Part shown: positions 1-61,117 of the stretch, in pieces
Position numbering within the stretch: the first letter of the stretch is position 1
How the letters are laid out: the number at the start of each line of letters is the position of its first letter
The notes under the pieces: model-generated
Databases searched by the model: none
The model's input: the letters and a program-made list of their open reading frames with translations, nothing else
Told to the model about the DNA's origin: nothing
Made by a program: the position numbers and the translations under genes
Origin: a virus
Reading direction: 5' to 3' (one strand)
Virus record (IMG/VR): IMGVR_UViG_3300042465_003982
Span: 1-61,117 of that record
DNA length: 61,117 nucleotides

Positions 1-363
1 GATATTTTGGTCCAGACAATGCCGATCTGCCTCCAAATGGAGAGGCAAAAGAAGCATGTGAGTCTGATCTTCCACAAGAATAAGCTGGTTTCGATTGGAA
101 CTAATCAATTCAAGACACATCCACTTGCTCGTAAGTATGGATATGTTATTGATTGTGTTCATTCTGAGCTAGATGCGTTCAATAAGCTGCCAAAATGCTA
201 CAAAAGAGGCGAAAAGAGGTTGAAATTGATCAATTTTCGCATGAATCGGTTTAATGAATTGCGAAATTCTAAGCCTTGTAAGCATTGTTTGGCGTGGTGT
301 GTTGACTTCTTTGACGAAATTTGGTACACTGACAACGAAGGTTTTCAAGAATTGGAGATTTAA
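1..363 (+). CDS. Zinc-dependent deaminase-like protein, 5'-partial
   Basis: The reading frame is open to the left edge of the window, so the true start may lie outside; in-frame ATGs at 19 and 37 are alternatives. Visible signatures of the cytidine/deoxycytidylate deaminase fold are an HSE-type motif (CVHSELDAF) and, about 45 residues later, PCKHC (in KPCKHCLAWC), which together would supply one His and two Cys zinc ligands plus the catalytic Glu. A KTHPLARKYGY segment lies before the first motif. Family members deaminate dCMP, cytidine or RNA bases. The classic HAE is HSE here, so the substrate is not assignable. The next gene starts directly after the stop, indicating an operon. Confidence 0.6.
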   Translation, partial: DILVQTMPICLQMERQKKHVSLIFHKNKLVSIGTNQFKTHPLARKYGYVIDCVHSELDAFNKLPKCYKRGEKRLKLINFRMNRFNELRNSKPCKHCLAWCVDFFDEIWYTDNEGFQELEI

Positions 364-555
364 ATGTATAAGCACGGAGAAAAAGTAGTAAATTCGGAAA
401 ATAGCCGTCCTTGCACCGTAATTGGATCTCAAACCTCACGGGCAAAGGATAAGAAGGGTATGATTTACGAAGAGACTGAATATTGCGTTCGGTATGAAGA
501 TGGTTCTACCGATTGGATTTCGGCAGAAAGCACAAAGAAGTTCCTAATCGACTAA
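364..555 (+). CDS. Hypothetical protein, 63 aa
   Basis: A small soluble protein with no recognised family. It has a charged middle (KDKKG) followed by alternating strand-like residues (YCVRYEDGSTDWI), which could be a small beta-barrel such as a Tudor/SH3-like fold; this is only an impression. It begins immediately after the deaminase-like stop, and its stop overlaps the next start (TAATG), so it is translationally coupled within a small accessory operon. No function is proposed. Confidence 0.6.
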   Translation: MYKHGEKVVNSENSRPCTVIGSQTSRAKDKKGMIYEETEYCVRYEDGSTDWISAESTKKFLID

Positions 556-821
556 TGGCATATCGAATCCACATTGATATTCCTCTCATGTCCTCCTCCC
601 AAGAGGAGGCTGTGGTGGCTGCTAAGGCCATCATGGAGCGTCTAGCCTCCCCAGAGGCCCTAGAGTGCGTAAAGGCCCATAGTGGCACACAGGTCAACTA
701 TCGCCTTGGTGACGATACTGACCGCCAGAAGAGCAATTATTTGGTTTTGACTCCTTCTGGGCATGTTACTAACCAAAAATGCAGAATTCTCTTGACAGAG
801 GAGCCATCATCTGTAGAATGA
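555..821 (+). CDS. Hypothetical protein, 88 aa
   Basis: The start is placed at the ATG that overlaps the previous stop (TAATG), not at the in-frame upstream TTG at 513. The N-terminus is MAYRIHIDIPLMSSS, followed by an Ala/Glu-rich helix and a C-terminal strand-rich part. No family is recognised. The base composition is more balanced than that of the tail genes further on. The tRNA-unit promoter lies inside its 3' end. Confidence 0.6.
   Translation: MAYRIHIDIPLMSSSQEEAVVAAKAIMERLASPEALECVKAHSGTQVNYRLGDDTDRQKSNYLVLTPSGHVTNQKCRILLTEEPSSVE
792..819 (+). promoter_or_regulatory. Sigma70-like promoter for the tRNA unit
   Basis: TTGACA at 792-797 and TAGAAT at 814-819 are separated by exactly 16 bases, matching the spacing at other putative promoters in this window (gp32, gp55, dut). 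The predicted start near 825-826 is just upstream of the chain of hairpins and the tRNA. It is embedded in the end of the 88-aa gene. Confidence 0.6.
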
Positions 822-825
822 TGGT

Positions 826-904
826 GTAGCAGGGAACGACAAAGAGCAAATCGTTCCGCCCTAACGGGAAAGCGAGAACTAACTCGCCAGCACATAAGGT
901 GCTG
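826..904 (+). ncRNA. Candidate structured RNA (four consecutive hairpins) upstream of tRNA-Ile
   Basis: No gene fits here. Four hairpins follow one another: GGAACGA 833-839 with TCGTTCC 851-857; CCC 859-861 with GGG 866-868; GCGAG 872-876 with CTCGC 883-887; CAGCAC 888-893 with GTGCTG 899-904. The tRNA begins five bases later. A sigma70-like promoter ends at 819, so the hairpins and the tRNA would be one transcript. It could be a processing leader, a stable small RNA (T4 makes such RNAs from its tRNA cluster) or a decayed tRNA; it does not fold as a normal cloverleaf by eye. Confidence 0.4.
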
Positions 905-909
905 ATATT

Positions 910-982
910 GGGTAGGTAGTTCAATCGGCAGAACCTTCCGCTTATAACGGTAGATGTGTGGGTTCGATCCCCACCCTACTCA
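910..982 (+). tRNA. tRNA-Ile(UAU), reads AUA
   Basis: A complete 73-base cloverleaf is visible: acceptor GGGTAGG/CCTACTC (one G-T pair), D-stem GTTC/GAAC, anticodon stem 936-940/948-952 with one T-T mismatch, loop CTTATAA with anticodon TAT at 943-945, 5-base variable loop, and T-stem GTGGG/CCCAC with loop TTCGATC. The discriminator is A and CCA is not encoded. AUA is used heavily in the AT-rich tail genes, so this tRNA probably supports their translation in a host where AUA is poorly served. Confidence 0.9.
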
Positions 983-996
983 TTGGAGATATAAGT

Positions 997-1149
997 ATGA
1001 TTATGACTGAAGAAGATAGAAAAATCGTACTAGTTCTCAAGGATGAGATTGAAAAGATCAAGGTCAATATGATTCTGGAGAATCGCAAAATTGACCAAAT
1101 TGTTTCAGTTTTAAGTAAAATTATTCAAAAGGAGAATAAAAATGATTAA
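997..1149 (+). CDS. Small hypothetical protein, 50 aa, coiled-coil-like
   Basis: The ATG at 997 is preceded by GGAGAT at 985-990. The product is almost entirely charged helix with heptad-like hydrophobic spacing (I/V/L in EIEKIKVNMILENRKIDQIV), so a short coiled coil is likely. It overlaps the next gene by 8 bases. No family is recognised. Confidence 0.6.
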   Translation: MIMTEEDRKIVLVLKDEIEKIKVNMILENRKIDQIVSVLSKIIQKENKND

Positions 1150-1453
1150 TACTAATGTTTTTGGTCTGCGTTGGCTTGCTGCGTTTACTGCGTTCGGTGC
1201 TCTGCTTCTGCATCTTGATAATGCAAAGGCTCCAATTGTCTGGTCGTTCGTTGGCCTGACGGTCTTCCTACTTATTTGTGAAATTCGTGCGCTTCAGAAG
1301 CACATTTGCCAACTACAAAAGGAATTTGACAATGTGACTTTTAATAATGAAATTCACAGCGTTCGAAGTGATATGTGGCGAAATTTTGATGAACTTCACA
1401 CTCGTATTGAGCAGTGCTCAAATAGCTGCACAAAGGCGAAGAATCGTATCTGA
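1142..1453 (+). CDS. Small membrane protein with C-terminal coiled coil
   Basis: 103 aa. Two hydrophobic segments are visible (about residues 9-26 and 32-48, the second VWSFVGLTVFLLI), followed by a soluble helical tail with four Cys/His-containing turns (KHICQLQK, EQCSNSCTK). It would sit in the host inner membrane with the tail on one side. Phages use such small proteins for superinfection exclusion or lysis control, but nothing here identifies either role. It ends 24 bases before a strong terminator. Confidence 0.6.
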   Translation: MINTNVFGLRWLAAFTAFGALLLHLDNAKAPIVWSFVGLTVFLLICEIRALQKHICQLQKEFDNVTFNNEIHSVRSDMWRNFDELHTRIEQCSNSCTKAKNRI

Positions 1454-1477
1454 TACAACTGAATAGTTAATTTTTAA

Positions 1478-1506
1478 AACCCTCTGCTCCAGCAGGGGGT
1501 TTTTTA
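1478..1506 (+). terminator. Rho-independent terminator
   Basis: The stem 1478-1488 (AACCCTCTGCT) pairs with 1491-1501 (AGCAGGGGGTT) around a two-base loop, with one T-G wobble, followed by a T run. It closes the early-type operon containing the tRNA and the membrane protein, and separates it from the late promoter that follows at once. Confidence 0.85.
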
Positions 1507-1507
1507 A

Positions 1508-1515
1508 TATAAATA
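1508..1515 (+). promoter_or_regulatory. T4-type late promoter, TATAAATA
   Basis: A perfect late octamer ends five bases before the ATG at 1521, so the predicted start site coincides with the first base of the start codon. No GGAG-type site fits between. It is recognised in T4 by gp55-bearing RNA polymerase; gp55 and gp33 homologues are present in this window. Confidence 0.7.
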
Positions 1516-1520
1516 GCTAT

Positions 1521-1769
1521 ATGGAAAATTTTAAATCAGCAACAAATATTTCTATGGATGGATCTGGAAAGATTCCAGCAAAAAATAAAGCATGTATGCT
1601 TAACGCCGGAACAGCAACAAATCCAGGATTTACACTAGATTTTAGATCAAATGATGGGACTCTTAATTCTACCCATATAAAAATAGGATCAAATACATCA
1701 GCATTTATTCCTACTCGCGTATATGGAATAACAGGAATAGCCAACAGTTCAGCAATATTTTTTAACTAA
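1521..1769 (+). CDS. Small late protein, possible virion component
   Basis: 82 aa, strand-rich and Gly/Thr/Asn-rich, with a C-terminal pattern (IKIGSNTSAFIPTRVYGI) reminiscent of small decoration-type proteins of phages, though no family can be named. It directly follows a perfect late octamer, and its stop overlaps the next start (TAATG). Late expression and composition suggest a structural role. Confidence 0.55.
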   Translation: MENFKSATNISMDGSGKIPAKNKACMLNAGTATNPGFTLDFRSNDGTLNSTHIKIGSNTSAFIPTRVYGITGIANSSAIFFN

Positions 1770-2083
1770 TGTATAGTTCTTTTCCCTATAATATGTCTTT
1801 TGACGATGTATATAAATCTGCAAAGGTTTTATACGAACTTGATTCAAATTCTGCTTTAAATTTATCATTTCCTTTAACTGTTGAAAATAATAAAGCATTT
1901 ATGTTTTTCTCAAATACATCTGATTCTGCTACTACATCAATAACAATCAATGAAAATATTACTATTAGATTTCCTAAAAATGATTCAGCTCCAAAATGTT
2001 TTGGATTTCCATTTGAACTAAAAAAAATAAATTCATGGAATACTGCATCAACTGGAAAATTAATAATAATTGGTTTTAATTAA
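1769..2083 (+). CDS. Small late protein, 104 aa
   Basis: Hypothetical, rich in Asn, Ser, Thr and Phe, with predicted beta strands (NLSFPLTVENNKAFMFF, ITINENITIRF). It is coupled by TAATG overlaps both to the gene before and to the nucleotidyltransferase-like gene after, so the three form one late unit. No domain is recognised; a minor virion component is plausible. Confidence 0.55.
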   Translation: MYSSFPYNMSFDDVYKSAKVLYELDSNSALNLSFPLTVENNKAFMFFSNTSDSATTSITINENITIRFPKNDSAPKCFGFPFELKKINSWNTASTGKLIIIGFN

Positions 2084-2799
2084 TGCATTATTTGCGTAAA
2101 TTTTTACAAGAGTCATCAACCCTACAATATCATTCGGAACTGAATCCGAAGTTTTGGGTAAATATTTTTCTTAAAGATGAAGTAAGAAATCATTTAATAG
2201 AGATTTCAAAAGAATGGCTGAAGTTTACAGAAACACCAAGTTCTTTTGTTGACGATATTGTTCTTACTGGCGGAAATGCAAATTACAATTATACTGAAAA
2301 TTCTGATCTAGATGTTCATATAATTTTAAAACCAGAAAAATTAGATATTTGCAAAAAAGATCCAAATTATTATAAAGATAAAAAATTAATTTGGTCATTA
2401 ACACACGATATAACAATTTACAATACTCCAGTTGAAGTATATGCCCAGACTGAAAATGTTGAAATACCAAAAAATCAGGGTGTATATTCTCTAAAGAAAA
2501 ATAAATGGTTAGTTAAACCAGAAAATTTAAATTTAGATTTTTCAGCGGATTCTCTATTGGATAAAAAAATAGAAGATCACATTTATGAGATCGAACACGC
2601 ATTAAATAATACAAGCGATATCAAGGCAGCTGAAAAATTATTAAAAAGATATAAGAAACTAAGAGAATCTTCTATAGCAAAAGAAGGCGAATTCAGTCAA
2701 GATAATCTAATATTTAAAGAACTTAGAAATCGCGGTTATATCGATAAGATAAGAAAATTTATTATAACTATGACTGATAAAAAATTATCTTTAAGATAA
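2083..2799 (+). CDS. Nucleotidyltransferase-fold protein
   Basis: 238 aa. Residues about 62-80 carry the Pol-beta-superfamily signature: GGNANYNYTENSDLDVH, that is a Gly-rich loop followed by SDxDxH with the two metal-binding Asp. A possible third carboxylate lies in the strand VEVYAQ. The C-terminal half is helical and charged. Family members transfer NMPs to RNA, proteins or small molecules; the target here is unknown. It is the last gene of the late unit from 1508. Its last nine bases overlap the convergent minus-strand gene, with no terminator seen between. Confidence 0.65.
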   Translation: MHYLRKFLQESSTLQYHSELNPKFWVNIFLKDEVRNHLIEISKEWLKFTETPSSFVDDIVLTGGNANYNYTENSDLDVHIILKPEKLDICKKDPNYYKDKKLIWSLTHDITIYNTPVEVYAQTENVEIPKNQGVYSLKKNKWLVKPENLNLDFSADSLLDKKIEDHIYEIEHALNNTSDIKAAEKLLKRYKKLRESSIAKEGEFSQDNLIFKELRNRGYIDKIRKFIITMTDKKLSLR

Positions 2800-4137
2800 G
2801 TAAATTATAGGTTGAATTGTTGGAAAATTAGCTGCAATATACTGACCAATAGTCACATTTGTTGTATCTACTACAGTAGTATTTACTGAAATCGTTCCGC
2901 CCATATTTGGTGTTGATAATGATTCGTAATAAAATGTTGATGGTATATCTGCTGTTACATTTAATGTAATATATGAATTTTTTTCACCAGGACTACCATT
3001 TACCGTATAAAAATTAGTTAATAAATTTTCTAGATCTGTGTTTCCCTGTACTTTAGTAAATACTAATTGTTCTCCAATGTTATTAGACTTATTACTAAAA
3101 TGTCCTTGATAGAATAAATATACAGTTCCTACAACTAATGTTATATTAGGAGATCTTTGTCCATTAACATAGAATTTTTTAACAGAAGAAGCTGTTTCTG
3201 TTTTTACATCTACTAAAGTATTGTACGATACGCCATTTGAAGGAAGAATACTATCTGTAACACCATCACATGGAATGTTTGCTGACCAGTTTACTATTAA
3301 ATTTGGATCATTTTCATTATATCGTCTTAAATATGCTTGTAGCTCGTTTTGATAATCAAAACAATTTAAATAAATTCCATTTTTATTATAAAGTTTTGCA
3401 GATCCATTAATATTTTTATCTACATTTAATAGCTCTACAGTTCCTCTACCTCTAGAATAAATTTCTAGTGTTGTTAATTTTCCAATTCTATTTTCAGAAA
3501 TAATAGAATCTTTTAAAAATATTATTTCTTCACCATCACTCGTTTCTTCTACTTTTTCTACTCTAAATCTATCAACATTTTGAGTAATACCAGAGTATAA
3601 AATTTGTATTAAATCATCTTCATATAAACCCAATTTTTTTATTGATTCTGCATTAGTTACAGATTTTATAATATTTGCAGTATCTCCAGTAAATCCTGAA
3701 TTTAATGATAATTGTAAAGAATCAACAAAATATTCTTTTTCATATCTAAATTCTCCAGTATTTAATTTTGTTGCGCTAATTTTTGTAGCAAAAATAATAT
3801 TATCACCAGTAGAACCATCATACTGATAAATACCGTCTAAATTAGATGTTATTCCGTCTTGTTCTTTTACATAATAACTATCGGAAATTGAAAATGTATT
3901 TCCATTTGTTATTCCTTGTAAAAAAAAATTTAAATATTCTAAATCATCATATGAATTAGTTTCTGTATAATCAATAATTAATTTATTAAAAGAATCGTAA
4001 AAATAAATTAATGGATTTGAATTTATTTGTTTACCTGATAATGTAAAGTCTCCATAAGAGCTTATTATATTGATTCCATAAGAATCTAAACTCTTTACGA
4101 GAGTAGTATATGAATCTTTTTCGTAATAATCTGCCAT
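2791..4137 (-). CDS. Virion-type protein with degenerate cupredoxin-like C-terminal domain
   Basis: 448 aa. The N-terminal 300 residues are unrecognised beta-rich sequence. The C-terminal part begins with KFYVNGQRSPNITLVVGTVY, a pattern seen in cupredoxin-like domains of marine T4-like phage virion proteins, and ends with STFYYESLSTPNMGG. In those proteins the corresponding segment is usually YYYC..H..MGG; here the Cys and His are absent, so copper binding is unlikely and the fold may only be structural. It is translated after the 353-aa gene through a TAATG overlap. Not assigned to a specific virion part. Confidence 0.55.
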   Translation of the reverse strand: MADYYEKDSYTTLVKSLDSYGINIISSYGDFTLSGKQINSNPLIYFYDSFNKLIIDYTETNSYDDLEYLNFFLQGITNGNTFSISDSYYVKEQDGITSNLDGIYQYDGSTGDNIIFATKISATKLNTGEFRYEKEYFVDSLQLSLNSGFTGDTANIIKSVTNAESIKKLGLYEDDLIQILYSGITQNVDRFRVEKVEETSDGEEIIFLKDSIISENRIGKLTTLEIYSRGRGTVELLNVDKNINGSAKLYNKNGIYLNCFDYQNELQAYLRRYNENDPNLIVNWSANIPCDGVTDSILPSNGVSYNTLVDVKTETASSVKKFYVNGQRSPNITLVVGTVYLFYQGHFSNKSNNIGEQLVFTKVQGNTDLENLLTNFYTVNGSPGEKNSYITLNVTADIPSTFYYESLSTPNMGGTISVNTTVVDTTNVTIGQYIAANFPTIQPIIYLS

Positions 4138-5198
4138 TATCTAGCTATAAAATATAAACTTTGTGCTATTGTTCCTGTTGAACCACTACTCTTAGCAAAT
4201 AATTTATTAGTATTTGAAATTTCTAAAAATATTTCATCTCCCTGAGCTAGAGGATAGCCATTAGTAAAACCTGATGATTCCCCAATAAATAAAAATTGAG
4301 TATTAGAGGCAAGAGATTTAATATTAACTCCGCGCTGGCATGTAAATCCTGGACTAAACTGAACAATAGATTGAGTTAAGCCTAATAATCCACTTATAAA
4401 CGATGTTGGTAAGGTAAAGGTATCTACTTTAACCTTAGCAGTACCGTCAGTTAAAAGAGTTTCAATTGTTGGAATATGAGCAGCAAAAGAGGCTCCAGAA
4501 ATTCCAGAATTTTTTATAGTATTAAGAAGTGATTCTAAAGTTACTCCAGTTATACTTACAGGAGAACCAGTCGAACCTTGTATGAATAGAGCAGTGGCGT
4601 TAGAGTTTGTTACGCCAACAGTAGAACTAATATTTGCTGTCAATGAAATTGGAGCACCTAATACTTGAACCATTAAGGCATTAGATCCCCCACCATTAGT
4701 TATCCCGGCCAGTAAATTGGTGCTAGGATCAAATAAACGAACATAAGTTCCACTAGTAGCACCATCTGGACCAACACCAATAGCCTTTATCTTGTAATTT
4801 CCGCTTGTTAAATTAGTAGAAAAAGCTTGTGTATCAGTATAAATGCTAGGTAATAATGTATTTCCTGCATTGTCTTGTGTAATGACTGCATTATTGAAAC
4901 CAGTACCATTTACTTTTAGTGCAGTTGTGCTATAATTCACTACCTGAATGGATCCTGCTGTTCCTCCACCAGTTACTGTAGCTCTGGTATTTAATGTAAC
5001 ACCAGTAGATGCTAAGTATGTTGGTAATGGGCTGCTAGATGAAACTCTGGTAGCATCTGATGTTCCTCCAAATACAACTTTAGTCAATTGAACATGCGAA
5101 GTAGCACCATAAATATCAATGACAAAATCAGTTGCAATAGTGGCGGTAAGACCACCAGCAATACCTACATTCAAATTGGGATCAGTATTATCAGGCAT
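4137..5198 (-). CDS. Virion structural protein with decoration-type C-terminal domain
   Basis: 353 aa, very rich in Ser, Thr, Gly, Ala and Val. The C-terminal roughly 70 residues (GVNIKSLASNTQFLFIG, GYPLAQGDEIFLEI, NKLFAKSSGSTG) match a beta-sandwich domain common in phage head and tail decoration proteins, in which a string of short strands follows an R/KGV.IKA.. start. A GGAG site lies before the start. It heads a two-gene minus-strand unit diverging from gp33; no clear promoter was seen for it. Confidence 0.55.
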   Translation of the reverse strand: MPDNTDPNLNVGIAGGLTATIATDFVIDIYGATSHVQLTKVVFGGTSDATRVSSSSPLPTYLASTGVTLNTRATVTGGGTAGSIQVVNYSTTALKVNGTGFNNAVITQDNAGNTLLPSIYTDTQAFSTNLTSGNYKIKAIGVGPDGATSGTYVRLFDPSTNLLAGITNGGGSNALMVQVLGAPISLTANISSTVGVTNSNATALFIQGSTGSPVSITGVTLESLLNTIKNSGISGASFAAHIPTIETLLTDGTAKVKVDTFTLPTSFISGLLGLTQSIVQFSPGFTCQRGVNIKSLASNTQFLFIGESSGFTNGYPLAQGDEIFLEISNTNKLFAKSSGSTGTIAQSLYFIAR

Positions 5199-5236
5199 TT
5201 TTTCTCCAAATTACACTACTATATAGGGTATTCATT

Positions 5237-5461
5237 ATGCTTATAGAACCAACATTTAAAAACGAATTTTCACGACTTGTAATAGAACATGTTTCAAAAA
5301 CAAATTGTACATATATGGATGCAATTTTAAAATTTTGCGTAGATTACGAGGTTGAACCAGAAGGAGCCGCAAAATTACTCACAAAACCAATAATCGAAAA
5401 ACTAGTCGAAGAGGGAAGAGATCTGCATCTATTGCCTAAAAAGGCCAAACTTCCCTTTTGA
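5237..5461 (+). CDS. gp33: Late transcription co-activator gp33-like
   Basis: 74 aa, matching the short form found in cyanophage-type T4 relatives (T4 gp33 is about 112 aa). Recognised from FKNEFSRLVIEHV, a TYMDAILKFC segment and PIIEKLVEEGRDLHLLPKK near the C-terminus. gp33 bridges the sliding clamp (gp45) and the beta flap of host RNA polymerase so that gp55-bearing enzyme fires late promoters. Position next to gp32 is the same as in T4. Both gp55 and gp45 occur later in the window. Confidence 0.75.
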   Translation: MLIEPTFKNEFSRLVIEHVSKTNCTYMDAILKFCVDYEVEPEGAAKLLTKPIIEKLVEEGRDLHLLPKKAKLPF

Positions 5462-5485
5462 CTAAACACCAATCTTTGGTATACT
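5458..5485 (+). promoter_or_regulatory. Sigma70-like promoter for gp32
   Basis: TTGACT at 5458-5463 and TATACT at 5480-5485 are separated by 16 bases. The predicted start near 5491-5492 leaves a leader of about 40 bases ending in AAGGAG before the gp32 ATG. The -35 overlaps the last codons of gp33. Confidence 0.7.
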
Positions 5486-5495
5486 ACACCATCGG

Positions 5496-5512
5496 CCAAG
5501 GGAGTTCCTTGG
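5496..5512 (+). promoter_or_regulatory. Hairpin in the gp32 mRNA leader
   Basis: CCAAGG (5496-5501) pairs with CCTTGG (5507-5512) over a five-base loop, at the predicted 5' end of the gp32 transcript. It is followed by an AT-rich unstructured stretch and the ribosome site. T4 gp32 represses its own translation by binding a leader that starts with a folded nucleation element and continues into AU-rich sequence; the same layout suggests an autoregulatory operator here. This is inference from arrangement only. Confidence 0.4.
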
Positions 5513-5531
5513 GTTAATATAAGGAGACTAT

Positions 5532-6404
5532 ATGTCATTTAGCGATTTTAAGAAGCGTTCGAAGTCAAGCATTGAAGATCTAACCAAGAAGATCGAAGAC
5601 CTAAACAAGACTGCCGATTACAAGGATGATCGGTTCTGGCGACCGGAAGTTGATAAGGCTGGCAATGGCTATGCCGTTATTCGCTTCCTGCCTGCGTGTG
5701 AAGGTGAAGATGTTCCGTGGGCCAAGGTCTACTCACACGGCTTTCAGGGCAAGGGTGGCTGGCTAATCGATAACTGCCCGACCACCATCGGCCAGAAGTG
5801 TCCGATCTGCGAAGCCAACAGTGAACTCTGGAATAGCGGAGTTGAGAAGGATAAGGATCTTGCTCGTACCCGTAAGCGTAAGCTAACCTATATCAGCAAC
5901 ATTCTGGTTGTTAGCGATCCCTCCAACCCCCAGAACGAAGGTAAGGTGTTCCTCTTCAAGTACGGGACTAAGATCTTCCAGAAGGTCCAGGAGGCCATGC
6001 AGCCTCAGTTCAAAGACGAAGAAGCCATCAACCCATTCGACTTCTGGAAGGGTGCTAACTTCAAGCTAAAGATTCGTAAGGTTGCTGGTTACACCAACTA
6101 CGATAAGTCTGAGTTTGATGGTGCTAGCGAACTCTACAAGGGCGATGATGAGAAGCTAGAAAAGCTCTGGAAGACTCTTTACAAGCTTCAGGACTTTGTT
6201 GCTCCTGGTGAGTTCAAGTCATATGACGAACTCAAGAAGAAGCTCAATGATGTTCTCGGTGGCGACATTCGCAGCGTTGCCCCTGCCGCAAAGAGAGCGG
6301 AAGATGAGGACGATGTTGAGGCTGCTGCTGCTCGTAAGGCTCCAAAGCCTGACGAGGATGAAGATGCGCTTGAGTACTTCAAGCGACTGGCTAAAGAAGA
6401 CTAA
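5532..6404 (+). CDS. gp32: Single-stranded DNA-binding protein gp32
   Basis: 290 aa. The basic N-terminal region (FSDFKKRSK) is the cooperativity domain. The core contains the zinc ribbon VYSHGFQGKGGWLIDNC...CPIC, giving one His and three Cys ligands as in T4 gp32. The C-terminus is strongly acidic (EDEDDVEAA, DEDEDALEYF), the arm that contacts other replication proteins. It coats ssDNA during replication, recombination and repair. It has a strong ribosome site (AAGGAG), its own sigma70-like promoter and a terminator. Codon use is richer in G/C-ending codons than that of the tail genes, as expected for a highly expressed gene. Confidence 0.95.
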   Translation: MSFSDFKKRSKSSIEDLTKKIEDLNKTADYKDDRFWRPEVDKAGNGYAVIRFLPACEGEDVPWAKVYSHGFQGKGGWLIDNCPTTIGQKCPICEANSELWNSGVEKDKDLARTRKRKLTYISNILVVSDPSNPQNEGKVFLFKYGTKIFQKVQEAMQPQFKDEEAINPFDFWKGANFKLKIRKVAGYTNYDKSEFDGASELYKGDDEKLEKLWKTLYKLQDFVAPGEFKSYDELKKKLNDVLGGDIRSVAPAAKRAEDEDDVEAAAARKAPKPDEDEDALEYFKRLAKED

Positions 6405-6425
6405 TATTTTTTTAAATATTAGATA

Positions 6426-7100
6426 TTAAGTCCTCCACTCAGGAGGACTTTTTATTTCATCCATAAAATATTTTAAATCAGAAATATGGCCGCTATTTAC
6501 ATCTATTATACCACCGTCATCAAAATCCATAACAGTTCCTGCCATAGTATTTAATCGTGTATCAAAATCAGAAACACCACTAGATTCCGTTTGCATCTTT
6601 TCTATAGAATCTATTCTTTCTATTATTACATCTTTTTGTACATTAGTTAAAGCTTGTGTTTCATTTAATATTGTGGATAATTCATTTGCTTCTGTATTAT
6701 CTTTTACCACATCAGATAACATAAAATTTTCAGAGTTTTCTTCTGCTTGTTTTTGCTCTGGTATATCATTTTCATTGTTTGGAGTCAATGAATCTGTCGG
6801 AAAACTAACTGGCTTAAGAGTTTGTTTGTTTGTTAAATTTTCTGATGATGGTCCTTCTGGACTTTTTTCTTTTTCGGTACTTTGATTAGAATTTTCTTCT
6901 GGTAAAGAATCTTTTTTTTCTGGTATTGTTATTGATTCTTTTTCTTGAACAATTTCGATAGATGAATTTTTTTCATCATCATCAATAATAGAAGAGTAAT
7001 TTGCCGATGAAAAAACTTCTTTTTTTTCATCCATCATTTCAGTAGAACGATTATCTTTTGGTGTTTCTTCTTCGTTAGAAAACATTTCTGTTTCTGGCAT
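6426..7100 (-). CDS. Acidic, probably disordered protein of the tail cluster
   Basis: 224 aa, dominated by Glu, Ser, Asn, Lys and Pro with hardly any hydrophobic core, so largely intrinsically disordered. The C-terminal 40 residues (FDTRLNTMAGTVMDFDDGG, HISDLKYFMDEI) look more ordered. It starts inside the end of the small frameshift ORF. In other contractile-tail phages the gene after the tail chaperone pair is the tape measure, but this protein is far too short and has no long helices, so that role is not supported. Function unknown. Confidence 0.55.
   Translation of the reverse strand: MPETEMFSNEEETPKDNRSTEMMDEKKEVFSSANYSSIIDDDEKNSSIEIVQEKESITIPEKKDSLPEENSNQSTEKEKSPEGPSSENLTNKQTLKPVSFPTDSLTPNNENDIPEQKQAEENSENFMLSDVVKDNTEANELSTILNETQALTNVQKDVIIERIDSIEKMQTESSGVSDFDTRLNTMAGTVMDFDDGGIIDVNSGHISDLKYFMDEIKSPPEWRT
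6428..6455 (+). terminator. Rho-independent terminator after gp32
   Basis: AAGTCCTCC (6428-6436) pairs perfectly with GGAGGACTT (6442-6450) over a five-base loop, followed by T-rich sequence. It ends the gp32 transcript and overlaps the last codons of the convergent minus-strand gene. Confidence 0.85.
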
Positions 7101-7221
7101 TTTCTGCGTCCTCTTCTAATTTATTTTTATACTGATTGAAATAAATATCTCTTTCCCACGGAAACATACTTTCAAGTTCATCTACAGAAAGAATTTTATT
7201 AGAACATAAAAAGAAATTCAT
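7075..7221 (-). CDS. Small ORF, probable C-terminal extension of gp26 made by -1 frameshift
   Basis: 48 aa if read from its own ATG (MNFFLCSNKILSVDELE...). The same frame is open back through the T7 run at 7263-7269 at the end of gp26, so a -1 slip there gives a fusion with 14 extra residues (YFNLNHIDLLVYYK) joined to this ORF without a stop. The segment VDELESMFPWERDIYFNQY resembles the short helical extensions of tail-assembly chaperones. No good ribosome site precedes the ATG. Likely role: tail or baseplate assembly chaperone. It also overlaps the following gene's start. Confidence 0.6.
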   Translation of the reverse strand: MNFFLCSNKILSVDELESMFPWERDIYFNQYKNKLEEDAENARNRNVF

Positions 7222-7250
7222 CTTGTAATAAACTAATAAATCTATATGAT

Positions 7251-7937
7251 TTAAATTAAAGTAAAAAAATTAAGTACTCCGTCCAATCTGAGTGTTCTTT
7301 CTACTCCATCTGCTGTGATGTATTTTACATCTGCACAAACTTTAGGTAAATCATTAATAAATTTTTTTATTTCATTGTATTCTTTTTTAGTAAATAAAGA
7401 AAAAATTTCTTCTATATCAGAACTACTCAAATCTTCAAAGTTATAAATTGAATGTTCTTTTTGAATTTGTGATATCGAACATTTTATAAAATGATCCATA
7501 TCAAATTTTCCATCTATTAAAAGTATTTTAACTATAGTTGGAGATTCAAATTTTATTTTTAAATTATCATCTAATTGCAATTCGAAGGATGTTTTACCCT
7601 CTTTTAAAAATAAATTAGATAAATCTAAACTAGTTCTAATTTTTTCTTGTGTTATAGGACATGTAAAATTAGTTTTTACAATTTCACCTATTGATTTTGA
7701 TCTGAGTGAACAAAAAAGATATTCCATATCTTGTAATGTTATTTTTTCTTTATTAATACCATCAAAACATTTTTCAATCAATTCTAAAACATTTTTAATT
7801 ATCAGAGATGAATTTTTTTCTTCTTTTATAATTAATAAAGATTTTTCATCAGAGACTAAAAATGGTCTAAAATAAATTTTTTCTCCAGTTGAAGGTAAAA
7901 CGGTTTGATACTTTGGATATGATCTTTGAAATTTCAT
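7251..7937 (-). CDS. gp26: Baseplate hub/tail chaperone gp26-like
   Basis: 228 aa, close to T4 gp26 (208 aa). It is recognised from the overall layout: an N-terminal strand-rich part with P.TGEKIYFRPFLVSDEKSLL, a middle with CSLRSKSIGEIVKTNFTCP, and a C-terminus ending in LRLDGVLNFF just before the stop, like the L.GL.NFF endings of this family. The family (T4 baseplate gp26) is involved in assembling the hub/tail. It follows the tail-tube-fold gene on the minus strand. The T7 run near its end probably directs a -1 frameshift into the next ORF. Confidence 0.7.
   Translation of the reverse strand: MKFQRSYPKYQTVLPSTGEKIYFRPFLVSDEKSLLIIKEEKNSSLIIKNVLELIEKCFDGINKEKITLQDMEYLFCSLRSKSIGEIVKTNFTCPITQEKIRTSLDLSNLFLKEGKTSFELQLDDNLKIKFESPTIVKILLIDGKFDMDHFIKCSISQIQKEHSIYNFEDLSSSDIEEIFSLFTKKEYNEIKKFINDLPKVCADVKYITADGVERTLRLDGVLNFFTLI
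7263..7269 (-). other. Candidate programmed -1 frameshift site (T TTT TTT)
   Basis: On the coding strand the gp26 end reads AAT TTT TTT ACT TTA ATT TAA. The heptamer T-TTT-TTT allows both Phe tRNAs to re-pair after a -1 slip, and the new frame continues for 62 codons to 7075. The zero frame stops only three codons after the run, as is typical of such sites. Confidence 0.6.
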
Positions 7938-7963
7938 AGTTTAAATCTTAAATATATTTGATA

Positions 7964-8599
7964 TTAAAATTCGGGCTGTGTTTGAAGTGCTGGGGATTGT
8001 TGCGCGTTAATACCAACTCCAGTTGGTATTGTAAATTCATATGATCTAAAAACAAAAAATACATCAAACTTTGCTGGTTCTCCTGTTTTAGCACTCATTG
8101 TGATTGGATTTAATTTTATAGGATATGCTTCTCTAAATGTAAATAGCCCTCTAGCATTCCCATTCATATCTAAACATTCTACTTCTACTAATCCAGGTCT
8201 TGCATAATCGTTATATGATCTAGCAAATGAAATACTAGAATTTGGAAATGGTATTAATCCATCTTGTACTATAAGATTCATCCAATTTTCTATTTTAGAA
8301 TATGTTGACCAATTTTGTTCTATTGGAAATGTTATAAGAAGATTTGATTGATATTGGGTAATTGACCGTGAAAATCCAGTATCATTATACGATTGTGCAA
8401 TTGGTATACTTCTCCCCAATCCTGTACTACCAATTCTATCCGTAACAACATCTATTTGTCTTCCGCCAAATGATACTTCCAATGCAGTCATTGTATTTGT
8501 TCCACTAGGAGTATATACAATGACATTAAATCTATTGGATCTTTGAATTCCTCCAGAATTTATTATTAATGATCTAATTGTGTCTATAGAATTGCTCAT
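7964..8599 (-). CDS. Tail-tube-fold baseplate protein, gp54-like
   Basis: 211 aa. The N-terminus (GIQRSNRFNVIVYTPSG) and the C-terminal FREAYPIKLNPITMSAKTG followed by a F.V.F.FRSYEF strand are typical of the tail-tube superfamily, which in T4 includes gp19, gp48 and gp54. Its position beside the gp4-like head completion gene and near the tube-cap gene suggests gp54, the tube initiator on the baseplate; T4 gp54 is longer (320 aa). It overlaps the gp4-like gene by four bases (ATGA), so the two are co-translated. Confidence 0.6.
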   Translation of the reverse strand: MSNSIDTIRSLIINSGGIQRSNRFNVIVYTPSGTNTMTALEVSFGGRQIDVVTDRIGSTGLGRSIPIAQSYNDTGFSRSITQYQSNLLITFPIEQNWSTYSKIENWMNLIVQDGLIPFPNSSISFARSYNDYARPGLVEVECLDMNGNARGLFTFREAYPIKLNPITMSAKTGEPAKFDVFFVFRSYEFTIPTGVGINAQQSPALQTQPEF

Positions 8600-9024
8600 C
8601 TGAATAAATTTTTTTCTGTTAGTATTTTAAAATTCCAACTGTTATTCTCGCAAAGATTTTTAGCTGCTTTCCATTTAGCATCATTTACTAAAAATGTTTT
8701 CATTTCATTTTTATATGATTTAGTTTTAATATTTTTTGGAGCTTCTGTTTGTTTTTCTGGTTTTACTTCAACAATTAAAGTTTTTTCTTTTCCATTTTTT
8801 TCTTTAAGAAGAACTAAAAAATCAGGATAGTAATTGTGTTTTTTATTATCAACAGGAGATATGTAAGGTATTTTTATACATTCGTAACACCACTTAATTA
8901 TATTTTCTTGTGAATCAAAATACTTGCATAATTTTCTTTCCCACAAAGATTTGCAAAAAATTTTATCCAAATTACCAACATATTTTTTTATGTTTTGTGG
9001 AGTAAATTTTGTCTTATATGCCAT
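8596..9024 (-). CDS. gp4: Head completion protein gp4/gp50-like nuclease fold
   Basis: 142 aa, recognised from KFTPQNIKKYVGNLDKIFCKSLWERK, YISPVDNKKHNYYPDFLV and IVEVKPEKQTEAPK. The D...E.K arrangement (YPDFLV then VEVKP) is the PD-(D/E)xK nuclease-like core also seen in TnsA-type enzymes. In T4, gp4 acts with gp2 in finishing DNA-filled heads. First gene of the minus-strand unit; it diverges from the tube-cap gene with only 25 bases between. Confidence 0.8.
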   Translation of the reverse strand: MAYKTKFTPQNIKKYVGNLDKIFCKSLWERKLCKYFDSQENIIKWCYECIKIPYISPVDNKKHNYYPDFLVLLKEKNGKEKTLIVEVKPEKQTEAPKNIKTKSYKNEMKTFLVNDAKWKAAKNLCENNSWNFKILTEKNLFR

Positions 9025-9049
9025 GTAAATATATATTAAAGAAAAAAAA

Positions 9050-9838
9050 ATGGCAAATTTTGTATATCCACAAGACGATTTAACAGAAATACCATATTGG
9101 TTAATATTCCATCATGCACCATATAGTGTTTTAGCAAAAGAAAGAACTAGAGATGCTATAGTTTCTAGGTCTGATGGATATATTCAACTTCCTCTACCGC
9201 AAGAACTTTTAATTAAAACTGAACACGAATATAATGCAACGGCAGGTACTGTTGGTGGAAATCAATTATCAAAAGCAAATGAATTAAATACAGTTGGAGG
9301 AAGACCAGCATTATATAAAAAGTTCTTTGTTGATAGAGCATTATATTCTTTAGAAAAGGCAGCTACTACTTCAACATATAGACGATTTGGAAATACAAAC
9401 GAATTAACATTAGTAAATGAAGCTAGAAGAGTTTTTATATTTGAATATGTTTTAGTTCCTAGAAGCTTACTTGAGTCTAGAACTATAACTGATATGTGTA
9501 ATTATTTTAGAACAAATTCCTATCCTGCGGCGACTTCAACACCCGAAAGAACATTTCCCCCAGATTTATGGAGAGTGGCAGTAGCAGGAGAAGGATCAAC
9601 TGAATTTTTAAGTGCTTCTTGGCTCTCAGATCCATTAGTTTGTGTACTTAGATCTGTACATATAAATAAAAGTCCAATACCACAAGATGTTCCTAGATTT
9701 TTTGAAGATGGTGGGCCAATGGTCACTGCTTTAACTTTGGTGTTTCAAGAACATGAAACAGGTACAAATAAAGGTGGAAGAATATTGAGTAAATCTGAAT
9801 TAGCAGCTGATGCTTTAGAATCATCAACTGATACTTAA
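9050..9838 (+). CDS. gp48: Baseplate tail-tube cap gp48-like
   Basis: 262 aa. The C-terminus (PRFFEDGGPMVTALTLVFQEHE) matches the tube-superfamily ending of gp48-type cap proteins, and the protein sits at the head of the baseplate block as in cyanophages. gp48 caps the baseplate and templates the tail tube. A weak late-type octamer (TGTAAATA, 9024-9031) lies upstream with an 18-base A-rich leader. The symbol is by position plus C-terminal pattern; T4 gp48 is longer (364 aa). Confidence 0.55.
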   Translation: MANFVYPQDDLTEIPYWLIFHHAPYSVLAKERTRDAIVSRSDGYIQLPLPQELLIKTEHEYNATAGTVGGNQLSKANELNTVGGRPALYKKFFVDRALYSLEKAATTSTYRRFGNTNELTLVNEARRVFIFEYVLVPRSLLESRTITDMCNYFRTNSYPAATSTPERTFPPDLWRVAVAGEGSTEFLSASWLSDPLVCVLRSVHINKSPIPQDVPRFFEDGGPMVTALTLVFQEHETGTNKGGRILSKSELAADALESSTDT

Positions 9839-9846
9839 GGAAAGTA

Positions 9847-10590
9847 ATGTTTAATAATTTTAATAAAATTTCATATAATTTTCAAGGAAAAGAATTAAAA
9901 ATGTTTAATTTTTCTAATGGGTATTCTATAGAAAAATTTAAAAATAATATTTTTTCTAAAAAATTAAATTATGATTTATTATTAGATAAAATATCAATAG
10001 AAAATTATTCTGACTTTAAATATTATTATGTACCATTTTATTGTGGAGAAATAATAAATCCATTTTTAGAATTTCCTAAATCCCAAAAGGATGTTGAAGA
10101 GGAAATAGATTCTTATAAGGCTATTTTTTATAGTGGAATTTCTGGTTCATCTTTTTCTTCTGGAGACTTAATTGCAGCAGCCACAGCAGGATTTTGTGCA
10201 GGTTTTGATGTGTCTCAAAATTTTGGTTACATAATCGATAAACAAGAAAATTTAAATAAATTAAAAGCCTTTGTAGTTGGTTCTTTAGGAACTGGAATTA
10301 ACTATGTTTTTAGAAAAGAAGATAACCAGTGGAATCAAAAATATTCCTTTGAATTAAAACTAGTAGAAAATTTTTCTGATTCAGTTGAATATTTTATTAA
10401 TAATGGTATAGAAGAAAAAAATAATGAAAGTAAATTAAATGAATATTATGATTTTAAAAATGGTATTTCTGGTATAAATAGTTTGTTCATATCGAGTCAA
10501 GAAACATATAAACAAAATAAAGAAATATTATATTTTATTGATTCTTTTTCTTTAACAAATTTTGAGAATGAAATAAATGGCAGTAGCTGA
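9847..10590 (+). CDS. Putative baseplate wedge protein, gp53-like
   Basis: 247 aa. The segment YYYVPFYCGEIINPFLEFPKS resembles the part of gp53-type wedge proteins in which a short 'not-yet-placed' helix is followed by N.I.NP...WP, and the gene lies between the tube cap and the hub. The C-terminal half is low-complexity, rich in Asn, Lys and Glu. The match is weak, so only a wedge-type role is inferred. It overlaps the hub gene by 14 bases. Confidence 0.45.
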   Translation: MFNNFNKISYNFQGKELKMFNFSNGYSIEKFKNNIFSKKLNYDLLLDKISIENYSDFKYYYVPFYCGEIINPFLEFPKSQKDVEEEIDSYKAIFYSGISGSSFSSGDLIAAATAGFCAGFDVSQNFGYIIDKQENLNKLKAFVVGSLGTGINYVFRKEDNQWNQKYSFELKLVENFSDSVEYFINNGIEEKNNESKLNEYYDFKNGISGINSLFISSQETYKQNKEILYFIDSFSLTNFENEINGSS

Positions 10591-12997
10591 TCCTATTATA
10601 ATTAAAGAATTAACCATAACACATGGCAGAGATCCCGATAACATTAAATGGGAAATAATTAAAGATAATCAAAGTTTTGGTTATTTTGAAGATATTATTA
10701 TAGAAGAAAGTATGTTGGGTACAGTTCCTACTGGGACTCTAATATTAAAAGATCAGGGGGATATAGCAGCAGATTTTAATTTTACAGGAAAAGATAAATT
10801 AACAATAGTAATAATTGATATTAGTGGACAAGAAAGAACATTTGATAATTTTTATATCTACCAAGTAAATAGACTAACAAATTATCAATCCAAAGAATCT
10901 CCAAAAGTAATTTCTTTAAAATTTGTCGATGGTTGTTATTTTTCAAACTCAAAAGTATCTTTTGAGTTTGAAGAAGATATAAAGCTTATTTCAGCAGTAA
11001 ATGATACTGATAATTGGATAAAAGATATTTTTCTGCAATATTTTCCAAATCAACAGGATAAATTTTGGGTTACAAAAAGTTCAAATTATGCTTGGTTAAA
11101 AAATAAAAATCTTACTTATCCAATAGGAAGAAGATTTGATAATACTAAATTTTTAACATTATTAAATTATCTTTCTGAATATGCTACATCAACACCACCT
11201 ATAACAACTGAAAAGACAAAACAAAGATCTTTTTTATATGATTCATCTTTAGTAGAGACTTCAACAAAACAAGGAACAGAATCAACACAAGAACCATTTC
11301 CAGATATGTTTTTCTGGAAGGACTTGCATACTATTAATTTTGCTTCAGTAAGAGAATTGATTGATACAGATCCTGTTTCTACATTTTCTGTAACAGAAAC
11401 AGAAGCATATAGTGGTCCTATTAGTTCTGTATCTACTCCAATTAAAATAGATTACATTGAACAATATACAACTTCATTTATGGATTTGGAAAACAATGGA
11501 GCATTTGCTTCTTATTATGAAAGAATAGATCCTAATCTAGATGATCCTATTGCATTTTTATTAGATCAAAGAAATTCTTTAACAAAAAAGAATGTCTATT
11601 ATAATATTACTGATTTTGCTCCAATATCAACATATAACTTTTACGATAGCGTTACTACAAAATGGAAAGTCGCAGATGCACCAGAGGCTGAAAATTTTCC
11701 ATTAGACTTAAATGATATTGTAATACCTCCAGAAAAACCATCTGATCCAATATATGTAAAAAGATTTTATGATCCCGATGGATATGGTTATTTTGATAAT
11801 TTTACTGAAAATTCATCTTATTCAGAACCAATCTATACTTATAGAACAAATTCTGGTTTTACTCTTTCTAGTGAGTATTCATCAAGAGCTTCGACTAATT
11901 ATTGGCAATCTATGTTTGATATAGAGGAAGAAAATCCAAATGAAATAGTAGAAGATGCTGGTGGAGACAGCTTAAAAGAAGTTGCAAAAAAATATATTCA
12001 ATTTAAAAAAATAAATGCAGAAAATACTGCACATTATTATAAACTTAGATCATTAAAAGAAAAATGGAATGTATACAAATATGTTATTTGTTGCATTTAT
12101 AGGCCAGCTATAGAATCTTTCTGGGCATTAATTACTGGTGCTAGACAAATACCAGGACAAACATGGAGACAGGGAGTTGCATATGAATATGGTTGGTCAG
12201 AAGTAAATTTTTTCCCGACAGGTATTTCTGGATTTACTTTGGGTAGTTCTATTTCTCTTAGAAATCCAAAATTTGCTGTTAATTTTGGTTCTAGAATTTC
12301 TACCACAAATTTATATGAAATTGTGCAAGAAGGAGAAGATCCTATTTTTCAGCCAGATGATGGTGGACCGAATCCGAGTCCAGTAATTTTTGATGAACAA
12401 GATCCATCTGCTTGGCCAATAGGAACAACTCTTGAATATGCAACTTATGCTTATAATATAAATGAATTTTTTAATGGTCCGACAGCTAATGCAGGAAATT
12501 ACGCTGGTCCTGGAACCAATTTTAGTGTTTCTGACTATCCAGTAAACTTTTTTAATGTTCCTATTGGCGGATTTCATCCAGCTCTTTCAAATCGATATGA
12601 CTATGGAATAGCTGGTCAAATAGTTAGAATGTATCAAATAGATATTGCATCTATACCAGGAATAACTTTTAATAGACAATCATACGAATTAATGCCGTTC
12701 ATTTATGTTTTTGATGTTGCTAATGATAAGGAAGGAACTTGCGATGTATCAACAGCATTAACTGCTACTGTATTGGCATCAGAATCTATTTGTATTCCAC
12801 CTGAAGCTGATCCTCAATATTGCTGTTGCATTTATGATGCTTCAATAGAGTGCCAGCAATCATCTAGCGGATATCCTTTAAACTGTGTGGATGTAGCTTG
12901 TTATAATCTAGTAATATCTTATGATGATACTTGTATAAATTGTTGGTCTGAAACTTGTGCGTTTTTTGCTAGTGCTCTTTGTGGATGTACTTGTTAA
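10577..12997 (+). CDS. Large baseplate hub protein (gp27-like N-terminus) with Cys-rich C-terminus
   Basis: 806 aa. The first roughly 200 residues fit a gp27/hub-type ring domain: IIIEESMLGTVPTGTLIL, then a FYIYQVNRLTNYQSKESPKV strand pair and FLTLLNYLSEYA. The middle is long and unrecognised. The last 85 residues hold 14 Cys, including a CCC run and a CGCTC end, which is unusual for a cytosol-assembled phage protein and may bind metal or form disulfides after release. The following gene looks like the missing C-terminal hub domain. T4 gp27 is only 391 aa. Confidence 0.5.
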   Translation: MAVADPIIIKELTITHGRDPDNIKWEIIKDNQSFGYFEDIIIEESMLGTVPTGTLILKDQGDIAADFNFTGKDKLTIVIIDISGQERTFDNFYIYQVNRLTNYQSKESPKVISLKFVDGCYFSNSKVSFEFEEDIKLISAVNDTDNWIKDIFLQYFPNQQDKFWVTKSSNYAWLKNKNLTYPIGRRFDNTKFLTLLNYLSEYATSTPPITTEKTKQRSFLYDSSLVETSTKQGTESTQEPFPDMFFWKDLHTINFASVRELIDTDPVSTFSVTETEAYSGPISSVSTPIKIDYIEQYTTSFMDLENNGAFASYYERIDPNLDDPIAFLLDQRNSLTKKNVYYNITDFAPISTYNFYDSVTTKWKVADAPEAENFPLDLNDIVIPPEKPSDPIYVKRFYDPDGYGYFDNFTENSSYSEPIYTYRTNSGFTLSSEYSSRASTNYWQSMFDIEEENPNEIVEDAGGDSLKEVAKKYIQFKKINAENTAHYYKLRSLKEKWNVYKYVICCIYRPAIESFWALITGARQIPGQTWRQGVAYEYGWSEVNFFPTGISGFTLGSSISLRNPKFAVNFGSRISTTNLYEIVQEGEDPIFQPDDGGPNPSPVIFDEQDPSAWPIGTTLEYATYAYNINEFFNGPTANAGNYAGPGTNFSVSDYPVNFFNVPIGGFHPALSNRYDYGIAGQIVRMYQIDIASIPGITFNRQSYELMPFIYVFDVANDKEGTCDVSTALTATVLASESICIPPEADPQYCCCIYDASIECQQSSSGYPLNCVDVACYNLVISYDDTCINCWSETCAFFASALCGCTC

Positions 12998-12998
12998 T

Positions 12999-13006
12999 AA
13001 TAAATA
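12999..13006 (+). promoter_or_regulatory. Late promoter octamer AATAAATA
   Basis: The octamer ends five bases before the ATG at 13012, so the predicted start is the A of the start codon. The 14-base gap between the hub genes holds nothing else. Confidence 0.55.
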
Positions 13007-13011
13007 TTGTT

Positions 13012-13731
13012 ATGTCTAGCAACTTTATTTTACAATCTTTAATACAAGCTCCGGGTCTTGTTGGGCAAATAAATGAAAAATATGCAGAGCACAAGAACTA
13101 TAAATGTGCAAATCCTGGAGCAGTTGGCGGAAAAATTTCAACAATAAACCAATGCGAAGATTTATTTTTTAAAGATTTAGATGGCGAATGGTTACCGGGA
13201 ATAACATTTAGACCAAAAGAACCAGAACCATCAAATATTGATATAGATACTGCATTTAAAAGTTTAAATGGTTGCACATTTTTAGAAACCGAATTGGGAT
13301 ATGAGTACCTTGGATGTAATTTTTCAGATCCAGATGCTGTTTTTAGTTGCAATTGCCCCATAGTTGGAACTAAATATCCAAAACTATTAAAAATAGCAAC
13401 AAAAAATGCAACATTTTGGAATACTGATTTAAAAGTTCCTCTTATGCGCGGAGCATTTAAAACTTTATTAGATGCTTATAAAATTAAAATAAGAGTAACT
13501 GGAACATTTAGAGTTTGGCCTGGTAATATTGTTGAAATAATTGATCCTCCCCATCCAGAATATCAAATAGCAGATCGTAAATTAAATGGAAAATGGTTAG
13601 TTTTAAGTATGTCTCATAGAATTTTTAAAGATAGACATCATGAAACTACTTTAATATTATCTGCTCTTCCAAATTCTGGTTTCTTTAATTCTTTTAAATC
13701 AAATATTCAAGATATAAATATACAGACATGA
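13012..13731 (+). CDS. Hub-associated protein, C-terminal hub-domain-like
   Basis: 239 aa from the ATG at 13012; the in-frame upstream start at 12979 lies inside the preceding gene and is rejected. The C-terminal third (FRVWPGNIVEIIDPPH then LNGKWLVLSMSHRIFK and HETTLILSALP) has the pattern of the last domain of gp27-type hub proteins, where 'kl.G.wlV..v.H.f' precedes a final strand. The N-terminal part carries paired Cys (LGYEYLGCNF, FSCNCPIVG). It may complete the preceding hub protein as a separate chain. Confidence 0.5.
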   Translation: MSSNFILQSLIQAPGLVGQINEKYAEHKNYKCANPGAVGGKISTINQCEDLFFKDLDGEWLPGITFRPKEPEPSNIDIDTAFKSLNGCTFLETELGYEYLGCNFSDPDAVFSCNCPIVGTKYPKLLKIATKNATFWNTDLKVPLMRGAFKTLLDAYKIKIRVTGTFRVWPGNIVEIIDPPHPEYQIADRKLNGKWLVLSMSHRIFKDRHHETTLILSALPNSGFFNSFKSNIQDINIQT

Positions 13732-14105
13732 GCTTAAAGGATTTAGATATTTACTTTAGAACGAATGCTCAAAACGACATAAATAGCATTTCACAAACAT
13801 TTTTTGTAAAACAACAAATAAAAAATATATGTGTAACTGAAATTAATGGTTTTAGATTTAATAAAAATATTGGCTCTGCACTAGATGAATTAAAATTCAA
13901 CAATAGTAAATCTAGACAAATTTATTTATTAAATTATCTTGAATCAAAATGTAAATTACTTATAAAAGGATTACAAACTATTGCATTTTCTGTGGATAGA
14001 TCTGATATTTTTAATAGAAAAATCTATTTTAATGTCAATTATAGCAAAAATTCCGATTCTTCTTCATTGACTAATTCTTCGTTCAAATTTTATTTAAATA
14101 AATAA
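13728..14105 (+). CDS. gp25: Baseplate wedge gp25-like
   Basis: 125 aa, matching the gp25 size (132 aa in T4). Recognised by VKQQIKNICVTEINGFRFN followed by IGSALDELKFN, equivalent to the conserved loop where gp25 proteins read 'ERlf.P.fG..l...lFe', and by position directly before gp6. gp25 sits at the inner baseplate ring and nucleates sheath polymerisation. It overlaps the previous gene by four bases. The conserved Glu-Arg of the family loop is not intact. Confidence 0.65.
   Translation: MSLKDLDIYFRTNAQNDINSISQTFFVKQQIKNICVTEINGFRFNKNIGSALDELKFNNSKSRQIYLLNYLESKCKLLIKGLQTIAFSVDRSDIFNRKIYFNVNYSKNSDSSSLTNSSFKFYLNK
14097..14104 (+). promoter_or_regulatory. Late promoter octamer AATAAATA
   Basis: It overlaps the end of gp25 and ends five bases before the gp6 ATG at 14110, the same geometry as at 1508 and 12999. 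Confidence 0.5.
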
Positions 14106-14109
14106 TTTT

Positions 14110-15837
14110 ATGAATGAACCAAAAAATATAGATCTTATCAATCTTGATTATAATGATCTAAAAGAAAATCTAAGAACATATTTAAAATCAACTAGTTACG
14201 CAAATACTTTTGATTTTAATAGTGAAGGTACAGCAATTGATATGTTGCTGGGGATATTTACATATAACAATTTAATTTGGTTGCATTATTTGCATGCTCT
14301 TAATAATGAAAGTTTTATTGATAGTGCTCAAAAAACAAGTTCTTTGGTAAAATTATTACAGACAAATGGTTTTACTGCCAATAGATACAAATCTTCAACT
14401 TGTCTTGTATCGTTTAGTAAGATTAATAGCTCTGTTGCTGAAATCGATAGATTTGCCGTTTTACAAAATAAAAATTCAAATAATAATTTAATAAATTTTT
14501 ATTATGTTGGTCCAAGAACAACCGTTGATATTTCAACAACATTACAATTTTATTCTGGTTCTAAATTAGTTAAAAATTTAATTCCAACTGTAGATTATGA
14601 TAATCAGGAAATAGAATTACCAGATTCTAATGTTGATATTAGAACAATTGTTGTAAATATTAATGATGAATATTGGACTAATTATACAAATGAACCAATA
14701 ATAGGAACAAATGAAACATCAAAAATATTTTTTACTGTAAATAAAGGTTCAAAAATATTCGTAAAATTTGGTAAAAATATTCAATCATCTGATGCAACTA
14801 TAGGAAAATCTGTGCTTCCTACTGATACTATAACGGTATCTTATGTTGTTTCCAATGGAGAAAAAGGAAATAATACATCATTTAATTCTATTTCACAATT
14901 TGTGCAAAATGGTTCTTTAAATATACCATCTATATCAATAAGCTCAAATACTTCTTCTGGCGGTTATTCACAAATTGACAATGAATATTTAAAGTATATT
15001 AGTCCTAGATCATATAGTTATTCATCTCTAGTTACAAAGAGCGATTTTGAATATGTAATAGCAAATTCTGGATTACTCCCAACTATAACAGAAATTGATC
15101 AAAGAGTATCGGTTTTTGATGGTCAAGAATATAATGATCGTTATGGAACAGTATATTTTTCAATAATAGATTTGGGCGTTACATCTAATGAAGTTTCTTC
15201 ATTGATTCAATTATTAAAAGCAAAAATGATCGTTGGATTAAATCTTGATTATATTGAATCACAAGACTTTATAGGAAAAATAGCTTTATCGTGTAAGTTG
15301 GATACCAAAAAAACTACAAATACTAAAGCAAATTTACAATCTCAAATAACAAATAGTATAACAGATATTTATTCAAAGAAATTATTTTTTAATAATATTT
15401 CTAAATCTGAATTAATCAACATTTGTGTTGGAATTGATTCTAATATTTCAGTATCTGATTCTAGTATAACAATTATTTTTGATAAAACTCTCGATTTATC
15501 AACACAAAAAATAATAAGATTCTATAACGAAATTCAATCTTTATACACCAATTTTATAACAACAAATTTATCAACATCACAAATTAAATTTGTAAATTCT
15601 ACTATTGAAGTTCCAGAATTAAATGGATTCAAATATATTGAAGCTAGAGATTCATCGGATACAGTTATAAACAGTAAAGTGGGAATTTATAATCCTACTA
15701 CTGGGTTTATTCAAATATATGATCATATTACTACAAATGATTCTTTAACATTTACTATAACACCAGCAAGCTCTTCCATAACAGCTATAAACAATATGGC
15801 TATAGATTATGAAGTAGATTCAGTTACAATCACATGA
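14110..15837 (+). CDS. gp6: Baseplate wedge gp6
   Basis: 575 aa (T4 gp6 660 aa). Recognised from the N-terminus: LDYNDLKENLRTYLKS, then GTAIDMLLGIFTYNNLIWLHY, NNESFIDSAQKTSSLVKL and NGFTANRYKSS, a pattern shared by gp6/P2-gpJ-type wedge proteins. It forms the inner ring that joins wedges. The C-terminal third is variable. It ends four bases inside the next gene. Confidence 0.85.
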   Translation: MNEPKNIDLINLDYNDLKENLRTYLKSTSYANTFDFNSEGTAIDMLLGIFTYNNLIWLHYLHALNNESFIDSAQKTSSLVKLLQTNGFTANRYKSSTCLVSFSKINSSVAEIDRFAVLQNKNSNNNLINFYYVGPRTTVDISTTLQFYSGSKLVKNLIPTVDYDNQEIELPDSNVDIRTIVVNINDEYWTNYTNEPIIGTNETSKIFFTVNKGSKIFVKFGKNIQSSDATIGKSVLPTDTITVSYVVSNGEKGNNTSFNSISQFVQNGSLNIPSISISSNTSSGGYSQIDNEYLKYISPRSYSYSSLVTKSDFEYVIANSGLLPTITEIDQRVSVFDGQEYNDRYGTVYFSIIDLGVTSNEVSSLIQLLKAKMIVGLNLDYIESQDFIGKIALSCKLDTKKTTNTKANLQSQITNSITDIYSKKLFFNNISKSELINICVGIDSNISVSDSSITIIFDKTLDLSTQKIIRFYNEIQSLYTNFITTNLSTSQIKFVNSTIEVPELNGFKYIEARDSSDTVINSKVGIYNPTTGFIQIYDHITTNDSLTFTITPASSSITAINNMAIDYEVDSVTIT

Positions 15838-16589
15838 TATTATTTTTTAATCAAAATAAAAATCAAAATCTGACTCCCGCCGAATTGGATTTAAATGCTG
15901 GAGCCGAATATGCAATTGCTATATTAAACCAAACGCATAATACACAAGAAGTTAGAAATAATAGAAATTACTCCTATAGAGTACAAAATCAATTTCCTTC
16001 TTGGCTAATAACTGAATCAGAAGATAATTCTTCATATAACACTATAAATTTGGTACAAGAATTATACAATTGGATTTTTTCAAAAAACGGTCTTGATCTT
16101 TATCCAAATTTTGAAAATCTACAAAATCCATTTTATACAAATGAAGAATCATTAAAAAAAATATATTCGTCATTATTTTCTAATTTTGATTTTTCTGATT
16201 TTAATGATATAAAAATTTTAAGAGAATTTTTAATTTCAAATAAACAAAAATTTATAGAAAAAAAAGGTACAGAAGAATCTTTTAAGATATTCATACAAAC
16301 TTTTTTCAATTCTGCTTTTAATGATTTTAAAATTGAATATGGTTCAAATGGTACATTTTTATTAAATCAATCCAATACAAATACTGAAATATTATCAGAT
16401 GGTAGATATAATCAAGAATTTTCTATAAAATTAGAAGCAAATATTGATGAAAAATATCAAGATGATTTAATATCTCTACTTAAACCAATGGGATTTTATT
16501 TTGATTTAGTTAATAGTGAAAATACTTTATTCTCTGGTACAGTAACAAGTTCGTTGGACATAGAGCCAAAAGAAATCATAATTTCTTGA
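15834..16589 (+). CDS. Baseplate wedge gp7-like (P2 gpI-type motif)
   Basis: 251 aa. The decisive stretch is ILREFLISNKQKFIEKKGTEESF followed by KIFIQTFFNSAF, the helical motif of tail protein I/gp7-type wedge subunits ('f...i..fy..KGT..a...l...lf'). T4 gp7 is far larger, so this is a compact version. It lies between gp6 and gp8, as in T4 and cyanophages. It overlaps gp6 by four bases (ATGA). Confidence 0.6.
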   Translation: MILFFNQNKNQNLTPAELDLNAGAEYAIAILNQTHNTQEVRNNRNYSYRVQNQFPSWLITESEDNSSYNTINLVQELYNWIFSKNGLDLYPNFENLQNPFYTNEESLKKIYSSLFSNFDFSDFNDIKILREFLISNKQKFIEKKGTEESFKIFIQTFFNSAFNDFKIEYGSNGTFLLNQSNTNTEILSDGRYNQEFSIKLEANIDEKYQDDLISLLKPMGFYFDLVNSENTLFSGTVTSSLDIEPKEIIIS

Positions 16590-16604
16590 TCTATACATAA
16601 TTGT

Positions 16605-18476
16605 ATGCCAAATGACTCTTCATCTAGATATTCTTTTGCTATAGAGAAATTTATAAATTCTGCTCTAACCAACGATTTTTACATTGGTCTTGGTGTAGAT
16701 TCAGTCGGATATGAAGCTAAAGATACGAGATTAAATAAAAAAATAGCAAATGTTTCTAGTTTTATTAAAAGGGTAAAATTAAGCGATATAAATTCTGCAT
16801 TTAAAAGAAACGATTGGTACGAAGGAAAAACATTCAAAGTTTTTGATACTACGGACCCAGACATATCAAGCAGTACATGCTATAATACAAATACAAATGA
16901 ATTGTTTTTATGTATCGAAAATTCAAGTCAAAATAAATTTTACAATAGAAATTTTGCATCAAGATCCAAATTTGCTCCTTCAGGATCTAATGGTACTATA
17001 ATTGATACAAATGATGGTTATAAGTGGCTAAAAATTAATTATGATCCATCTCCTCTATCTACAAATTATATTAGAATTTTTGGAATAGAGGGAATGCAAA
17101 ACTTTAAAGGATTTACTGCTGATAATTCTGGACCAACAGCAGCAATAAACGAATTACATGGTGCTTCTGGCCTCACTTATGGCACATGTTGCCTATATGT
17201 TAAAGAAGCTTTTGTAGAACCAATAACAAATAAGACCTATTCTTCTGGAGATATATTAGCAGCTTATAAAGTAGCTAATGCTTGGTCATGTGACCATCTA
17301 GGTCAATTAACAAGTTTACATTCTGTATTTAAACCAAATATAACTGGTTCAGAATATGGTGGATTTTATAATATTTCATCAACCAGCGGATGTACTCCGT
17401 GTGAGGCATCATATACAGATGTAACTCCATTCTTATCATTTGCTTCGGGTGGATCTGCTGGTTATTCATCAACCAACACCTATAGAAAAAATTATGAAAT
17501 TTTAACATCTATTCCATCTGGATGTATATTAAATGCAATAATAAATGATGTTTCGTCTACATCATATTATGTGAGTGCTGAACGACCAGAATTAAATATT
17601 AAAGTTGATGGGACATTAGGCTCATGTAAAGGATATTTAAAAACTGAATATATTGGTGGAAATTATGGATGGAAAGTAACTGGTATTGAACTTGAAAATC
17701 AACTATCAAGTAGTAATATAACTTATGCAGAGGCAGTAAATGTTATCGATTGTACTGGTTCTGCATCTTCTGGTGATTTTTCTAATCTTTTAGCTTCAAT
17801 ACAATTTAATTTATCACCAATTACAAAAACTCAAGAATCATATCTTTCTATAATGGATTTACTTAGAACAGATAAGATTTCTATTTCTGCATCTATTACT
17901 AGTGCAAATCTACAAACACTTATTCCTACAATAGGAGCAACATATTCATTCTCAAGTGCATTCCTAACTTCAAATATTAAAAATTCCTCTGGCTATAAAT
18001 TTGCACCAAAGATCTATAGAGACTTTACGGAATATTTAAAGACCAGTACTACTGCTTCTATTGAAGTAATACAGGGAGATTTGAATAGTATATCATTTGA
18101 TACTGTAGCAACAGATATAGTATCTAGTGATATTTCTACAAATTATCTAGTCAATAGAGATTCGCAGAATAAAAAAATTGGATCTGATGAAACTCAATTT
18201 GAACCAGGCAAACCAGTTTTTAGTTATAATTTTGCTTTTGATAATGTTTCTTCTGGACAAACTAGTGGAACATTTGAAATTAGCAAATATAATGCTTATG
18301 GCTTGACAAGTGGAGGAACATATTTCTTCCAGACACAAGGAGCAACATATGGAGTTATTCGAATAAATGGAGTAACTACATCTCAAATAAATATGTCAGA
18401 TTGTGATGTTTTATTTGCAACAGATAGTGCGTTTAATCAAGACAAGAACACAGTAACTTTAATTTTCAATATCTAA
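16605..18476 (+). CDS. gp8: Baseplate wedge gp8-like
   Basis: 623 aa. The N-terminal third resembles gp8: FIKRVKLSDINSAFKRNDW, then FKVFDTTDPDI, TNELFLCIEN and TNDGYKWLKINY with SPLSTNYI. T4 gp8 is 334 aa, so this has a long C-terminal addition, strand-rich with Cys pairs (SGCTPCEAS, GTCCLYV). gp8 connects inner and outer baseplate. No late octamer precedes it; it is probably read from the gp6 transcript. Confidence 0.65.
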   Translation: MPNDSSSRYSFAIEKFINSALTNDFYIGLGVDSVGYEAKDTRLNKKIANVSSFIKRVKLSDINSAFKRNDWYEGKTFKVFDTTDPDISSSTCYNTNTNELFLCIENSSQNKFYNRNFASRSKFAPSGSNGTIIDTNDGYKWLKINYDPSPLSTNYIRIFGIEGMQNFKGFTADNSGPTAAINELHGASGLTYGTCCLYVKEAFVEPITNKTYSSGDILAAYKVANAWSCDHLGQLTSLHSVFKPNITGSEYGGFYNISSTSGCTPCEASYTDVTPFLSFASGGSAGYSSTNTYRKNYEILTSIPSGCILNAIINDVSSTSYYVSAERPELNIKVDGTLGSCKGYLKTEYIGGNYGWKVTGIELENQLSSSNITYAEAVNVIDCTGSASSGDFSNLLASIQFNLSPITKTQESYLSIMDLLRTDKISISASITSANLQTLIPTIGATYSFSSAFLTSNIKNSSGYKFAPKIYRDFTEYLKTSTTASIEVIQGDLNSISFDTVATDIVSSDISTNYLVNRDSQNKKIGSDETQFEPGKPVFSYNFAFDNVSSGQTSGTFEISKYNAYGLTSGGTYFFQTQGATYGVIRINGVTTSQINMSDCDVLFATDSAFNQDKNTVTLIFNI

Positions 18477-18477
18477 A

Positions 18478-19188
18478 ATGAGCAACAATTATCCTTTCGA
18501 AAACCAATTTCCTTTAACCAATTATCCTTATTCTAGTAGATTCTGGGGTTCGAATGTTGATTTAGATCCAAGAAAGAACTACGCATTTATTGGATTTAAG
18601 CCAAAAACAAGACTTCAGGCTTCAGAATTGAATGAATTGCAAGAAATTTTTGCAATGCAAAATACATTAAATTTAAATCTTATAAGAGAATGGTTTAATG
18701 AATTAAATGGCACTACATGTGATGGACCAGCATGGGAAGGAGCAACCCCACTTTATCCAAAAACTCATCCAGATGGTTTAACCTATGAAAATATGGTAAC
18801 ATATTCTTATACTGGTACAGGAGGAGTTACTTTTACTTTTAATGAAGGATGGTATCTTTCTACTCTAAATTCTGGAATAAAGCAATGGGTTTACTTAAAT
18901 AGTGACTCTATTGTTAGAATAAGTCCTACAAATAATACAGAATATTATGCTGGACTATCTTTAACTACTGATTATATCGATTGCTCGGAAGATACAACAC
19001 TGATGGATAATTCTTCTGGAATAGTTTCAGAATCTATATGCGGTGCTGATAGATATAAGATATCATTCAGTACGGCTCAAATAACTGGTACTACTAGTTA
19101 CAATAATAATCTATTTCAAAAAGTAATTAAATTTGGTTTATCAGGATCTACTTTTTCGGTGCAATATATTAATGGTTTAACAATATGA
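18478..19188 (+). CDS. Baseplate-associated protein with ELNELQ motif
   Basis: 236 aa. The segment YAFIGFKPKTRLQASELNELQEIF is the hallmark of phage baseplate or fibre-anchor proteins that read 'F.pg..lqa.ELne.Q' (for example DUF4815-type). The C-terminal half is beta-rich with several Cys. It starts one base after the gp8 stop region and is probably an outer wedge or fibre-anchor subunit. Which T4 protein it replaces is not clear. Confidence 0.5.
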   Translation: MSNNYPFENQFPLTNYPYSSRFWGSNVDLDPRKNYAFIGFKPKTRLQASELNELQEIFAMQNTLNLNLIREWFNELNGTTCDGPAWEGATPLYPKTHPDGLTYENMVTYSYTGTGGVTFTFNEGWYLSTLNSGIKQWVYLNSDSIVRISPTNNTEYYAGLSLTTDYIDCSEDTTLMDNSSGIVSESICGADRYKISFSTAQITGTTSYNNNLFQKVIKFGLSGSTFSVQYINGLTI

Positions 19189-19198
19189 GGTTTTAATT

Positions 19199-19792
19199 AT
19201 GGCTGAAAACAAGCCTTGCAACTGCGGAAAAAATTCAAGCGGAAAATTACTATTTAATAGAAAACCAGTAGAAAAGATAGAGCTTCCCACAAGGGAAGAA
19301 CCTATGACTATACCAAACCCATTTAATATGATTCAAAGTTATGCTATGTCTCTTATTTCAAAGGGATTTACTAATAAAAAAGTAGAAAAAGAAACAAAAC
19401 AATTACGAGTTTTGAGCTGCTTCGGTAATGGAGGCTCAATTCCTCCATGTGAGCATTTGAGCAAATCTACTACAGAAGGAAAATTTTTTTGCGGTGGTTG
19501 TGGTTGCGGAGATAGAAAACAAACATGGCTCAATGGTTCTGATGATGAATATAGTAAATTAGATTTTCCAAAATTAAATTGCCCTCTTAAAATGCCAGGG
19601 TTTACTAATTATATTCCATGTACTATATCTGAAACAAATAATCCAGATAATAGAAAAAATAAAATAGAAAAATTAAGTATTGAAGATGTTGAAAATGTTG
19701 TTATAACTACTCCAGATGCTCCAGAAGAATTACAAAAAATTTTTGATAAAATAATTGAAGCTGAAGAAAAAAGAAAAATAGAGAAGGAATAA
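19199..19792 (+). CDS. Cys-rich protein, putative metal-binding, in the wedge cluster
   Basis: 197 aa with nine Cys arranged in clusters: CNCG at the N-terminus, SCFGNGGSIPPCEHL, FFCGGCGCGDRKQTW and later NCPLKMPGFTNYIPC. The spacing suggests one or two zinc or iron-sulfur sites. The C-terminal 50 residues are a charged helix. No family name can be given. It lies between the last baseplate gene and gp13 and was probably co-transcribed with them. Confidence 0.5.
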   Translation: MAENKPCNCGKNSSGKLLFNRKPVEKIELPTREEPMTIPNPFNMIQSYAMSLISKGFTNKKVEKETKQLRVLSCFGNGGSIPPCEHLSKSTTEGKFFCGGCGCGDRKQTWLNGSDDEYSKLDFPKLNCPLKMPGFTNYIPCTISETNNPDNRKNKIEKLSIEDVENVVITTPDAPEELQKIFDKIIEAEEKRKIEKE

Positions 19793-19797
19793 ATGTG

Positions 19798-19805
19798 CAT
19801 AAATA
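19798..19805 (+). promoter_or_regulatory. Late promoter octamer CATAAATA
   Basis: It ends six bases before the gp13 ATG at 19812, in a 19-base gap; it marks the likely start of the neck-terminase-sheath-portal transcript. Confidence 0.55.
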
Positions 19806-19811
19806 AATGTA

Positions 19812-20615
19812 ATGGCACAACCAAATTCCAAACAAACTCTAATTGATTACGCATTTAGAACTCTGGGAGCACCAGTAGTAGAAATAAATGTAGATCATCA
19901 GCAGGCATTAGATAGATTAGACGACGCTCTTCAATTTTTTTCAGAAAGACACTATGATGGTGTAGAGAGAGCATATTTTTCTTATAATCTTACAGAAGAA
20001 GATATAGCAAATAAGTATCTTAATACAAATAATTTGGGTCCTATCGTAGGATCATCTGCCGGATCTCCTACTGGATATGATATTCTTTCCGTATTGAGAA
20101 TATTTCCATTTGGCTCTCTTAATGCTAATGAATTGTTTGATATTAGATATCAATTAGCACTAAACGATGTTTATGGGATTAATACTAATTTAGGATTCAT
20201 AAATTCTACTCCAATAGCAAATTTTGATTTAACTAAAAGATATATTAGACTTATTGAAATGATGTTCGATCCAGAAAGAACAATAAGATTCAATAAAGTA
20301 ACAAATAAAATATACATCGAAACTGACTGGACTGTTTTAAAGGCAGGAACTTATTTAGCTATAGAGGCATATGTAAATTTAGATCCAGATAAGTATCCAG
20401 AAATTTACAATGACAGAATGTTAAAAAAATATTTTACTGCTCTTATTAAAAGACAATGGGGAGCAAATTTGTCCAAATTTGATGGTGTTGCCCTTCCAGG
20501 TGGAGTACAGCTTCGTGGAGGAACAATATTTGGAGAAGCTGAAAGAGAAATAGCTATTTTAGAAGAACAAATTATTTCTTCTTACGAACTTCCTCCTGAT
20601 ATGATGACAGGATAA
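19812..20615 (+). CDS. gp13: Neck protein gp13
   Basis: 267 aa (T4 gp13 309 aa). Recognised from KQTLIDYAFRTLGAPVVEIN and the following QALDRLDDALQFFSERHYDG, plus KRQWGANLSKFDGVALPGG near the C-terminus. With gp14 it forms the neck that seals filled heads and receives the tail. Its stop is followed by the next ATG after two bases. Confidence 0.9.
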   Translation: MAQPNSKQTLIDYAFRTLGAPVVEINVDHQQALDRLDDALQFFSERHYDGVERAYFSYNLTEEDIANKYLNTNNLGPIVGSSAGSPTGYDILSVLRIFPFGSLNANELFDIRYQLALNDVYGINTNLGFINSTPIANFDLTKRYIRLIEMMFDPERTIRFNKVTNKIYIETDWTVLKAGTYLAIEAYVNLDPDKYPEIYNDRMLKKYFTALIKRQWGANLSKFDGVALPGGVQLRGGTIFGEAEREIAILEEQIISSYELPPDMMTG

Positions 20616-20617
20616 AT

Positions 20618-21556
20618 ATGGCCCTTAATCCCTATTTTAGATTTCAAGGAACAGAGCAAAATGTTGTCGAAGACAACATCATAGAAATTATTCGAATGAT
20701 GGGTAAAAATCTATGGTATATTCCTAGAGAAAATGTAAATCTAGATAGACTTTTTGGGGAAGATCCATTAAATAAATTTACTAAAACTTATCAAATTGAA
20801 ATGTATGTTGCTTCAACATCTGGATTTGGTGGTGGAGATACTATAGGAAAATTTGGCCTTGAAGTAAAAGATACTTTAAATTTAATTGTTAGTAAAAAAA
20901 GATTTATAAAAGAAATTACAGAAAAATCTTCTAATATAATAAGACCAAGAGAAGGTGATATTTTATATTTTCCGTTGTCAAAAACGATGTTTGAGATTAC
21001 TTTTGTCGAACACGAACTTCCTTTTTATCAATTAGATAAAAATTATGTGTTTACTTTAACATGTGAAACCTTTGCATATTCTATGGAAAATTTCAATACA
21101 GGTACAGAAGCTGTGGATGCTATTAACGACTTCAAGCAAAAAATTTATATATTTAAAACCACAACATCAGATTCTGGTCTTACTGCTTCTTATAATAAGA
21201 TAATTCGTGGAGATAAATTTGAATTGCCGGGTGTTATATCGGGTTCAGCTGCATATTTTAGAATCTTAGATTTTGATATTTCTGGTTCTACGATGACATC
21301 TGAAATGCAATCTTTGGATGGAACTACATTCTCGCTTCCAACAACAGTAACAAGTACAACAAGTGGAATAACATTTAGAATACATGCTTTAGATACTTCA
21401 AATAGTTATGGTCCAGTAAATATAGTTCTTGACGATATTGAAGGGGAAACACCACCTCTAGATTATCAAAGAGGATTTACTGGTTCTGGTAGTAAATATA
21501 CTGAACCTATAATTAATTTTAGCGAAAAAGACCCATTCTCAGAAGGTAACTACTAA
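20618..21556 (+). CDS. gp14: Neck protein gp14
   Basis: 312 aa (T4 gp14 256 aa). Identified by NPYFRFQGTEQNVVEDNIIE, IPRENVNLDRLFGEDPLNKF and the segment PREGDILYFPLSKTMFEI. Partner of gp13 in the neck. Its stop overlaps the next start (TAATG), tying its translation to gp15. The region around 170-260 is an extra Ser/Thr-rich part. Confidence 0.9.
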   Translation: MALNPYFRFQGTEQNVVEDNIIEIIRMMGKNLWYIPRENVNLDRLFGEDPLNKFTKTYQIEMYVASTSGFGGGDTIGKFGLEVKDTLNLIVSKKRFIKEITEKSSNIIRPREGDILYFPLSKTMFEITFVEHELPFYQLDKNYVFTLTCETFAYSMENFNTGTEAVDAINDFKQKIYIFKTTTSDSGLTASYNKIIRGDKFELPGVISGSAAYFRILDFDISGSTMTSEMQSLDGTTFSLPTTVTSTTSGITFRIHALDTSNSYGPVNIVLDDIEGETPPLDYQRGFTGSGSKYTEPIINFSEKDPFSEGNY

Positions 21557-22641
21557 TGTTTAGTACATTTAATAACCAATCAATTAGAAAATTAGTTGTT
21601 GCTTTTGGTTCATTATTTGATGAAATTTATATTATAAGAAAAAATGAAACAACAGATGTAGAGGAAAAAATAAAAGTGCCTATTACTTTTTCCTCAAAAG
21701 AAAAATTTTTACGAAGATTAGAACAAAATTCGTCTATTAGTGATAATATCAAAACTCAAATAAATCTTCCTTATATGAGTTTTGATATTTCTGCTATGGA
21801 ATATGATAATTCTAGAAAAAGAAATAAACTTAGAGTTTCAAGCACTGTGGTTGAAGGAGAGAGTTTAGATGATTCTATAACATATAAAACTTTTTCTGAA
21901 ACCCCAATTGTATTAAATATGAATTTATATTTTTATGTTAGAAATCTGGATGAAGGTTATCAAATAATTGAACAAATAGTTTCATATTTTAATCCAGAAT
22001 TTAACATGAGGTTAAATTTTAATGAAATCTTTAAAAATATTAATGTTTCTGTTTCTTTAAAAGAAATAAGATTAAGTGATGATCACGAAGGAGCATTTAA
22101 TTCTAAAAGAACAATAGTAGGATCTATATCATTCATAGTTTTTAGTTATCTTTTTGGAGAAATAAAATCTGGTTCTTCTTCACAATCATTTGTTTTTACA
22201 GAAGATTCAAATCCAGATCCTGTTGAGTATGCAGCACTGTTAAATGCACAATCAACAAATATTATTATGAATCCCAATTATTTGAATCAAACTTATTATC
22301 TCTCCGATAATGCTACAAATTTTATTTCTAATTTTACTTGGACAGAAAATAATGTCACTGATTCTAGAACAACAATACAATTATTTGATTCGATAAATAA
22401 TAGTATTGTTTCTCAAATTAGAAAAAATGCAAATAGTTTATCTTTATCTCAAAGTGATGTAAATGTAATACTAAGAGAACTAACTTATTATATTGGAGCA
22501 AATCCTTTAGATACAATTCCATGTATTGATGAATTTTTACTTATAGATTATCAAAAACCAAAATATTATTTTAAAATTATTAATGGCGAAGTAAGTACAA
22601 CATTTAAAGCAAATATATCCACAATAAAAGTGTGCCAATAA
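21556..22641 (+). CDS. gp15: Tail completion/sheath stabiliser gp15
   Basis: 361 aa (T4 gp15 272 aa). Recognised by IRKLVVAFGSLFDEIYIIR, VPITFSSKEKFLRRLEQ and LPYMSFDISAMEYDNSRKRN, and by its place between gp14 and gp16. gp15 forms the hexameric terminator at the head-proximal end of the tail. The C-terminal third is Asn/Ser-rich and more variable. Confidence 0.85.
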   Translation: MFSTFNNQSIRKLVVAFGSLFDEIYIIRKNETTDVEEKIKVPITFSSKEKFLRRLEQNSSISDNIKTQINLPYMSFDISAMEYDNSRKRNKLRVSSTVVEGESLDDSITYKTFSETPIVLNMNLYFYVRNLDEGYQIIEQIVSYFNPEFNMRLNFNEIFKNINVSVSLKEIRLSDDHEGAFNSKRTIVGSISFIVFSYLFGEIKSGSSSQSFVFTEDSNPDPVEYAALLNAQSTNIIMNPNYLNQTYYLSDNATNFISNFTWTENNVTDSRTTIQLFDSINNSIVSQIRKNANSLSLSQSDVNVILRELTYYIGANPLDTIPCIDEFLLIDYQKPKYYFKIINGEVSTTFKANISTIKVCQ

Positions 22642-22643
22642 TT

Positions 22644-23060
22644 ATGAATTATTTGAACGATTTTTTTAATATAGAACCGACAGAAAACGCTAATAAAGAA
22701 ATACAACAATCTCCAGAAAAGGATTTTGAATATGCCAAGCGTAATATGTACGATATCATTGAGAAGTCAAAACTTGCTCTTGAAGGTATAATGAAAGTTG
22801 CGACTGAAGGTGATTCTCCAAGAGCATATGAAGTGGTAACTCAAATGCTGAAGACTATGTCTGAGATTAACAAAGATCTAATAGATCTTGAAAAGATCAA
22901 AAACGAAACAAATAAGACTACTATTAAAACAACAAATAATAATTCATTCTTCATAGGTTCCACTAGTGATCTACAGGACTTAATCAATCCTGAAAGAAGT
23001 AAGAATAAAGCTATAGAAATGATTGATGCGAAGGTGGTAGAGGATGTCAAGGAAATTTAA
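22644..23060 (+). CDS. gp16: Terminase small subunit gp16
   Basis: 138 aa from the ATG at 22644, two bases after the gp15 stop; an in-frame GTG at 22632 would overlap gp15 and is less likely. The helical segment NMYDIIEKSKLALEGIMKVA followed by SPRAYEVVTQMLKTM is typical of T4-type small terminases, which regulate the gp17 motor and select DNA for packaging. It overlaps gp17 by 17 bases. Confidence 0.85.
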   Translation: MNYLNDFFNIEPTENANKEIQQSPEKDFEYAKRNMYDIIEKSKLALEGIMKVATEGDSPRAYEVVTQMLKTMSEINKDLIDLEKIKNETNKTTIKTTNNNSFFIGSTSDLQDLINPERSKNKAIEMIDAKVVEDVKEI

Positions 23061-24687
23061 GGGTTACTTAGGTAATCCAAATTTAAAAGAAGCTGGAGTA
23101 AAGATTGACTTCACCGAAGAACAGATTCGGGAATATGTTCGTTGCTCCCAAGATCCAATTTACTTTATTAAGAAATATGTCAAGGTAGTATCTCTTGATA
23201 AAGGTCTTGTTCCTTTTGATTTGTATGATTACCAAGAGGACATGATCAATAAAATGCACAATAACCGTTATCTTATTGCTAAACTGCCGCGTCAGTCTGG
23301 TAAGAGCACAACGATTGTTGCATTCATTCTTCACTATATTCTTTTCAATCAGAGCATGAGCGTTGGTATTCTAGCCAACAAGATGAATACGGCTAGAGAA
23401 ATTCTTGGCCGTCTTCGTCTGGCCTATGAGTATCTTCCCAAGTGGCTCCAGCAAGGTATCATCGAATGGAATAAAACATCCATTCAGCTTGAGAATGGCT
23501 CAAAAGTCATGGCATCCGCCACATCCTCATCGGCAGTTCGTGGTGGATCATTCAACCTCATCTTCTTGGACGAATTTGCCCATGTCTCTCAAAACATAGC
23601 AGAAGAGTTCTTCAGTTCAGTTTACCCTACAATTACCTCCGGTCAAACCACGAAGGTATTCATGGTATCAACCCCAAACGGACTGAATATGTTCTATTCC
23701 TTCTGGAAGGGGGCTACAAGGAAGCAGGGAGAGGAGGGCAAGAACGAGTACATACCCATAGAGGTGTCTTGGAGACAGGTTCCTAAGTACGCTGGTGGGC
23801 CTCTGCGCGACGAGCAATGGAAGCAGCAGATGATTGCCCAGACCAGCGAACAGCAGTTTGAGCAGGAGTTCGAATGTTCGTTCCTTGGTTCGTCAAATAC
23901 TTTAATCAGTGCCAGCAAGCTAAATTTGCTTCAGTTTGATAAACCACTAGCAAAGGAGCCAGGGGGCCTTTATATCTACGACGAGCCAGTTGAAGGCAAT
24001 GCCTACTTCATCATGGTCGATGTCGCCAGAGGCCAGGGAAGAGACTATACGGCTATGGTGGTGGTCGATTCTACCGAAAAGCCCCATAAGGTCGTGGCAA
24101 GGTATAGAAATAATCTTATATCTCCCTTTGATGTTCCGCCGGAACTCTACAATTTGGCAATAAAATATAATAATGCACACTTACTGATTGAAGTCAACGA
24201 CATTGGCGGTCAGATTGCCGATGCCATGCACGAAGATTACGAGTATGAAAATATCATTCAGACTCAGATGATGGGTCGTGCAGGACAAAAAGTAACCTTG
24301 GGATTCGGTCGCGGAACAAAACAAAGAGGCGTAAGGACCAGCTCTGCGGTCAAAAAACTGGGTTGTGCAGTTTTAAAAAATTTAATTGAGCAAGACAGGC
24401 TCTTGGTCAGAGATTTTGATATTATTCAAGAATTGATGACTTTTGTTTCAAAACATCAGACACATTGTGCAGATGATGGATATACAGACGATTTGGTTAT
24501 GTGCTTGGTTCTTTTCGGATGGCTGACCCGTCAAGGCTATTTTGAAGAGATTATAGAGATACAAAAGAAAAAAATAATAAATACCACAGAGAAAGAAGAG
24601 GAAGAAAATACTACTTTTTTTGTTGGACCGGACAAATTTGATAATATTTTCAAAGCGGGTAAAGACATTTGGTTTACACAGGAATAA
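23044..24687 (+). CDS. gp17: Terminase large subunit gp17
   Basis: 547 aa. The ATPase domain has Walker A KLPRQSGKST and Walker B LIFLDEFAHV; the coupling motif is in MVSTPNG. The nuclease domain has MVDVARGQGRDY (first Asp) and GYTDDLVM near the end. It pumps DNA into proheads and cuts concatemers at headful lengths. Base composition changes inside the gene: about 60% GC around 23761-23820 but about 25% around 24541-24600. Confidence 0.95.
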   Translation: MSRKFKGYLGNPNLKEAGVKIDFTEEQIREYVRCSQDPIYFIKKYVKVVSLDKGLVPFDLYDYQEDMINKMHNNRYLIAKLPRQSGKSTTIVAFILHYILFNQSMSVGILANKMNTAREILGRLRLAYEYLPKWLQQGIIEWNKTSIQLENGSKVMASATSSSAVRGGSFNLIFLDEFAHVSQNIAEEFFSSVYPTITSGQTTKVFMVSTPNGLNMFYSFWKGATRKQGEEGKNEYIPIEVSWRQVPKYAGGPLRDEQWKQQMIAQTSEQQFEQEFECSFLGSSNTLISASKLNLLQFDKPLAKEPGGLYIYDEPVEGNAYFIMVDVARGQGRDYTAMVVVDSTEKPHKVVARYRNNLISPFDVPPELYNLAIKYNNAHLLIEVNDIGGQIADAMHEDYEYENIIQTQMMGRAGQKVTLGFGRGTKQRGVRTSSAVKKLGCAVLKNLIEQDRLLVRDFDIIQELMTFVSKHQTHCADDGYTDDLVMCLVLFGWLTRQGYFEEIIEIQKKKIINTTEKEEEENTTFFVGPDKFDNIFKAGKDIWFTQE

Positions 24688-24690
24688 TAT

Positions 24691-25869
24691 ATGCCACAAA
24701 TTAATATAACAGAAAATTCAGCAAATTTAATTAATACAATAGCATCTCAAGCATCTTCGCATATTTCTGTATTTTTTTGTGGAGAAACATTTTATAATAA
24801 ACTAGTACAAAATGAAAACCCAGTACCAGTTTTTAAACAATATAATACTCCACAAGAATTAATATCAGAATTTGATATTTCCGTTCTTGCTGGAACTTCT
24901 AGCGGACTTGCTAATTCAACATTAGAAAAGGGATTTAGTGGTGGTACTACTCTAGACAGAGAATTACATTCAGCTTTAAATTATCTTGAATATGGAGGAA
25001 TTTTAATTGCTGCAACTGGAGCAACACAACTCGGATCTGTAAATATACAATTTGACTCTGCTTTTTATGAAAGAAGAGAAAAATTTCTTGATGTTATAGC
25101 CTTTGTTAATATTTTTGAAGATGTTATTGGTATTGTAGGCTCTTCTTTTGAATATAGAAATGGTAGTGATGGTGATTATCCAACTACTTATTCTGGTGGT
25201 GGATTTGGTATTTTACAGCTTACTGGTATTGCTGGAAGTACTTTTGACAATCAGATATTTTCTGTTCTAGGAAGAAAAGAAAGAAATAGATTGTACGGTG
25301 GAGAAACAGCTAATATTAGAATACTAATGACATCAGATGCTGCCGGATGCATTGCTAGAACAGATTCAGAATATTATCCGTGGTATGCTCCAGCTGGAAC
25401 AGTTCGTGGTCAAATTAATAGTTTTACTAAATTAATTCCAGCACTCGATGATAATGATATAACCACTCTACAAACCCAATCAGTCAATGCTTTTAACAAT
25501 ATTGTTGGTTTAGATGGTGCTTATCTTTTAGGTGATAAAACATGCGAAACTACATCTTCATCAAATAAAACTCAACTTGGAATTACAAGATTAGTAAATT
25601 ATATTGGTAGGGCATTTAAACCTATAATTTCTAATGCTCTATTTGAGCTTAATGATGCGGAAACAAGATCTAAAATAGTAACATCTTCTACAGCAGTCAT
25701 GGAATTTATTAAATCTGGAAGAGGAGTTTCTTCATATTCAATAATATGTGATGAAACAAATAATACATTAGTAGTACAAGAAGCAAGACAAATAGTGGTG
25801 GATTTATCGTTTAAACCAGTATTCTCTGTAAATGAAGTTTCGTTTAGATTTGTTATTAATCAATCTTAA
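24691..25869 (+). CDS. gp18: Tail sheath protein gp18, short form
   Basis: 392 aa, much shorter than T4 gp18 (659 aa) and close to the size of minimal sheath proteins of pyocin-like particles. Conserved features: SEYYPWYAPAGTVRGQI in the middle, ALFELNDAETRSKI, and the C-terminal SYSIICDETNN...VVDLSFKPVFSVNEVSFRF that forms the strand exchange between subunits. It contracts to drive the tube through the host envelope. A sheath-like paralogue follows directly (TAATG overlap). Confidence 0.85.
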   Translation: MPQINITENSANLINTIASQASSHISVFFCGETFYNKLVQNENPVPVFKQYNTPQELISEFDISVLAGTSSGLANSTLEKGFSGGTTLDRELHSALNYLEYGGILIAATGATQLGSVNIQFDSAFYERREKFLDVIAFVNIFEDVIGIVGSSFEYRNGSDGDYPTTYSGGGFGILQLTGIAGSTFDNQIFSVLGRKERNRLYGGETANIRILMTSDAAGCIARTDSEYYPWYAPAGTVRGQINSFTKLIPALDDNDITTLQTQSVNAFNNIVGLDGAYLLGDKTCETTSSSNKTQLGITRLVNYIGRAFKPIISNALFELNDAETRSKIVTSSTAVMEFIKSGRGVSSYSIICDETNNTLVVQEARQIVVDLSFKPVFSVNEVSFRFVINQS

Positions 25870-27143
25870 TGGATGATATTTCATTTCAATTTAATACAAT
25901 AGAGTCAAAAAAGAATGTAGATGTTGCTCTTTTAATCTACGATTCTGATTATTTTACATTTTTAAAATTAACATCTGAAAAGTATTTTGTTATAGACTCT
26001 TTTGATAAAATTACATCTTTAATAAAAGATGCAAATTATACATTTTTAGATTCTTCTATATCTAAATTTGAAGATTTTTTAAATTTTATGAAAATACCTG
26101 ATAGAGGGGATATTTCTAGAAAAATTGATTTATATAATCATTTAATATTAGATCAATTACATTATGGCCATAATGTCATATTGGTTAATTGTTCATCCCC
26201 TACATCAGAATCTAATATACAATACGCTTTAAACGAAAGAAATATCAAATTATTAGCATATGATCCTTTAAAGCTTACAATAAGTAATTATTTAAAAACT
26301 TTAATAGAAAATAATAAAATACCATTAATTCTTAACTGTACTAGATTAAATAATACAGTATACGAAACCAGTTATACAGAATATAATAGAATACCTATTA
26401 TTAATATTTCAGATTTATATTTAAGAAATTTTATTACTAATAATTTTTCCTATTTAACATATAGCTGTGCAGGAATTAAAAAAATATTAAGATACTATTC
26501 TTCAAGAAATATAGGAACAGACGAACAAGATCAAATAGATACAAAAAATTATACTTGTGTTCCTTTGATGAGCGATGCCATCGGTGTATTTTCTAGATGT
26601 TTAATCACATCTCCTTGGTCGCCTCCTGCTGGTTTTTCAAGAGGAAAAATTTTAAATCAAAATTTTATTTCTTCAAATAATGTAGAGGTAGAACAAATAA
26701 TACCTAATACACCATCAAACTTAAATAATTTAAGTGTTATCTATGATCGTGGAATTAATTTACCTATAAAAATTTCAGGTGATGGTGGAATTATAGCATA
26801 TTATTTTAACAGTGATTTTTCTGGTGCTATAAACGACCCAAATCCATTAAAACAAAGTATTACATATGCAAATTTAATATTTAATATCGTAACTAATATT
26901 AAATCGATATTGGCATCTGCATTATTTGAGCAAAACGATGAACAATTGCGAAATATTATAAAAAGTAAAATACAACAATATCTGGTTTCTATTAAATTAA
27001 ACGAAGGTATTGAGGAATTTTCTGTCGTTTGTGATGCATCAAATAATAATATCGTTGATATAACAAACAGAAAATTTACTGTTGATATTTTTATTAAACC
27101 ATCACAAAGTATAAATTTTGTAGAATTGAGCTTTACTACATAA
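25869..27143 (+). CDS. Second tail sheath-like protein (gp18 paralogue)
   Basis: 424 aa. The N-terminal half is divergent, but the rest repeats the sheath landmarks of the gene before: LITSPWSPPAGFSRGKI against its PWYAPAGTVRGQI, SALFEQNDEQLRNI against NALFELNDAETRSKI, and the final FSVVCDASNNNI...VDIFIKPSQSINFVELSF. It is therefore a tandem paralogue rather than an unrelated gene. It could form a special ring at one end of the sheath or a mixed sheath; this is inference. It is richer in A/T-ending codons than average. Confidence 0.7.
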   Translation: MDDISFQFNTIESKKNVDVALLIYDSDYFTFLKLTSEKYFVIDSFDKITSLIKDANYTFLDSSISKFEDFLNFMKIPDRGDISRKIDLYNHLILDQLHYGHNVILVNCSSPTSESNIQYALNERNIKLLAYDPLKLTISNYLKTLIENNKIPLILNCTRLNNTVYETSYTEYNRIPIINISDLYLRNFITNNFSYLTYSCAGIKKILRYYSSRNIGTDEQDQIDTKNYTCVPLMSDAIGVFSRCLITSPWSPPAGFSRGKILNQNFISSNNVEVEQIIPNTPSNLNNLSVIYDRGINLPIKISGDGGIIAYYFNSDFSGAINDPNPLKQSITYANLIFNIVTNIKSILASALFEQNDEQLRNIIKSKIQQYLVSIKLNEGIEEFSVVCDASNNNIVDITNRKFTVDIFIKPSQSINFVELSFTT

Positions 27144-27146
27144 GAT

Positions 27147-27662
27147 ATGCCATCAATTACTAATTTTACATCAAATTTTAAAGGTGGTACTAGAAAAAAT
27201 AGATTTCTAGTAGAAGCAGTATGGCCTTCTGGAGTAGGAAATCCAGTTGCCACATATCATGTATTAGCTACAACTTTGCCCTCTTCTACACTAGGAAAAG
27301 TAACTTTTCCTTATAGGGGGAGACAAATTCATTTTGCTGGTGATAGAGAATACGAAGATTGGGAAGTTTCTATTTTAGATGACTCTCCGGTTTCAGGGAC
27401 TTTGTGGCGTTCTTTTCAAGAATGGCATAAAAAAATAAATGGCCATGCTTCAAATACTCATTCTGCGGTCAACGAATCATTTAGTAATTTAAAGCAAAAT
27501 TGGGTGGTAAGACAAACTGATTTAAATGGAAATACAATTAAAAATGTTAGATTAATTGGTTGCTATCCATCTATAGTAGGTCCTATTGATTTTGATATGG
27601 GTTCACAAGTTTATAATACATTTGTAGTAAAAATAGCTTACGATTATTTTCAAATCTTCTAA
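27147..27662 (+). CDS. gp19: Tail tube protein gp19
   Basis: 171 aa (T4 gp19 163 aa). Begins TNFTSNFKGGTRKNRFLVEA, has the loop FPYRGRQIHFAGDREYEDW, and ends NVRLIGCYPSIVGPIDFD followed by a KIAYDYFQI strand, all standard for tail tube subunits. It builds the inner tube inside the sheath. A second, related tube gene follows after nine bases. Confidence 0.85.
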   Translation: MPSITNFTSNFKGGTRKNRFLVEAVWPSGVGNPVATYHVLATTLPSSTLGKVTFPYRGRQIHFAGDREYEDWEVSILDDSPVSGTLWRSFQEWHKKINGHASNTHSAVNESFSNLKQNWVVRQTDLNGNTIKNVRLIGCYPSIVGPIDFDMGSQVYNTFVVKIAYDYFQIF

Positions 27663-27671
27663 AGGAATATA

Positions 27672-28202
27672 ATGGCGCAATCAATAGAAAATTTTAAATC
27701 AAATTTTTTTGGTGGTACACGAAAAAATAGGTTTGAAGTTCAAGGATCTTTTCCGTATGGAGGAGCTTGGAATAAATTTCAAGTATATGGAACTCAATTA
27801 CCACAAAATAATTTATTAACATTAGAATTTGATCATCGTGGTAGAAAATTAAAATTACCTGGAGATAGAGTTTATGGTGTTGGTGGAAATTCTCTATGGA
27901 CAGTTCTAGTATTAGATGATAATAACCAAAATCCATCTAGATTATGGAATGCAATACATGGTTGGAGTAACACCATAAATAATCATACAGCAAATACTGG
28001 TAGTCAAAGCAATGCAAGTGATTATAAAGCTTCTGTATGGACAGTAAATCAATTAAATTTAAATTGTAATGCGGCGATAAAAACAATAAAACTTTACGGC
28101 TGTTGGCCTGTCCAAGTAGGAGAAATAGAATTAGATGAAAGATTACCAAACGAATTTGCTACATTTCAAGTTGCATTTTCTTTTGATTATGCAGAATTTT
28201 AA
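27672..28202 (+). CDS. Second tail tube protein (gp19 paralogue)
   Basis: 176 aa. It opens with IENFKSNFFGGTRKNRFEVQ, nearly the same as the gene before, and shares FDHRGRKLKLPGDRVYG and TIKLYGCWPVQVGEIELD. An AAGGA ribosome site precedes it. A tandem duplicate of the tube gene; which one is the bulk tube subunit cannot be told from sequence. Confidence 0.8.
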   Translation: MAQSIENFKSNFFGGTRKNRFEVQGSFPYGGAWNKFQVYGTQLPQNNLLTLEFDHRGRKLKLPGDRVYGVGGNSLWTVLVLDDNNQNPSRLWNAIHGWSNTINNHTANTGSQSNASDYKASVWTVNQLNLNCNAAIKTIKLYGCWPVQVGEIELDERLPNEFATFQVAFSFDYAEF

Positions 28203-28215
28203 TTATGGAGTATAA

Positions 28216-29751
28216 ATGGCTATAAATTTATTTGGATTTAAATTTGGTAAAGATGAAAAAGCAGATAAACAAAATTTGCAAAATTTCACGCCCCCAGAGG
28301 AGTTTGATGGGGCGTATACCCTTGAAGGTTCTGGCGTTTATGGAACATTCATTGATTTCATGGGATCTGCTAAAGATGAACATGCTACAATTGCTCAATA
28401 TAGAGCAATGGCGTTATATCCAGAAGTAGATACAGCTATTGATGAGATTACAAATGAATCTATTGTTAATGGAAATGATAGAAAACCTGTAAAGTTAGAT
28501 TTAGCAAAAATAAATTTTTCTGAAAATGTTAAAAGCAGAATTTATTATGAATTTGATAATATTTTAAATTTATTAGATTTTCATGATAAATCGTATGAAA
28601 TTTTTAGAAGATGGTACATTGATTCAAAATTATATTTTTATATTTCAATTGATATGGATAATCCGTCTGATGGTATTAAGCAATTAGTCCCATTAGATTC
28701 CACAAAAATTAAAAAAGTTCGTAAAGTAAAATCTACTAATGCAAAAAGCGGAAGTGATACTTTATCAATTATAAAAGATGTTGAAGAATTTTATCTATAT
28801 TCAAATAATGATAAAAATTCTATAATAGGTACTAGTTCTGGAGGTGTTAAAATTTCTCCAGATTCTATTTGTTATGTACATTCTGGAATGGTTGATATGA
28901 ATTCTAAGAGAGTCTTAGGATTCCTCCACAAGGCAATTAGACCTCTAAACATGCTTAGACAGGTCGAAGATGCAATAGTCGTATATCGCATCTCCCGCGC
29001 TCCAGAAAGAAGAATATTCTATGTGGATGTTGGTAATCTGCCAAAACAAAAAGCAGAACAATATGTTCGTGAATTAATGAACAAATATAGAAATCGTATG
29101 ATTTATAACCAGACAACTGGTGAAATCAAAGACGATAGAAATCAAATGGCAATGCTTGAGGATTTCTGGCTACCCAGAAGAGAAGGTGGTAGAGGAACTG
29201 AAATTACCACCTTGGACGGGGGACAAAATCTAGGCGAATTGACCGATGTTGAATATTTTAAGAAAAAGCTATATTTTGCCTTAAATATTCCTCCATCAAG
29301 ATTAGTAGGAGAAAATGGTTTTAATCTTGGAAGATCTGCTGATATAACCAGAGATGAAGTAAAATTTTATAAATTTATAGAAAGATTACGATATAAATTT
29401 TCTGGAGTATTTTCTCAATTATTAAGAGTTCAATTAATTTTAAAGGGAATAATAACAGAAGAAGATTGGAATCTTATTTATCCTAACATCAATTTTGTAT
29501 TTAATAGAGATTCTTATTTCAATGATCTAAAAGACGCTGAAATACTTTCGGCAAGAATGGATCTAGCTGCGTCAATGGAGCCTATGATTGGCAAATATTA
29601 TTCCACAAATTATATTAGAAAAAATATACTAAAACAATCCGAAGAGGAAATTGAAGAATTAAATAAAGAAATGGCGATTGATCTAGCAAAAATGGAAGAA
29701 GATCAAATGAAACAGTTGCAGATGCAACAACTAGTTCAGGGCCAAGAATAA
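28216..29751 (+). CDS. gp20: Portal vertex protein gp20
   Basis: 511 aa (T4 gp20 524 aa). Recognised from YRAMALYPEVDTAIDEITNE, VYRISRAPERRIFYVDVGNL and GFNLGRSADITRDEVKF. The dodecamer is the gate for DNA entry and the platform for prohead assembly. GGAG lies five bases before the ATG. The gene is a composition mosaic: about 18% GC at 28561-28620 against about 43% at 28921-28980, in the part that encodes the conserved central clip-stem region. Confidence 0.95.
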   Translation: MAINLFGFKFGKDEKADKQNLQNFTPPEEFDGAYTLEGSGVYGTFIDFMGSAKDEHATIAQYRAMALYPEVDTAIDEITNESIVNGNDRKPVKLDLAKINFSENVKSRIYYEFDNILNLLDFHDKSYEIFRRWYIDSKLYFYISIDMDNPSDGIKQLVPLDSTKIKKVRKVKSTNAKSGSDTLSIIKDVEEFYLYSNNDKNSIIGTSSGGVKISPDSICYVHSGMVDMNSKRVLGFLHKAIRPLNMLRQVEDAIVVYRISRAPERRIFYVDVGNLPKQKAEQYVRELMNKYRNRMIYNQTTGEIKDDRNQMAMLEDFWLPRREGGRGTEITTLDGGQNLGELTDVEYFKKKLYFALNIPPSRLVGENGFNLGRSADITRDEVKFYKFIERLRYKFSGVFSQLLRVQLILKGIITEEDWNLIYPNINFVFNRDSYFNDLKDAEILSARMDLAASMEPMIGKYYSTNYIRKNILKQSEEEIEELNKEMAIDLAKMEEDQMKQLQMQQLVQGQE

Positions 29752-29778
29752 AAAATTCTAAATATAAAGGAAAAAAAT

Positions 29779-30141
29779 ATGATAAACAAAAAAATAATTG
29801 AATCAATTCTATCAGAAAACGCAATTAATGCTAAAAAGTTAATTGAAGAACAGTTGACTATTAAACTTGGCGAAAGACTTGCTGAAGAATATATCCGTAT
29901 TTCTAAAAAAACATTTAATGAAAAAAATGAAGAATATATGGATTCAGAAGACGATGAAGAATATATGGATTCAGAAGATGAAGATGAAGAAGATATGGAT
30001 TCAGAAGATGAAGAAGAAGACGAAGAGCCAATGACTGAATCTTCAAAATCTAAATTAGCAGCAATGTATCCCCCAGAAGATAAGATAACAAGAGGAGATA
30101 TTATCGCAGCTGCTCAAATGAAGAAGAAGAAGAAAAAATGA
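29779..30141 (+). CDS. Prohead core protein, gp67-like acidic repeat protein
   Basis: 120 aa. A helical N-terminus (IIESILSENAINAKKLIEE) is followed by three tandem acidic repeats of the type EEYMDSED and then a Lys-rich end. Acidic small proteins in this place, between portal and protease, are prohead core components (T4 gp67 has an acidic tail). A TCTAAATA late-type octamer (29757-29764) and an AAAGGA ribosome site precede it. It overlaps gp21 by four bases. Confidence 0.6.
   Translation: MINKKIIESILSENAINAKKLIEEQLTIKLGERLAEEYIRISKKTFNEKNEEYMDSEDDEEYMDSEDEDEEDMDSEDEEEDEEPMTESSKSKLAAMYPPEDKITRGDIIAAAQMKKKKKK
29934..30010 (+). repeat. Tandem coding repeat (acidic MDSED repeat)
   Basis: Three imperfect copies of a 24-30 base unit containing ATATGGATTCAGAAGA encode the acidic repeats of the gp67-like protein. 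Copy number is likely to vary among relatives by slippage. Confidence 0.7.
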
Positions 30142-30785
30142 AATTAATAACAGAAACAGTCGAAGAGATAAAATTTCTTACTGAAAAAACCGATAGCGGT
30201 GAAAAGCAATATTTCATCGAAGGTATTTTCATGCAAGCCGATCAAAAGAATAAGAATGGAAGAATTTATCCAAGAAATATTCTAATGAATGAAGCTCGTC
30301 GTTATGTTACTGAATATGTACATAAAAATCGTGCTTTAGGCGAACTAAATCATCCATCTGGACCATCAGTTAATTTGGATCGCGTATCACATAGAGTTAC
30401 TTGGCTTAATGAAAGCGGAAGTGACATTTATGGAAAAGCAAAAGTCCTTGATACCCCATGCGGACAAATTGTAAAAAATTTAATGAATGAAGGTGTTAAA
30501 CTAGGAGTATCGACTCGCGGCATGGGTTCTTTGGAGAAAAAAGGCGCAGTGAACTATGTAAAAGAAGATTTCATGCTTGCTGCCATCGATATTGTCGCAG
30601 ATCCATCTGCACCAAATGCTTTCGTTGATGGAATCATGGAAGGTAAGGAATGGGTTTGGGATAATGGTATCCTAAAAGAACAAGATATTGCTGGATATCA
30701 TCGAAGAATTTCAAGATCTTCCAAAAGAAAACTTCAAGAAGAATCTATAAAAGTATTTGCAGATTTTTTAAGAAAAATAAAATGA
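30138..30785 (+). CDS. gp21: Prohead protease gp21
   Basis: 215 aa (T4 gp21 212 aa). Catalytic features of the herpesvirus-assemblin-like serine protease family: GELNHPSGP (His) and KLGVSTRGMGSL (Ser), with DIVADPSAPNAFVDGI near the C-terminus. It cleaves scaffold, core and capsid proteins after L/I-x-E sites during head maturation. It overlaps the genes on both sides by four bases. Confidence 0.92.
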   Translation: MKLITETVEEIKFLTEKTDSGEKQYFIEGIFMQADQKNKNGRIYPRNILMNEARRYVTEYVHKNRALGELNHPSGPSVNLDRVSHRVTWLNESGSDIYGKAKVLDTPCGQIVKNLMNEGVKLGVSTRGMGSLEKKGAVNYVKEDFMLAAIDIVADPSAPNAFVDGIMEGKEWVWDNGILKEQDIAGYHRRISRSSKRKLQEESIKVFADFLRKIK

Positions 30786-31675
30786 AACGCCTAAATCCAA
30801 AAGAATTAAAATCTTTAAATGAATCTTGTTCAAATGTTGTAAACAATAAACAACAATTGGACGAATCTGCGTCACAGGCATTAGGGGCTATTCTTCGCGG
30901 TATTGGAAAAGGAATTAGAACAGTGGCAAGAACTACTACTTCATCAGGTAGACAAGCCAATAAAGATGCTTTAGGTAGAACAATTCAACGGTTTGGAGTG
31001 GGGGCAGAAGAAGCTGCTGCTAAAACTAAAGAATTTTTTACAGGTAGAAATTATTCATTAATGACAAGCACTGCTAGAGGACAAAGACAAGCAGCAGCAG
31101 CAGCAGAGCGATCAGCACAAGATGCAGCGAGGCAAAGAGTAATACCAGAATTTCAAAGAATTATTAATCAATATGGAAATAATCCAAATTCTCCTGCTTG
31201 GCTTGCTAATATGACACCTGGACAAAGATTACAGGTTCAAGGAGCATTTAAAGCAGCTAGAGGAGTACAACTTCCGAGTTCTGTTCCTGGAACTCCTCCT
31301 ATTGTAACCGGAAGAGATTGGGTTCAAGCAGAAAAGTTATTGCTTTCAACCCATCCGAGTGGTGGTGCTAAAGCATCTCAACAAGCTTTATCGCAAACCG
31401 CACAAAAAGCCGCTGGAAGTGGTGCAGGAACGGGAGGGGGTATGGGAACAGCTGCTGCTATTGGTGCATTAGGCGCGGGTACAGCAGCATGGGCTGCAAC
31501 AAAATTTTTAAGTGCAAGAAGCTCGTTGCCATCAACAACTGTTCAGCCTTTAGAACAAGGAGCATCGCAAGGGCTTTCAAATAGTTTAGGTATTCCAGAA
31601 TTAACAAGATCCCTTCAACAGGGGGTTGGCGGAAGCGCAAGGGAAGAACTGGAACTCCAAAGAAATAGAAAATAA
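30782..31675 (+). CDS. Ala/Gln-rich protein between protease and scaffold, possible internal head protein
   Basis: 297 aa, rich in Ala, Gly, Gln, Ser and Arg. A hydrophobic stretch (MGTAAAIGALGAGTAAWAATKFL, about residues 220-242) could cross a membrane, and the N-terminus is basic. L-x-E motifs (SLNES, QLDES) near the N-terminus could be gp21 cleavage sites. Position suggests packaging into the prohead as an internal or ejected protein. No family is recognised, so this is inference from position and composition. Confidence 0.5.
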   Translation: MKRLNPKELKSLNESCSNVVNNKQQLDESASQALGAILRGIGKGIRTVARTTTSSGRQANKDALGRTIQRFGVGAEEAAAKTKEFFTGRNYSLMTSTARGQRQAAAAAERSAQDAARQRVIPEFQRIINQYGNNPNSPAWLANMTPGQRLQVQGAFKAARGVQLPSSVPGTPPIVTGRDWVQAEKLLLSTHPSGGAKASQQALSQTAQKAAGSGAGTGGGMGTAAAIGALGAGTAAWAATKFLSARSSLPSTTVQPLEQGASQGLSNSLGIPELTRSLQQGVGGSAREELELQRNRK

Positions 31676-31679
31676 ATTT

Positions 31680-31687
31680 TATAAATA
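31680..31687 (+). promoter_or_regulatory. Late promoter TATAAATA for gp22
   Basis: A perfect octamer with a true leader: predicted start near 31693, ribosome site GGAG at 31692-31695 and ATG at 31702. The promoter is ordinary, unlike the start-codon-overlapping ones. Confidence 0.75.
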
Positions 31688-31701
31688 AAACGGAGAATAT
31701 A

Positions 31702-32697
31702 ATGTTACCACAAAATACACAATCGACTGAACCGGATATCCTTGGAGGTGGTGCGTTTGATACCACTGGCAGGGGAGTAGTTTTAAACAAGCCAGTAGGC
31801 GAATATTACGCACAAAATGCCGCCTCAATCAGGACACCACGAATGGGAGGACCAATGCAAATGCCAGGATCTCCTATGGGTACTGAAGATGGAATTGACC
31901 AAGAAGAACCAACAGATGATGAGTTACAGGCAGAATCAGAAGAATCTTTAAAGGAACATCTTGCTGCTTTATTTGCTAATTCAAATCTTTCAGAAGATTT
32001 TGTTGAAAGAGCAAAAACCATTTTTGTTGCTGCTGTAAATCAAAAACTAAACGAAAGATCTTACAAACTTCAGGAAGCATATCAGAACACATACTCAAAT
32101 GCACTATCCTCAACTGTGTCTGAATTGACTGAGAAGGTAGATGATTATTTAACCTATGTTGTTGAAGAATGGGTAAAAGAAAATCGCCTACAAGTCGAAA
32201 GAGGAGTTAAAGTTGAATTGGCAGAGAATTTTATTTTTGGCCTAAAGAAACTCTTTGAAACTAACTTCATTGATGTTCCTGATGAAAAATATGATGTTCT
32301 AGATGAACTTTATTCTGAAATTGATAACCAGAAAAGACATCTAAACAAGAGCATTCATGAAAATGTTTCTCTTCGCAAGAAACTTTTAGATACTGCTGCT
32401 ATAGCAGTCTTTGCGGAAGAAACTGCTGGTTTAGCTTCAACCCAGATAGATAAATTGGCTAATCTAGCAGAAGGAGTTGAATTTGATAATGCAAATGAAT
32501 TCCGTAGAAAACTAAGAGTTATCAAGGAAAGCTTCTTTGCTCGTCCAGTTCAATATGTCCCACAACCATTACCAAGAATACAATCAGTAAATCGCGCTAT
32601 TGATATACTTGAAACATCATCAGTACCCGAAACATTAACTGAAAGTACTGTTAATGCTTATGCAAATGCGATTAGTAGACACCTTAAGAACAGATAA
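31702..32697 (+). CDS. gp22: Prohead scaffold protein gp22
   Basis: 331 aa. Long helical, charged protein with the scaffold hallmark NLSEDFVERAKTIFVAAVNQKL followed by coiled-coil-like segments and a C-terminal SFFARPVQYVPQPLP region. It drives capsid assembly and is degraded by gp21. It has its own late promoter and GGAG site. The N-terminus is Gly/Met/Pro-rich. Confidence 0.88.
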   Translation: MLPQNTQSTEPDILGGGAFDTTGRGVVLNKPVGEYYAQNAASIRTPRMGGPMQMPGSPMGTEDGIDQEEPTDDELQAESEESLKEHLAALFANSNLSEDFVERAKTIFVAAVNQKLNERSYKLQEAYQNTYSNALSSTVSELTEKVDDYLTYVVEEWVKENRLQVERGVKVELAENFIFGLKKLFETNFIDVPDEKYDVLDELYSEIDNQKRHLNKSIHENVSLRKKLLDTAAIAVFAEETAGLASTQIDKLANLAEGVEFDNANEFRRKLRVIKESFFARPVQYVPQPLPRIQSVNRAIDILETSSVPETLTESTVNAYANAISRHLKNR

Positions 32698-32699
32698 AT

Positions 32700-32707
32700 T
32701 ATAAATA
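32700..32707 (+). promoter_or_regulatory. Late promoter TATAAATA for gp23
   Basis: A perfect octamer just after the gp22 stop; the ribosome site AGGAG at 32717-32721 is five bases from the ATG at 32727. Confidence 0.8.
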
Positions 32708-32726
32708 AAAATACACAGGAGATAAC

Positions 32727-34121
32727 ATGTTCGAAGATACAACACCATACGATATTTTAACTGAGAAGTGGGAGCCAGTTTTAAGCCACCGCGCACTCCC
32801 TGCAATTGAAGATAGCTACAAATCTAAAGTAACCGCAGTTCTTCTTGAGAATCAAGAGTCTGCAATGCGTCAGCAAAGACTTGTTGAAGACAACACCCTA
32901 GGTGGACCAATCAGCAATGTTTTTGGTGGGGCATCAACTAACATCGCTGGTTATGATCCAATCCTAATCAGCCTTGTTCGTCGTGCAATGCCAAACCTCA
33001 TTGCTTATGACATCTGCGGCGTTCAGCCCATGACCGCTCCAACCGGACTCATCTTCGCAATGCGTCCCAAGTACGATACCGCCCCCCGTAAGGAAGCCAT
33101 GTATCAGGAACCATTTGTTCCATTCGGTGGTTCAGGTGGCACTTTAAGCGGATATCAGGGCTACTTTGGAGGTTCTGCTGATTACGGTCTAACTCTCTTT
33201 GCAGGTGTTAGCAGCGGTACTAGAAACTCATCTAGCTTCTTTGGAGATAACTTCAAGGGCATGTTAGTAGGTGAAGCTGAATCGCTCGGAGGTGCTGGTG
33301 CAAAGCAGTTCGGTGAAATGGCCTTCACTATTGACAAGGTTGCTGTTCAGGCTAAGACACGCGCTCTAAAGGCCGATTACACGACTGAACTTGCTCAAGA
33401 CCTCAAGGCTGTTCACGGACTTGATGCTGAAACCGAACTTGCTAACATTCTCAGCACTGAAATTCTTGCTGAAATTAATCGAGAAGTTGTTCGTGGTATC
33501 TACCATGTCTCTAAACTAGGAGCACAGCAGACTGATCTATTGGGCAATGGACAGGGTGGAGGGGCATATGACCTTCTATCTGACTCTGATGGTCGTTGGT
33601 CAGCTGAACGCTTCCGTGGCCTCATGTTCCAGATCGAACGCGAAGCTAATGCAATCGCCAAGGAAACTCGTCGCGGTAAGGGTAACTTCATCATCTGCTC
33701 ATCAGATGTTGCTTCAGCCCTCGCAATGGGTGGATTCCTTAACATTAGCCCAGCTCTAAACACTCAACTTGAAGTCGATGATACTGGCAATACCTTTGCT
33801 GGCGTACTCAACGGAAAGATGCGCGTTTATATCGATCCCTATGTTCAGTCTGGTGTAGACTTTGTTTGCGTAGGATATCGTGGTTCAAGCCCATACGATG
33901 CTGGCTTGTTCTACTGCCCCTATGTCCCTCTCCAGATGGTCCGTGCAGTCGATCCCGACACATTCCAGCCCAAGATTGGATTCAAGACCCGCTACGGCAT
34001 GGTTGCTAATCCATTCGTACTCAATGGTTCTGGTACTTCAGATGGAGAAGCTTTAAGTGCAAATCTTAACCAATACTATCGTATTTTCCGCGTACTAAAT
34101 CTACACGGTAACACTAACTGA
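32727..34121 (+). CDS. gp23: Major capsid protein gp23
   Basis: 464 aa. Typical blocks include YDPILISLVRRAMPNLIAYD, AKTRALKADYTTELAQDLKAVHG, CSSDVASALAMGG and the C-terminal FKTRYGMVANPF. The N-terminal 60 residues before GPISNVF are the expected gp21-removed piece; the likely cut is after RLVE. Codon use is markedly more G/C-ending than in the tail genes, as in gp32, fitting the highest expression. It has its own late promoter and a strong terminator. Confidence 0.97.
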   Translation: MFEDTTPYDILTEKWEPVLSHRALPAIEDSYKSKVTAVLLENQESAMRQQRLVEDNTLGGPISNVFGGASTNIAGYDPILISLVRRAMPNLIAYDICGVQPMTAPTGLIFAMRPKYDTAPRKEAMYQEPFVPFGGSGGTLSGYQGYFGGSADYGLTLFAGVSSGTRNSSSFFGDNFKGMLVGEAESLGGAGAKQFGEMAFTIDKVAVQAKTRALKADYTTELAQDLKAVHGLDAETELANILSTEILAEINREVVRGIYHVSKLGAQQTDLLGNGQGGGAYDLLSDSDGRWSAERFRGLMFQIEREANAIAKETRRGKGNFIICSSDVASALAMGGFLNISPALNTQLEVDDTGNTFAGVLNGKMRVYIDPYVQSGVDFVCVGYRGSSPYDAGLFYCPYVPLQMVRAVDPDTFQPKIGFKTRYGMVANPFVLNGSGTSDGEALSANLNQYYRIFRVLNLHGNTN

Positions 34122-34146
34122 TAGTTAATATCAAACACTTCGGAAG

Positions 34147-34175
34147 CGGGAGCCAGAAATGGCTCCCGTTTTCTT
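34147..34175 (+). terminator. Strong terminator after gp23, GAAA tetraloop
   Basis: CGGGAGCCA (34147-34155) pairs perfectly with TGGCTCCCG (34160-34168) around a GAAA loop, followed by TTTTCTTTTC. It insulates the abundant gp23 message from the tail-fold gene; that gene's late octamer begins at 34177. Confidence 0.92.
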
Positions 34176-34176
34176 T

Positions 34177-34184
34177 TCTAAATA
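34177..34184 (+). promoter_or_regulatory. Late promoter TCTAAATA
   Basis: TCTAAATA followed by CTAT then ATG at 34189. It continues the extended T4 late consensus (TAAATACTAT), with the start codon at about +1. Confidence 0.6.
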
Positions 34185-34188
34185 CTAT

Positions 34189-34695
34189 ATGGCAAATAAT
34201 CAAATAAATCCATTAGCAGTAAATTATTTTCATTTTGAAATAGAAAGACTGCCAGGTGTGGTATTTAATTGCACTGAAGCAAATTTACCTAGTTTGTCTA
34301 TGGCCGCAAATGAACAACCCACAACTTTAGGTGTTCCAATAAAAAGACCAAGTAGCAAATATACTTTTGATGATTTTCTTATAAGTTTTATAGTTGATGA
34401 AAATTTAACAAATTGGCTTGAAATTTATAGATGGATGAGAGCACTTGGAAATATTGATGACGATTGTACTTTTAATACATTACCATTTAATCAATGGATG
34501 ACAACAGCAATTTTATATTTGACTAAAAGTACATATAAAGATAATAGAAAAGTTATATTTCAAAATGTATTCCCTGTAGCTTTAACGGGTCTTAAATTTT
34601 CATCAGTTGCACAATCATATTCTCCGCAATATGCAACTGCTAGATTTTCTTATACTTATTATAGATTTGATCCAGATCCTGGCAATCCAAGTTGA
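34189..34695 (+). CDS. Tail-tube-superfamily protein, gp3-like position
   Basis: 168 aa from the ATG at 34189; the in-frame ATG at 34159 lies within the terminator hairpin and is rejected. Features: YFHFEIERLPGVVFNCTEAN, then VDENLTNWLEIYRWMRALG and a final TARFSYTYYRFD, matching the tail-tube-like fold. In related phages the gene after gp23 is annotated as gp3 (tail completion and sheath stabiliser); that identity fits here but is not certain. The 3' end overlaps the uvsY promoter. Confidence 0.6.
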   Translation: MANNQINPLAVNYFHFEIERLPGVVFNCTEANLPSLSMAANEQPTTLGVPIKRPSSKYTFDDFLISFIVDENLTNWLEIYRWMRALGNIDDDCTFNTLPFNQWMTTAILYLTKSTYKDNRKVIFQNVFPVALTGLKFSSVAQSYSPQYATARFSYTYYRFDPDPGNPS

Positions 34696-34718
34696 CTTTA
34701 TTTACTATTGTGTATACT
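34692..34718 (+). promoter_or_regulatory. Sigma70-like promoter for uvsY
   Basis: TTGACT (34692-34697), 15-base spacer, TATACT (34713-34718). The uvsY ATG follows after six bases, so the predicted start site is the start codon itself. Confidence 0.65.
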
Positions 34719-34724
34719 TAAATT

Positions 34725-35159
34725 ATGAATTTTGATGAATTAAAACAACAAGTACAAGAAGATCTCAAGATAGATTCCACAGAACTTGCCATTGAATCTG
34801 TAAACACTCCACAGATCCATAACAAGTATCTACTCTTCCTTAAGAAGCACAAGGAAGCCCTTGCGGAGGACGAGAGAACCCTTCGTGTGATGAAGAAGTA
34901 CAAATGGCTCTATTATACAGGAAAGCTCTCTAAAGAGGAGCTAGACCAATTTAAGTGGGAGCCATTTGACCTAAATATTCTGAAAACAGATGTTGATAAG
35001 TTTATTGACGCAGATGATGATGTTATCAAACTTGAGCGTCAGATCACAGAAAAAAAAGAATTAGTTAGTTACTTGGACGGAGTAGTAAAAATAGTCGCAA
35101 ATAGACAATGGAATATTCGTTCAGCGATTGAGTGGATCAAGTTTAGTCATGGCCAATGA
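34725..35159 (+). CDS. uvsY: Recombination mediator UvsY
   Basis: 144 aa (T4 137 aa). Helical throughout with IHNKYLLFLKKHKEAL, KKYKWLYYTGKLSKEEL and the C-terminal NRQWNIRSAIEWIKF, matching UvsY. It loads UvsX recombinase onto gp32-coated ssDNA. It overlaps uvsW by 11 bases. No ribosome site precedes it and its promoter predicts a leaderless message. Confidence 0.9.
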   Translation: MNFDELKQQVQEDLKIDSTELAIESVNTPQIHNKYLLFLKKHKEALAEDERTLRVMKKYKWLYYTGKLSKEELDQFKWEPFDLNILKTDVDKFIDADDDVIKLERQITEKKELVSYLDGVVKIVANRQWNIRSAIEWIKFSHGQ

Positions 35160-36621
35160 AGAAGTAAAAATAGAAAAAATAGATGGTACATTCATCAAAG
35201 TTCATTGCGAAAATTCAGTAGCAAAAGAGCTATCAGATTACTTCACATTCAAAGTTCCTAATTCGCAATATTCCCCAGCATTCAAGCGTAGAATATGGGA
35301 TGGTCAAATTCGCCTATTTAATTACTTCACTCGCAAGATCTATACTGGCCTGAGAAACAAAATTGTTCAGTTTTGTCTTGACAGACATTATGATTGCAAG
35401 TTTGAAAACTTTAAGGAAGAATTTTTTGAAGATTATAAGTCTTTTATTGATGCTCTACCTCTATACTCAGATTCTGGCCAAATCAAGCTCAGAGACTATC
35501 AGCAGAGGGCGGTGGAGATGGCTCTTGATCATAAGCGTAGCCTACTGATATCTCCAACTGGTAGCGGCAAGTCTCTTATCATCTACACGATACTAAGATA
35601 TCTTCTAAGCAAGAATAAGAAGATTCTTGTCCTTGTTCCTACCACAAGTCTAGTTCACCAGATGCGTTCAGACTTTATTGAATACTCTGGCAAAGACTGG
35701 AATGCAGATAAGAATATTCATATCATCTATGCTGGTAAAGACAAGGAAACGACAAAGCCCATAGCAATATCCACATGGCAAAGTGTTTATGATCTTCCAG
35801 AAAAATTCTTTGCCGAATATGATGCTGTTATTGGCGATGAATGTCATCTATTCAAGGCTAAGTCACTTGTTCGCCTAATGAATAAGCTCAGAAACTGTCA
35901 TGTTCGTATTGGCACTACAGGAACGCTTGATAACATCCAGGTACATAAACTAGTTCTTGAAGGTCTATTTGGTCCACCGATTCGTGTTACAAGCACAAAA
36001 GATCTAATCGATAATAAAGTGCTTTCTAATCTTGATATCAATTGCATTCAATTGAAGTACGCAAAAGAAGAATGCGATACGATGAAAAGAAAAACATATC
36101 AAGAAGAAATAGATTACATTATATCACATGAGAGAAGAAATAAAGTTGCAGAAAAACTTTGCGCTTCTCTCAAAGGAAATACTTTAGTTCTATTCTCGCA
36201 AGTTCAGAAGCACGGTCTTCCATTCTTCGAATCGATACAAAAAACTTGCACAGATAAGAAATGTTACTTTATTTCTGGAATGACTGATGCCGAAGACAGA
36301 GAAGAGATTCGTAAAATTGTGGATAAGTCAGAAAATTCTATTCTTGTTGCTTCTTATGGAACTTGCAGCACTGGCATAAATATCAAGAATATTCACAACA
36401 TTATATTTCTTCATCCGTCAAAATCAGTTGTGCGTGTTCTTCAGTCTATCGGTCGTGGTTTAAGAATGTCAGAAACAAAAGATCGTGTAATGGTCTTTGA
36501 TTTGGTTGATGATTTGAGGCATAAGAAATATAAAAATCATGCATTCAATCATTTTCTTGAACGAATAAAAATTTACGAAAGCGAATCTTTTTCTTTTAAT
36601 TTGGTCCCCATAGATCTTTGA
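35149..36621 (+). CDS. uvsW: DNA/RNA helicase UvsW
   Basis: 490 aa from the ATG at 35149. The in-frame TTG at 35128 is rejected. Superfamily 2 motifs are visible: Walker A SPTGSGKS (about residues 135-142), DECH (about 230-233), GTTGTLDN, and QSIGRGLRMS near the end. In T4, UvsW unwinds R-loops and branched DNA, ending origin-driven replication and promoting recombination-driven replication. Confidence 0.95.
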   Translation: MANEEVKIEKIDGTFIKVHCENSVAKELSDYFTFKVPNSQYSPAFKRRIWDGQIRLFNYFTRKIYTGLRNKIVQFCLDRHYDCKFENFKEEFFEDYKSFIDALPLYSDSGQIKLRDYQQRAVEMALDHKRSLLISPTGSGKSLIIYTILRYLLSKNKKILVLVPTTSLVHQMRSDFIEYSGKDWNADKNIHIIYAGKDKETTKPIAISTWQSVYDLPEKFFAEYDAVIGDECHLFKAKSLVRLMNKLRNCHVRIGTTGTLDNIQVHKLVLEGLFGPPIRVTSTKDLIDNKVLSNLDINCIQLKYAKEECDTMKRKTYQEEIDYIISHERRNKVAEKLCASLKGNTLVLFSQVQKHGLPFFESIQKTCTDKKCYFISGMTDAEDREEIRKIVDKSENSILVASYGTCSTGINIKNIHNIIFLHPSKSVVRVLQSIGRGLRMSETKDRVMVFDLVDDLRHKKYKNHAFNHFLERIKIYESESFSFNLVPIDL

Positions 36622-36624
36622 GGA

Positions 36625-36632
36625 GATAAATA
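36625..36632 (+). promoter_or_regulatory. Late promoter octamer GATAAATA
   Basis: It ends five bases before the ATG at 36638 (GATAAATAGTCATATGG), again start-codon-overlapping. A GGAG-like site at 36622-36625 is 12 bases from the ATG and would be upstream of the predicted start. Confidence 0.55.
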
Positions 36633-36637
36633 GTCAT

Positions 36638-37357
36638 ATGGAAACTACTTGCAGATTGTTTAAGCTGAGAAGTGGTGAAGAAGTTCTCGGATTATTATCT
36701 GGGGAGAATGATTCTACTATTAGCATCTTAAGACCAATGGTTATTAAGACGCATATATCTCCAGACTCATTTGGAGTAACTAGAGAGATAACACTTTTAA
36801 GAAATTGGCTTGAGTTTACAGATCAAACACATATTGATCTTCCAAGAGATCATATCGCTTCTGTGTTAATGCCATCTGAAAGTACAGTTATTTTATATCA
36901 AAAGTCTTTAAAGACTGAAGAAAACTACAAAGAATCTATTAAGAAAGCAGAAGAAAAAACAAAAGAGATAATGGAAAATCCAGAAGGATTGCAGGATATG
37001 CTGAATTCATTATTTGATGATATAATTGAAGGTGATATTCAAACAGCAGAACCAAAAAATCCTTTAGCAAAGCCACCATCAATGCCATTTCCTTTTATGA
37101 ATACAAATACAAATGTAGGAATGTTCTTTTCGATTCCTCCAGATGTATTTCAGGACATGATCGAAAATGGTCTTTTAGATTTTGATATGTTTGGTTCTTT
37201 ACGAGATGATGAGGAAGAAGATCTTTTGATTCCAGAAATGGAATTCCTCACAGATAAAGAAAAAGAAAAGATGAAGAGAAAGGGAATTAATTTAGAAGAC
37301 TTCCCTGATGACCCTCGTAAGTATATCGATGATATATCTGATGATACTAAAGAGTAA
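36638..37357 (+). CDS. LSm/Hfq-like N-terminal domain protein
   Basis: 239 aa. The N-terminus (CRLFKLRSGEEVLGLLSGEN then ISILRPMVIKT) matches the Sm-like fold found in small proteins of T4-like marine phages, where 'L.sGe.v.g.v......i..P..i' is characteristic; such proteins are thought to bind RNA. The rest (NPLAKPPSMPFPFMN, an acidic end) is unique and probably flexible. It sits between uvsW and gp55 and has a late octamer. An RNA-related role is inference. Confidence 0.5.
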   Translation: METTCRLFKLRSGEEVLGLLSGENDSTISILRPMVIKTHISPDSFGVTREITLLRNWLEFTDQTHIDLPRDHIASVLMPSESTVILYQKSLKTEENYKESIKKAEEKTKEIMENPEGLQDMLNSLFDDIIEGDIQTAEPKNPLAKPPSMPFPFMNTNTNVGMFFSIPPDVFQDMIENGLLDFDMFGSLRDDEEEDLLIPEMEFLTDKEKEKMKRKGINLEDFPDDPRKYIDDISDDTKE

Positions 37358-37383
37358 CTAATTAGTTATAAATTCCCTTGTTG

Positions 37384-37410
37384 ATCGCCTACACAGCGAA
37401 GTGTATCGAT
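37384..37410 (+). terminator. Hairpin in the uvsW/gp55 gap, possible terminator
   Basis: ATCG and TACAC (37384-37394) pair with GTGTA and CGAT (37401-37410) over an AGCGAA loop with a small internal bulge. It lacks a clear T run, so it may be a weak terminator or an operator of gp55 rather than a strong terminator. The 105-base gap 37358-37462 holds only this hairpin and the gp55 promoter. Confidence 0.35.
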
Positions 37411-37428
37411 AAACCACAATTTTGTCAA

Positions 37429-37456
37429 TTGATTTTTTCTGGAATTATGATATTAT
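37429..37456 (+). promoter_or_regulatory. Sigma70-like promoter for gp55
   Basis: TTGATT (37429-37434), 16-base spacer, TATTAT (37451-37456). The ATG at 37463 follows after six bases, as at uvsY and dut, so translation would begin at about +1. Confidence 0.6.
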
Positions 37457-37462
37457 TTGGCA

Positions 37463-38062
37463 ATGAGAAAAAAGAAAAAAATAGAAGAATCTGATGACAT
37501 AATAGAGCCAGATTTAATACCCATAATAGAGGAAGAGGAAGAAACATCCCACTATGTTGATAATAAAGAATTTTTGGCTGAGATGATAAAATGGAAAAAG
37601 CGATATAATGCAGCCGAAGAATCTGGAAGAAAAAAACCTCCTATTTCAAATTACATAGCAGAAGCTTTTTTAAAAATAGCAGAGCATCTTTCGTATAGAC
37701 CAAATTTCATGAACTATCCCTACAGGGAAGAGATGGTTGGTGATGGGGTAGAAAATTGCTTGATGTATGCTCATAATTTTGATCCAAACAAATCAAAAAA
37801 TCCCTTTTCTTATTTTACCCAAATCATATATTTTGCATTTTTAAGACGCATAGAAAAAGAAAAGAAGCAGTCTTATATCAAGTATAAGATAATGGAAGAT
37901 AATGCCGATGAAAAATTTCATCGATGGTTTAAAGAAAATTATTTTGCAAAAGATAGTTCAGCTAGCTTCAGAGAAATTTTTAGTCTTTCAGAAAATGATG
38001 TAAATAAATTTGAAGACACAAAAGTTAAAAAGAAGAAAAAGAAAATAAAAAATCGCAAATGA
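37463..38062 (+). CDS. gp55: Late sigma factor gp55
   Basis: 199 aa (T4 185 aa) from the ATG at 37463; the in-frame TTG at 37457 lies within the promoter spacer. Hallmark blocks are KKPPISNYIAEAFLKIAEHL, YRPNFMNYPYREEMVGDGVE and FDPNKSKNPFSYFTQIIYFA, the region-2-like core that recognises the late octamer. It directs host RNA polymerase to late promoters with gp33 and gp45. The acidic linker and Lys-rich C-terminus are typical. Confidence 0.93.
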   Translation: MRKKKKIEESDDIIEPDLIPIIEEEEETSHYVDNKEFLAEMIKWKKRYNAAEESGRKKPPISNYIAEAFLKIAEHLSYRPNFMNYPYREEMVGDGVENCLMYAHNFDPNKSKNPFSYFTQIIYFAFLRRIEKEKKQSYIKYKIMEDNADEKFHRWFKENYFAKDSSASFREIFSLSENDVNKFEDTKVKKKKKKIKNRK

Positions 38063-39111
38063 AAATTGCAATAATTAACGATACTCATTTTGGCGCAAAG
38101 AATGATTCTCCAGTTCTTTTAGAACATTTTATTCAGTTCTTTGAAAAACAGTTTTTTCCATATTGTGTAAAACATAATATTGAGCATGTGATCCATCTTG
38201 GAGATTTCTTTGATCGTCGTAAGTATGTTAATTTTAATACTCTGAATCAAGTCCGTACTCGCGTTATTGAACCTATGGAAAAAATGGGCATGTCGATGCA
38301 AATAATTATCGGCAACCACGATACCTATTTTAGGAATACAAATAAAACTAATTCTCCACAAGAACTTCTTGAAAAGTATTTTCATATTGAAGTGGTGAAT
38401 GAACCAAAGGAACTTATATACCCAGATGTTTCTATTGGTGCTGTTCCCTGGATGTGTGAAGATAATATGGATGCCTGTGTTGAGTTTATAAAAAACACAA
38501 AGGCCCATATTCTATTAGGCCACTTTGAGATTGTTGGATTTGAAGTTCTTCGTGGGGTATATCACGATACTGGACTTCAGAGAGAAATGTTCGATAAGTT
38601 TGAAACTGTTATGTCTGGGCATTTCCATCTAAAATCAAGACATAAGAATATCGAATATCTTGGTACTCAGTATCAAATGGGATTTACAGATGTCAATGAA
38701 CGAAAAGGATTTCATGTCTTTGATACTAAGACTAGAGATCTAGAATTTATCCAGAACACAGAAGAGCTGTTTCATAGAATCGTTTATGACGATTCTCTAT
38801 CTGATGAACTTGAGAAGCTTGACTTTCCTAGTTTCAAGGATAAGTATGTACGGCTGATTGTCCAGAGAAGAAACAAGCCAGTCTTTTACGAAAAGTTCAT
38901 GACAAAACTGAATGAAGCCAAACCATATGATGTAACTGTAGTGGATGAAGAAATTGAAATAAATTATTCGTCTATTGATATTGATATGAATATGGATACA
39001 ATAACGATGATCTGTAAAGAGATAGACGAACTATCTGAGATTACTAACAAAGACGATATCAAGAGCATCATTAAAGATCTTTATCAAGAATCCCTTACTA
39101 TAGATGATTAA
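38059..39111 (+). CDS. gp47: Recombination nuclease subunit gp47 (Mre11-like)
   Basis: 350 aa (T4 339 aa). Metallophosphoesterase motifs in order: INDTHFGAKN (DxH), HLGDFFDRR (GDxxDR), IIGNHDTY (GNHD), LLGHFEIVGF and SGHFHLKSRH (GHxH). With gp46 it forms the Rad50-Mre11-like complex that resects ends for recombination-dependent replication. It overlaps gp55 and gp46. Confidence 0.95.
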   Translation: MKIAIINDTHFGAKNDSPVLLEHFIQFFEKQFFPYCVKHNIEHVIHLGDFFDRRKYVNFNTLNQVRTRVIEPMEKMGMSMQIIIGNHDTYFRNTNKTNSPQELLEKYFHIEVVNEPKELIYPDVSIGAVPWMCEDNMDACVEFIKNTKAHILLGHFEIVGFEVLRGVYHDTGLQREMFDKFETVMSGHFHLKSRHKNIEYLGTQYQMGFTDVNERKGFHVFDTKTRDLEFIQNTEELFHRIVYDDSLSDELEKLDFPSFKDKYVRLIVQRRNKPVFYEKFMTKLNEAKPYDVTVVDEEIEINYSSIDIDMNMDTITMICKEIDELSEITNKDDIKSIIKDLYQESLTIDD

Positions 39112-40819
39112 CTTTAAAAAGATTAGATTCAAGAACTTCGGCTCATTTGGAAACACCTTTTCTGAGATTGATTTCCAGAAAAGTCAAACAACTCTTGTCA
39201 GCGGATCAAACGGAAACGGTAAGTCGTTTGCGTTTCTTGATGCAATTACATTTGCCCTCTTTGGCAATCCTTTTAGAAACATCAATATACCGCAACTTGT
39301 AAATAGCGTAAATAAAGGTAAGTGCCTAGTCGAACTAGAGTTTGAGATCAACAAGACTGAGTATATGATCCGACGCGGCCTTGCCCCAAAGATCTTTGAG
39401 ATCTATAAGAATGGGGAGATGATAGAGCAAGCAGCCAAGACTAAAGATTACCAAGATATGCTTGAGAATCAGATCCTCAAGATGAATAGAAAGACTTTCA
39501 TGCAAGTCATTATTCTTGGTAAGTCTTCGTTCGTTCCTTTCATGGAATTACCCCCGGCTGATCGCCGCCAGGTCATCGAAACAATCCTAGATATTGATGT
39601 CTTCTCGTCAATGAACTTGATATTAAAAGGTAAGCTTTCACAGATAAGGGAGAGTATTAAGATTAATAAGCTTGACCAAAGAGTTATAGACGAAAAGATA
39701 AAACTTTATGAAACTAATCTCAAAAATTTACAATCCAACATGGAGAAGAGCCTTGAAATGTTGGAAAATAAAATTAAAGAGGCGACTGAAGAGATTGATG
39801 GATCTAAACGAAAAATTAAAATTTTAAACAAAGAAATCCTTCAGGAAGGTAAGAAGCTAGAACAATATAAGATTACAGACGAAGATTTGGCTCTTTTGAG
39901 AGAGAAGAAGGCCGATCTTACTGTTAATATCAATACCATAAATGAAGAACTGGAATTCTTTAATAATAATGAGACTTGCCCAACTTGTAAGCAAGCCATT
40001 GAAGAATCCCATAAATGTTCTATTGTTTCGGCTAAGAAGAATAAACTAGCCAAACTAGGAACCAATGCAGAAGAGATTATTAATTCAATAGCTTGGCATA
40101 ACGATATTTTAACTAAGAGCAAAGAAGTCCAAGAACGAATTAAAGAGCTTGTTAGAGAGGTCAAGTCACTTGAACGAGAAGTGGCTAGTCTAGAAAAGGT
40201 AAAGGCAGGATATGAGGCTGATAAGTGTTCTGTAAACGAAGATCAGATAGCTTCTACAAAAGAACAGTTAGAATCTGTTAAAATTGAGAAGAAAGTAAAA
40301 GAAACTGCTTTGATCTCTCTTGAAAAGCAACAAAATGATCACGAACTTGTAGTGGATCTCTTGAAAGATAGTGGAATCAAGGGAAAGATTATAAATCACT
40401 ATCTTCCGATTATAAATAAGTTAGTGAATAAGAATCTCAGTAACATGGGATTCTTCGTGAAGTTCAATCTTGACGGTGAATTTAATGAAAAGATTGAAAG
40501 TAGGCATCGTGACGAATTTTCATATTTGAGTTTCAGTGAAGGAGAAAAGATGAGAATCGACATTTCTCTGCTCCTAGCATGGCGAGAAGTTGCAAGAATG
40601 AAGAACAGTCTTCACTGCAACCTACTCATCCTTGACGAAGTATTTGATTCTTCGCTGGATTCTATCGGAACCGATGAACTTATGAAGTTGCTCAACGGCC
40701 TGAAGAAGGGTTGTAATGTCTTTGTAATCAGCCATAAGACAGATCAACTACACGACAAGTTCAAGAATACGGTTACTCTAGAAAAGAAAAACAATTTTAG
40801 CAAACTGGTACAAAACTAA
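39104..40819 (+). CDS. gp46: Recombination nuclease ATPase gp46 (Rad50-like)
   Basis: 571 aa (T4 560 aa). Walker A SGSNGNGKSFAF, coiled coils of about 120 residues on each side of the zinc hook CPTCKQ, the ABC signature LSFSEGEKMRID and Walker B LLILDEVFD, followed by VISHKTDQ. It is the SMC-type ATPase partner of gp47. Its stop overlaps the next start. Confidence 0.95.
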   Translation: MINFKKIRFKNFGSFGNTFSEIDFQKSQTTLVSGSNGNGKSFAFLDAITFALFGNPFRNINIPQLVNSVNKGKCLVELEFEINKTEYMIRRGLAPKIFEIYKNGEMIEQAAKTKDYQDMLENQILKMNRKTFMQVIILGKSSFVPFMELPPADRRQVIETILDIDVFSSMNLILKGKLSQIRESIKINKLDQRVIDEKIKLYETNLKNLQSNMEKSLEMLENKIKEATEEIDGSKRKIKILNKEILQEGKKLEQYKITDEDLALLREKKADLTVNINTINEELEFFNNNETCPTCKQAIEESHKCSIVSAKKNKLAKLGTNAEEIINSIAWHNDILTKSKEVQERIKELVREVKSLEREVASLEKVKAGYEADKCSVNEDQIASTKEQLESVKIEKKVKETALISLEKQQNDHELVVDLLKDSGIKGKIINHYLPIINKLVNKNLSNMGFFVKFNLDGEFNEKIESRHRDEFSYLSFSEGEKMRIDISLLLAWREVARMKNSLHCNLLILDEVFDSSLDSIGTDELMKLLNGLKKGCNVFVISHKTDQLHDKFKNTVTLEKKNNFSKLVQN

Positions 40820-41124
40820 TGGATCTCAATTTTAAAGGAAAATTTAAGATTGCTAATCCAGACGGTACACTCAAGGTATACGAGTACGGGAGCATTGTAG
40901 AAAAAGAGGGCAAGTATTATGTTGCATCTTTTGAAACAAGTGGATTTTCTCCCGAACACGGCGAAACAAGGGGCTGGAGGCTTCTCAACTCCGCAGGAGT
41001 GCATGTTGGAGCTTCCGCCCCCTACGAGCCAGTTGTTGGTCAGAGATGGTTTAATACAACCGTTGGTATGTTGTATGAATATGTCTATGACAACAACTCG
41101 TATTCTTGGGTAGGTATCTTATGA
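40819..41124 (+). CDS. Small protein with carbohydrate-binding-like and fibre-type motifs
   Basis: 101 aa. The N-terminal part (FKGKFKIANPDGTLKVYEYG, YYVASFETSGFSPEHG, RGWRLLN) has the look of small carbohydrate-binding modules of the 'W..g..Y..Gd.V...g..Y.a' type. The C-terminal part (APYEPVVGQRWFNTTVGMLY) is a motif often found in phage fibres and adhesins. Its place between gp46 and gp45 is where T4 carries 45.1 and 45.2. Overlaps the previous gene by TAATG and the next by ATGA. Function unknown. Confidence 0.6.
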   Translation: MDLNFKGKFKIANPDGTLKVYEYGSIVEKEGKYYVASFETSGFSPEHGETRGWRLLNSAGVHVGASAPYEPVVGQRWFNTTVGMLYEYVYDNNSYSWVGIL

Positions 41125-41282
41125 AAAAACATCCACTTTGGAAAATCATTCGGGCCAGAAAACTTGCAAGATTCTTTAGAAAGAAAAAACTTCGTGATTT
41201 GCGTCACGCCACGAAGAAATTGATGCATGATTTGCGTGACGGGAGCCTTGACTTTTACGACTATTTGCAGGACAATACCTGA
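41121..41282 (+). CDS. Small basic protein, 53 aa
   Basis: Starts at ATGA overlapping the previous stop and ends 21 bases before gp45. The product MKKHPLWKIIRARKLARFF... is strongly basic (KKK, RHATKK) with one amphipathic helix and an acidic end (DFYDYLQD). The overlap and codon use support translation. It may bind nucleic acid or membrane; no family is recognised. Confidence 0.5.
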   Translation: MKKHPLWKIIRARKLARFFRKKKLRDLRHATKKLMHDLRDGSLDFYDYLQDNT

Positions 41283-41303
41283 TCGAAAGGTGAATTTTAT
41301 ATT

Positions 41304-42014
41304 ATGAAAACTACATCCAAACTAACTCTCAGCAAGCCCACTCTTCAGATCCTGAAGAACTTCTCAACGATCAATAGCAATCTGTTGATCCGTCCCGGAA
41401 ACAAGCTTGCTACAATGTCTTCTTATAAGAATATTGTGGCTGAAGCCACGGTAGAGGAGACATTTGATCAGGAATTCGGTATCTGGGATCTATCCCAGTT
41501 CCTAGGTATTCTATCGCTATTTGAAAACCCGGAACTGGAGTTCCACGATAAGTACCTTGAAATTTCGAACGATACCGGGTCTTCGGTCAAGTACTTCTAC
41601 TGTGAGCCAAAGCTGATTACCAGCAATCCGCCAAAGGCCCTTACGATGCCCTCCGTGGTCCTAGAGTTCAGCCTGTCGGACAAGAAGCTGAACGAGCTTC
41701 AGAAGGCTTCTGGAGTCCTTCAGGTCGCTGATATGTCAATCTATGCTGAGGACGGGGAAGTGTTTGCCAAGGTCTGTGATGTCAAGGACAGCACCACAAA
41801 TACCTACTCAATTAGCCTTGGGAGCACCGAAGACTGCCTTGATGCCGATTTTGATGATGATTTTGAGTTCCGTCTAAAGATGGAAAACCTCAAGATGATC
41901 CCAGGTTCTTACGATGTCCAAATTGGAAGCAAGGTCATCAGCAAGTTTACTTCAAAGAATCTAAATCTTACTTATTGGATCGCTCTGGAATCTAGCAGCA
42001 ATAGCGGGAGCTAA
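41304..42014 (+). CDS. gp45: Sliding clamp gp45
   Basis: 236 aa (T4 228 aa). Begins MKTTSKLTLSKPTLQILKNF and follows gp46 and precedes gp44 as in T4; FDQEFGIWDLSQFLGILSLF and the terminal NLTYWIALESSS match. The trimeric ring tethers DNA polymerase and, with gp33, activates late transcription. The composition is balanced, like gp44 and gp32. Confidence 0.92.
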   Translation: MKTTSKLTLSKPTLQILKNFSTINSNLLIRPGNKLATMSSYKNIVAEATVEETFDQEFGIWDLSQFLGILSLFENPELEFHDKYLEISNDTGSSVKYFYCEPKLITSNPPKALTMPSVVLEFSLSDKKLNELQKASGVLQVADMSIYAEDGEVFAKVCDVKDSTTNTYSISLGSTEDCLDADFDDDFEFRLKMENLKMIPGSYDVQIGSKVISKFTSKNLNLTYWIALESSSNSGS

Positions 42015-42016
42015 TC

Positions 42017-42967
42017 ATGACAACTGACCAGTACCTGTGGGTCGAGAAGTATCGACCCCAGACGCTATCCGATTGTGTTCTTCCAAAGGAACTAAAAGCC
42101 ACCTTTAGCGAAATGATTAAGGGTGGTGAATTGCAGAATATGATGTTTGTCGGTAAGCCTGGGTGCGGTAAGACTACCGTTGCCAAGGCTCTCTGCAACG
42201 ATCTAGGCTGCGATTATATTCTTATCAACTGCTCAGAAGATGGGAATATCGATACTCTACGAACAAAGATTCGTGGCTTTGCTAGCACTGTATCTTTGAC
42301 CAATGCCAAGAAGGTAGTGATTCTGGACGAGTTCGATTACTCCAATGCCCAGAGCATTCAGCCTGCTTTGCGCGGGGCCATTGAGGAATTTGCAGCCAAC
42401 TGCCGATTCATCATGACCTGTAACTGGAAGTATCGAATCATTGAACCTCTTCACTCTCGCTGCACAGAGATCAACTTCAATATTCAAACAGGAGAAAACT
42501 CCACGCTCGGTCTTGAAATGTACAAGCGAGCTTGCAAAATTCTAACTGCTGAAAATATTGAATACAATGACGGCGCAGTTAGACAACTTGTAATCAAGCA
42601 TTTCCCAGACTTCAGGCGAATCATCAATGAACTTCAGCGATACTCTGTATCGGGAAAGATCGACATCGGAATTCTTTCTGAAGTCAAGGATGTTGATGTT
42701 GCCAAGCTAATTGGTTTCATGGCACAAAAGAACTTCAAGTCTGTTCGTGAATGGATTGTGAAGAACCTGGATAATAGCACGGATATCTTCCGTAAGATCT
42801 ATGATAATCTACAGGAAATGCTAGTTCCAAGCAGCATTCCGCAAGCAATTACCATCATTGCTGAGTATCAATACAAGTCTGCTTTCGTAGCTGATCAGGA
42901 GATCAATCTCACAGCCATGATGGTAGAGATTATGATGAACTGCGAGTTTAAGGGCATCAGCAAATGA
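42017..42967 (+). CDS. gp44: Clamp loader large subunit gp44
   Basis: 316 aa (T4 319 aa). AAA+ features: Walker A GKPGCGKT (46-53), Walker B VVILDEFD (about 100-106), and an SRC-type arginine-finger segment HSRCTEINF. It opens the clamp with gp62. It begins two bases after the gp45 stop and overlaps gp62 by four bases. Confidence 0.95.
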   Translation: MTTDQYLWVEKYRPQTLSDCVLPKELKATFSEMIKGGELQNMMFVGKPGCGKTTVAKALCNDLGCDYILINCSEDGNIDTLRTKIRGFASTVSLTNAKKVVILDEFDYSNAQSIQPALRGAIEEFAANCRFIMTCNWKYRIIEPLHSRCTEINFNIQTGENSTLGLEMYKRACKILTAENIEYNDGAVRQLVIKHFPDFRRIINELQRYSVSGKIDIGILSEVKDVDVAKLIGFMAQKNFKSVREWIVKNLDNSTDIFRKIYDNLQEMLVPSSIPQAITIIAEYQYKSAFVADQEINLTAMMVEIMMNCEFKGISK

Positions 42968-43332
42968 ATCTAGGAAAGGTTCTAGAATCCATCAACTATA
43001 CTAAGGAAGATATTCTCGACCAAGATGGTCGGGATTATGTTCCTTTTATAGTTAATAAGTCTCTCTCTTATTTTATGGATACCGTGGCCTATGCCAACGA
43101 AATGAACAAGTACCCATTCCTAGACAAGAGAATGCAGTACGATTACTACAGATTGGCTGTCCGTAAGCGAAAGCGGTTCAGCGGATGGGCCAAGAAGGAT
43201 AAGAGCGATGTAATTCAGGCTATTATCAAGTATTACGATGTCTCCTATCGTAAAGCATGTGAATATGAGGTTCTTTTGACCCAAGAACAAAAGGATGCTA
43301 TCGTAAAGCATGTAGAAACATTTAAAATTTAA
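42964..43332 (+). CDS. gp62: Clamp loader small subunit gp62
   Basis: 122 aa, shorter than T4 gp62 (187 aa) but like the cyanophage versions. It has VNKSLSYFMDTVAYANEMN and MQYDYYRLAVRKRKRFSGW, characteristic of the family, and lies directly after gp44. It completes the gp44/62 clamp loader. Confidence 0.85.
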   Translation: MNLGKVLESINYTKEDILDQDGRDYVPFIVNKSLSYFMDTVAYANEMNKYPFLDKRMQYDYYRLAVRKRKRFSGWAKKDKSDVIQAIIKYYDVSYRKACEYEVLLTQEQKDAIVKHVETFKI

Positions 43333-43338
43333 TAAATA
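43331..43338 (+). promoter_or_regulatory. Late promoter octamer AATAAATA before regA
   Basis: The predicted start near 43344 gives a 13-base leader containing GGAG (43348-43351) before the ATG at 43357. In T4 regA is also made early from read-through. Here the same transcript could continue into the glycan operon. Confidence 0.5.
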
Positions 43339-43356
43339 TCCTTGTATGGAGATATT

Positions 43357-43767
43357 ATGAGCGAAGTTGACGAGGATATTTTTCAAGGTTTAGGTGTAGA
43401 AGTAAAGCTAAAGTCTGAACAGGACTTTTTGAAGGTTAAAGAAACACTAACTCGATTAGGAGTTTCTTCCAAGCAAGAAAAGAAGCTTTATCAATCATGT
43501 CATATTCTGCACAAGAGAGGAAGATACGCAATCATGCACTTCAAGGAGATGTTTGTTCTTGATGGCTTGAAGAGCGATATGGATGAGAATGATCTTGGCA
43601 GAAGAAATGTAATAGTGAAACTTCTTACCGAATGGGGACTTATTCATCCCACAAATCCAGATAAATACAAAGAACCACAGTTGGGGATCAATCAGATCAA
43701 GATTCTTCCCCATTCGGAAAAGAAGGATTGGACTTTAATTCAAAAATATCATATCGGTAAAAAATAA
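43357..43767 (+). CDS. regA: Translational repressor RegA
   Basis: 136 aa from the ATG at 43357; the in-frame TTG at 43342 lies in the leader. FLKVKETLTRLGVSSKQEKKLYQSCHILHKRG and HFKEMFVLDGL are near-identical in pattern to T4 RegA (122 aa). It binds ribosome sites of early mRNAs, including those of the 44/62/45 set. An extra N-terminal segment (SEVDEDIFQGLGVEV) is present. The next gene starts at the stop (TAATG). Confidence 0.95.
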   Translation: MSEVDEDIFQGLGVEVKLKSEQDFLKVKETLTRLGVSSKQEKKLYQSCHILHKRGRYAIMHFKEMFVLDGLKSDMDENDLGRRNVIVKLLTEWGLIHPTNPDKYKEPQLGINQIKILPHSEKKDWTLIQKYHIGKK

Positions 43768-44075
43768 TGTATATTTGTAATGAAGATTATATGCCCCTCG
43801 ACATAAAAGAGGTCGTTTACAAGTTTTTAAATAAGAGAAATGTTACCAAGCCAGTAGAGGTCTACTGGGGTAGAGGTATAGATGAAGCTGTATTTCTCTA
43901 CAGCAAAGATAAGACTAAAACAACTTTAGCCTTCATAGATGATCCTGTGATGACTGAATTTGCATTACAGAATCTTGCCGAAGTAGAATCTCGCTTTGAT
44001 TATATCTTGACTAATTCTCAAGAACTTTTAGAATACTCTAACAAATTTATTAATTATGAAAATAGACCTTCGTGA
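43767..44075 (+). CDS. Hypothetical protein, 102 aa, first gene after regA
   Basis: Soluble, mixed alpha/beta (DIKEVVYKFLNKRNVTKPVEVYWGRGIDE, then TTLAFIDDP). No family is recognised. T4 carries DNA polymerase gene 43 right after regA; here this small gene and the glycan operon follow instead. It overlaps the GT25 gene by 20 bases. Confidence 0.5.
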   Translation: MYICNEDYMPLDIKEVVYKFLNKRNVTKPVEVYWGRGIDEAVFLYSKDKTKTTLAFIDDPVMTEFALQNLAEVESRFDYILTNSQELLEYSNKFINYENRPS

Positions 44076-44682
44076 AATACCAGTATATTGGATTAATCTA
44101 GACACAGCAACACAAAACGCAGAACGAATGACTAAAATGTTTGAGAAGCTAGGCTTCAAGAACACTATAAGAAAGTCTGCTAGGGTTATTCCATCTCCTC
44201 CTGAAACTATTCAGTCAAATAAACATTATGTTGGTTGTGCTCAATCACATATTGATATATTTGAACTTTCAGACCTAAAACCGCCATTTTTAATTCTTGA
44301 AGATGATGCTGAAGTCATTGAAGAGAATTTTAATCCTATATTAGAAGTTCCAGACGAAACAGATGCAGTGTATCTGGGAGTTAGTATAGGTAATAGAGGA
44401 TATACCTGTGTTCAACATAACAATGATTATAAAAGAATTGCCGGAATTTTAGCAACTCATGCTATCTTATACACAAGCGAAAGATATAGAAAAGAAGCAA
44501 TAGTTATGTCAAAAGATTTGGTTTACAATCGACATACTCCATTTGATGTTGGCTGTGCATATCTTCAAAGATATTTTCGAGTACTAACTCCAAATAAACC
44601 AGTTTTTTATCAAGCAGATGCTGCTGAGAGTGCAAATAAGTGGGAGTATCTTACTAAATGTGAATTGGAAATAAGACCATGA
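44056..44682 (+). CDS. GT25-family glycosyltransferase
   Basis: 208 aa. GT25 marks: YWINLDTATQNAERMTKMFE at the N-terminus, VGCAQSHIDIFE, ILEDDAEVIEENF (DDA equivalent of DxD) and GSIG-like VSIGNRGY. GT25 enzymes usually transfer galactose or similar sugars to LPS or other glycans. First transferase of the operon; it overlaps the GT11 gene by four bases. Confidence 0.8.
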   Translation: MKIDLREIPVYWINLDTATQNAERMTKMFEKLGFKNTIRKSARVIPSPPETIQSNKHYVGCAQSHIDIFELSDLKPPFLILEDDAEVIEENFNPILEVPDETDAVYLGVSIGNRGYTCVQHNNDYKRIAGILATHAILYTSERYRKEAIVMSKDLVYNRHTPFDVGCAYLQRYFRVLTPNKPVFYQADAAESANKWEYLTKCELEIRP

Positions 44683-45446
44683 TTAGTTTTAAACTTTTAG
44701 GAAAATATGGAAGACTCGGTAATCAAATGTTTCAATTTGCATTTCTTTATGGAGCAGGAAAAAAGAATGGATATGAAATAGGTTTTGATTATTCAAACGA
44801 TCCTTTAATAGCTAAAATATTTAATCTTCCAGCAAAAAATTCTGACAATATTACTCAATCTAATATTTTAGATGAAAGAGGAAATTGTGGATATATTGAA
44901 ACAAAAGGAATTAATGATGGAACAGATCTAAAAGGTTATTTTCAAAATAACAAATATATTGATGAAATTGAACCGGAATTAAGAAGTATTTTTATTTTTA
45001 ATGAAGATAAAACAAAAAAATGTTATGAATTTATAAAACAATTAAAAGAAAAAGTTGGAAAACAAATTGTTTCTTTACATGTTAGAAGAACTGATTATTT
45101 AACAGCTGCTGATACGCATTTTGTATGTGATAAAAATTATTACGAACAAGCAATTAAAAATTTTGGAAAAGATTATTATTATATTTTATTTACTGATGAT
45201 AAAAAATGGTGTGCAGAAGAATTTAAACATGTTCCAAATATTATTATGAATAATAATACAGAAATAGATTTATTATTAATGTCTTTATGCGATCATCATA
45301 TAATATCAAATAGTTCTTATTCTTGGTGGGGTTCTTGGTTAAATGAAAATTTAAATAAAAAAATAATTGCACCAAAAAGATGGTATAATAAAAAAGCTCC
45401 TATAAATTGGCATGAAATTTATAGAAAAGATATGGTTTTGATATGA
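44679..45446 (+). CDS. GT11-family (alpha-1,2-fucosyltransferase-type) enzyme
   Basis: 255 aa. GLGNQMFQF-type start (YGRLGNQMFQFAFLYG), the nucleotide-sugar motif HVRRTDYLT (the HxRRxD of GT11 and GT10-related fucosyltransferases), YYILFTDDKKWCAEEF and the terminal ISNSSYSWWGSWLN are all present. Known GT11 enzymes transfer fucose from GDP-fucose to galactose (H-antigen type). No GDP-fucose synthesis gene is in the window, so the donor would be host-made or encoded elsewhere. ATGA overlaps on both sides. Confidence 0.85.
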   Translation: MISFKLLGKYGRLGNQMFQFAFLYGAGKKNGYEIGFDYSNDPLIAKIFNLPAKNSDNITQSNILDERGNCGYIETKGINDGTDLKGYFQNNKYIDEIEPELRSIFIFNEDKTKKCYEFIKQLKEKVGKQIVSLHVRRTDYLTAADTHFVCDKNYYEQAIKNFGKDYYYILFTDDKKWCAEEFKHVPNIIMNNNTEIDLLLMSLCDHHIISNSSYSWWGSWLNENLNKKIIAPKRWYNKKAPINWHEIYRKDMVLI

Positions 45447-46234
45447 AAAAATTTATACCACTGGGTTCTGATGTTGATTCTGTAACATGGAAAAATCATA
45501 ATTATATCGTTAATGGATGGACTAAAGTTTCTTCTGTTGAAGAGGCCGATACGATATTATTAATTGATAGCAGATATGTGTACACTAAAGAAGACAAAAA
45601 ATGTATTTTATTTTTATCAGAACCAATAGCAATAATTCCAGAAGTATATGAATTATTACATTATAAAAATTTTGTAAATAAATTTGCTGCAATAGGAACA
45701 TGTCATAAAAGATTTATTTTACATGATAATATTATTTACATAAATCCAACAGCTCCTTGTGGAATAACACCAGAATTAAATCTTAAAAAAGAAAAATTAG
45801 TTTCAATGATTTTTTCTAAAAAAAACATGTCACAAGGACATAAATTAAGGTATTCTATAGGAAAAACTTTTGAGGCTGATAAATTTGGTGAAATGTTTAA
45901 TAATCCTATTCAAGATAAAAAAGAAGGATTAATAGATTATTGTTTTTCATATACGATAGAAAATTGTTCAGAGCAAGGATATTATACAGAAAAAATAAAC
46001 GATTGTTTTTTAACAGGAACTATACCAATTTATTGGGGAGATCCTGATATAGGAAATGTATATAACAAAGATGGAATAATTTTTTTAGAAGAATTAGATT
46101 CATCTAAAATTACTAAAAAATATTATTACAGCAAATTAAAAGCAATTGAAGAAAATTATAACATAGCTTTAAATGTTATAAAAGAAAATACCATAGATAA
46201 TGGAATTCAAAAATTATTCAATCATATATCATGA
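45443..46234 (+). CDS. GT10-family (alpha-1,3/4-fucosyltransferase-type) enzyme
   Basis: 263 aa. The C-terminal half shows the GT10 motif: CFSYTIENCSEQGYYTEKINDCFLTG followed by TIPIYWGDPDIGNVYNKDG. The N-terminal acceptor half is divergent. GT10 enzymes make Lewis-type fucosylation. It lies between the GT11 and the GT27-like gene, with ATGA overlaps. Confidence 0.8.
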   Translation: MKKFIPLGSDVDSVTWKNHNYIVNGWTKVSSVEEADTILLIDSRYVYTKEDKKCILFLSEPIAIIPEVYELLHYKNFVNKFAAIGTCHKRFILHDNIIYINPTAPCGITPELNLKKEKLVSMIFSKKNMSQGHKLRYSIGKTFEADKFGEMFNNPIQDKKEGLIDYCFSYTIENCSEQGYYTEKINDCFLTGTIPIYWGDPDIGNVYNKDGIIFLEELDSSKITKKYYYSKLKAIEENYNIALNVIKENTIDNGIQKLFNHIS

Positions 46235-47004
46235 CAAATATAACATTTATAATTCCTGTGAGAATAGATTCTCCAGAAAGACATTCTAATATTCTCACCA
46301 CAGTAAATTATTTACTTAAACATACAGATGGGAATATAATCATCACCGAAAATTCTAGCGATAAAAAATTAAATTTTGATAATATTCCTAGAATAACTTA
46401 TAGATTTCAAGAAAATAAAACACCAATATTTCATAGAACAAAAATTTTAAATGAAATGTTGTCTATGGTATCAACTCCAATCACTGTTAATTATGATGCT
46501 GATGTTATATTACCAGTACAATCTTATATTGATGCCCAGGAAATTATATTAAAAAACGATTTTGATATAGTATATCCTTTTAGATATAAACAAATGGATC
46601 AAGTTAAAATATTTTTAGATAGAAAAGATACAGAAAAATTTAAAAATACTTTTGATTTAAGTGATATTATTATTACGAACGATAATATTCACAGTACTAT
46701 GGCTGGGCATTGCCAGTTTATAAAAACAAACTCGTACAGAAAAGCTTTTATGGAAAATGAAAATTTTATTGATTGGGGGCCAGAAGACCATGAAAGACTT
46801 TATAGATTTAATTTGTTGGGTTATAAAATTTCTGGATTAAATTCTAAAGTTTACCATCAGGAACATCCACCAAGCGTAAGAAATGATCTTAATTATAAAA
46901 ATCATAATTTATGGCAATATTTAAAATCTTTATCTCTTGAAGATTATAAAAAATATTATCAAAATCAAGAATATTGGAAAAAATATGAAAATTGCTCTAA
47001 TTAA
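46231..47004 (+). CDS. GT2/GT27-like glycosyltransferase
   Basis: 257 aa. N-terminal GT-A fold: TFIIPVRIDSPERHSNI, NYDADVILP (DxD), and the C-terminal FIDWGPEDHERLYRFNLLG (WGxED-type, as in galactosyltransferase/GT27-like domains). Donor and acceptor not predictable. It overlaps the GT6 gene by 20 bases. Confidence 0.75.
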   Translation: MTNITFIIPVRIDSPERHSNILTTVNYLLKHTDGNIIITENSSDKKLNFDNIPRITYRFQENKTPIFHRTKILNEMLSMVSTPITVNYDADVILPVQSYIDAQEIILKNDFDIVYPFRYKQMDQVKIFLDRKDTEKFKNTFDLSDIIITNDNIHSTMAGHCQFIKTNSYRKAFMENENFIDWGPEDHERLYRFNLLGYKISGLNSKVYHQEHPPSVRNDLNYKNHNLWQYLKSLSLEDYKKYYQNQEYWKKYENCSN

Positions 47005-47674
47005 TATAGCAACTAATAAATATTCTTTATTTTTAAAATCACTATATCAAAGTGCAGATTATAATTTTTTTCCAGATGAAAATGTAAATTATGTTTTATT
47101 TACAAATAATAATGTAGATTTATCTTCTAAAAATAAAATAATAAAAATTCCAATAGAACATAAGCCTTGGCCATATATGACATTGTATCGTTATAAATTT
47201 TTTGATATGGCAAAAGATATCTTAAAAGAATATGATTATGTTTATTATTGTGATGTTGATATGTTATTTGTTAACAGAATTAAAGAAGATATTGTTTCAG
47301 ATTTAGTAGGAACACTTCACGGTGGATTTTATGATAAACCAAAACATACTTGGACATATGAAACTAATCCTAAATCAACAGCATATATTAAAAATGGTGA
47401 TGGGGATAATTATTATTGCGGCGGATTCAATGGAGGGAGCAGTCAAGAATTTTTAAAAATGTCTGCAATTATAAATGAAAATATAACAATAGATGAAAAA
47501 AATAATATAATTGCTAAATGGCATGATGAAAGTCATATAAATAAATATTTTTATATTAATAAACCAACAAAAATTTTATCAGCAGACTATTGTTGGCCAG
47601 ACACAAATCAAAAAAATGATAATGCAAAAATCATAGCATTAACAAAAGATAATACACTATTTAAATATGGATAA
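46985..47674 (+). CDS. GT6-family (ABO/alpha-1,3-Gal type) glycosyltransferase
   Basis: 229 aa from the ATG at 46985; the upstream in-frame ATG at 46937 lies inside the previous gene. GT6 signs: PWPYMTLYRYKFFDM, YYCDVDMLFVNRI (DVD), GTLHGGFYDKPKHTWTYE, GGFNGGSSQEFLKM and KWHDESHINKYFY. These are the motifs of the blood-group A/B and alpha-1,3-galactosyltransferase family; phage and bacterial members are known. ATGA-type overlap with the GT2 gene. Confidence 0.88.
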   Translation: MKIALINIATNKYSLFLKSLYQSADYNFFPDENVNYVLFTNNNVDLSSKNKIIKIPIEHKPWPYMTLYRYKFFDMAKDILKEYDYVYYCDVDMLFVNRIKEDIVSDLVGTLHGGFYDKPKHTWTYETNPKSTAYIKNGDGDNYYCGGFNGGSSQEFLKMSAIINENITIDEKNNIIAKWHDESHINKYFYINKPTKILSADYCWPDTNQKNDNAKIIALTKDNTLFKYG

Positions 47675-48338
47675 AATTTCTATAGTTATTCCGGCATATT
47701 TGCCAAATGAAAAATATATTTCTTTTTTGAATCAGGCAGTAGAGAGCTGCAAATGCCAAACAATAAAGCCATATAAAATTATAATTGTTTACAATGGGCC
47801 AGTAGTTCATAAAATAAATGGTGTTAAAAATATAAATTTAAAAATAAAAACAAGTGCATCTGTAGCTAGAAATATAGGAGCAGCAAATTGCCTTGATTCT
47901 GATTATTTTTGTTTTCTTGATGCAGATGATTATTTTCATCCAGAAAAAATTGAAAAACAAATTAAAACTTGTTTGGAAAATAATTTAGATTTTTGTTTTA
48001 CTGAAGCCATTAAGGTTGATGAAAACAATAAAGTGTTGGGTGAATTTACCTATAAGCAAAATGCAAGTAATACTGAGACAATAAAATCTATTTTACCCTT
48101 TGATAATGTTTTAGTAAATTCGTCTGTTATGATCAAGAAAGAATCTTTTCTAAAAGCCGGAATGTTTTGTCCAACGAATGAATACAAGATAGCTATTAAC
48201 GGCCCCCATAATAATGCAAATGGAGCAGTTTACGAAGATTATCTTTTATGGTATAATGCACTTCACAACAATTTTTCTTTTAGAAAAATACCAGAATTTT
48301 TAACATACTATAGAGTAAATACATCGGTGACTAGATGA
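47667..48338 (+). CDS. GT2-family glycosyltransferase
   Basis: 223 aa. Classic GT2: ISIVIPAYLPNEKYISFLNQ, KTSASVARNIGAAN, FCFLDADDYFHPEKIEK (DxD) and a C-terminal EDYLLWYNALHNNFSF (ED..L). Probable acceptor: a growing glycan. It overlaps the GT4-like gene by four bases. Confidence 0.85.
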   Translation: MDKISIVIPAYLPNEKYISFLNQAVESCKCQTIKPYKIIIVYNGPVVHKINGVKNINLKIKTSASVARNIGAANCLDSDYFCFLDADDYFHPEKIEKQIKTCLENNLDFCFTEAIKVDENNKVLGEFTYKQNASNTETIKSILPFDNVLVNSSVMIKKESFLKAGMFCPTNEYKIAINGPHNNANGAVYEDYLLWYNALHNNFSFRKIPEFLTYYRVNTSVTR

Positions 48339-49165
48339 TAAATTTAGTATTTTCACAACATGAAAATAAAAATGGTCCAGGAAAAGTGGCAATTAACACT
48401 ATAAAGGGAATGCAACTTTTAGGCGTTCCCTTTACCGTTAATTCAGACAATTCATTTCCGTCAGTATTTCTCCAAGAGAATCCACATATGCGGTCAAAGA
48501 ACCTATCTAAGGATCTTGTTGGACCAAATATATGCGTCTTACCCCCAGACAATAGAGTAATAATGGAACAAAACTATAAGAAGTGTTTAGTTCCATCTTC
48601 TTGGGTATTTGATAAGTATTCTCGTTGGTTAAATCCTAGTAAATTGGCAATATGGGCAGTAGGGATTGATACGGATTTATTTGCTCCTTCTCAAAATAAA
48701 ACTATAGATTTTTTAGTGTATTATAAGAGAAGAGACTTAGACGATTTAAATGCAGTATGTAATTTCTTAAAATCCAAGAATCGAACATTTAAAATAGTTT
48801 CTTACGGAAATTATTCCGAGGAACAATTTAAGCAATGCATGAGCGAATGCAAATACGCATTTTTAATTGATAGGTGCGAGAGCCAAGGTATAGCCGTACA
48901 GGAAATGATGAGCTGTAATTTGCCCATATTGGTATGGGATGTCAGCAGATGGGCTGATAGGGGCGAGGAATATGCCTGTAAAGCCACATCAATACCATAT
49001 TTTACCGAACAGTGCGGAGTATATTTTTATGATAAGGCAAGCATGAATGCAGCATTTGATAATTTTATGCAGTATATTAACCATTTTGAGCCTAGAAAAT
49101 ATATTATAGATAACTTTAGTCTGAAACAAAAAGCAAACGATCTTGTGAGAATTTTATATGATTAA
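48335..49165 (+). CDS. GT4-like (GT-B) glycosyltransferase
   Basis: 276 aa, shorter than typical GT4 (about 350-400), with the first Rossmann part reduced. Features: NGPGKVAINTIKGM at the N-terminus, CLVPSSWVFDKYSRW, AIWAVGIDTDLFAPS and CESQGIAVQEMMSCNLPILVWD, the ExxG/E region that grips the donor in GT4. It overlaps both neighbours. Confidence 0.65.
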   Translation: MINLVFSQHENKNGPGKVAINTIKGMQLLGVPFTVNSDNSFPSVFLQENPHMRSKNLSKDLVGPNICVLPPDNRVIMEQNYKKCLVPSSWVFDKYSRWLNPSKLAIWAVGIDTDLFAPSQNKTIDFLVYYKRRDLDDLNAVCNFLKSKNRTFKIVSYGNYSEEQFKQCMSECKYAFLIDRCESQGIAVQEMMSCNLPILVWDVSRWADRGEEYACKATSIPYFTEQCGVYFYDKASMNAAFDNFMQYINHFEPRKYIIDNFSLKQKANDLVRILYD

Positions 49166-49889
49166 AAATGAGTGGAAAACAAATCTTAATTCGTTAATTA
49201 TAAATCCCTGGTTTTTACAAACACCCTTTATCAAGGGATTAATGTTTTCTAGCGACGATGGTATTTTTATAAATGAAATACGGTGGATAGAAAATAATTA
49301 TCCACAAAAGCTGGACTTGTTAAAAAATCCAAATTTATTTGGTAATCCAGATATCAAAATTTATAACGGGGAAAGATATAACCCAAATGATATCCATATG
49401 GCATATCATTTTTTAAAGTATTATAATTTCAATCCAATTCAATCACCCCTAAAGATATTTGAGTGGGGTGGTGGATATGGCAATCTGTATAAAATTATAA
49501 AGTTACTGTTTCCCGAGCTTGTAGAACGATATACCATAGTAGATTTGCCGCAGTGTCTAGAAATGCAAAAATACTATTTGCACAATTTAAATTTATTGGA
49601 TGATAAAATTACATTTTATTCATCCTTAAATTTACCAGATACTATACCCGATCACGATTTGTTCATATCCACTTGGGCAATTAGTGAAAGTCCGACTGAA
49701 TGTTTTGAGTATTTAAAAAATAAAAATTTTTATAGCTGTAATAAATTTTTAATAGCATTACATCAATGCGGGAATCATATTCCTTTCATGCAAGAATCTA
49801 CAGTTATATTCAATCATTTTATTTCTGCAAATACACACGCCGAAGAAATATCATTTATCCCCGGTAAGAATTATTATATTTTTAAATGA
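49158..49889 (+). CDS. SAM-dependent methyltransferase, putative sugar O-methyltransferase
   Basis: 243 aa. Motif I is visible as IFEWGGGYGNLYKIIKLLFP, motif II as YTIVDLPQCLEMQKYYL, and a later ISTWAISESP. The VDLP... segment is typical of the putative sugar O-methyltransferase family, which caps bacterial surface glycans. Operon context supports this. Confidence 0.7.
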   Translation: MIKNEWKTNLNSLIINPWFLQTPFIKGLMFSSDDGIFINEIRWIENNYPQKLDLLKNPNLFGNPDIKIYNGERYNPNDIHMAYHFLKYYNFNPIQSPLKIFEWGGGYGNLYKIIKLLFPELVERYTIVDLPQCLEMQKYYLHNLNLLDDKITFYSSLNLPDTIPDHDLFISTWAISESPTECFEYLKNKNFYSCNKFLIALHQCGNHIPFMQESTVIFNHFISANTHAEEISFIPGKNYYIFK

Positions 49890-50575
49890 AAAATTTACTA
49901 TTAACATTTAGTTCTTTTCATGTATCAAGCGATAAAAATTTTGAACGCGAAAATGAGTATTTTATTTGCTACGATCAATTATTAAGATTAATGCCAAAAT
50001 CTTTTGATTTAGTTTTTATTGACAATACTACGAAAAAACTAGAAGACATAAAAAATAATAATTTAAAAAATTTATTAGCTTCTAAAAATTTTATTTTTTA
50101 TGATTTTAATTTAGGTCAAAACAATAAAGGTCTTGGCGAATTGGAAATGCTATTTAGGGCAAGAAGTGCTATAAATTTTTCTAACTATAAGAATGTTTCT
50201 TATTTGACTGGAAGAAGAATAATCACATGTCCTTATATTTTTGAAAAAACTGATGCTATGAGTAAAGAGGCATTACTTTCAAATCCACCTTTGGTAAGAG
50301 TATGCGATGGTCATGTTTATGAATCAGACAAAACTTCGTATAATGATATGTTCTTTTCAATGAGATCTGATATAATAAATAAATACATTGACTTTTCTGA
50401 AAAATTTTTAAATGTAAATAATAGAGAAATAGGCTCAGAACAAATTTTATATAAATTTGTGAATGAACATCAAATATCTTATGAATGGTTAGAATTTTTG
50501 GGAATGATAAGAAACGACTGGAATCAATACGCTAAAACATACACTAGAAATTACGAAAATTTTCAATATTGTTAA
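49886..50575 (+). CDS. Hypothetical protein, possible GT-A-like
   Basis: 229 aa. The segment NNKGLGELEMLFRARSAINF and the following YLTGRRIITC resemble 'NKG..E...l...l......fKLtGRy.i' seen in WavE-like and related glycan proteins. No DxD motif is apparent, so catalysis is uncertain. It overlaps the methyltransferase by four bases and is followed by the aminotransferase. Confidence 0.5.
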   Translation: MKNLLLTFSSFHVSSDKNFERENEYFICYDQLLRLMPKSFDLVFIDNTTKKLEDIKNNNLKNLLASKNFIFYDFNLGQNNKGLGELEMLFRARSAINFSNYKNVSYLTGRRIITCPYIFEKTDAMSKEALLSNPPLVRVCDGHVYESDKTSYNDMFFSMRSDIINKYIDFSEKFLNVNNREIGSEQILYKFVNEHQISYEWLEFLGMIRNDWNQYAKTYTRNYENFQYC

Positions 50576-50589
50576 TAATGGAGAATAAA

Positions 50590-51699
50590 ATGGATATTAG
50601 AGAAAATGTACTACCGTGCCTCAGACCTTATGGCGGAAAAGAAGAAATTGAAGCTCTAACTCAAGTTATTGAGAGTGGTTGGTGGGGTAAGGGCGCGAAA
50701 GTGGCAGAGTTTGAAAAGTCTTTTGCAGAGATGGTCGGAGCCAAATATGCAGTAGCAGTAACAAGTGCTACGCACGGCCAAGACCTTGTTCTCAAGGCTA
50801 TGGGCATAAAAGATTGTGATATTATAAACCCTACTATTTCATTCTTGACAACAGCAGTGGTTCCACTTTGGAATAACTGTACTACTAATATTGTAGATGT
50901 CGATAGACGAGCACTTAACATAGATCCAGACGATGTGAAAAAGCATTTAAAAAAGAACACAAAAGCGATAATTGCCGTGAACATGGCAGGGGTTCCAGCC
51001 CCAATAGCAGATATTAGAAAGTTTTATGATGGATTTATTTTGGAAGATTGCGCTCATAGCTGCTATACCCCAGGCGCAGGAATGCAAGGAGATGTGGCTG
51101 TATGGTCATTCCAGGCAGTAAAGACAATGCCTTGCGGAGATGGTGGCATGATTACCACCAATGATAAAGAACTATATGAAAAATTAGTTCCTATGACATG
51201 GTTAGGTATTAGTAGCACTTTCTCAAGAGTCAAGGACGGATTGACTGGCAAGCCAGGATATTCTTGGGACTATACAGTTAATCTACTAGGCCAAAAGTGC
51301 TATATGATCGATCTAACAGCAGCGATTGCAATTGAGCAGATGAAGAAGCTAAATGGCCATTTGGAAAGAAGACGGCATATTGCAAGAAGATATAACAGCG
51401 AACTTGGTCATCTTATAGAAATACCAGAATGGACTGAAACTGTTCAATACTATTGCGCTAGAGTACAAGCAGAACACAGAGATTCGTTGATGGATTATCT
51501 TTCTAGCAAAAAGATTCACACTTCAGTACACTTTAAACCTCTCCATAAGTATGAAGTTACTAAGCAAGATAGATCTTACCCTGTAGCAGATACTGAGTGG
51601 TTAAAGCTTATATCTCTTCCAGTTCATCCCGCTATGACTGAAGAAGACATAGATTATGTAATCTACTGGGTTAAAGAATACTTTAACAAAAGTTTATAA
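50590..51699 (+). CDS. DegT/DnrJ/EryC1-type PLP sugar aminotransferase
   Basis: 369 aa from the ATG at 50590, preceded by GGAG; the in-frame upstream start at 50569 overlaps the previous gene. Marks: YGGKEEIEALTQVIESGWWGKG, AVTSATHGQDLVLKAMG, ILEDCAHSC (PLP-binding Asp) and WSFQAVKTMPCGDGGMI with the Schiff-base Lys in QAVK. This family aminates 4- or 3-keto NDP-sugars. With RmlA/RmlB downstream, a dTDP-amino-6-deoxy sugar is likely. Composition is more balanced than that of its neighbours. Confidence 0.85.
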   Translation: MDIRENVLPCLRPYGGKEEIEALTQVIESGWWGKGAKVAEFEKSFAEMVGAKYAVAVTSATHGQDLVLKAMGIKDCDIINPTISFLTTAVVPLWNNCTTNIVDVDRRALNIDPDDVKKHLKKNTKAIIAVNMAGVPAPIADIRKFYDGFILEDCAHSCYTPGAGMQGDVAVWSFQAVKTMPCGDGGMITTNDKELYEKLVPMTWLGISSTFSRVKDGLTGKPGYSWDYTVNLLGQKCYMIDLTAAIAIEQMKKLNGHLERRRHIARRYNSELGHLIEIPEWTETVQYYCARVQAEHRDSLMDYLSSKKIHTSVHFKPLHKYEVTKQDRSYPVADTEWLKLISLPVHPAMTEEDIDYVIYWVKEYFNKSL

Positions 51700-51704
51700 A
51701 AAAT

Positions 51705-52241
51705 ATGATTAATGATTTTTTTAAATCTTTAGAAATAGATATCCAACCACAAGAATATAGATGGACCAGAGGAATGGTTGGAGAAGATTTAAATTTTTTT
51801 AAATCTTGCATTGATGTATTCAAAACAAATAATATTTTTAGTCTTCTAGACATAGGTACTGGACCAGGAACTTTAGTAAAGATGTGCTTGGACTCTAATA
51901 TAAATGCCTATGGAATAGATCCAGTAATAGATCAAAAAACACCAAATTTATATGTCGGGACTATATCTACTGCAATTAAAAATGAAAATTTGTTAGGTGA
52001 TTACAAATTTTCATGCATTTCTTGTGTAAATTTTCTTCACGGGGCAAACCACAATGAAAGTGAATTAATTTCTTTATTCTCTATGATGAAAAGAAGAGCA
52101 GATTTCATTATGATCACAGAACCTAATATCGGACAAGATGCAAAAAATATTTGTATGTCTAATTTAGAATGTGTTCATAAATTCGACCGTTCTCATGGTG
52201 GAGCATATCACAGTTTGTATAAAATTTATAATAAAATTTAA
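51705..52241 (+). CDS. Class I SAM methyltransferase
   Basis: 178 aa. The SAM-binding motif is LLDIGTGPGTLVKMCLD followed by AYGIDPVID; later FLHGANHNESELISL. The short length and the lack of a big acceptor domain suggest a small-molecule or sugar substrate. It lies between the aminotransferase and the GT-D-like gene, separated by one base from the latter. Confidence 0.65.
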   Translation: MINDFFKSLEIDIQPQEYRWTRGMVGEDLNFFKSCIDVFKTNNIFSLLDIGTGPGTLVKMCLDSNINAYGIDPVIDQKTPNLYVGTISTAIKNENLLGDYKFSCISCVNFLHGANHNESELISLFSMMKRRADFIMITEPNIGQDAKNICMSNLECVHKFDRSHGGAYHSLYKIYNKI

Positions 52242-52242
52242 T

Positions 52243-53094
52243 ATGATTTATAATATAGAAAATACTGTAAATTTAGATGATCATCCTTGTTTTAAAAGTG
52301 AAAAAACATATCCCAATTTTCAACCAGAATTAAATTTTTTTAAAACTTTTTTGATCGATTCTGTAAATCAGAATAAATCCTTTACTTTTTATAAGTTCGG
52401 AGATGGTGATTATTATTTTTTAAAGGCTGATTCTGTTGGTAGCGCAGCTCCCGGAAAAAGAGCATTAAGTAAACCATATTCTCAAATAAATCATTCAGAA
52501 TTTGTAAATGGATCTAAGTTGTGTGATATTTACACATGTGAAATATACCCAGAAAATAGAGAAAGATTTCGTAGAGTAATTTCTCGTAATATTGATTATC
52601 CGGCAGAATATTGTTATGGTCTAGTTTCTAATAAATGGCTATTAAAACAATTTGCTGGGAAAATTGGTTTAATCGGTGGAAATAATAAAATTAATATCAT
52701 AAAAGAATTAATGAAATATCCGCAATATCAAGAATATCTTGGTATTGAGCAATTCAATGATTATATTTCTATTCCAGAAAAATTTGCATGTGATGATATC
52801 GCAGCAACCGAACATATGGTAGGAGAACAACTTAAGACTTCTTCCTCTAAAATATTTTTAATGGGTATTGGACATGTTAAATCCGCACTCACACATAGAT
52901 TACCAAAGTATTCTAATGCTATTTTTTTGGATGTCGGTTCTTCTATAGATGCTTTAGCAGGAATAATTGACATAAGAAGACCATATTTTGGTGATTGGAC
53001 AAATTATCAAATCAAAAATCCTAATCTTTACTCAGGAGTTGATTATCTTCAATACAAAAGAGAAGGAAAGCACATTTTCTTGGAGAATTTATGA
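52243..53094 (+). CDS. GT-D-fold (DUF1792-like) glycosyltransferase candidate
   Basis: 283 aa from the ATG at 52243; the start at 52171 would overlap the methyltransferase by 71 bases. The N-terminal SFTFYKFGDGDYYFLK equals the 'RFGDGE' (D.E) loop of GT-D-type enzymes, with DGD here; the C-terminal IFLMGIGHVKSALTHRL and AIFLDVGSSIDALAGI fit the Rossmann part of that family. These add glucose or other sugars to glycoproteins in bacteria. Moderate confidence. Confidence 0.55.
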   Translation: MIYNIENTVNLDDHPCFKSEKTYPNFQPELNFFKTFLIDSVNQNKSFTFYKFGDGDYYFLKADSVGSAAPGKRALSKPYSQINHSEFVNGSKLCDIYTCEIYPENRERFRRVISRNIDYPAEYCYGLVSNKWLLKQFAGKIGLIGGNNKINIIKELMKYPQYQEYLGIEQFNDYISIPEKFACDDIAATEHMVGEQLKTSSSKIFLMGIGHVKSALTHRLPKYSNAIFLDVGSSIDALAGIIDIRRPYFGDWTNYQIKNPNLYSGVDYLQYKREGKHIFLENL

Positions 53095-53819
53095 AAGGTA
53101 TTATTTTAGCTGGCGGTACAGGTTCGCGTTTGGCTCCGCTAACAATAGCCGTAAATAAGCATTTGTTGCCCGTTGGAAACAAACCAATGATTCTGCATTC
53201 AGTAGAAAAATTAGTGGATGCGGGAATTCAAGAAATAATGATTGTCACTACTCCAGAACAATTGCATAATTTTTCTTGTCTTTTAAAAAGCGGAAAAGAA
53301 TATAAATGCGATATAACCTATAAAGTTCAAGACGAGGCGGGGGGAGTAGGTCAGGCTTTAGGTATATGCAGATCATTCGTTGGTAAAGACAATTGCACCG
53401 TAATTCTCGGTGATAATATTTTTGAAGATTCCATAAAAACTGATGTTGAAACATTTAAAGAAGATTGCAAATTATTCTTTAAAAAGGTTCCAGATGGGCA
53501 TAGGTACGGAGTCGCAGTATGGAAACAGGAAGAAAATTATCCAGCATTTTATCTGGATGCTATTTTAGAGAAACCAAATAATGTAACAAAAGCAGATGCT
53601 GTTGTTGGAATTTATATGTACAGTAGTTCTGTGTTTGATATTATAAAGGATATAAAACCCTCCTATAGAAATGAAATTGAAATAACATCAGTAAATAATG
53701 TTTATGTCAAAAACCAAAAAGAATATACTTTGACATCCAGAACATTAGATGGTTGGTGGACTGATGCTGGAACACTAGAAAGCTATAAAAGAGCAAATGA
53801 ATATTCTTTCGGACAATGA
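53091..53819 (+). CDS. rmlA: Glucose-1-phosphate thymidylyltransferase, RmlA-like
   Basis: 242 aa, the short class. Signature GIILAGGTGSRLAPLTIAVN followed by KHLLPVGNKPMI, then EAGGVGQALG and GDNIFED. It joins dTTP and glucose-1-phosphate to give dTDP-glucose, the first step to dTDP-deoxysugars. It overlaps RmlC by 23 bases. Confidence 0.88.
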   Translation: MKGIILAGGTGSRLAPLTIAVNKHLLPVGNKPMILHSVEKLVDAGIQEIMIVTTPEQLHNFSCLLKSGKEYKCDITYKVQDEAGGVGQALGICRSFVGKDNCTVILGDNIFEDSIKTDVETFKEDCKLFFKKVPDGHRYGVAVWKQEENYPAFYLDAILEKPNNVTKADAVVGIYMYSSSVFDIIKDIKPSYRNEIEITSVNNVYVKNQKEYTLTSRTLDGWWTDAGTLESYKRANEYSFGQ

Positions 53820-54300
53820 ACCCACTTTAATACCATCTTCAGTCTACATGGACGAAAGAGGATTTTTCATAGAACTTTTCCGTGAAAACAACTATACTCT
53901 AAATTTTGTACAGGATAATTTTTCTTATTCAAAGAAAAATGTTTTTCGTGGACTGCATCTTCAGAGAAATAATCCCCAAGGCAAATTAGTTACCTGTTTA
54001 AGTGGGAAAATATTAGATATAGTAGTCAATTGCAATAAACGAGATAAAAATTTTGGAAAATTGTATAAATTTTTTCTAGATAAAGAAAAACAATTATATG
54101 TTCCTCCCAATTATGCTCATGGTTTTTATTGTATAACAGATGAAGCATTTGTGCATTATAAATGCACTGATTATTACGATCCAATTAGCGAATTGACTAT
54201 TTCTGTAAAAGATTTTGAAAAAGATCTTCCTGAAATAAATTTTTCTTCTGCTATAATATCACAAAAAGATAAGCAAGGAATATCATTAAATGAATATTAA
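53797..54300 (+). CDS. rmlC: dTDP-4-dehydrorhamnose 3,5-epimerase, RmlC-like
   Basis: 167 aa. Cupin family pattern: DERGFFIELFRENNY, VQDNFSYSKKNVFRGLHLQR (catalytic His region), LDIVVNCNKRDKNFGK, YVPPNYAHGFY and YKCTDYYDPISE. It epimerises C3/C5 of the 4-keto sugar made by RmlB. RmlD is not in the window, so L-rhamnose formation needs a host reductase or a different branch through the aminotransferase. Confidence 0.85.
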   Translation: MNILSDNEPTLIPSSVYMDERGFFIELFRENNYTLNFVQDNFSYSKKNVFRGLHLQRNNPQGKLVTCLSGKILDIVVNCNKRDKNFGKLYKFFLDKEKQLYVPPNYAHGFYCITDEAFVHYKCTDYYDPISELTISVKDFEKDLPEINFSSAIISQKDKQGISLNEY

Positions 54301-55222
54301 ATCTGGATCTACAGTAGTAATTACAGGATGCGCTGGCTTTATAGGAAGTCATGTAACAGAACATTTATTGAGATGTGGCTATAAGGTCATAGGCATTGAT
54401 AAAATGACATATGCCGGAAAGCTTTTAAACATGAAAGATTTCATCCTAAACGATGATTTTTCTTTCTATATGAAAGATATTAATATATTCGATGAAATGG
54501 AGAAAGTAATCAATGAGTATGATATTTCTGCAATAATTAATTGTGCAGCCGAAACTCATGTTGATAATTCCATAGTTGATTGCACTAATTTTTTACAGAC
54601 CAACATAATGGGCGTTAAAAATTTGTTAGAGATCTGTAAAATAAAAAATATACCATTGTTACATTTTTCTACTGATGAAGTTTATGGAGATGCAATTTGC
54701 ACTTCTTTCATAGAAGAATCTCCATTAAAACCAAAGAATCCATATTCGGCATCAAAAGCAGCAGCCGATCATTTAATTGCATCTTATAACAATACTTACA
54801 AAATAAAGTATTTGATTGTAAGGCCATCCAATAATTTTGGTCCAAGACAACATAAAGAAAAATTTATACCAACAATTTTACGCAAACTAAAAGCTAATGA
54901 GAAAATTCCAATTTATGGTAACGGAAAACAAAAAAGAGAATGGACTTATGTAAAAGATACTGCCAAAGCAGTAGAATTGCTCTTGAATAAGGGTACTGTA
55001 AATGAAATTTATAACATTTCATCCAATCATGAAGAGGTCAATATCAATGTTGTTTCTTTGATATGCAAAAAGCTTGATATTGATTTTAATAATGCCATAG
55101 AGTATGTTCCAGATCGTTTAGGACATGATTTTAGATATTCTGTAAATTGCAATAAAATAAAATCTCTTGGTTTTAGTCCAGATAACTCTTTTGAACAAAA
55201 TCTTGATGATACTCTAATATGA
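54290..55222 (+). CDS. rmlB: dTDP-glucose 4,6-dehydratase, RmlB-like
   Basis: 310 aa. SDR-extended features: VITGCAGFIGSHVTEHL (NAD binding), AAETHVDNSI, STDEVYGD (Thr-Asp-Glu), PYSASKAAADHL (Tyr-x3-Lys), NNFGPRQHKEKFIP and REWTYVKDTAKAV. It makes dTDP-4-keto-6-deoxy-glucose. It ends the glycan operon; the GT2-TPR gene that follows has its own promoter. Confidence 0.9.
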   Translation: MNIKSGSTVVITGCAGFIGSHVTEHLLRCGYKVIGIDKMTYAGKLLNMKDFILNDDFSFYMKDINIFDEMEKVINEYDISAIINCAAETHVDNSIVDCTNFLQTNIMGVKNLLEICKIKNIPLLHFSTDEVYGDAICTSFIEESPLKPKNPYSASKAAADHLIASYNNTYKIKYLIVRPSNNFGPRQHKEKFIPTILRKLKANEKIPIYGNGKQKREWTYVKDTAKAVELLLNKGTVNEIYNISSNHEEVNINVVSLICKKLDIDFNNAIEYVPDRLGHDFRYSVNCNKIKSLGFSPDNSFEQNLDDTLI

Positions 55223-55248
55223 AATACTTATTGGATTAAGAATAACAC

Positions 55249-55276
55249 TTGATTTTATCGTTACAAAAAGTAGAAT
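55249..55276 (+). promoter_or_regulatory. Sigma70-like promoter for the GT2-TPR gene
   Basis: TTGATT (55249-55254), 16-base spacer, TAGAAT (55271-55276). The ATG at 55286 is nine bases beyond, so the predicted leader is only about three bases. No ribosome site is visible. The 63-base gap holds nothing else. Confidence 0.5.
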
Positions 55277-55285
55277 AGATACAAT

Positions 55286-56503
55286 ATGAAGCCTACAATT
55301 ACACTATGCATGATCGTGAAGAATGAAACACATGTCATTCTTCGTTGCCTTGAGTCAATTTACAAGTACATAGACCGATACGACATCACTGATACTGGTT
55401 CTACTGATGGAACTCAGGACATGATTCGTAAGTTCTTTGCGGAGAAAAATATCCCCGGAGAAATTTACCAGTCCGACTGGAAGGGGTTCGGGGATCACGG
55501 AGACAAGATAGGATCTCGCACAGAGGCATTCCAGAACGCCAAGGGTAAGGCAGATTACGCTTGGGTAATTGATGCCGATGATCAAGTTGTTGGAAATTTT
55601 ATTTTTCCAGAAAAACCAGAAGCAGATGGTTATACTCTTCAATTTAAAAGAGGAGAATTCTCTTGGTGGCGAACACAAATTTTTAAGAATAATAGAGACT
55701 GGAGATATGTGGGTGTTCTTCACGAATATCCAGATTCAGAACCAAAGCCATATAGAATTGAAAAAATAATAGGAGATTATTCTATAGATGCTAGAACAGA
55801 AGGTGCTAGAAATATAGGAATTGATCCTAAAGAAAAATATTCTAGAGATGCTGAATTATTAGAAAAGGCATTATTAGATGAACCTACTAATATAAGATAT
55901 CAATTTTATTTGGCTCAAAGTTATTTTGATTCTCATCAATGGGAAAAGGCAATTAATGCATATGCGAAACGAGCAGAAATGGGTGGTTGGGAAGAGGAAA
56001 TTTTCTTCTCAGTATATCGTATTGCAATTTGCAAAGTGTTCCTCCAACATCCCTGGCCGGAAATTTATGATATGTTTATGAAGTCTTATGAAGTAAGACC
56101 AATTAGAGCAGAACCTCTCTATCAGCTTGCCAGATTGCACAGAATGCACAATAGACCAAGATCAGCGTATCAATATGCTAAGATGGCAATCGAAATCCCA
56201 AAACCAAAGGATGATACACTGTTTGTCGAGGACATTGCATATGATTGGGGTATTCTAGATGAATTAGGAGCAGTTGCTCATACAGTAGGAAAATTCCATT
56301 TAGGAATGCAAGTTTGCCATAAACTTTTGTGCGAAAATAAATTTCCACCAGAACACAGACAAAGAATCGAAAATAATTTTAAATCATATCAACAAATTGT
56401 AACAAAAATTCAACACGATAGAGGTGTTGAAGAGATAATGCTTAAACAAAAAGAAAAAGAGCTTAAAAAGATAAATAAGAAGAAGCAAAAGGCTAGTAAA
56501 TGA
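55286..56503 (+). CDS. GT2 glycosyltransferase with TPR-like C-terminus
   Basis: 405 aa. GT2 N-terminus: TITLCMIVKNETHVILRCLE, ITDTGSTDGTQDMI, WVIDADDQVVG (DxD), then a helical C-terminal half with repeats typical of TPR (YQFYLAQSYFDSHQWEKAIN and AEPLYQLARLHRMHNRPRSA). Such two-part proteins are common in T4-like marine phages. The 5' part is about 53% GC (55441-55500) and the rest about 28% (55741-55800), a sharp change at roughly 55560. Confidence 0.8.
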   Translation: MKPTITLCMIVKNETHVILRCLESIYKYIDRYDITDTGSTDGTQDMIRKFFAEKNIPGEIYQSDWKGFGDHGDKIGSRTEAFQNAKGKADYAWVIDADDQVVGNFIFPEKPEADGYTLQFKRGEFSWWRTQIFKNNRDWRYVGVLHEYPDSEPKPYRIEKIIGDYSIDARTEGARNIGIDPKEKYSRDAELLEKALLDEPTNIRYQFYLAQSYFDSHQWEKAINAYAKRAEMGGWEEEIFFSVYRIAICKVFLQHPWPEIYDMFMKSYEVRPIRAEPLYQLARLHRMHNRPRSAYQYAKMAIEIPKPKDDTLFVEDIAYDWGILDELGAVAHTVGKFHLGMQVCHKLLCENKFPPEHRQRIENNFKSYQQIVTKIQHDRGVEEIMLKQKEKELKKINKKKQKASK

Positions 56504-56925
56504 CACCACAAAAAGATCTTGAAGCGATAAAAGGTAACAATTTTAATCTTCTTCTTACATATTTTGACGCAAATGATGCAGCCATTTCTGCAACATTTCA
56601 AAATATAGATTTCAAGATCTTTAAAAGTGTTCCAACTTCACAAAATTTAGTCTTCCAATCTGATTTTGTTGGTGTAACATATTTAATAACTGGGTTAACT
56701 GGTCTTTCACATGATTCTGGAATAAGTTTCGTCAGAATCAATAAAGATGAAAATTTGGGAAATTTAACTGGTGGAATTTATTTTGAATTCACATCAAATA
56801 TAATGGGCTATCTTCCAGCAGGAAGACATTTTTATACAGTTGAATTAAATAAAGGAAGTACCTTCTCAGATATGCTTCTGAGAGGAAGATTTGAGATTTT
56901 GAATGAAGATGGTGGTTTGATATGA
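56500..56925 (+). CDS. Small baseplate/fibre-associated protein (BppU-N-like)
   Basis: 141 aa. The beginning (DLEAIKGNNFNLLLTYFDAN) and the end (AGRHFYTVELNKG...DMLLRGRFEILNEDG) match a pattern of phage tail upper-baseplate or fibre adaptor domains of the BppU-N type, in which a G.Y.Y.vel strand is followed by 'l.G.fei'. It lies ahead of the fibre gene, supporting an adaptor role. Weak identification. Confidence 0.5.
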   Translation: MTPQKDLEAIKGNNFNLLLTYFDANDAAISATFQNIDFKIFKSVPTSQNLVFQSDFVGVTYLITGLTGLSHDSGISFVRINKDENLGNLTGGIYFEFTSNIMGYLPAGRHFYTVELNKGSTFSDMLLRGRFEILNEDGGLI

Positions 56926-57047
56926 AAGTAAAGGTTAAAGAATTTAATAAAACAGCAACTATACTTTCAAAAACACTGACCAATAAAGGTATAGTGAATA
57001 AAATTAAGATAAAGAAAACCACAAATACTGAAATTTATTATCGATAA
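56922..57047 (+). CDS. Very small basic protein, 41 aa
   Basis: MKVKVKEFNKTATILS..., ending in EIYYR. It starts at ATGA overlapping the previous stop and ends at TAATG overlapping the micro-ORF. The Lys-rich sequence has no family. Overlaps on both sides support translation. Confidence 0.45.
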   Translation: MKVKVKEFNKTATILSKTLTNKGIVNKIKIKKTTNTEIYYR

Positions 57048-57106
57048 TGAACTTCTCAATCGGACAAAAAATTGTTCTCAAAAAATATATGACATATGCC
57101 AATTAG
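57047..57106 (+). CDS. Micro-ORF, 19 aa, before the fibre gene
   Basis: [19 protein letters not shown] between two overlaps: it starts within the previous stop (TAATG) and ends 11 bases inside the fibre gene. The fibre ATG at 57096 has no clear ribosome site, so this ORF may serve mainly to bring ribosomes to it by translational coupling. Confidence 0.35.
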
Positions 57107-60100
57107 TTTCCCAAGCAATCCTTCAGTCGGTGCTATCTACGATTTCGGTGGTATTCATTACATTTACAATGGTGATGGGTGGGTCAATAAGAGCATTTAT
57201 GGTATTTCTGCCGGAAGCGGAATAAGTTTTGCAAATTATAATGGTACAGGACCAGTGGTTATTTCAGTTGTTGGTGGATCTGTGGGCGCAACAGGAGCAA
57301 CTGGTGCTACTGGTGCTACTGGTGCAACTGGTGCTACTGGTGCAACTGGTGCTACAGGTGCAACGGGAGCCACAGGTTCTACAGGAGCAACTGGTGCTGA
57401 TGGTGCTACAGGAGCCGGAGGAGCATTAGGATATTGGGGTAGTTTCTGGTCAACACAAGACCAACAAGCAGCAAGCACAACTGTTGCTTATCCAATTACC
57501 TACAACAATACAGATCCTAATTCTAATGGCGTAAGTATAGTTTCTAATTCACGAATTACATTTACTTATCCTGGCGTATATAACATTGAGTTTTCTGCAC
57601 AGGCTGATAGAGTTTCTGCATCTGGTACAGACACTATTGATATATGGTTCCGTAAAAACGGAACAGATATTGCAGATAGTAACACCATTGTAACTGTTTC
57701 GGGTAGTGCAGCAGCAGCTAAAACCGTTGCTGCTTGGAACTACATGTTGCAAGTTAATGCTAATGATTATGTTGAATTGATGTGGCGAACATCTGATACT
57801 CGTTTAGAATTTATAGCAGACCCAGCAGGAACAAGTCCAACTAGACCAGCAATTCCATCAGTAATTCTTTCAGCACATCAGGTCATGTATACTCAACTAG
57901 GGCCAACTGGTCCTACTGGACCGATGCCTACAGATTATGTTTCTAGTTTCAATGGTAAGACTGGTGCGGTTCAAGGTGTTTCGTCTATTAATGGAAATAC
58001 TGGAGCAATTACAAATGTTGCCTTTACCAACACCGCTCAGTCATTTAGTGGATTGCAACAATTTACACAGGGAATTTCTGGATCTGGTGGAGTTACATTC
58101 AATTCAGATGTAAATATAAACGACAATAACAGCCTAGTTGTTGCAACCATAATAAATGCGGGAGGAAAGACTCAGTTAGATATTGATAACAGAGCATCTT
58201 CTAGAGTTGCTATTGGGGACTATGACGGCGGTGGTAATAGCACTCATATATTTTTAAGAGATAGTGTAAGTAATTTACAAATATCAAATCCATATGGAGA
58301 AATAGCGATAGGTGATCCTAATGGAATTGATGCGGGAAATATCATTTCTTATTCATCTCCAGATGCTACTCTATACGGAAACAATAGTAATATTGATGGA
58401 TTTGCTAATATATTTGCTTCATATGTTTCTGCTAGTCAGGGGATTTCTGCTTCTGGCGGTGTTACATTCAGCGGCAATATATCTGTAAATACGGCAAGTT
58501 TAGGTAGAACTGGTACAAATAATTTAATATTCGGTGTTAACGCCGGAAAAGCAATAACAACAGGATCATCGAATACTATTATTGGAGATGACTCAGGTGA
58601 ATTAATTTCCTCTGGGACAAATAATACTTCTCTTGGATATGAAGCACTAACAGCATTGACAACAGGAATTGCAAATACCGCAGTTGGTCTGTGGGCTTTG
58701 CGTAACGGAACAACAGGAAGTAACAATACTGCTATTGGCTCTAGAGCACTAAGATCAAATACTACTGGTAATGATAACACGGCAATAGGTTTTTATGCTT
58801 TAGAATTAAATCAAACTGGAAGTGCTAACATAGCAATTGGTGCATTTGCATTATCTGAAGGTGCTACTTCTGCTGCCAACAATATTGCAATTGGTTATGC
58901 CAGCTTGCTTAAAAATACCACAGGATCACAAAATGTTGCCATTGGCAGAGATGCAGTAAGAAACAACACAACTGCATCCGATAATGTCGGCATTGGGTAT
59001 CAATCTTTGTATAGTGCCACTTCTGGTGGAGCAAATACTGGTGTTGGTACAAATACAGGATATCGTTTAACGACAGGAACAAATAATACTGCCGTTGGGT
59101 ATCAAGCATTGTTTGGTAGTGCTTCTGTTACTAGTCAGGCAAATACCGCCGTTGGATACAATTCAATGGTAAGCAATACCAGCGGATCATATAATTCTGG
59201 TATTGGTTTAGGATCTCTTTATAGTCTGACTTCAGGGCAACAAAATACTGCGGTTGGAACAGAGTCTTTATATGCTATTACAACCACTAGCAATAATACA
59301 GCTGTCGGACAATTAGCATTGAGATATGCAACTCAGGGATCTAATAACACTGCTATTGGTATTCTTGCAGGAGCATATAAAACAGCATCAAATACAAACC
59401 TTACTGCAATAGGAAATGATAATGTTTATATTGGAACTGAGGCCAGAGCATCTGGAGATAGCATAAACAATGAAATTGTTATTGGATCAAAGGCACTTGG
59501 TCTTGGAGCAAACACAGCAGTAATTGGTGCTACAGCACAAGCATCCGCAACAATTTATGGAACTCTCAATCTTCCAGGAGGAAAAATTGCTCTTGGTATA
59601 ACTGGTATTAATGGAACTTCTACCCCCGGATGCTTAGAGTTTGATGGAAATGTTCTTTACGCAGGGACAACCGGAGGTAGAGGAGTAATTGAAGCACCGC
59701 ATATTTCATATGCTACAAGCGCAGTATCTTTGAGCGGGGTTACAACTTATCAAAATATATTTTCTACTCCTGCCGATGTAATTACTTTAGCAGCTAATAC
59801 ATCTTATATAGTTGAGGGAAACATAATAGTACAAAGCGGAACTACTACACACACAACGGCGATACAGTTAACCGGAGGTGTAGCCGCAACCCCACCAACA
59901 TTTAGATTGCATATATTATCTACAGCAGCAGCCGTTGGTACAGTAGCTAGAGCACAAGATACTGTATATTTCGAAACAAGTGGTGGTGTCATAAATGCTA
60001 CATCTGGATCAGCAAGAGTTTTCATTCTTTTAAGAGGATCTATAGAAACTGTTTCTTCTGTAACTATTACTCCTCAAGTAGCTTTTAGCGCAAACCCAGG

Positions 60101-60188
60101 CGGTACAAATCAAATTCAAGATGGATCGTGGATTAAATTCACTCCAGTTGGAACAAACACAATGACATTTGTTGGTCCGTGGTCGTAA
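57096..60188 (+). CDS. Tail fibre/adhesin with collagen-like, C1q-like and YadA-head-like parts
   Basis: 1030 aa. The N-terminal anchor ([20 protein letters not shown]) is followed by a collagen-like run of about 14 Gly-Ala-Thr triplets (GATGATGATG...) ending in [10 protein letters not shown]. Then comes a beta-rich domain ([34 protein letters not shown]) like C1q/TNF-like trimers. After two short 'NGKTGAV/NGNTGAI' repeats, about 20 YadA/Hia-type head repeats follow (such as [11 protein letters not shown] and [11 protein letters not shown]). The C-terminus is strand-rich ([10 protein letters not shown]). It is trimeric and probably binds the host surface. Confidence 0.85.
57286..57414 (+). 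repeat. Collagen-like coding repeat (GGTGCTACTGGTGCAACT type)
   Basis: Tandem 9-base units encode Gly-Ala-Thr triplets with mostly synonymous third positions (GCT, GCA, GCC). Slippage could change triplet number. The antisense reading frame over it is a shadow. Confidence 0.9.
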
Positions 60189-60200
60189 TAGGAGAATAAT

Positions 60201-60500
60201 ATGGGATTAGAAAAAACAAAAATTAATGATCAGGGTATTTCTGTTTCTTATTGGCACATTGATTATGTTACAGTAGGACATAGACAAAAAAGAGTTACTA
60301 TTTGTTTATTAGGTTATATTGATAAAACAAAAAGAGATCAAGGTCTAAATCCAATTTTAGCAGAGGTATATCACATTTGGCCTGATGCTTATGATACAGC
60401 ATTTGGTCCAGCAGTTTTGGATGCAGAAGGAAATCCAACCCACGCTGCATATCAGTGGATAAAGGCAAATACAGAATTTTCTGACGCTGTAGATGCTTGA
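60201..60500 (+). CDS. Small protein downstream of the fibre
   Basis: 99 aa with a GGAG-type ribosome site. It contains ISVSYWHIDYVTVGHRQKRV, then ILAEVYHIWPDAYDTAFGP. No family is recognised. Its place just after the fibre suggests an accessory or capping role; its sequence is not chaperone-like. Confidence 0.5.
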   Translation: MGLEKTKINDQGISVSYWHIDYVTVGHRQKRVTICLLGYIDKTKRDQGLNPILAEVYHIWPDAYDTAFGPAVLDAEGNPTHAAYQWIKANTEFSDAVDA

Positions 60501-60524
60501 CATTCCTAGTTTTTAGTGTATTAT
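60497..60524 (+). promoter_or_regulatory. Sigma70-like promoter for dut
   Basis: TTGACA (60497-60502), 16-base spacer, TATTAT (60519-60524). The dut ATG at 60531 follows after six bases, so the predicted start is the ATG. The -35 lies at the stop of the preceding gene. Confidence 0.7.
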
Positions 60525-60530
60525 TTGATT

Positions 60531-61037
60531 ATGCAATCAATAGGAATTTATAAACTACATCCAACCGCACAAGATCCCTCACTACAGACCGAAAACTCGG
60601 CCTGTGTTGATGTTTATGCTTATCTTAAGAATAGTACAATCGTAACTTACGATAGGTATAACAATAAGAGTACAACTACTACGGATGAAAATACGGTAGG
60701 TATTCGTATTGGACCTAAAGAAAGAATCCTGATTCCAACAGGAATCATCTTCGATATTCCTGAGCACTATTCTCTGAGAATGCACCCACGATCTGGTCTT
60801 TCAATCAAGAAGGGATTGATTCTAGCCAACTGCGAAGGTGTCATTGATTCTGATTATGTGGAAGAACTAATGATTCCGGTAGTAAATACCAGTGATATTT
60901 CTTACGAAATTTCTCATGGAGAAAGAATCGCGCAGATGGAACTCGTAAGAAAGGAACACTTTCTTTACCTCCATCTGACAGAAAGACCACAACAGAAAAC
61001 AGATAGAAGCGGTGGCTTCGGGAGTACTGGAGTATGA
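60531..61037 (+). CDS. dut: dUTPase
   Basis: 168 aa from the ATG at 60531; the GTG at 60516 lies in the promoter. All five trimeric dUTPase motifs are visible: ACVDVYAY (1), PRSGLSIKKG (2), GVIDSDYVEEL (3), GERIAQMEL (4) and GGFGSTG at the C-terminus (5). It hydrolyses dUTP to dUMP, keeping uracil out of DNA and feeding dTMP synthesis. It overlaps the next gene by four bases (ATGA). Confidence 0.95.
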   Translation: MQSIGIYKLHPTAQDPSLQTENSACVDVYAYLKNSTIVTYDRYNNKSTTTTDENTVGIRIGPKERILIPTGIIFDIPEHYSLRMHPRSGLSIKKGLILANCEGVIDSDYVEELMIPVVNTSDISYEISHGERIAQMELVRKEHFLYLHLTERPQQKTDRSGGFGSTGV

Positions 61038-61117
61038 ACAGAGAAGAACTATTTAAGCACCATGAAGAGCTTTCAAAGATTGCTCTTGATATCATGAAGA
61101 AGAAAAATCATGATTAC
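61034..61117 (+). CDS. Start of a DUF1599/Nmad1-like protein, 3'-partial
   Basis: 28 codons are visible (MNREELFKHHEELSKIALDI and MKKKNHDY). The 'ALDIM..KN.DY' pattern is the beginning of phage DUF1599/nucleotide-modification-associated proteins, which often lie next to dNTP enzymes. The gene runs off the right edge. Confidence 0.6.
   Translation, partial: MNREELFKHHEELSKIALDIMKKKNHDY

Follow-up and report, generated by a model that had tools for sequence, protein, structure and literature searches.

A regulatory RNA of E. coli, the 3'ETS-leuZ sponge, is made by RNase E from the 3' spacer of a tRNA transcript. The tRNA cluster of bacteriophage T4 gives rise to the stable RNAs C and D, non-tRNA species whose function is unknown. 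Theta ribozymes of gut phages are HDV-like, are located at the 3' end of tRNAs and have been proposed to play a role in tRNA maturation (PMC10879173). Concerning structured RNAs at phage promoters, putL of HK022 is described as an element of about 70 nt just downstream of PL, which forms two long stem-loops and an RNA triplex (PMC9378689).

The DNA analysed here as a whole (the window) is a 61,117-base record of IMG/VR. It is part of a T4-like phage and encodes a portal protein of PHROG 213 at 28216-29751; the nearest named portal proteins are about 51% identical and are found in cyanophages. Between a promoter and a tRNA-Ile(UAU) the window carries a leader with four hairpins. As with small RNAs derived from tRNA precursors such as 3'ETS-leuZ, a non-tRNA piece would be freed by tRNA processing; unlike 3'ETS-leuZ, a 3' spacer in E. 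coli, the piece is a structured 5' leader in a phage. RNAs C and D of T4 would be alike by description in being stable non-tRNA RNAs transcribed with phage tRNAs, but in the window a single RNA and a single tRNA are served by one nearby promoter. In common with the theta ribozymes, as described in PMC10879173, the leader is a structured RNA directly beside a phage tRNA; unlike these it lies 5' and not 3' of the tRNA, and no Rfam model of a self-cleaving ribozyme, theta and HDV-like ones included, matches it. Like HK022 putRNA in the description of PMC9378689, it is a short phage RNA with neighbouring stem-loops directly after a promoter, yet it consists of four short hairpins followed by a tRNA in place of two long stems. 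The leader is filed under none of tRNA-precursor-derived small RNAs, theta ribozymes and putRNA, and the parts of the open-access PMC literature that were consulted yielded no description of such a leader.

Promoter, leader and tRNA-Ile(UAU) in the window

The locus comprises the following elements.

555..821, + strand: predicted ORF of 88 aa, the syntenic anchor upstream of the tRNA in relatives, with the promoter within its 3' end
792..819, + strand: putative sigma-70-type promoter TTGACA-N16-TAGAAT, 11/12 consensus bases, hexamers at 792-797 and 814-819, 16-nt spacer
826..909, + strand: leader RNA of type A, predicted start at about 825-827, predicted RNase P cut at 909/910
833..857, + strand: hairpin 1, stem 833-839/851-857 of 7 bp, invariant, with an 11-nt loop CAAAGNRCAAA
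859..868, + strand: hairpin 2, stem 859-861/866-868, CCC-UAAC-GGG, invariant
872..887, + strand: hairpin 3, stem 872-876/883-887, GCGA(G)...(C)UCGC, 4-5 bp
888..904, + strand: hairpin 4, stem 888-893/899-904, its 3' end 5 nt from the tRNA, with compensatory changes that preserve the pairing
905..909, + strand: A/U-rich single-stranded linker AUAUU preceding the tRNA, U at -1
910..982, + strand: tRNA-Ile(UAU) without encoded CCA (910-982 by Rfam, 909-983 by ARAGORN)
997..1149, + strand: ORF of 50 aa, proposed to share the transcription unit of the tRNA, with an SD-like GGAG just after the tRNA
1142..1453, + strand: ORF of 103 aa, probably the last gene of this unit
1486..1506, + strand: terminator-like hairpin with T tract, the probable end of the unit

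The first-pass annotation had proposed a promoter ending at 819, and TTGACA-N16-TAGAAT is indeed found there. Its description of four hairpins leading, without any gene, into a tRNA-Ile(UAU) holds for the hairpins, which all lie between promoter and tRNA, and for the tRNA directly after them; the promoter itself, however, sits in the 3' end of the ORF at 555-821 and not in empty DNA. The further statement that the spacing is that of the other promoters of this genome carries little weight, as a single other + strand site reaches 11/12 with a spacer of 16 (60497-60524). This second promoter-like site, TTGACA-N16-TATTAT, lies where one ORF ends, shortly ahead of another that by eye is dUTPase-like.

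The tRNA scores 58.8 bits against the Rfam tRNA family (RF00005, gathering cut-off 29) and is likewise called by ARAGORN. In 14 long ORFs of the window AUA makes up 236 of 656 Ile codons, so a tRNA with UAU anticodon fits the codon use of the phage. The proposed end of the unit is to be read with care, since terminator-like matches around 1486-1506 occur at chance frequency (3 found, 3.1 expected).

Relatives were collected through the 88-aa ORF. A search with the ORF gave 31 loci, and a profile of it gave 343 loci, of which the best 80 of 343 were kept; 58 of these best 80 are the loci L097-L154, two of the 58 being contigs already present as L028 and L029. The clade of the window, compared downstream of the ORF, comprises 23 rows (the window and L006-L027), and the outgroup comprises 67 rows (L028-L036 and L097-L154). 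The alignment of the ORF protein (A2) has 13 members with 43-97% identity to the protein of the window; searches of Pfam and PHROGs returned no match for it.

Promoter-like sites with at least 10/12 consensus bases are as frequent on the + strand of this AT-rich window as expected from a first-order Markov model (43 against a mean of 43.0), so that the promoter at 792-819 needed comparative support. Both hexamers are recognisable at a spacer length of 16 in 22 of the 23 clade rows, the exception being L027 with CAGAAT as -10 hexamer, while the spacer sequence varies. It is this conservation, together with the place of the promoter before the tRNA in outgroup loci (below), and not the consensus match alone, which renders the predicted promoter credible.

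Fold, conservation and copies of the type A leader

The leader (822-909) folds at -28.5 kcal/mol as compared to a shuffle mean of -18.1 (z -4.29), and 0 of 200 shuffles folded as well. A single G separates hairpins 1 and 2 in this fold. A search of the leader with the covariance models of Rfam 15, at E up to 10, found no family. The possibility of a decayed tRNA was rejected, as neither ARAGORN nor Rfam gives a tRNA signal within the leader. A coding leader was rejected by eye: in the window and in most type A relatives the reading frame that starts with the ATG at 821 meets a stop immediately, and it is open in L011-L013. An intrinsic terminator at hairpin 4 was likewise rejected by eye, the hairpin being without a U tract. 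Between the hairpin 3 loop and the D stem of the tRNA a pairing (GAACUA/UAGUUC) was seen by eye; it is partly lost in L021 and likely due to chance. GC skew at 4-kb steps takes no turn near 800, so nothing marks a replication origin there.

Over nine distinct type A sequences, all of one clade, 51 of 56 columns are invariant in the core of the leader (832-887). In the same set, 9 of the 18 four-fold sites of the neighbouring ORF are invariant, as are 35 of its 79 third positions (p 4e-4 and 9e-9, respectively, against the core), and the tRNA has 67 of 73 invariant columns. Comparing the window with L025, identity amounts to 51/56 in the core, 68/73 in the tRNA and 181/237 in the ORF at 555-791; the excess of the core over this whole ORF stretch is modest (p 0.016), and over its four-fold sites (12/22) it is clearer (p 6e-4).

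Pairing conservation in relatives, the check set out by the first-pass annotation, was found in two forms: compensatory change in hairpin 4 and near-invariant sequence in hairpins 1-3. In hairpin 4, C-G is replaced by U-A in L017, L025 and L021, at three different pairs, and G-U wobble changes occur in L009 and L021; in L021 the hairpin is expanded with its pairing kept. Leaving L021 aside, the two double-sided pairs of hairpin 4 were reached by 9 of 500 shuffles. Hairpin 3 has lost its fifth pair in L020, L021 and L025, three of the nine distinct sequences. Without any variation, hairpins 1 and 2 offer no covariation evidence either way. A selected non-coding RNA is the best reading of the type A leader from these alignments.

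A covariance model of type A (R2) run over 67 sources matched at this locus only, in 22 sources, some of which are overlapping pieces of one contig; one other match (E 2.1) was read as noise. Over 14 whole records R2 gave one match in each of the 10 records of type A, one stray match of 7 bits, and no type A in records with the other leader type (type B, below) or without a leader. An 18-base core pattern was found in 16 stretches of viral contigs, whose names are those of the clade's 16 type A loci, and in bacterial genomes in four unrelated contexts, read as chance; a corresponding type B pattern recovered from viral contigs the four known contigs only. When 50,697 phage records were searched by BLASTN, the leader gave short matches only (E about 10), and with leader plus tRNA as query all of the matches listed lay in or adjoined the tRNA. 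To judge from these searches, the type A leader is not a dispersed repeat.

Type A, type B and leaderless loci

Within the clade of 23 rows three states were found at the same place: type A in 17 rows (9 distinct sequences), type B in four (L010, L015, L018 and L019; 3 distinct) and none in two (L016 and L027). Accordingly, 90 or 113 nt separate the -10 box from the tRNA in type A, 61 or 102 nt in type B and 9 nt in leaderless rows. Type B consists of other hairpins and folds at z -6.1 and -4.8 relative to shuffles; an Rfam search of the type B leader of L010 gave matches that were all far below the gathering score. The ORF of L010 is 97% identical to that of the window, yet its leader is of type B. 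In each of the 12 distinct leaders of types A and B the last hairpin is followed by 5-6 A/U-rich nt, of which the final one, at -1, is U. The ORFs of 50 aa (997..1149) and 103 aa are common to phages with type A, type B or no leader.

The tRNA-Ile anticodon-loop motif is present in 53 of the 67 outgroup rows (35 distinct); 14 rows have none by motif, and in several of these a tRNA-Ile(UAU) was placed by ARAGORN. Among the 35 distinct outgroup loci, which are interrelated and so not independent, 16 have a promoter of at least 10/12 ending 8-19 nt before the tRNA and the rest are without such a promoter there; in L126, where the script had anchored elsewhere, a promoter before the tRNA was seen by eye. 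The leader is absent from 16/16 promoter-bearing loci, and the old arrangement is thus promoter and tRNA with almost nothing in between. On this comparison of loci, the promoter just before tRNA-Ile(UAU) is old and the leader is a later insert in the clade of the window.

Seven distant relatives carry an unusual syntenic tRNA-Ile(UAU) (L030 4267-4337, L033 4263-4333, L035 4263-4333, L113 3375-3445, L130 3291-3361, L132 3334-3404 and L144 3277-3347). It forms a full cloverleaf, in which the D loop of 4 nt (CAGC) lacks GG and the T loop reads GGCARCA in place of the usual TTC type; all of 154 pair cells pair (100%), and 11 of 22 pairs show double-sided changes (0/500 shuffles). In L030 no tRNA-Ile is called by ARAGORN, and an Rfam search with E up to 1 gives no match at this place. 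These features suggest a tRNA whose elbow has been rebuilt. Separately, L113, L115 and L125 contain a structured RNA closed by a AAGCGCAC/GUGCGCUU stem, located about 10-105 bases after the ORF stop and before the unusual tRNA-Ile; that of L113 has no match in Rfam. L030-L036 encode a tmRNA with the tag ANTRAFAMAA a few kb downstream.

In a midpoint-rooted tree of the upstream sequence (up to 770 bases), type A includes the deepest branch (L025 and L026), leaderless L016 falls inside an A group, and L027 was too short for inclusion. Both of the changes that type B needs on this tree are forced by well-supported branches, which indicates repeated refilling of the slot. The downstream tree, partly in conflict with the upstream one, requires three changes for B, one of them forced by well-supported branches, and unites the two leaderless rows in one clade.

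Such turnover would also fit an insert without function, be it a tolerated or selfish palindromic sequence or a decayed tRNA: the leader was lost in L016 and L027 and replaced in the four type B rows with no other visible change, and promoter-bearing outgroup loci lack it. We nevertheless hold this explanation to be very unlikely, as conservation of the core roughly equals that of the tRNA among phages with half of their four-fold sites changed, hairpin 4 shows compensatory changes, and the leader has no second copy and is not tRNA-like to ARAGORN or Rfam. The presence of a different RNA, or of none, at the same spot suggests instead an exchangeable small RNA that is freed when the tRNA is cut out. 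More speculatively, the 5' end of the tRNA might be an exchange slot, where unrelated cassettes (A, B or empty) are swapped between a fixed promoter and a tRNA that offers a ready-made 3' processing signal, reflecting a changing host partner, e.g. a defence system or a regulatory RNA; we regard this extension as rather doubtful.

Proposed function of the leader

We propose that the leader is a functional non-coding RNA cassette at a tRNA promoter, which would be freed as an RNA of 80-85 nt by RNase P and may act in trans; we put the probability of this reading at roughly 0.45. RNase P cuts precursors at the 5' end of the tRNA and prefers a single-stranded leader, such as 5-6 A/U-rich nt with U at -1. 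As the insert lies between the expected start and the tRNA, it would be transcribed first and then cut off at the tRNA 5' end. RNA polymerase would start at about 826 and place leader, tRNA and two short ORFs in one transcript, and cleavage at 909/910 would create the mature 5' end of the tRNA together with the 3' end of the leader. Hairpin 1 would guard the freed RNA close to the 5' end, hairpin 4 and AUAUU at the 3' end, with the nearly invariant core of hairpins 1-3 as its probable working part; in other members of the clade the same slot would be filled by a different RNA, type B. Layout and conservation fit a tRNA-processed small RNA, in that the leader adjoins the expected tRNA processing site and is predicted to be co-transcribed.

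The first-pass annotation had offered the leader either as a guide for processing or as a separate stable RNA. The pairings and the position of the promoter relative to the tRNA are conserved, but a need for processing is weakened: tRNA-Ile stands without a leader in two close relatives and in all promoter-bearing outgroup loci, so the leader is not needed for the tRNA, and an added function of the RNA is favoured. A purely cis-acting leader, whose hairpins protect the 5' end or tune how RNase P gains access or how strongly tRNA-Ile and the two ORFs are expressed, and which is degraded once freed, would account for its constant place directly upstream of tRNA-Ile in the same orientation, for the tRNA-proximal hairpin and A/U linker as the sole feature common to A and B, and for the lack of a copy elsewhere in the 14 records. 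Still, L016, L027 and the promoter-bearing outgroups manage without it, and invariance of both loops and stems in hairpins 1-3 is not expected from a role in structure only; we consider this explanation unlikely. As the tRNA works leaderless in relatives and the core is conserved in its loops and not in its stems alone, a function of the RNA's own seems likelier to us than help to the tRNA.

Finally, the nascent leader could bind RNA polymerase by the promoter and suppress downstream pausing or termination in the manner of put, which acts by way of the zinc-binding domain in the beta' subunit of the polymerase. It is placed directly after the promoter with hairpins 1 and 2 one G apart, just as HK022 putL, of about 70 nt with two stem-loops, is described just downstream of PL (PMC9378689), and a terminator-like hairpin follows the unit. 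Adjacency to the promoter apart, the fold does not contain the two long stem-loops of that description, in which putL forms an RNA triplex (PMC9378689), but four short hairpins; the layout of type B differs, and the unit apparently has a terminator of its own at its end. A put-like role appears very unlikely to us.

If the preferred reading of a freed small RNA is right, the leader would represent an unlisted family of phage RNAs. It would also exemplify a simple way of expressing a small RNA without a terminator or processing site of its own, by placement between the promoter of a tRNA and the tRNA itself. With A, B and no leader occurring naturally in near-identical surroundings, a ready-made comparison is at hand for the role of the RNA, and it would be worth looking at the 5' leaders of further phage tRNAs, which are passed over in annotation.
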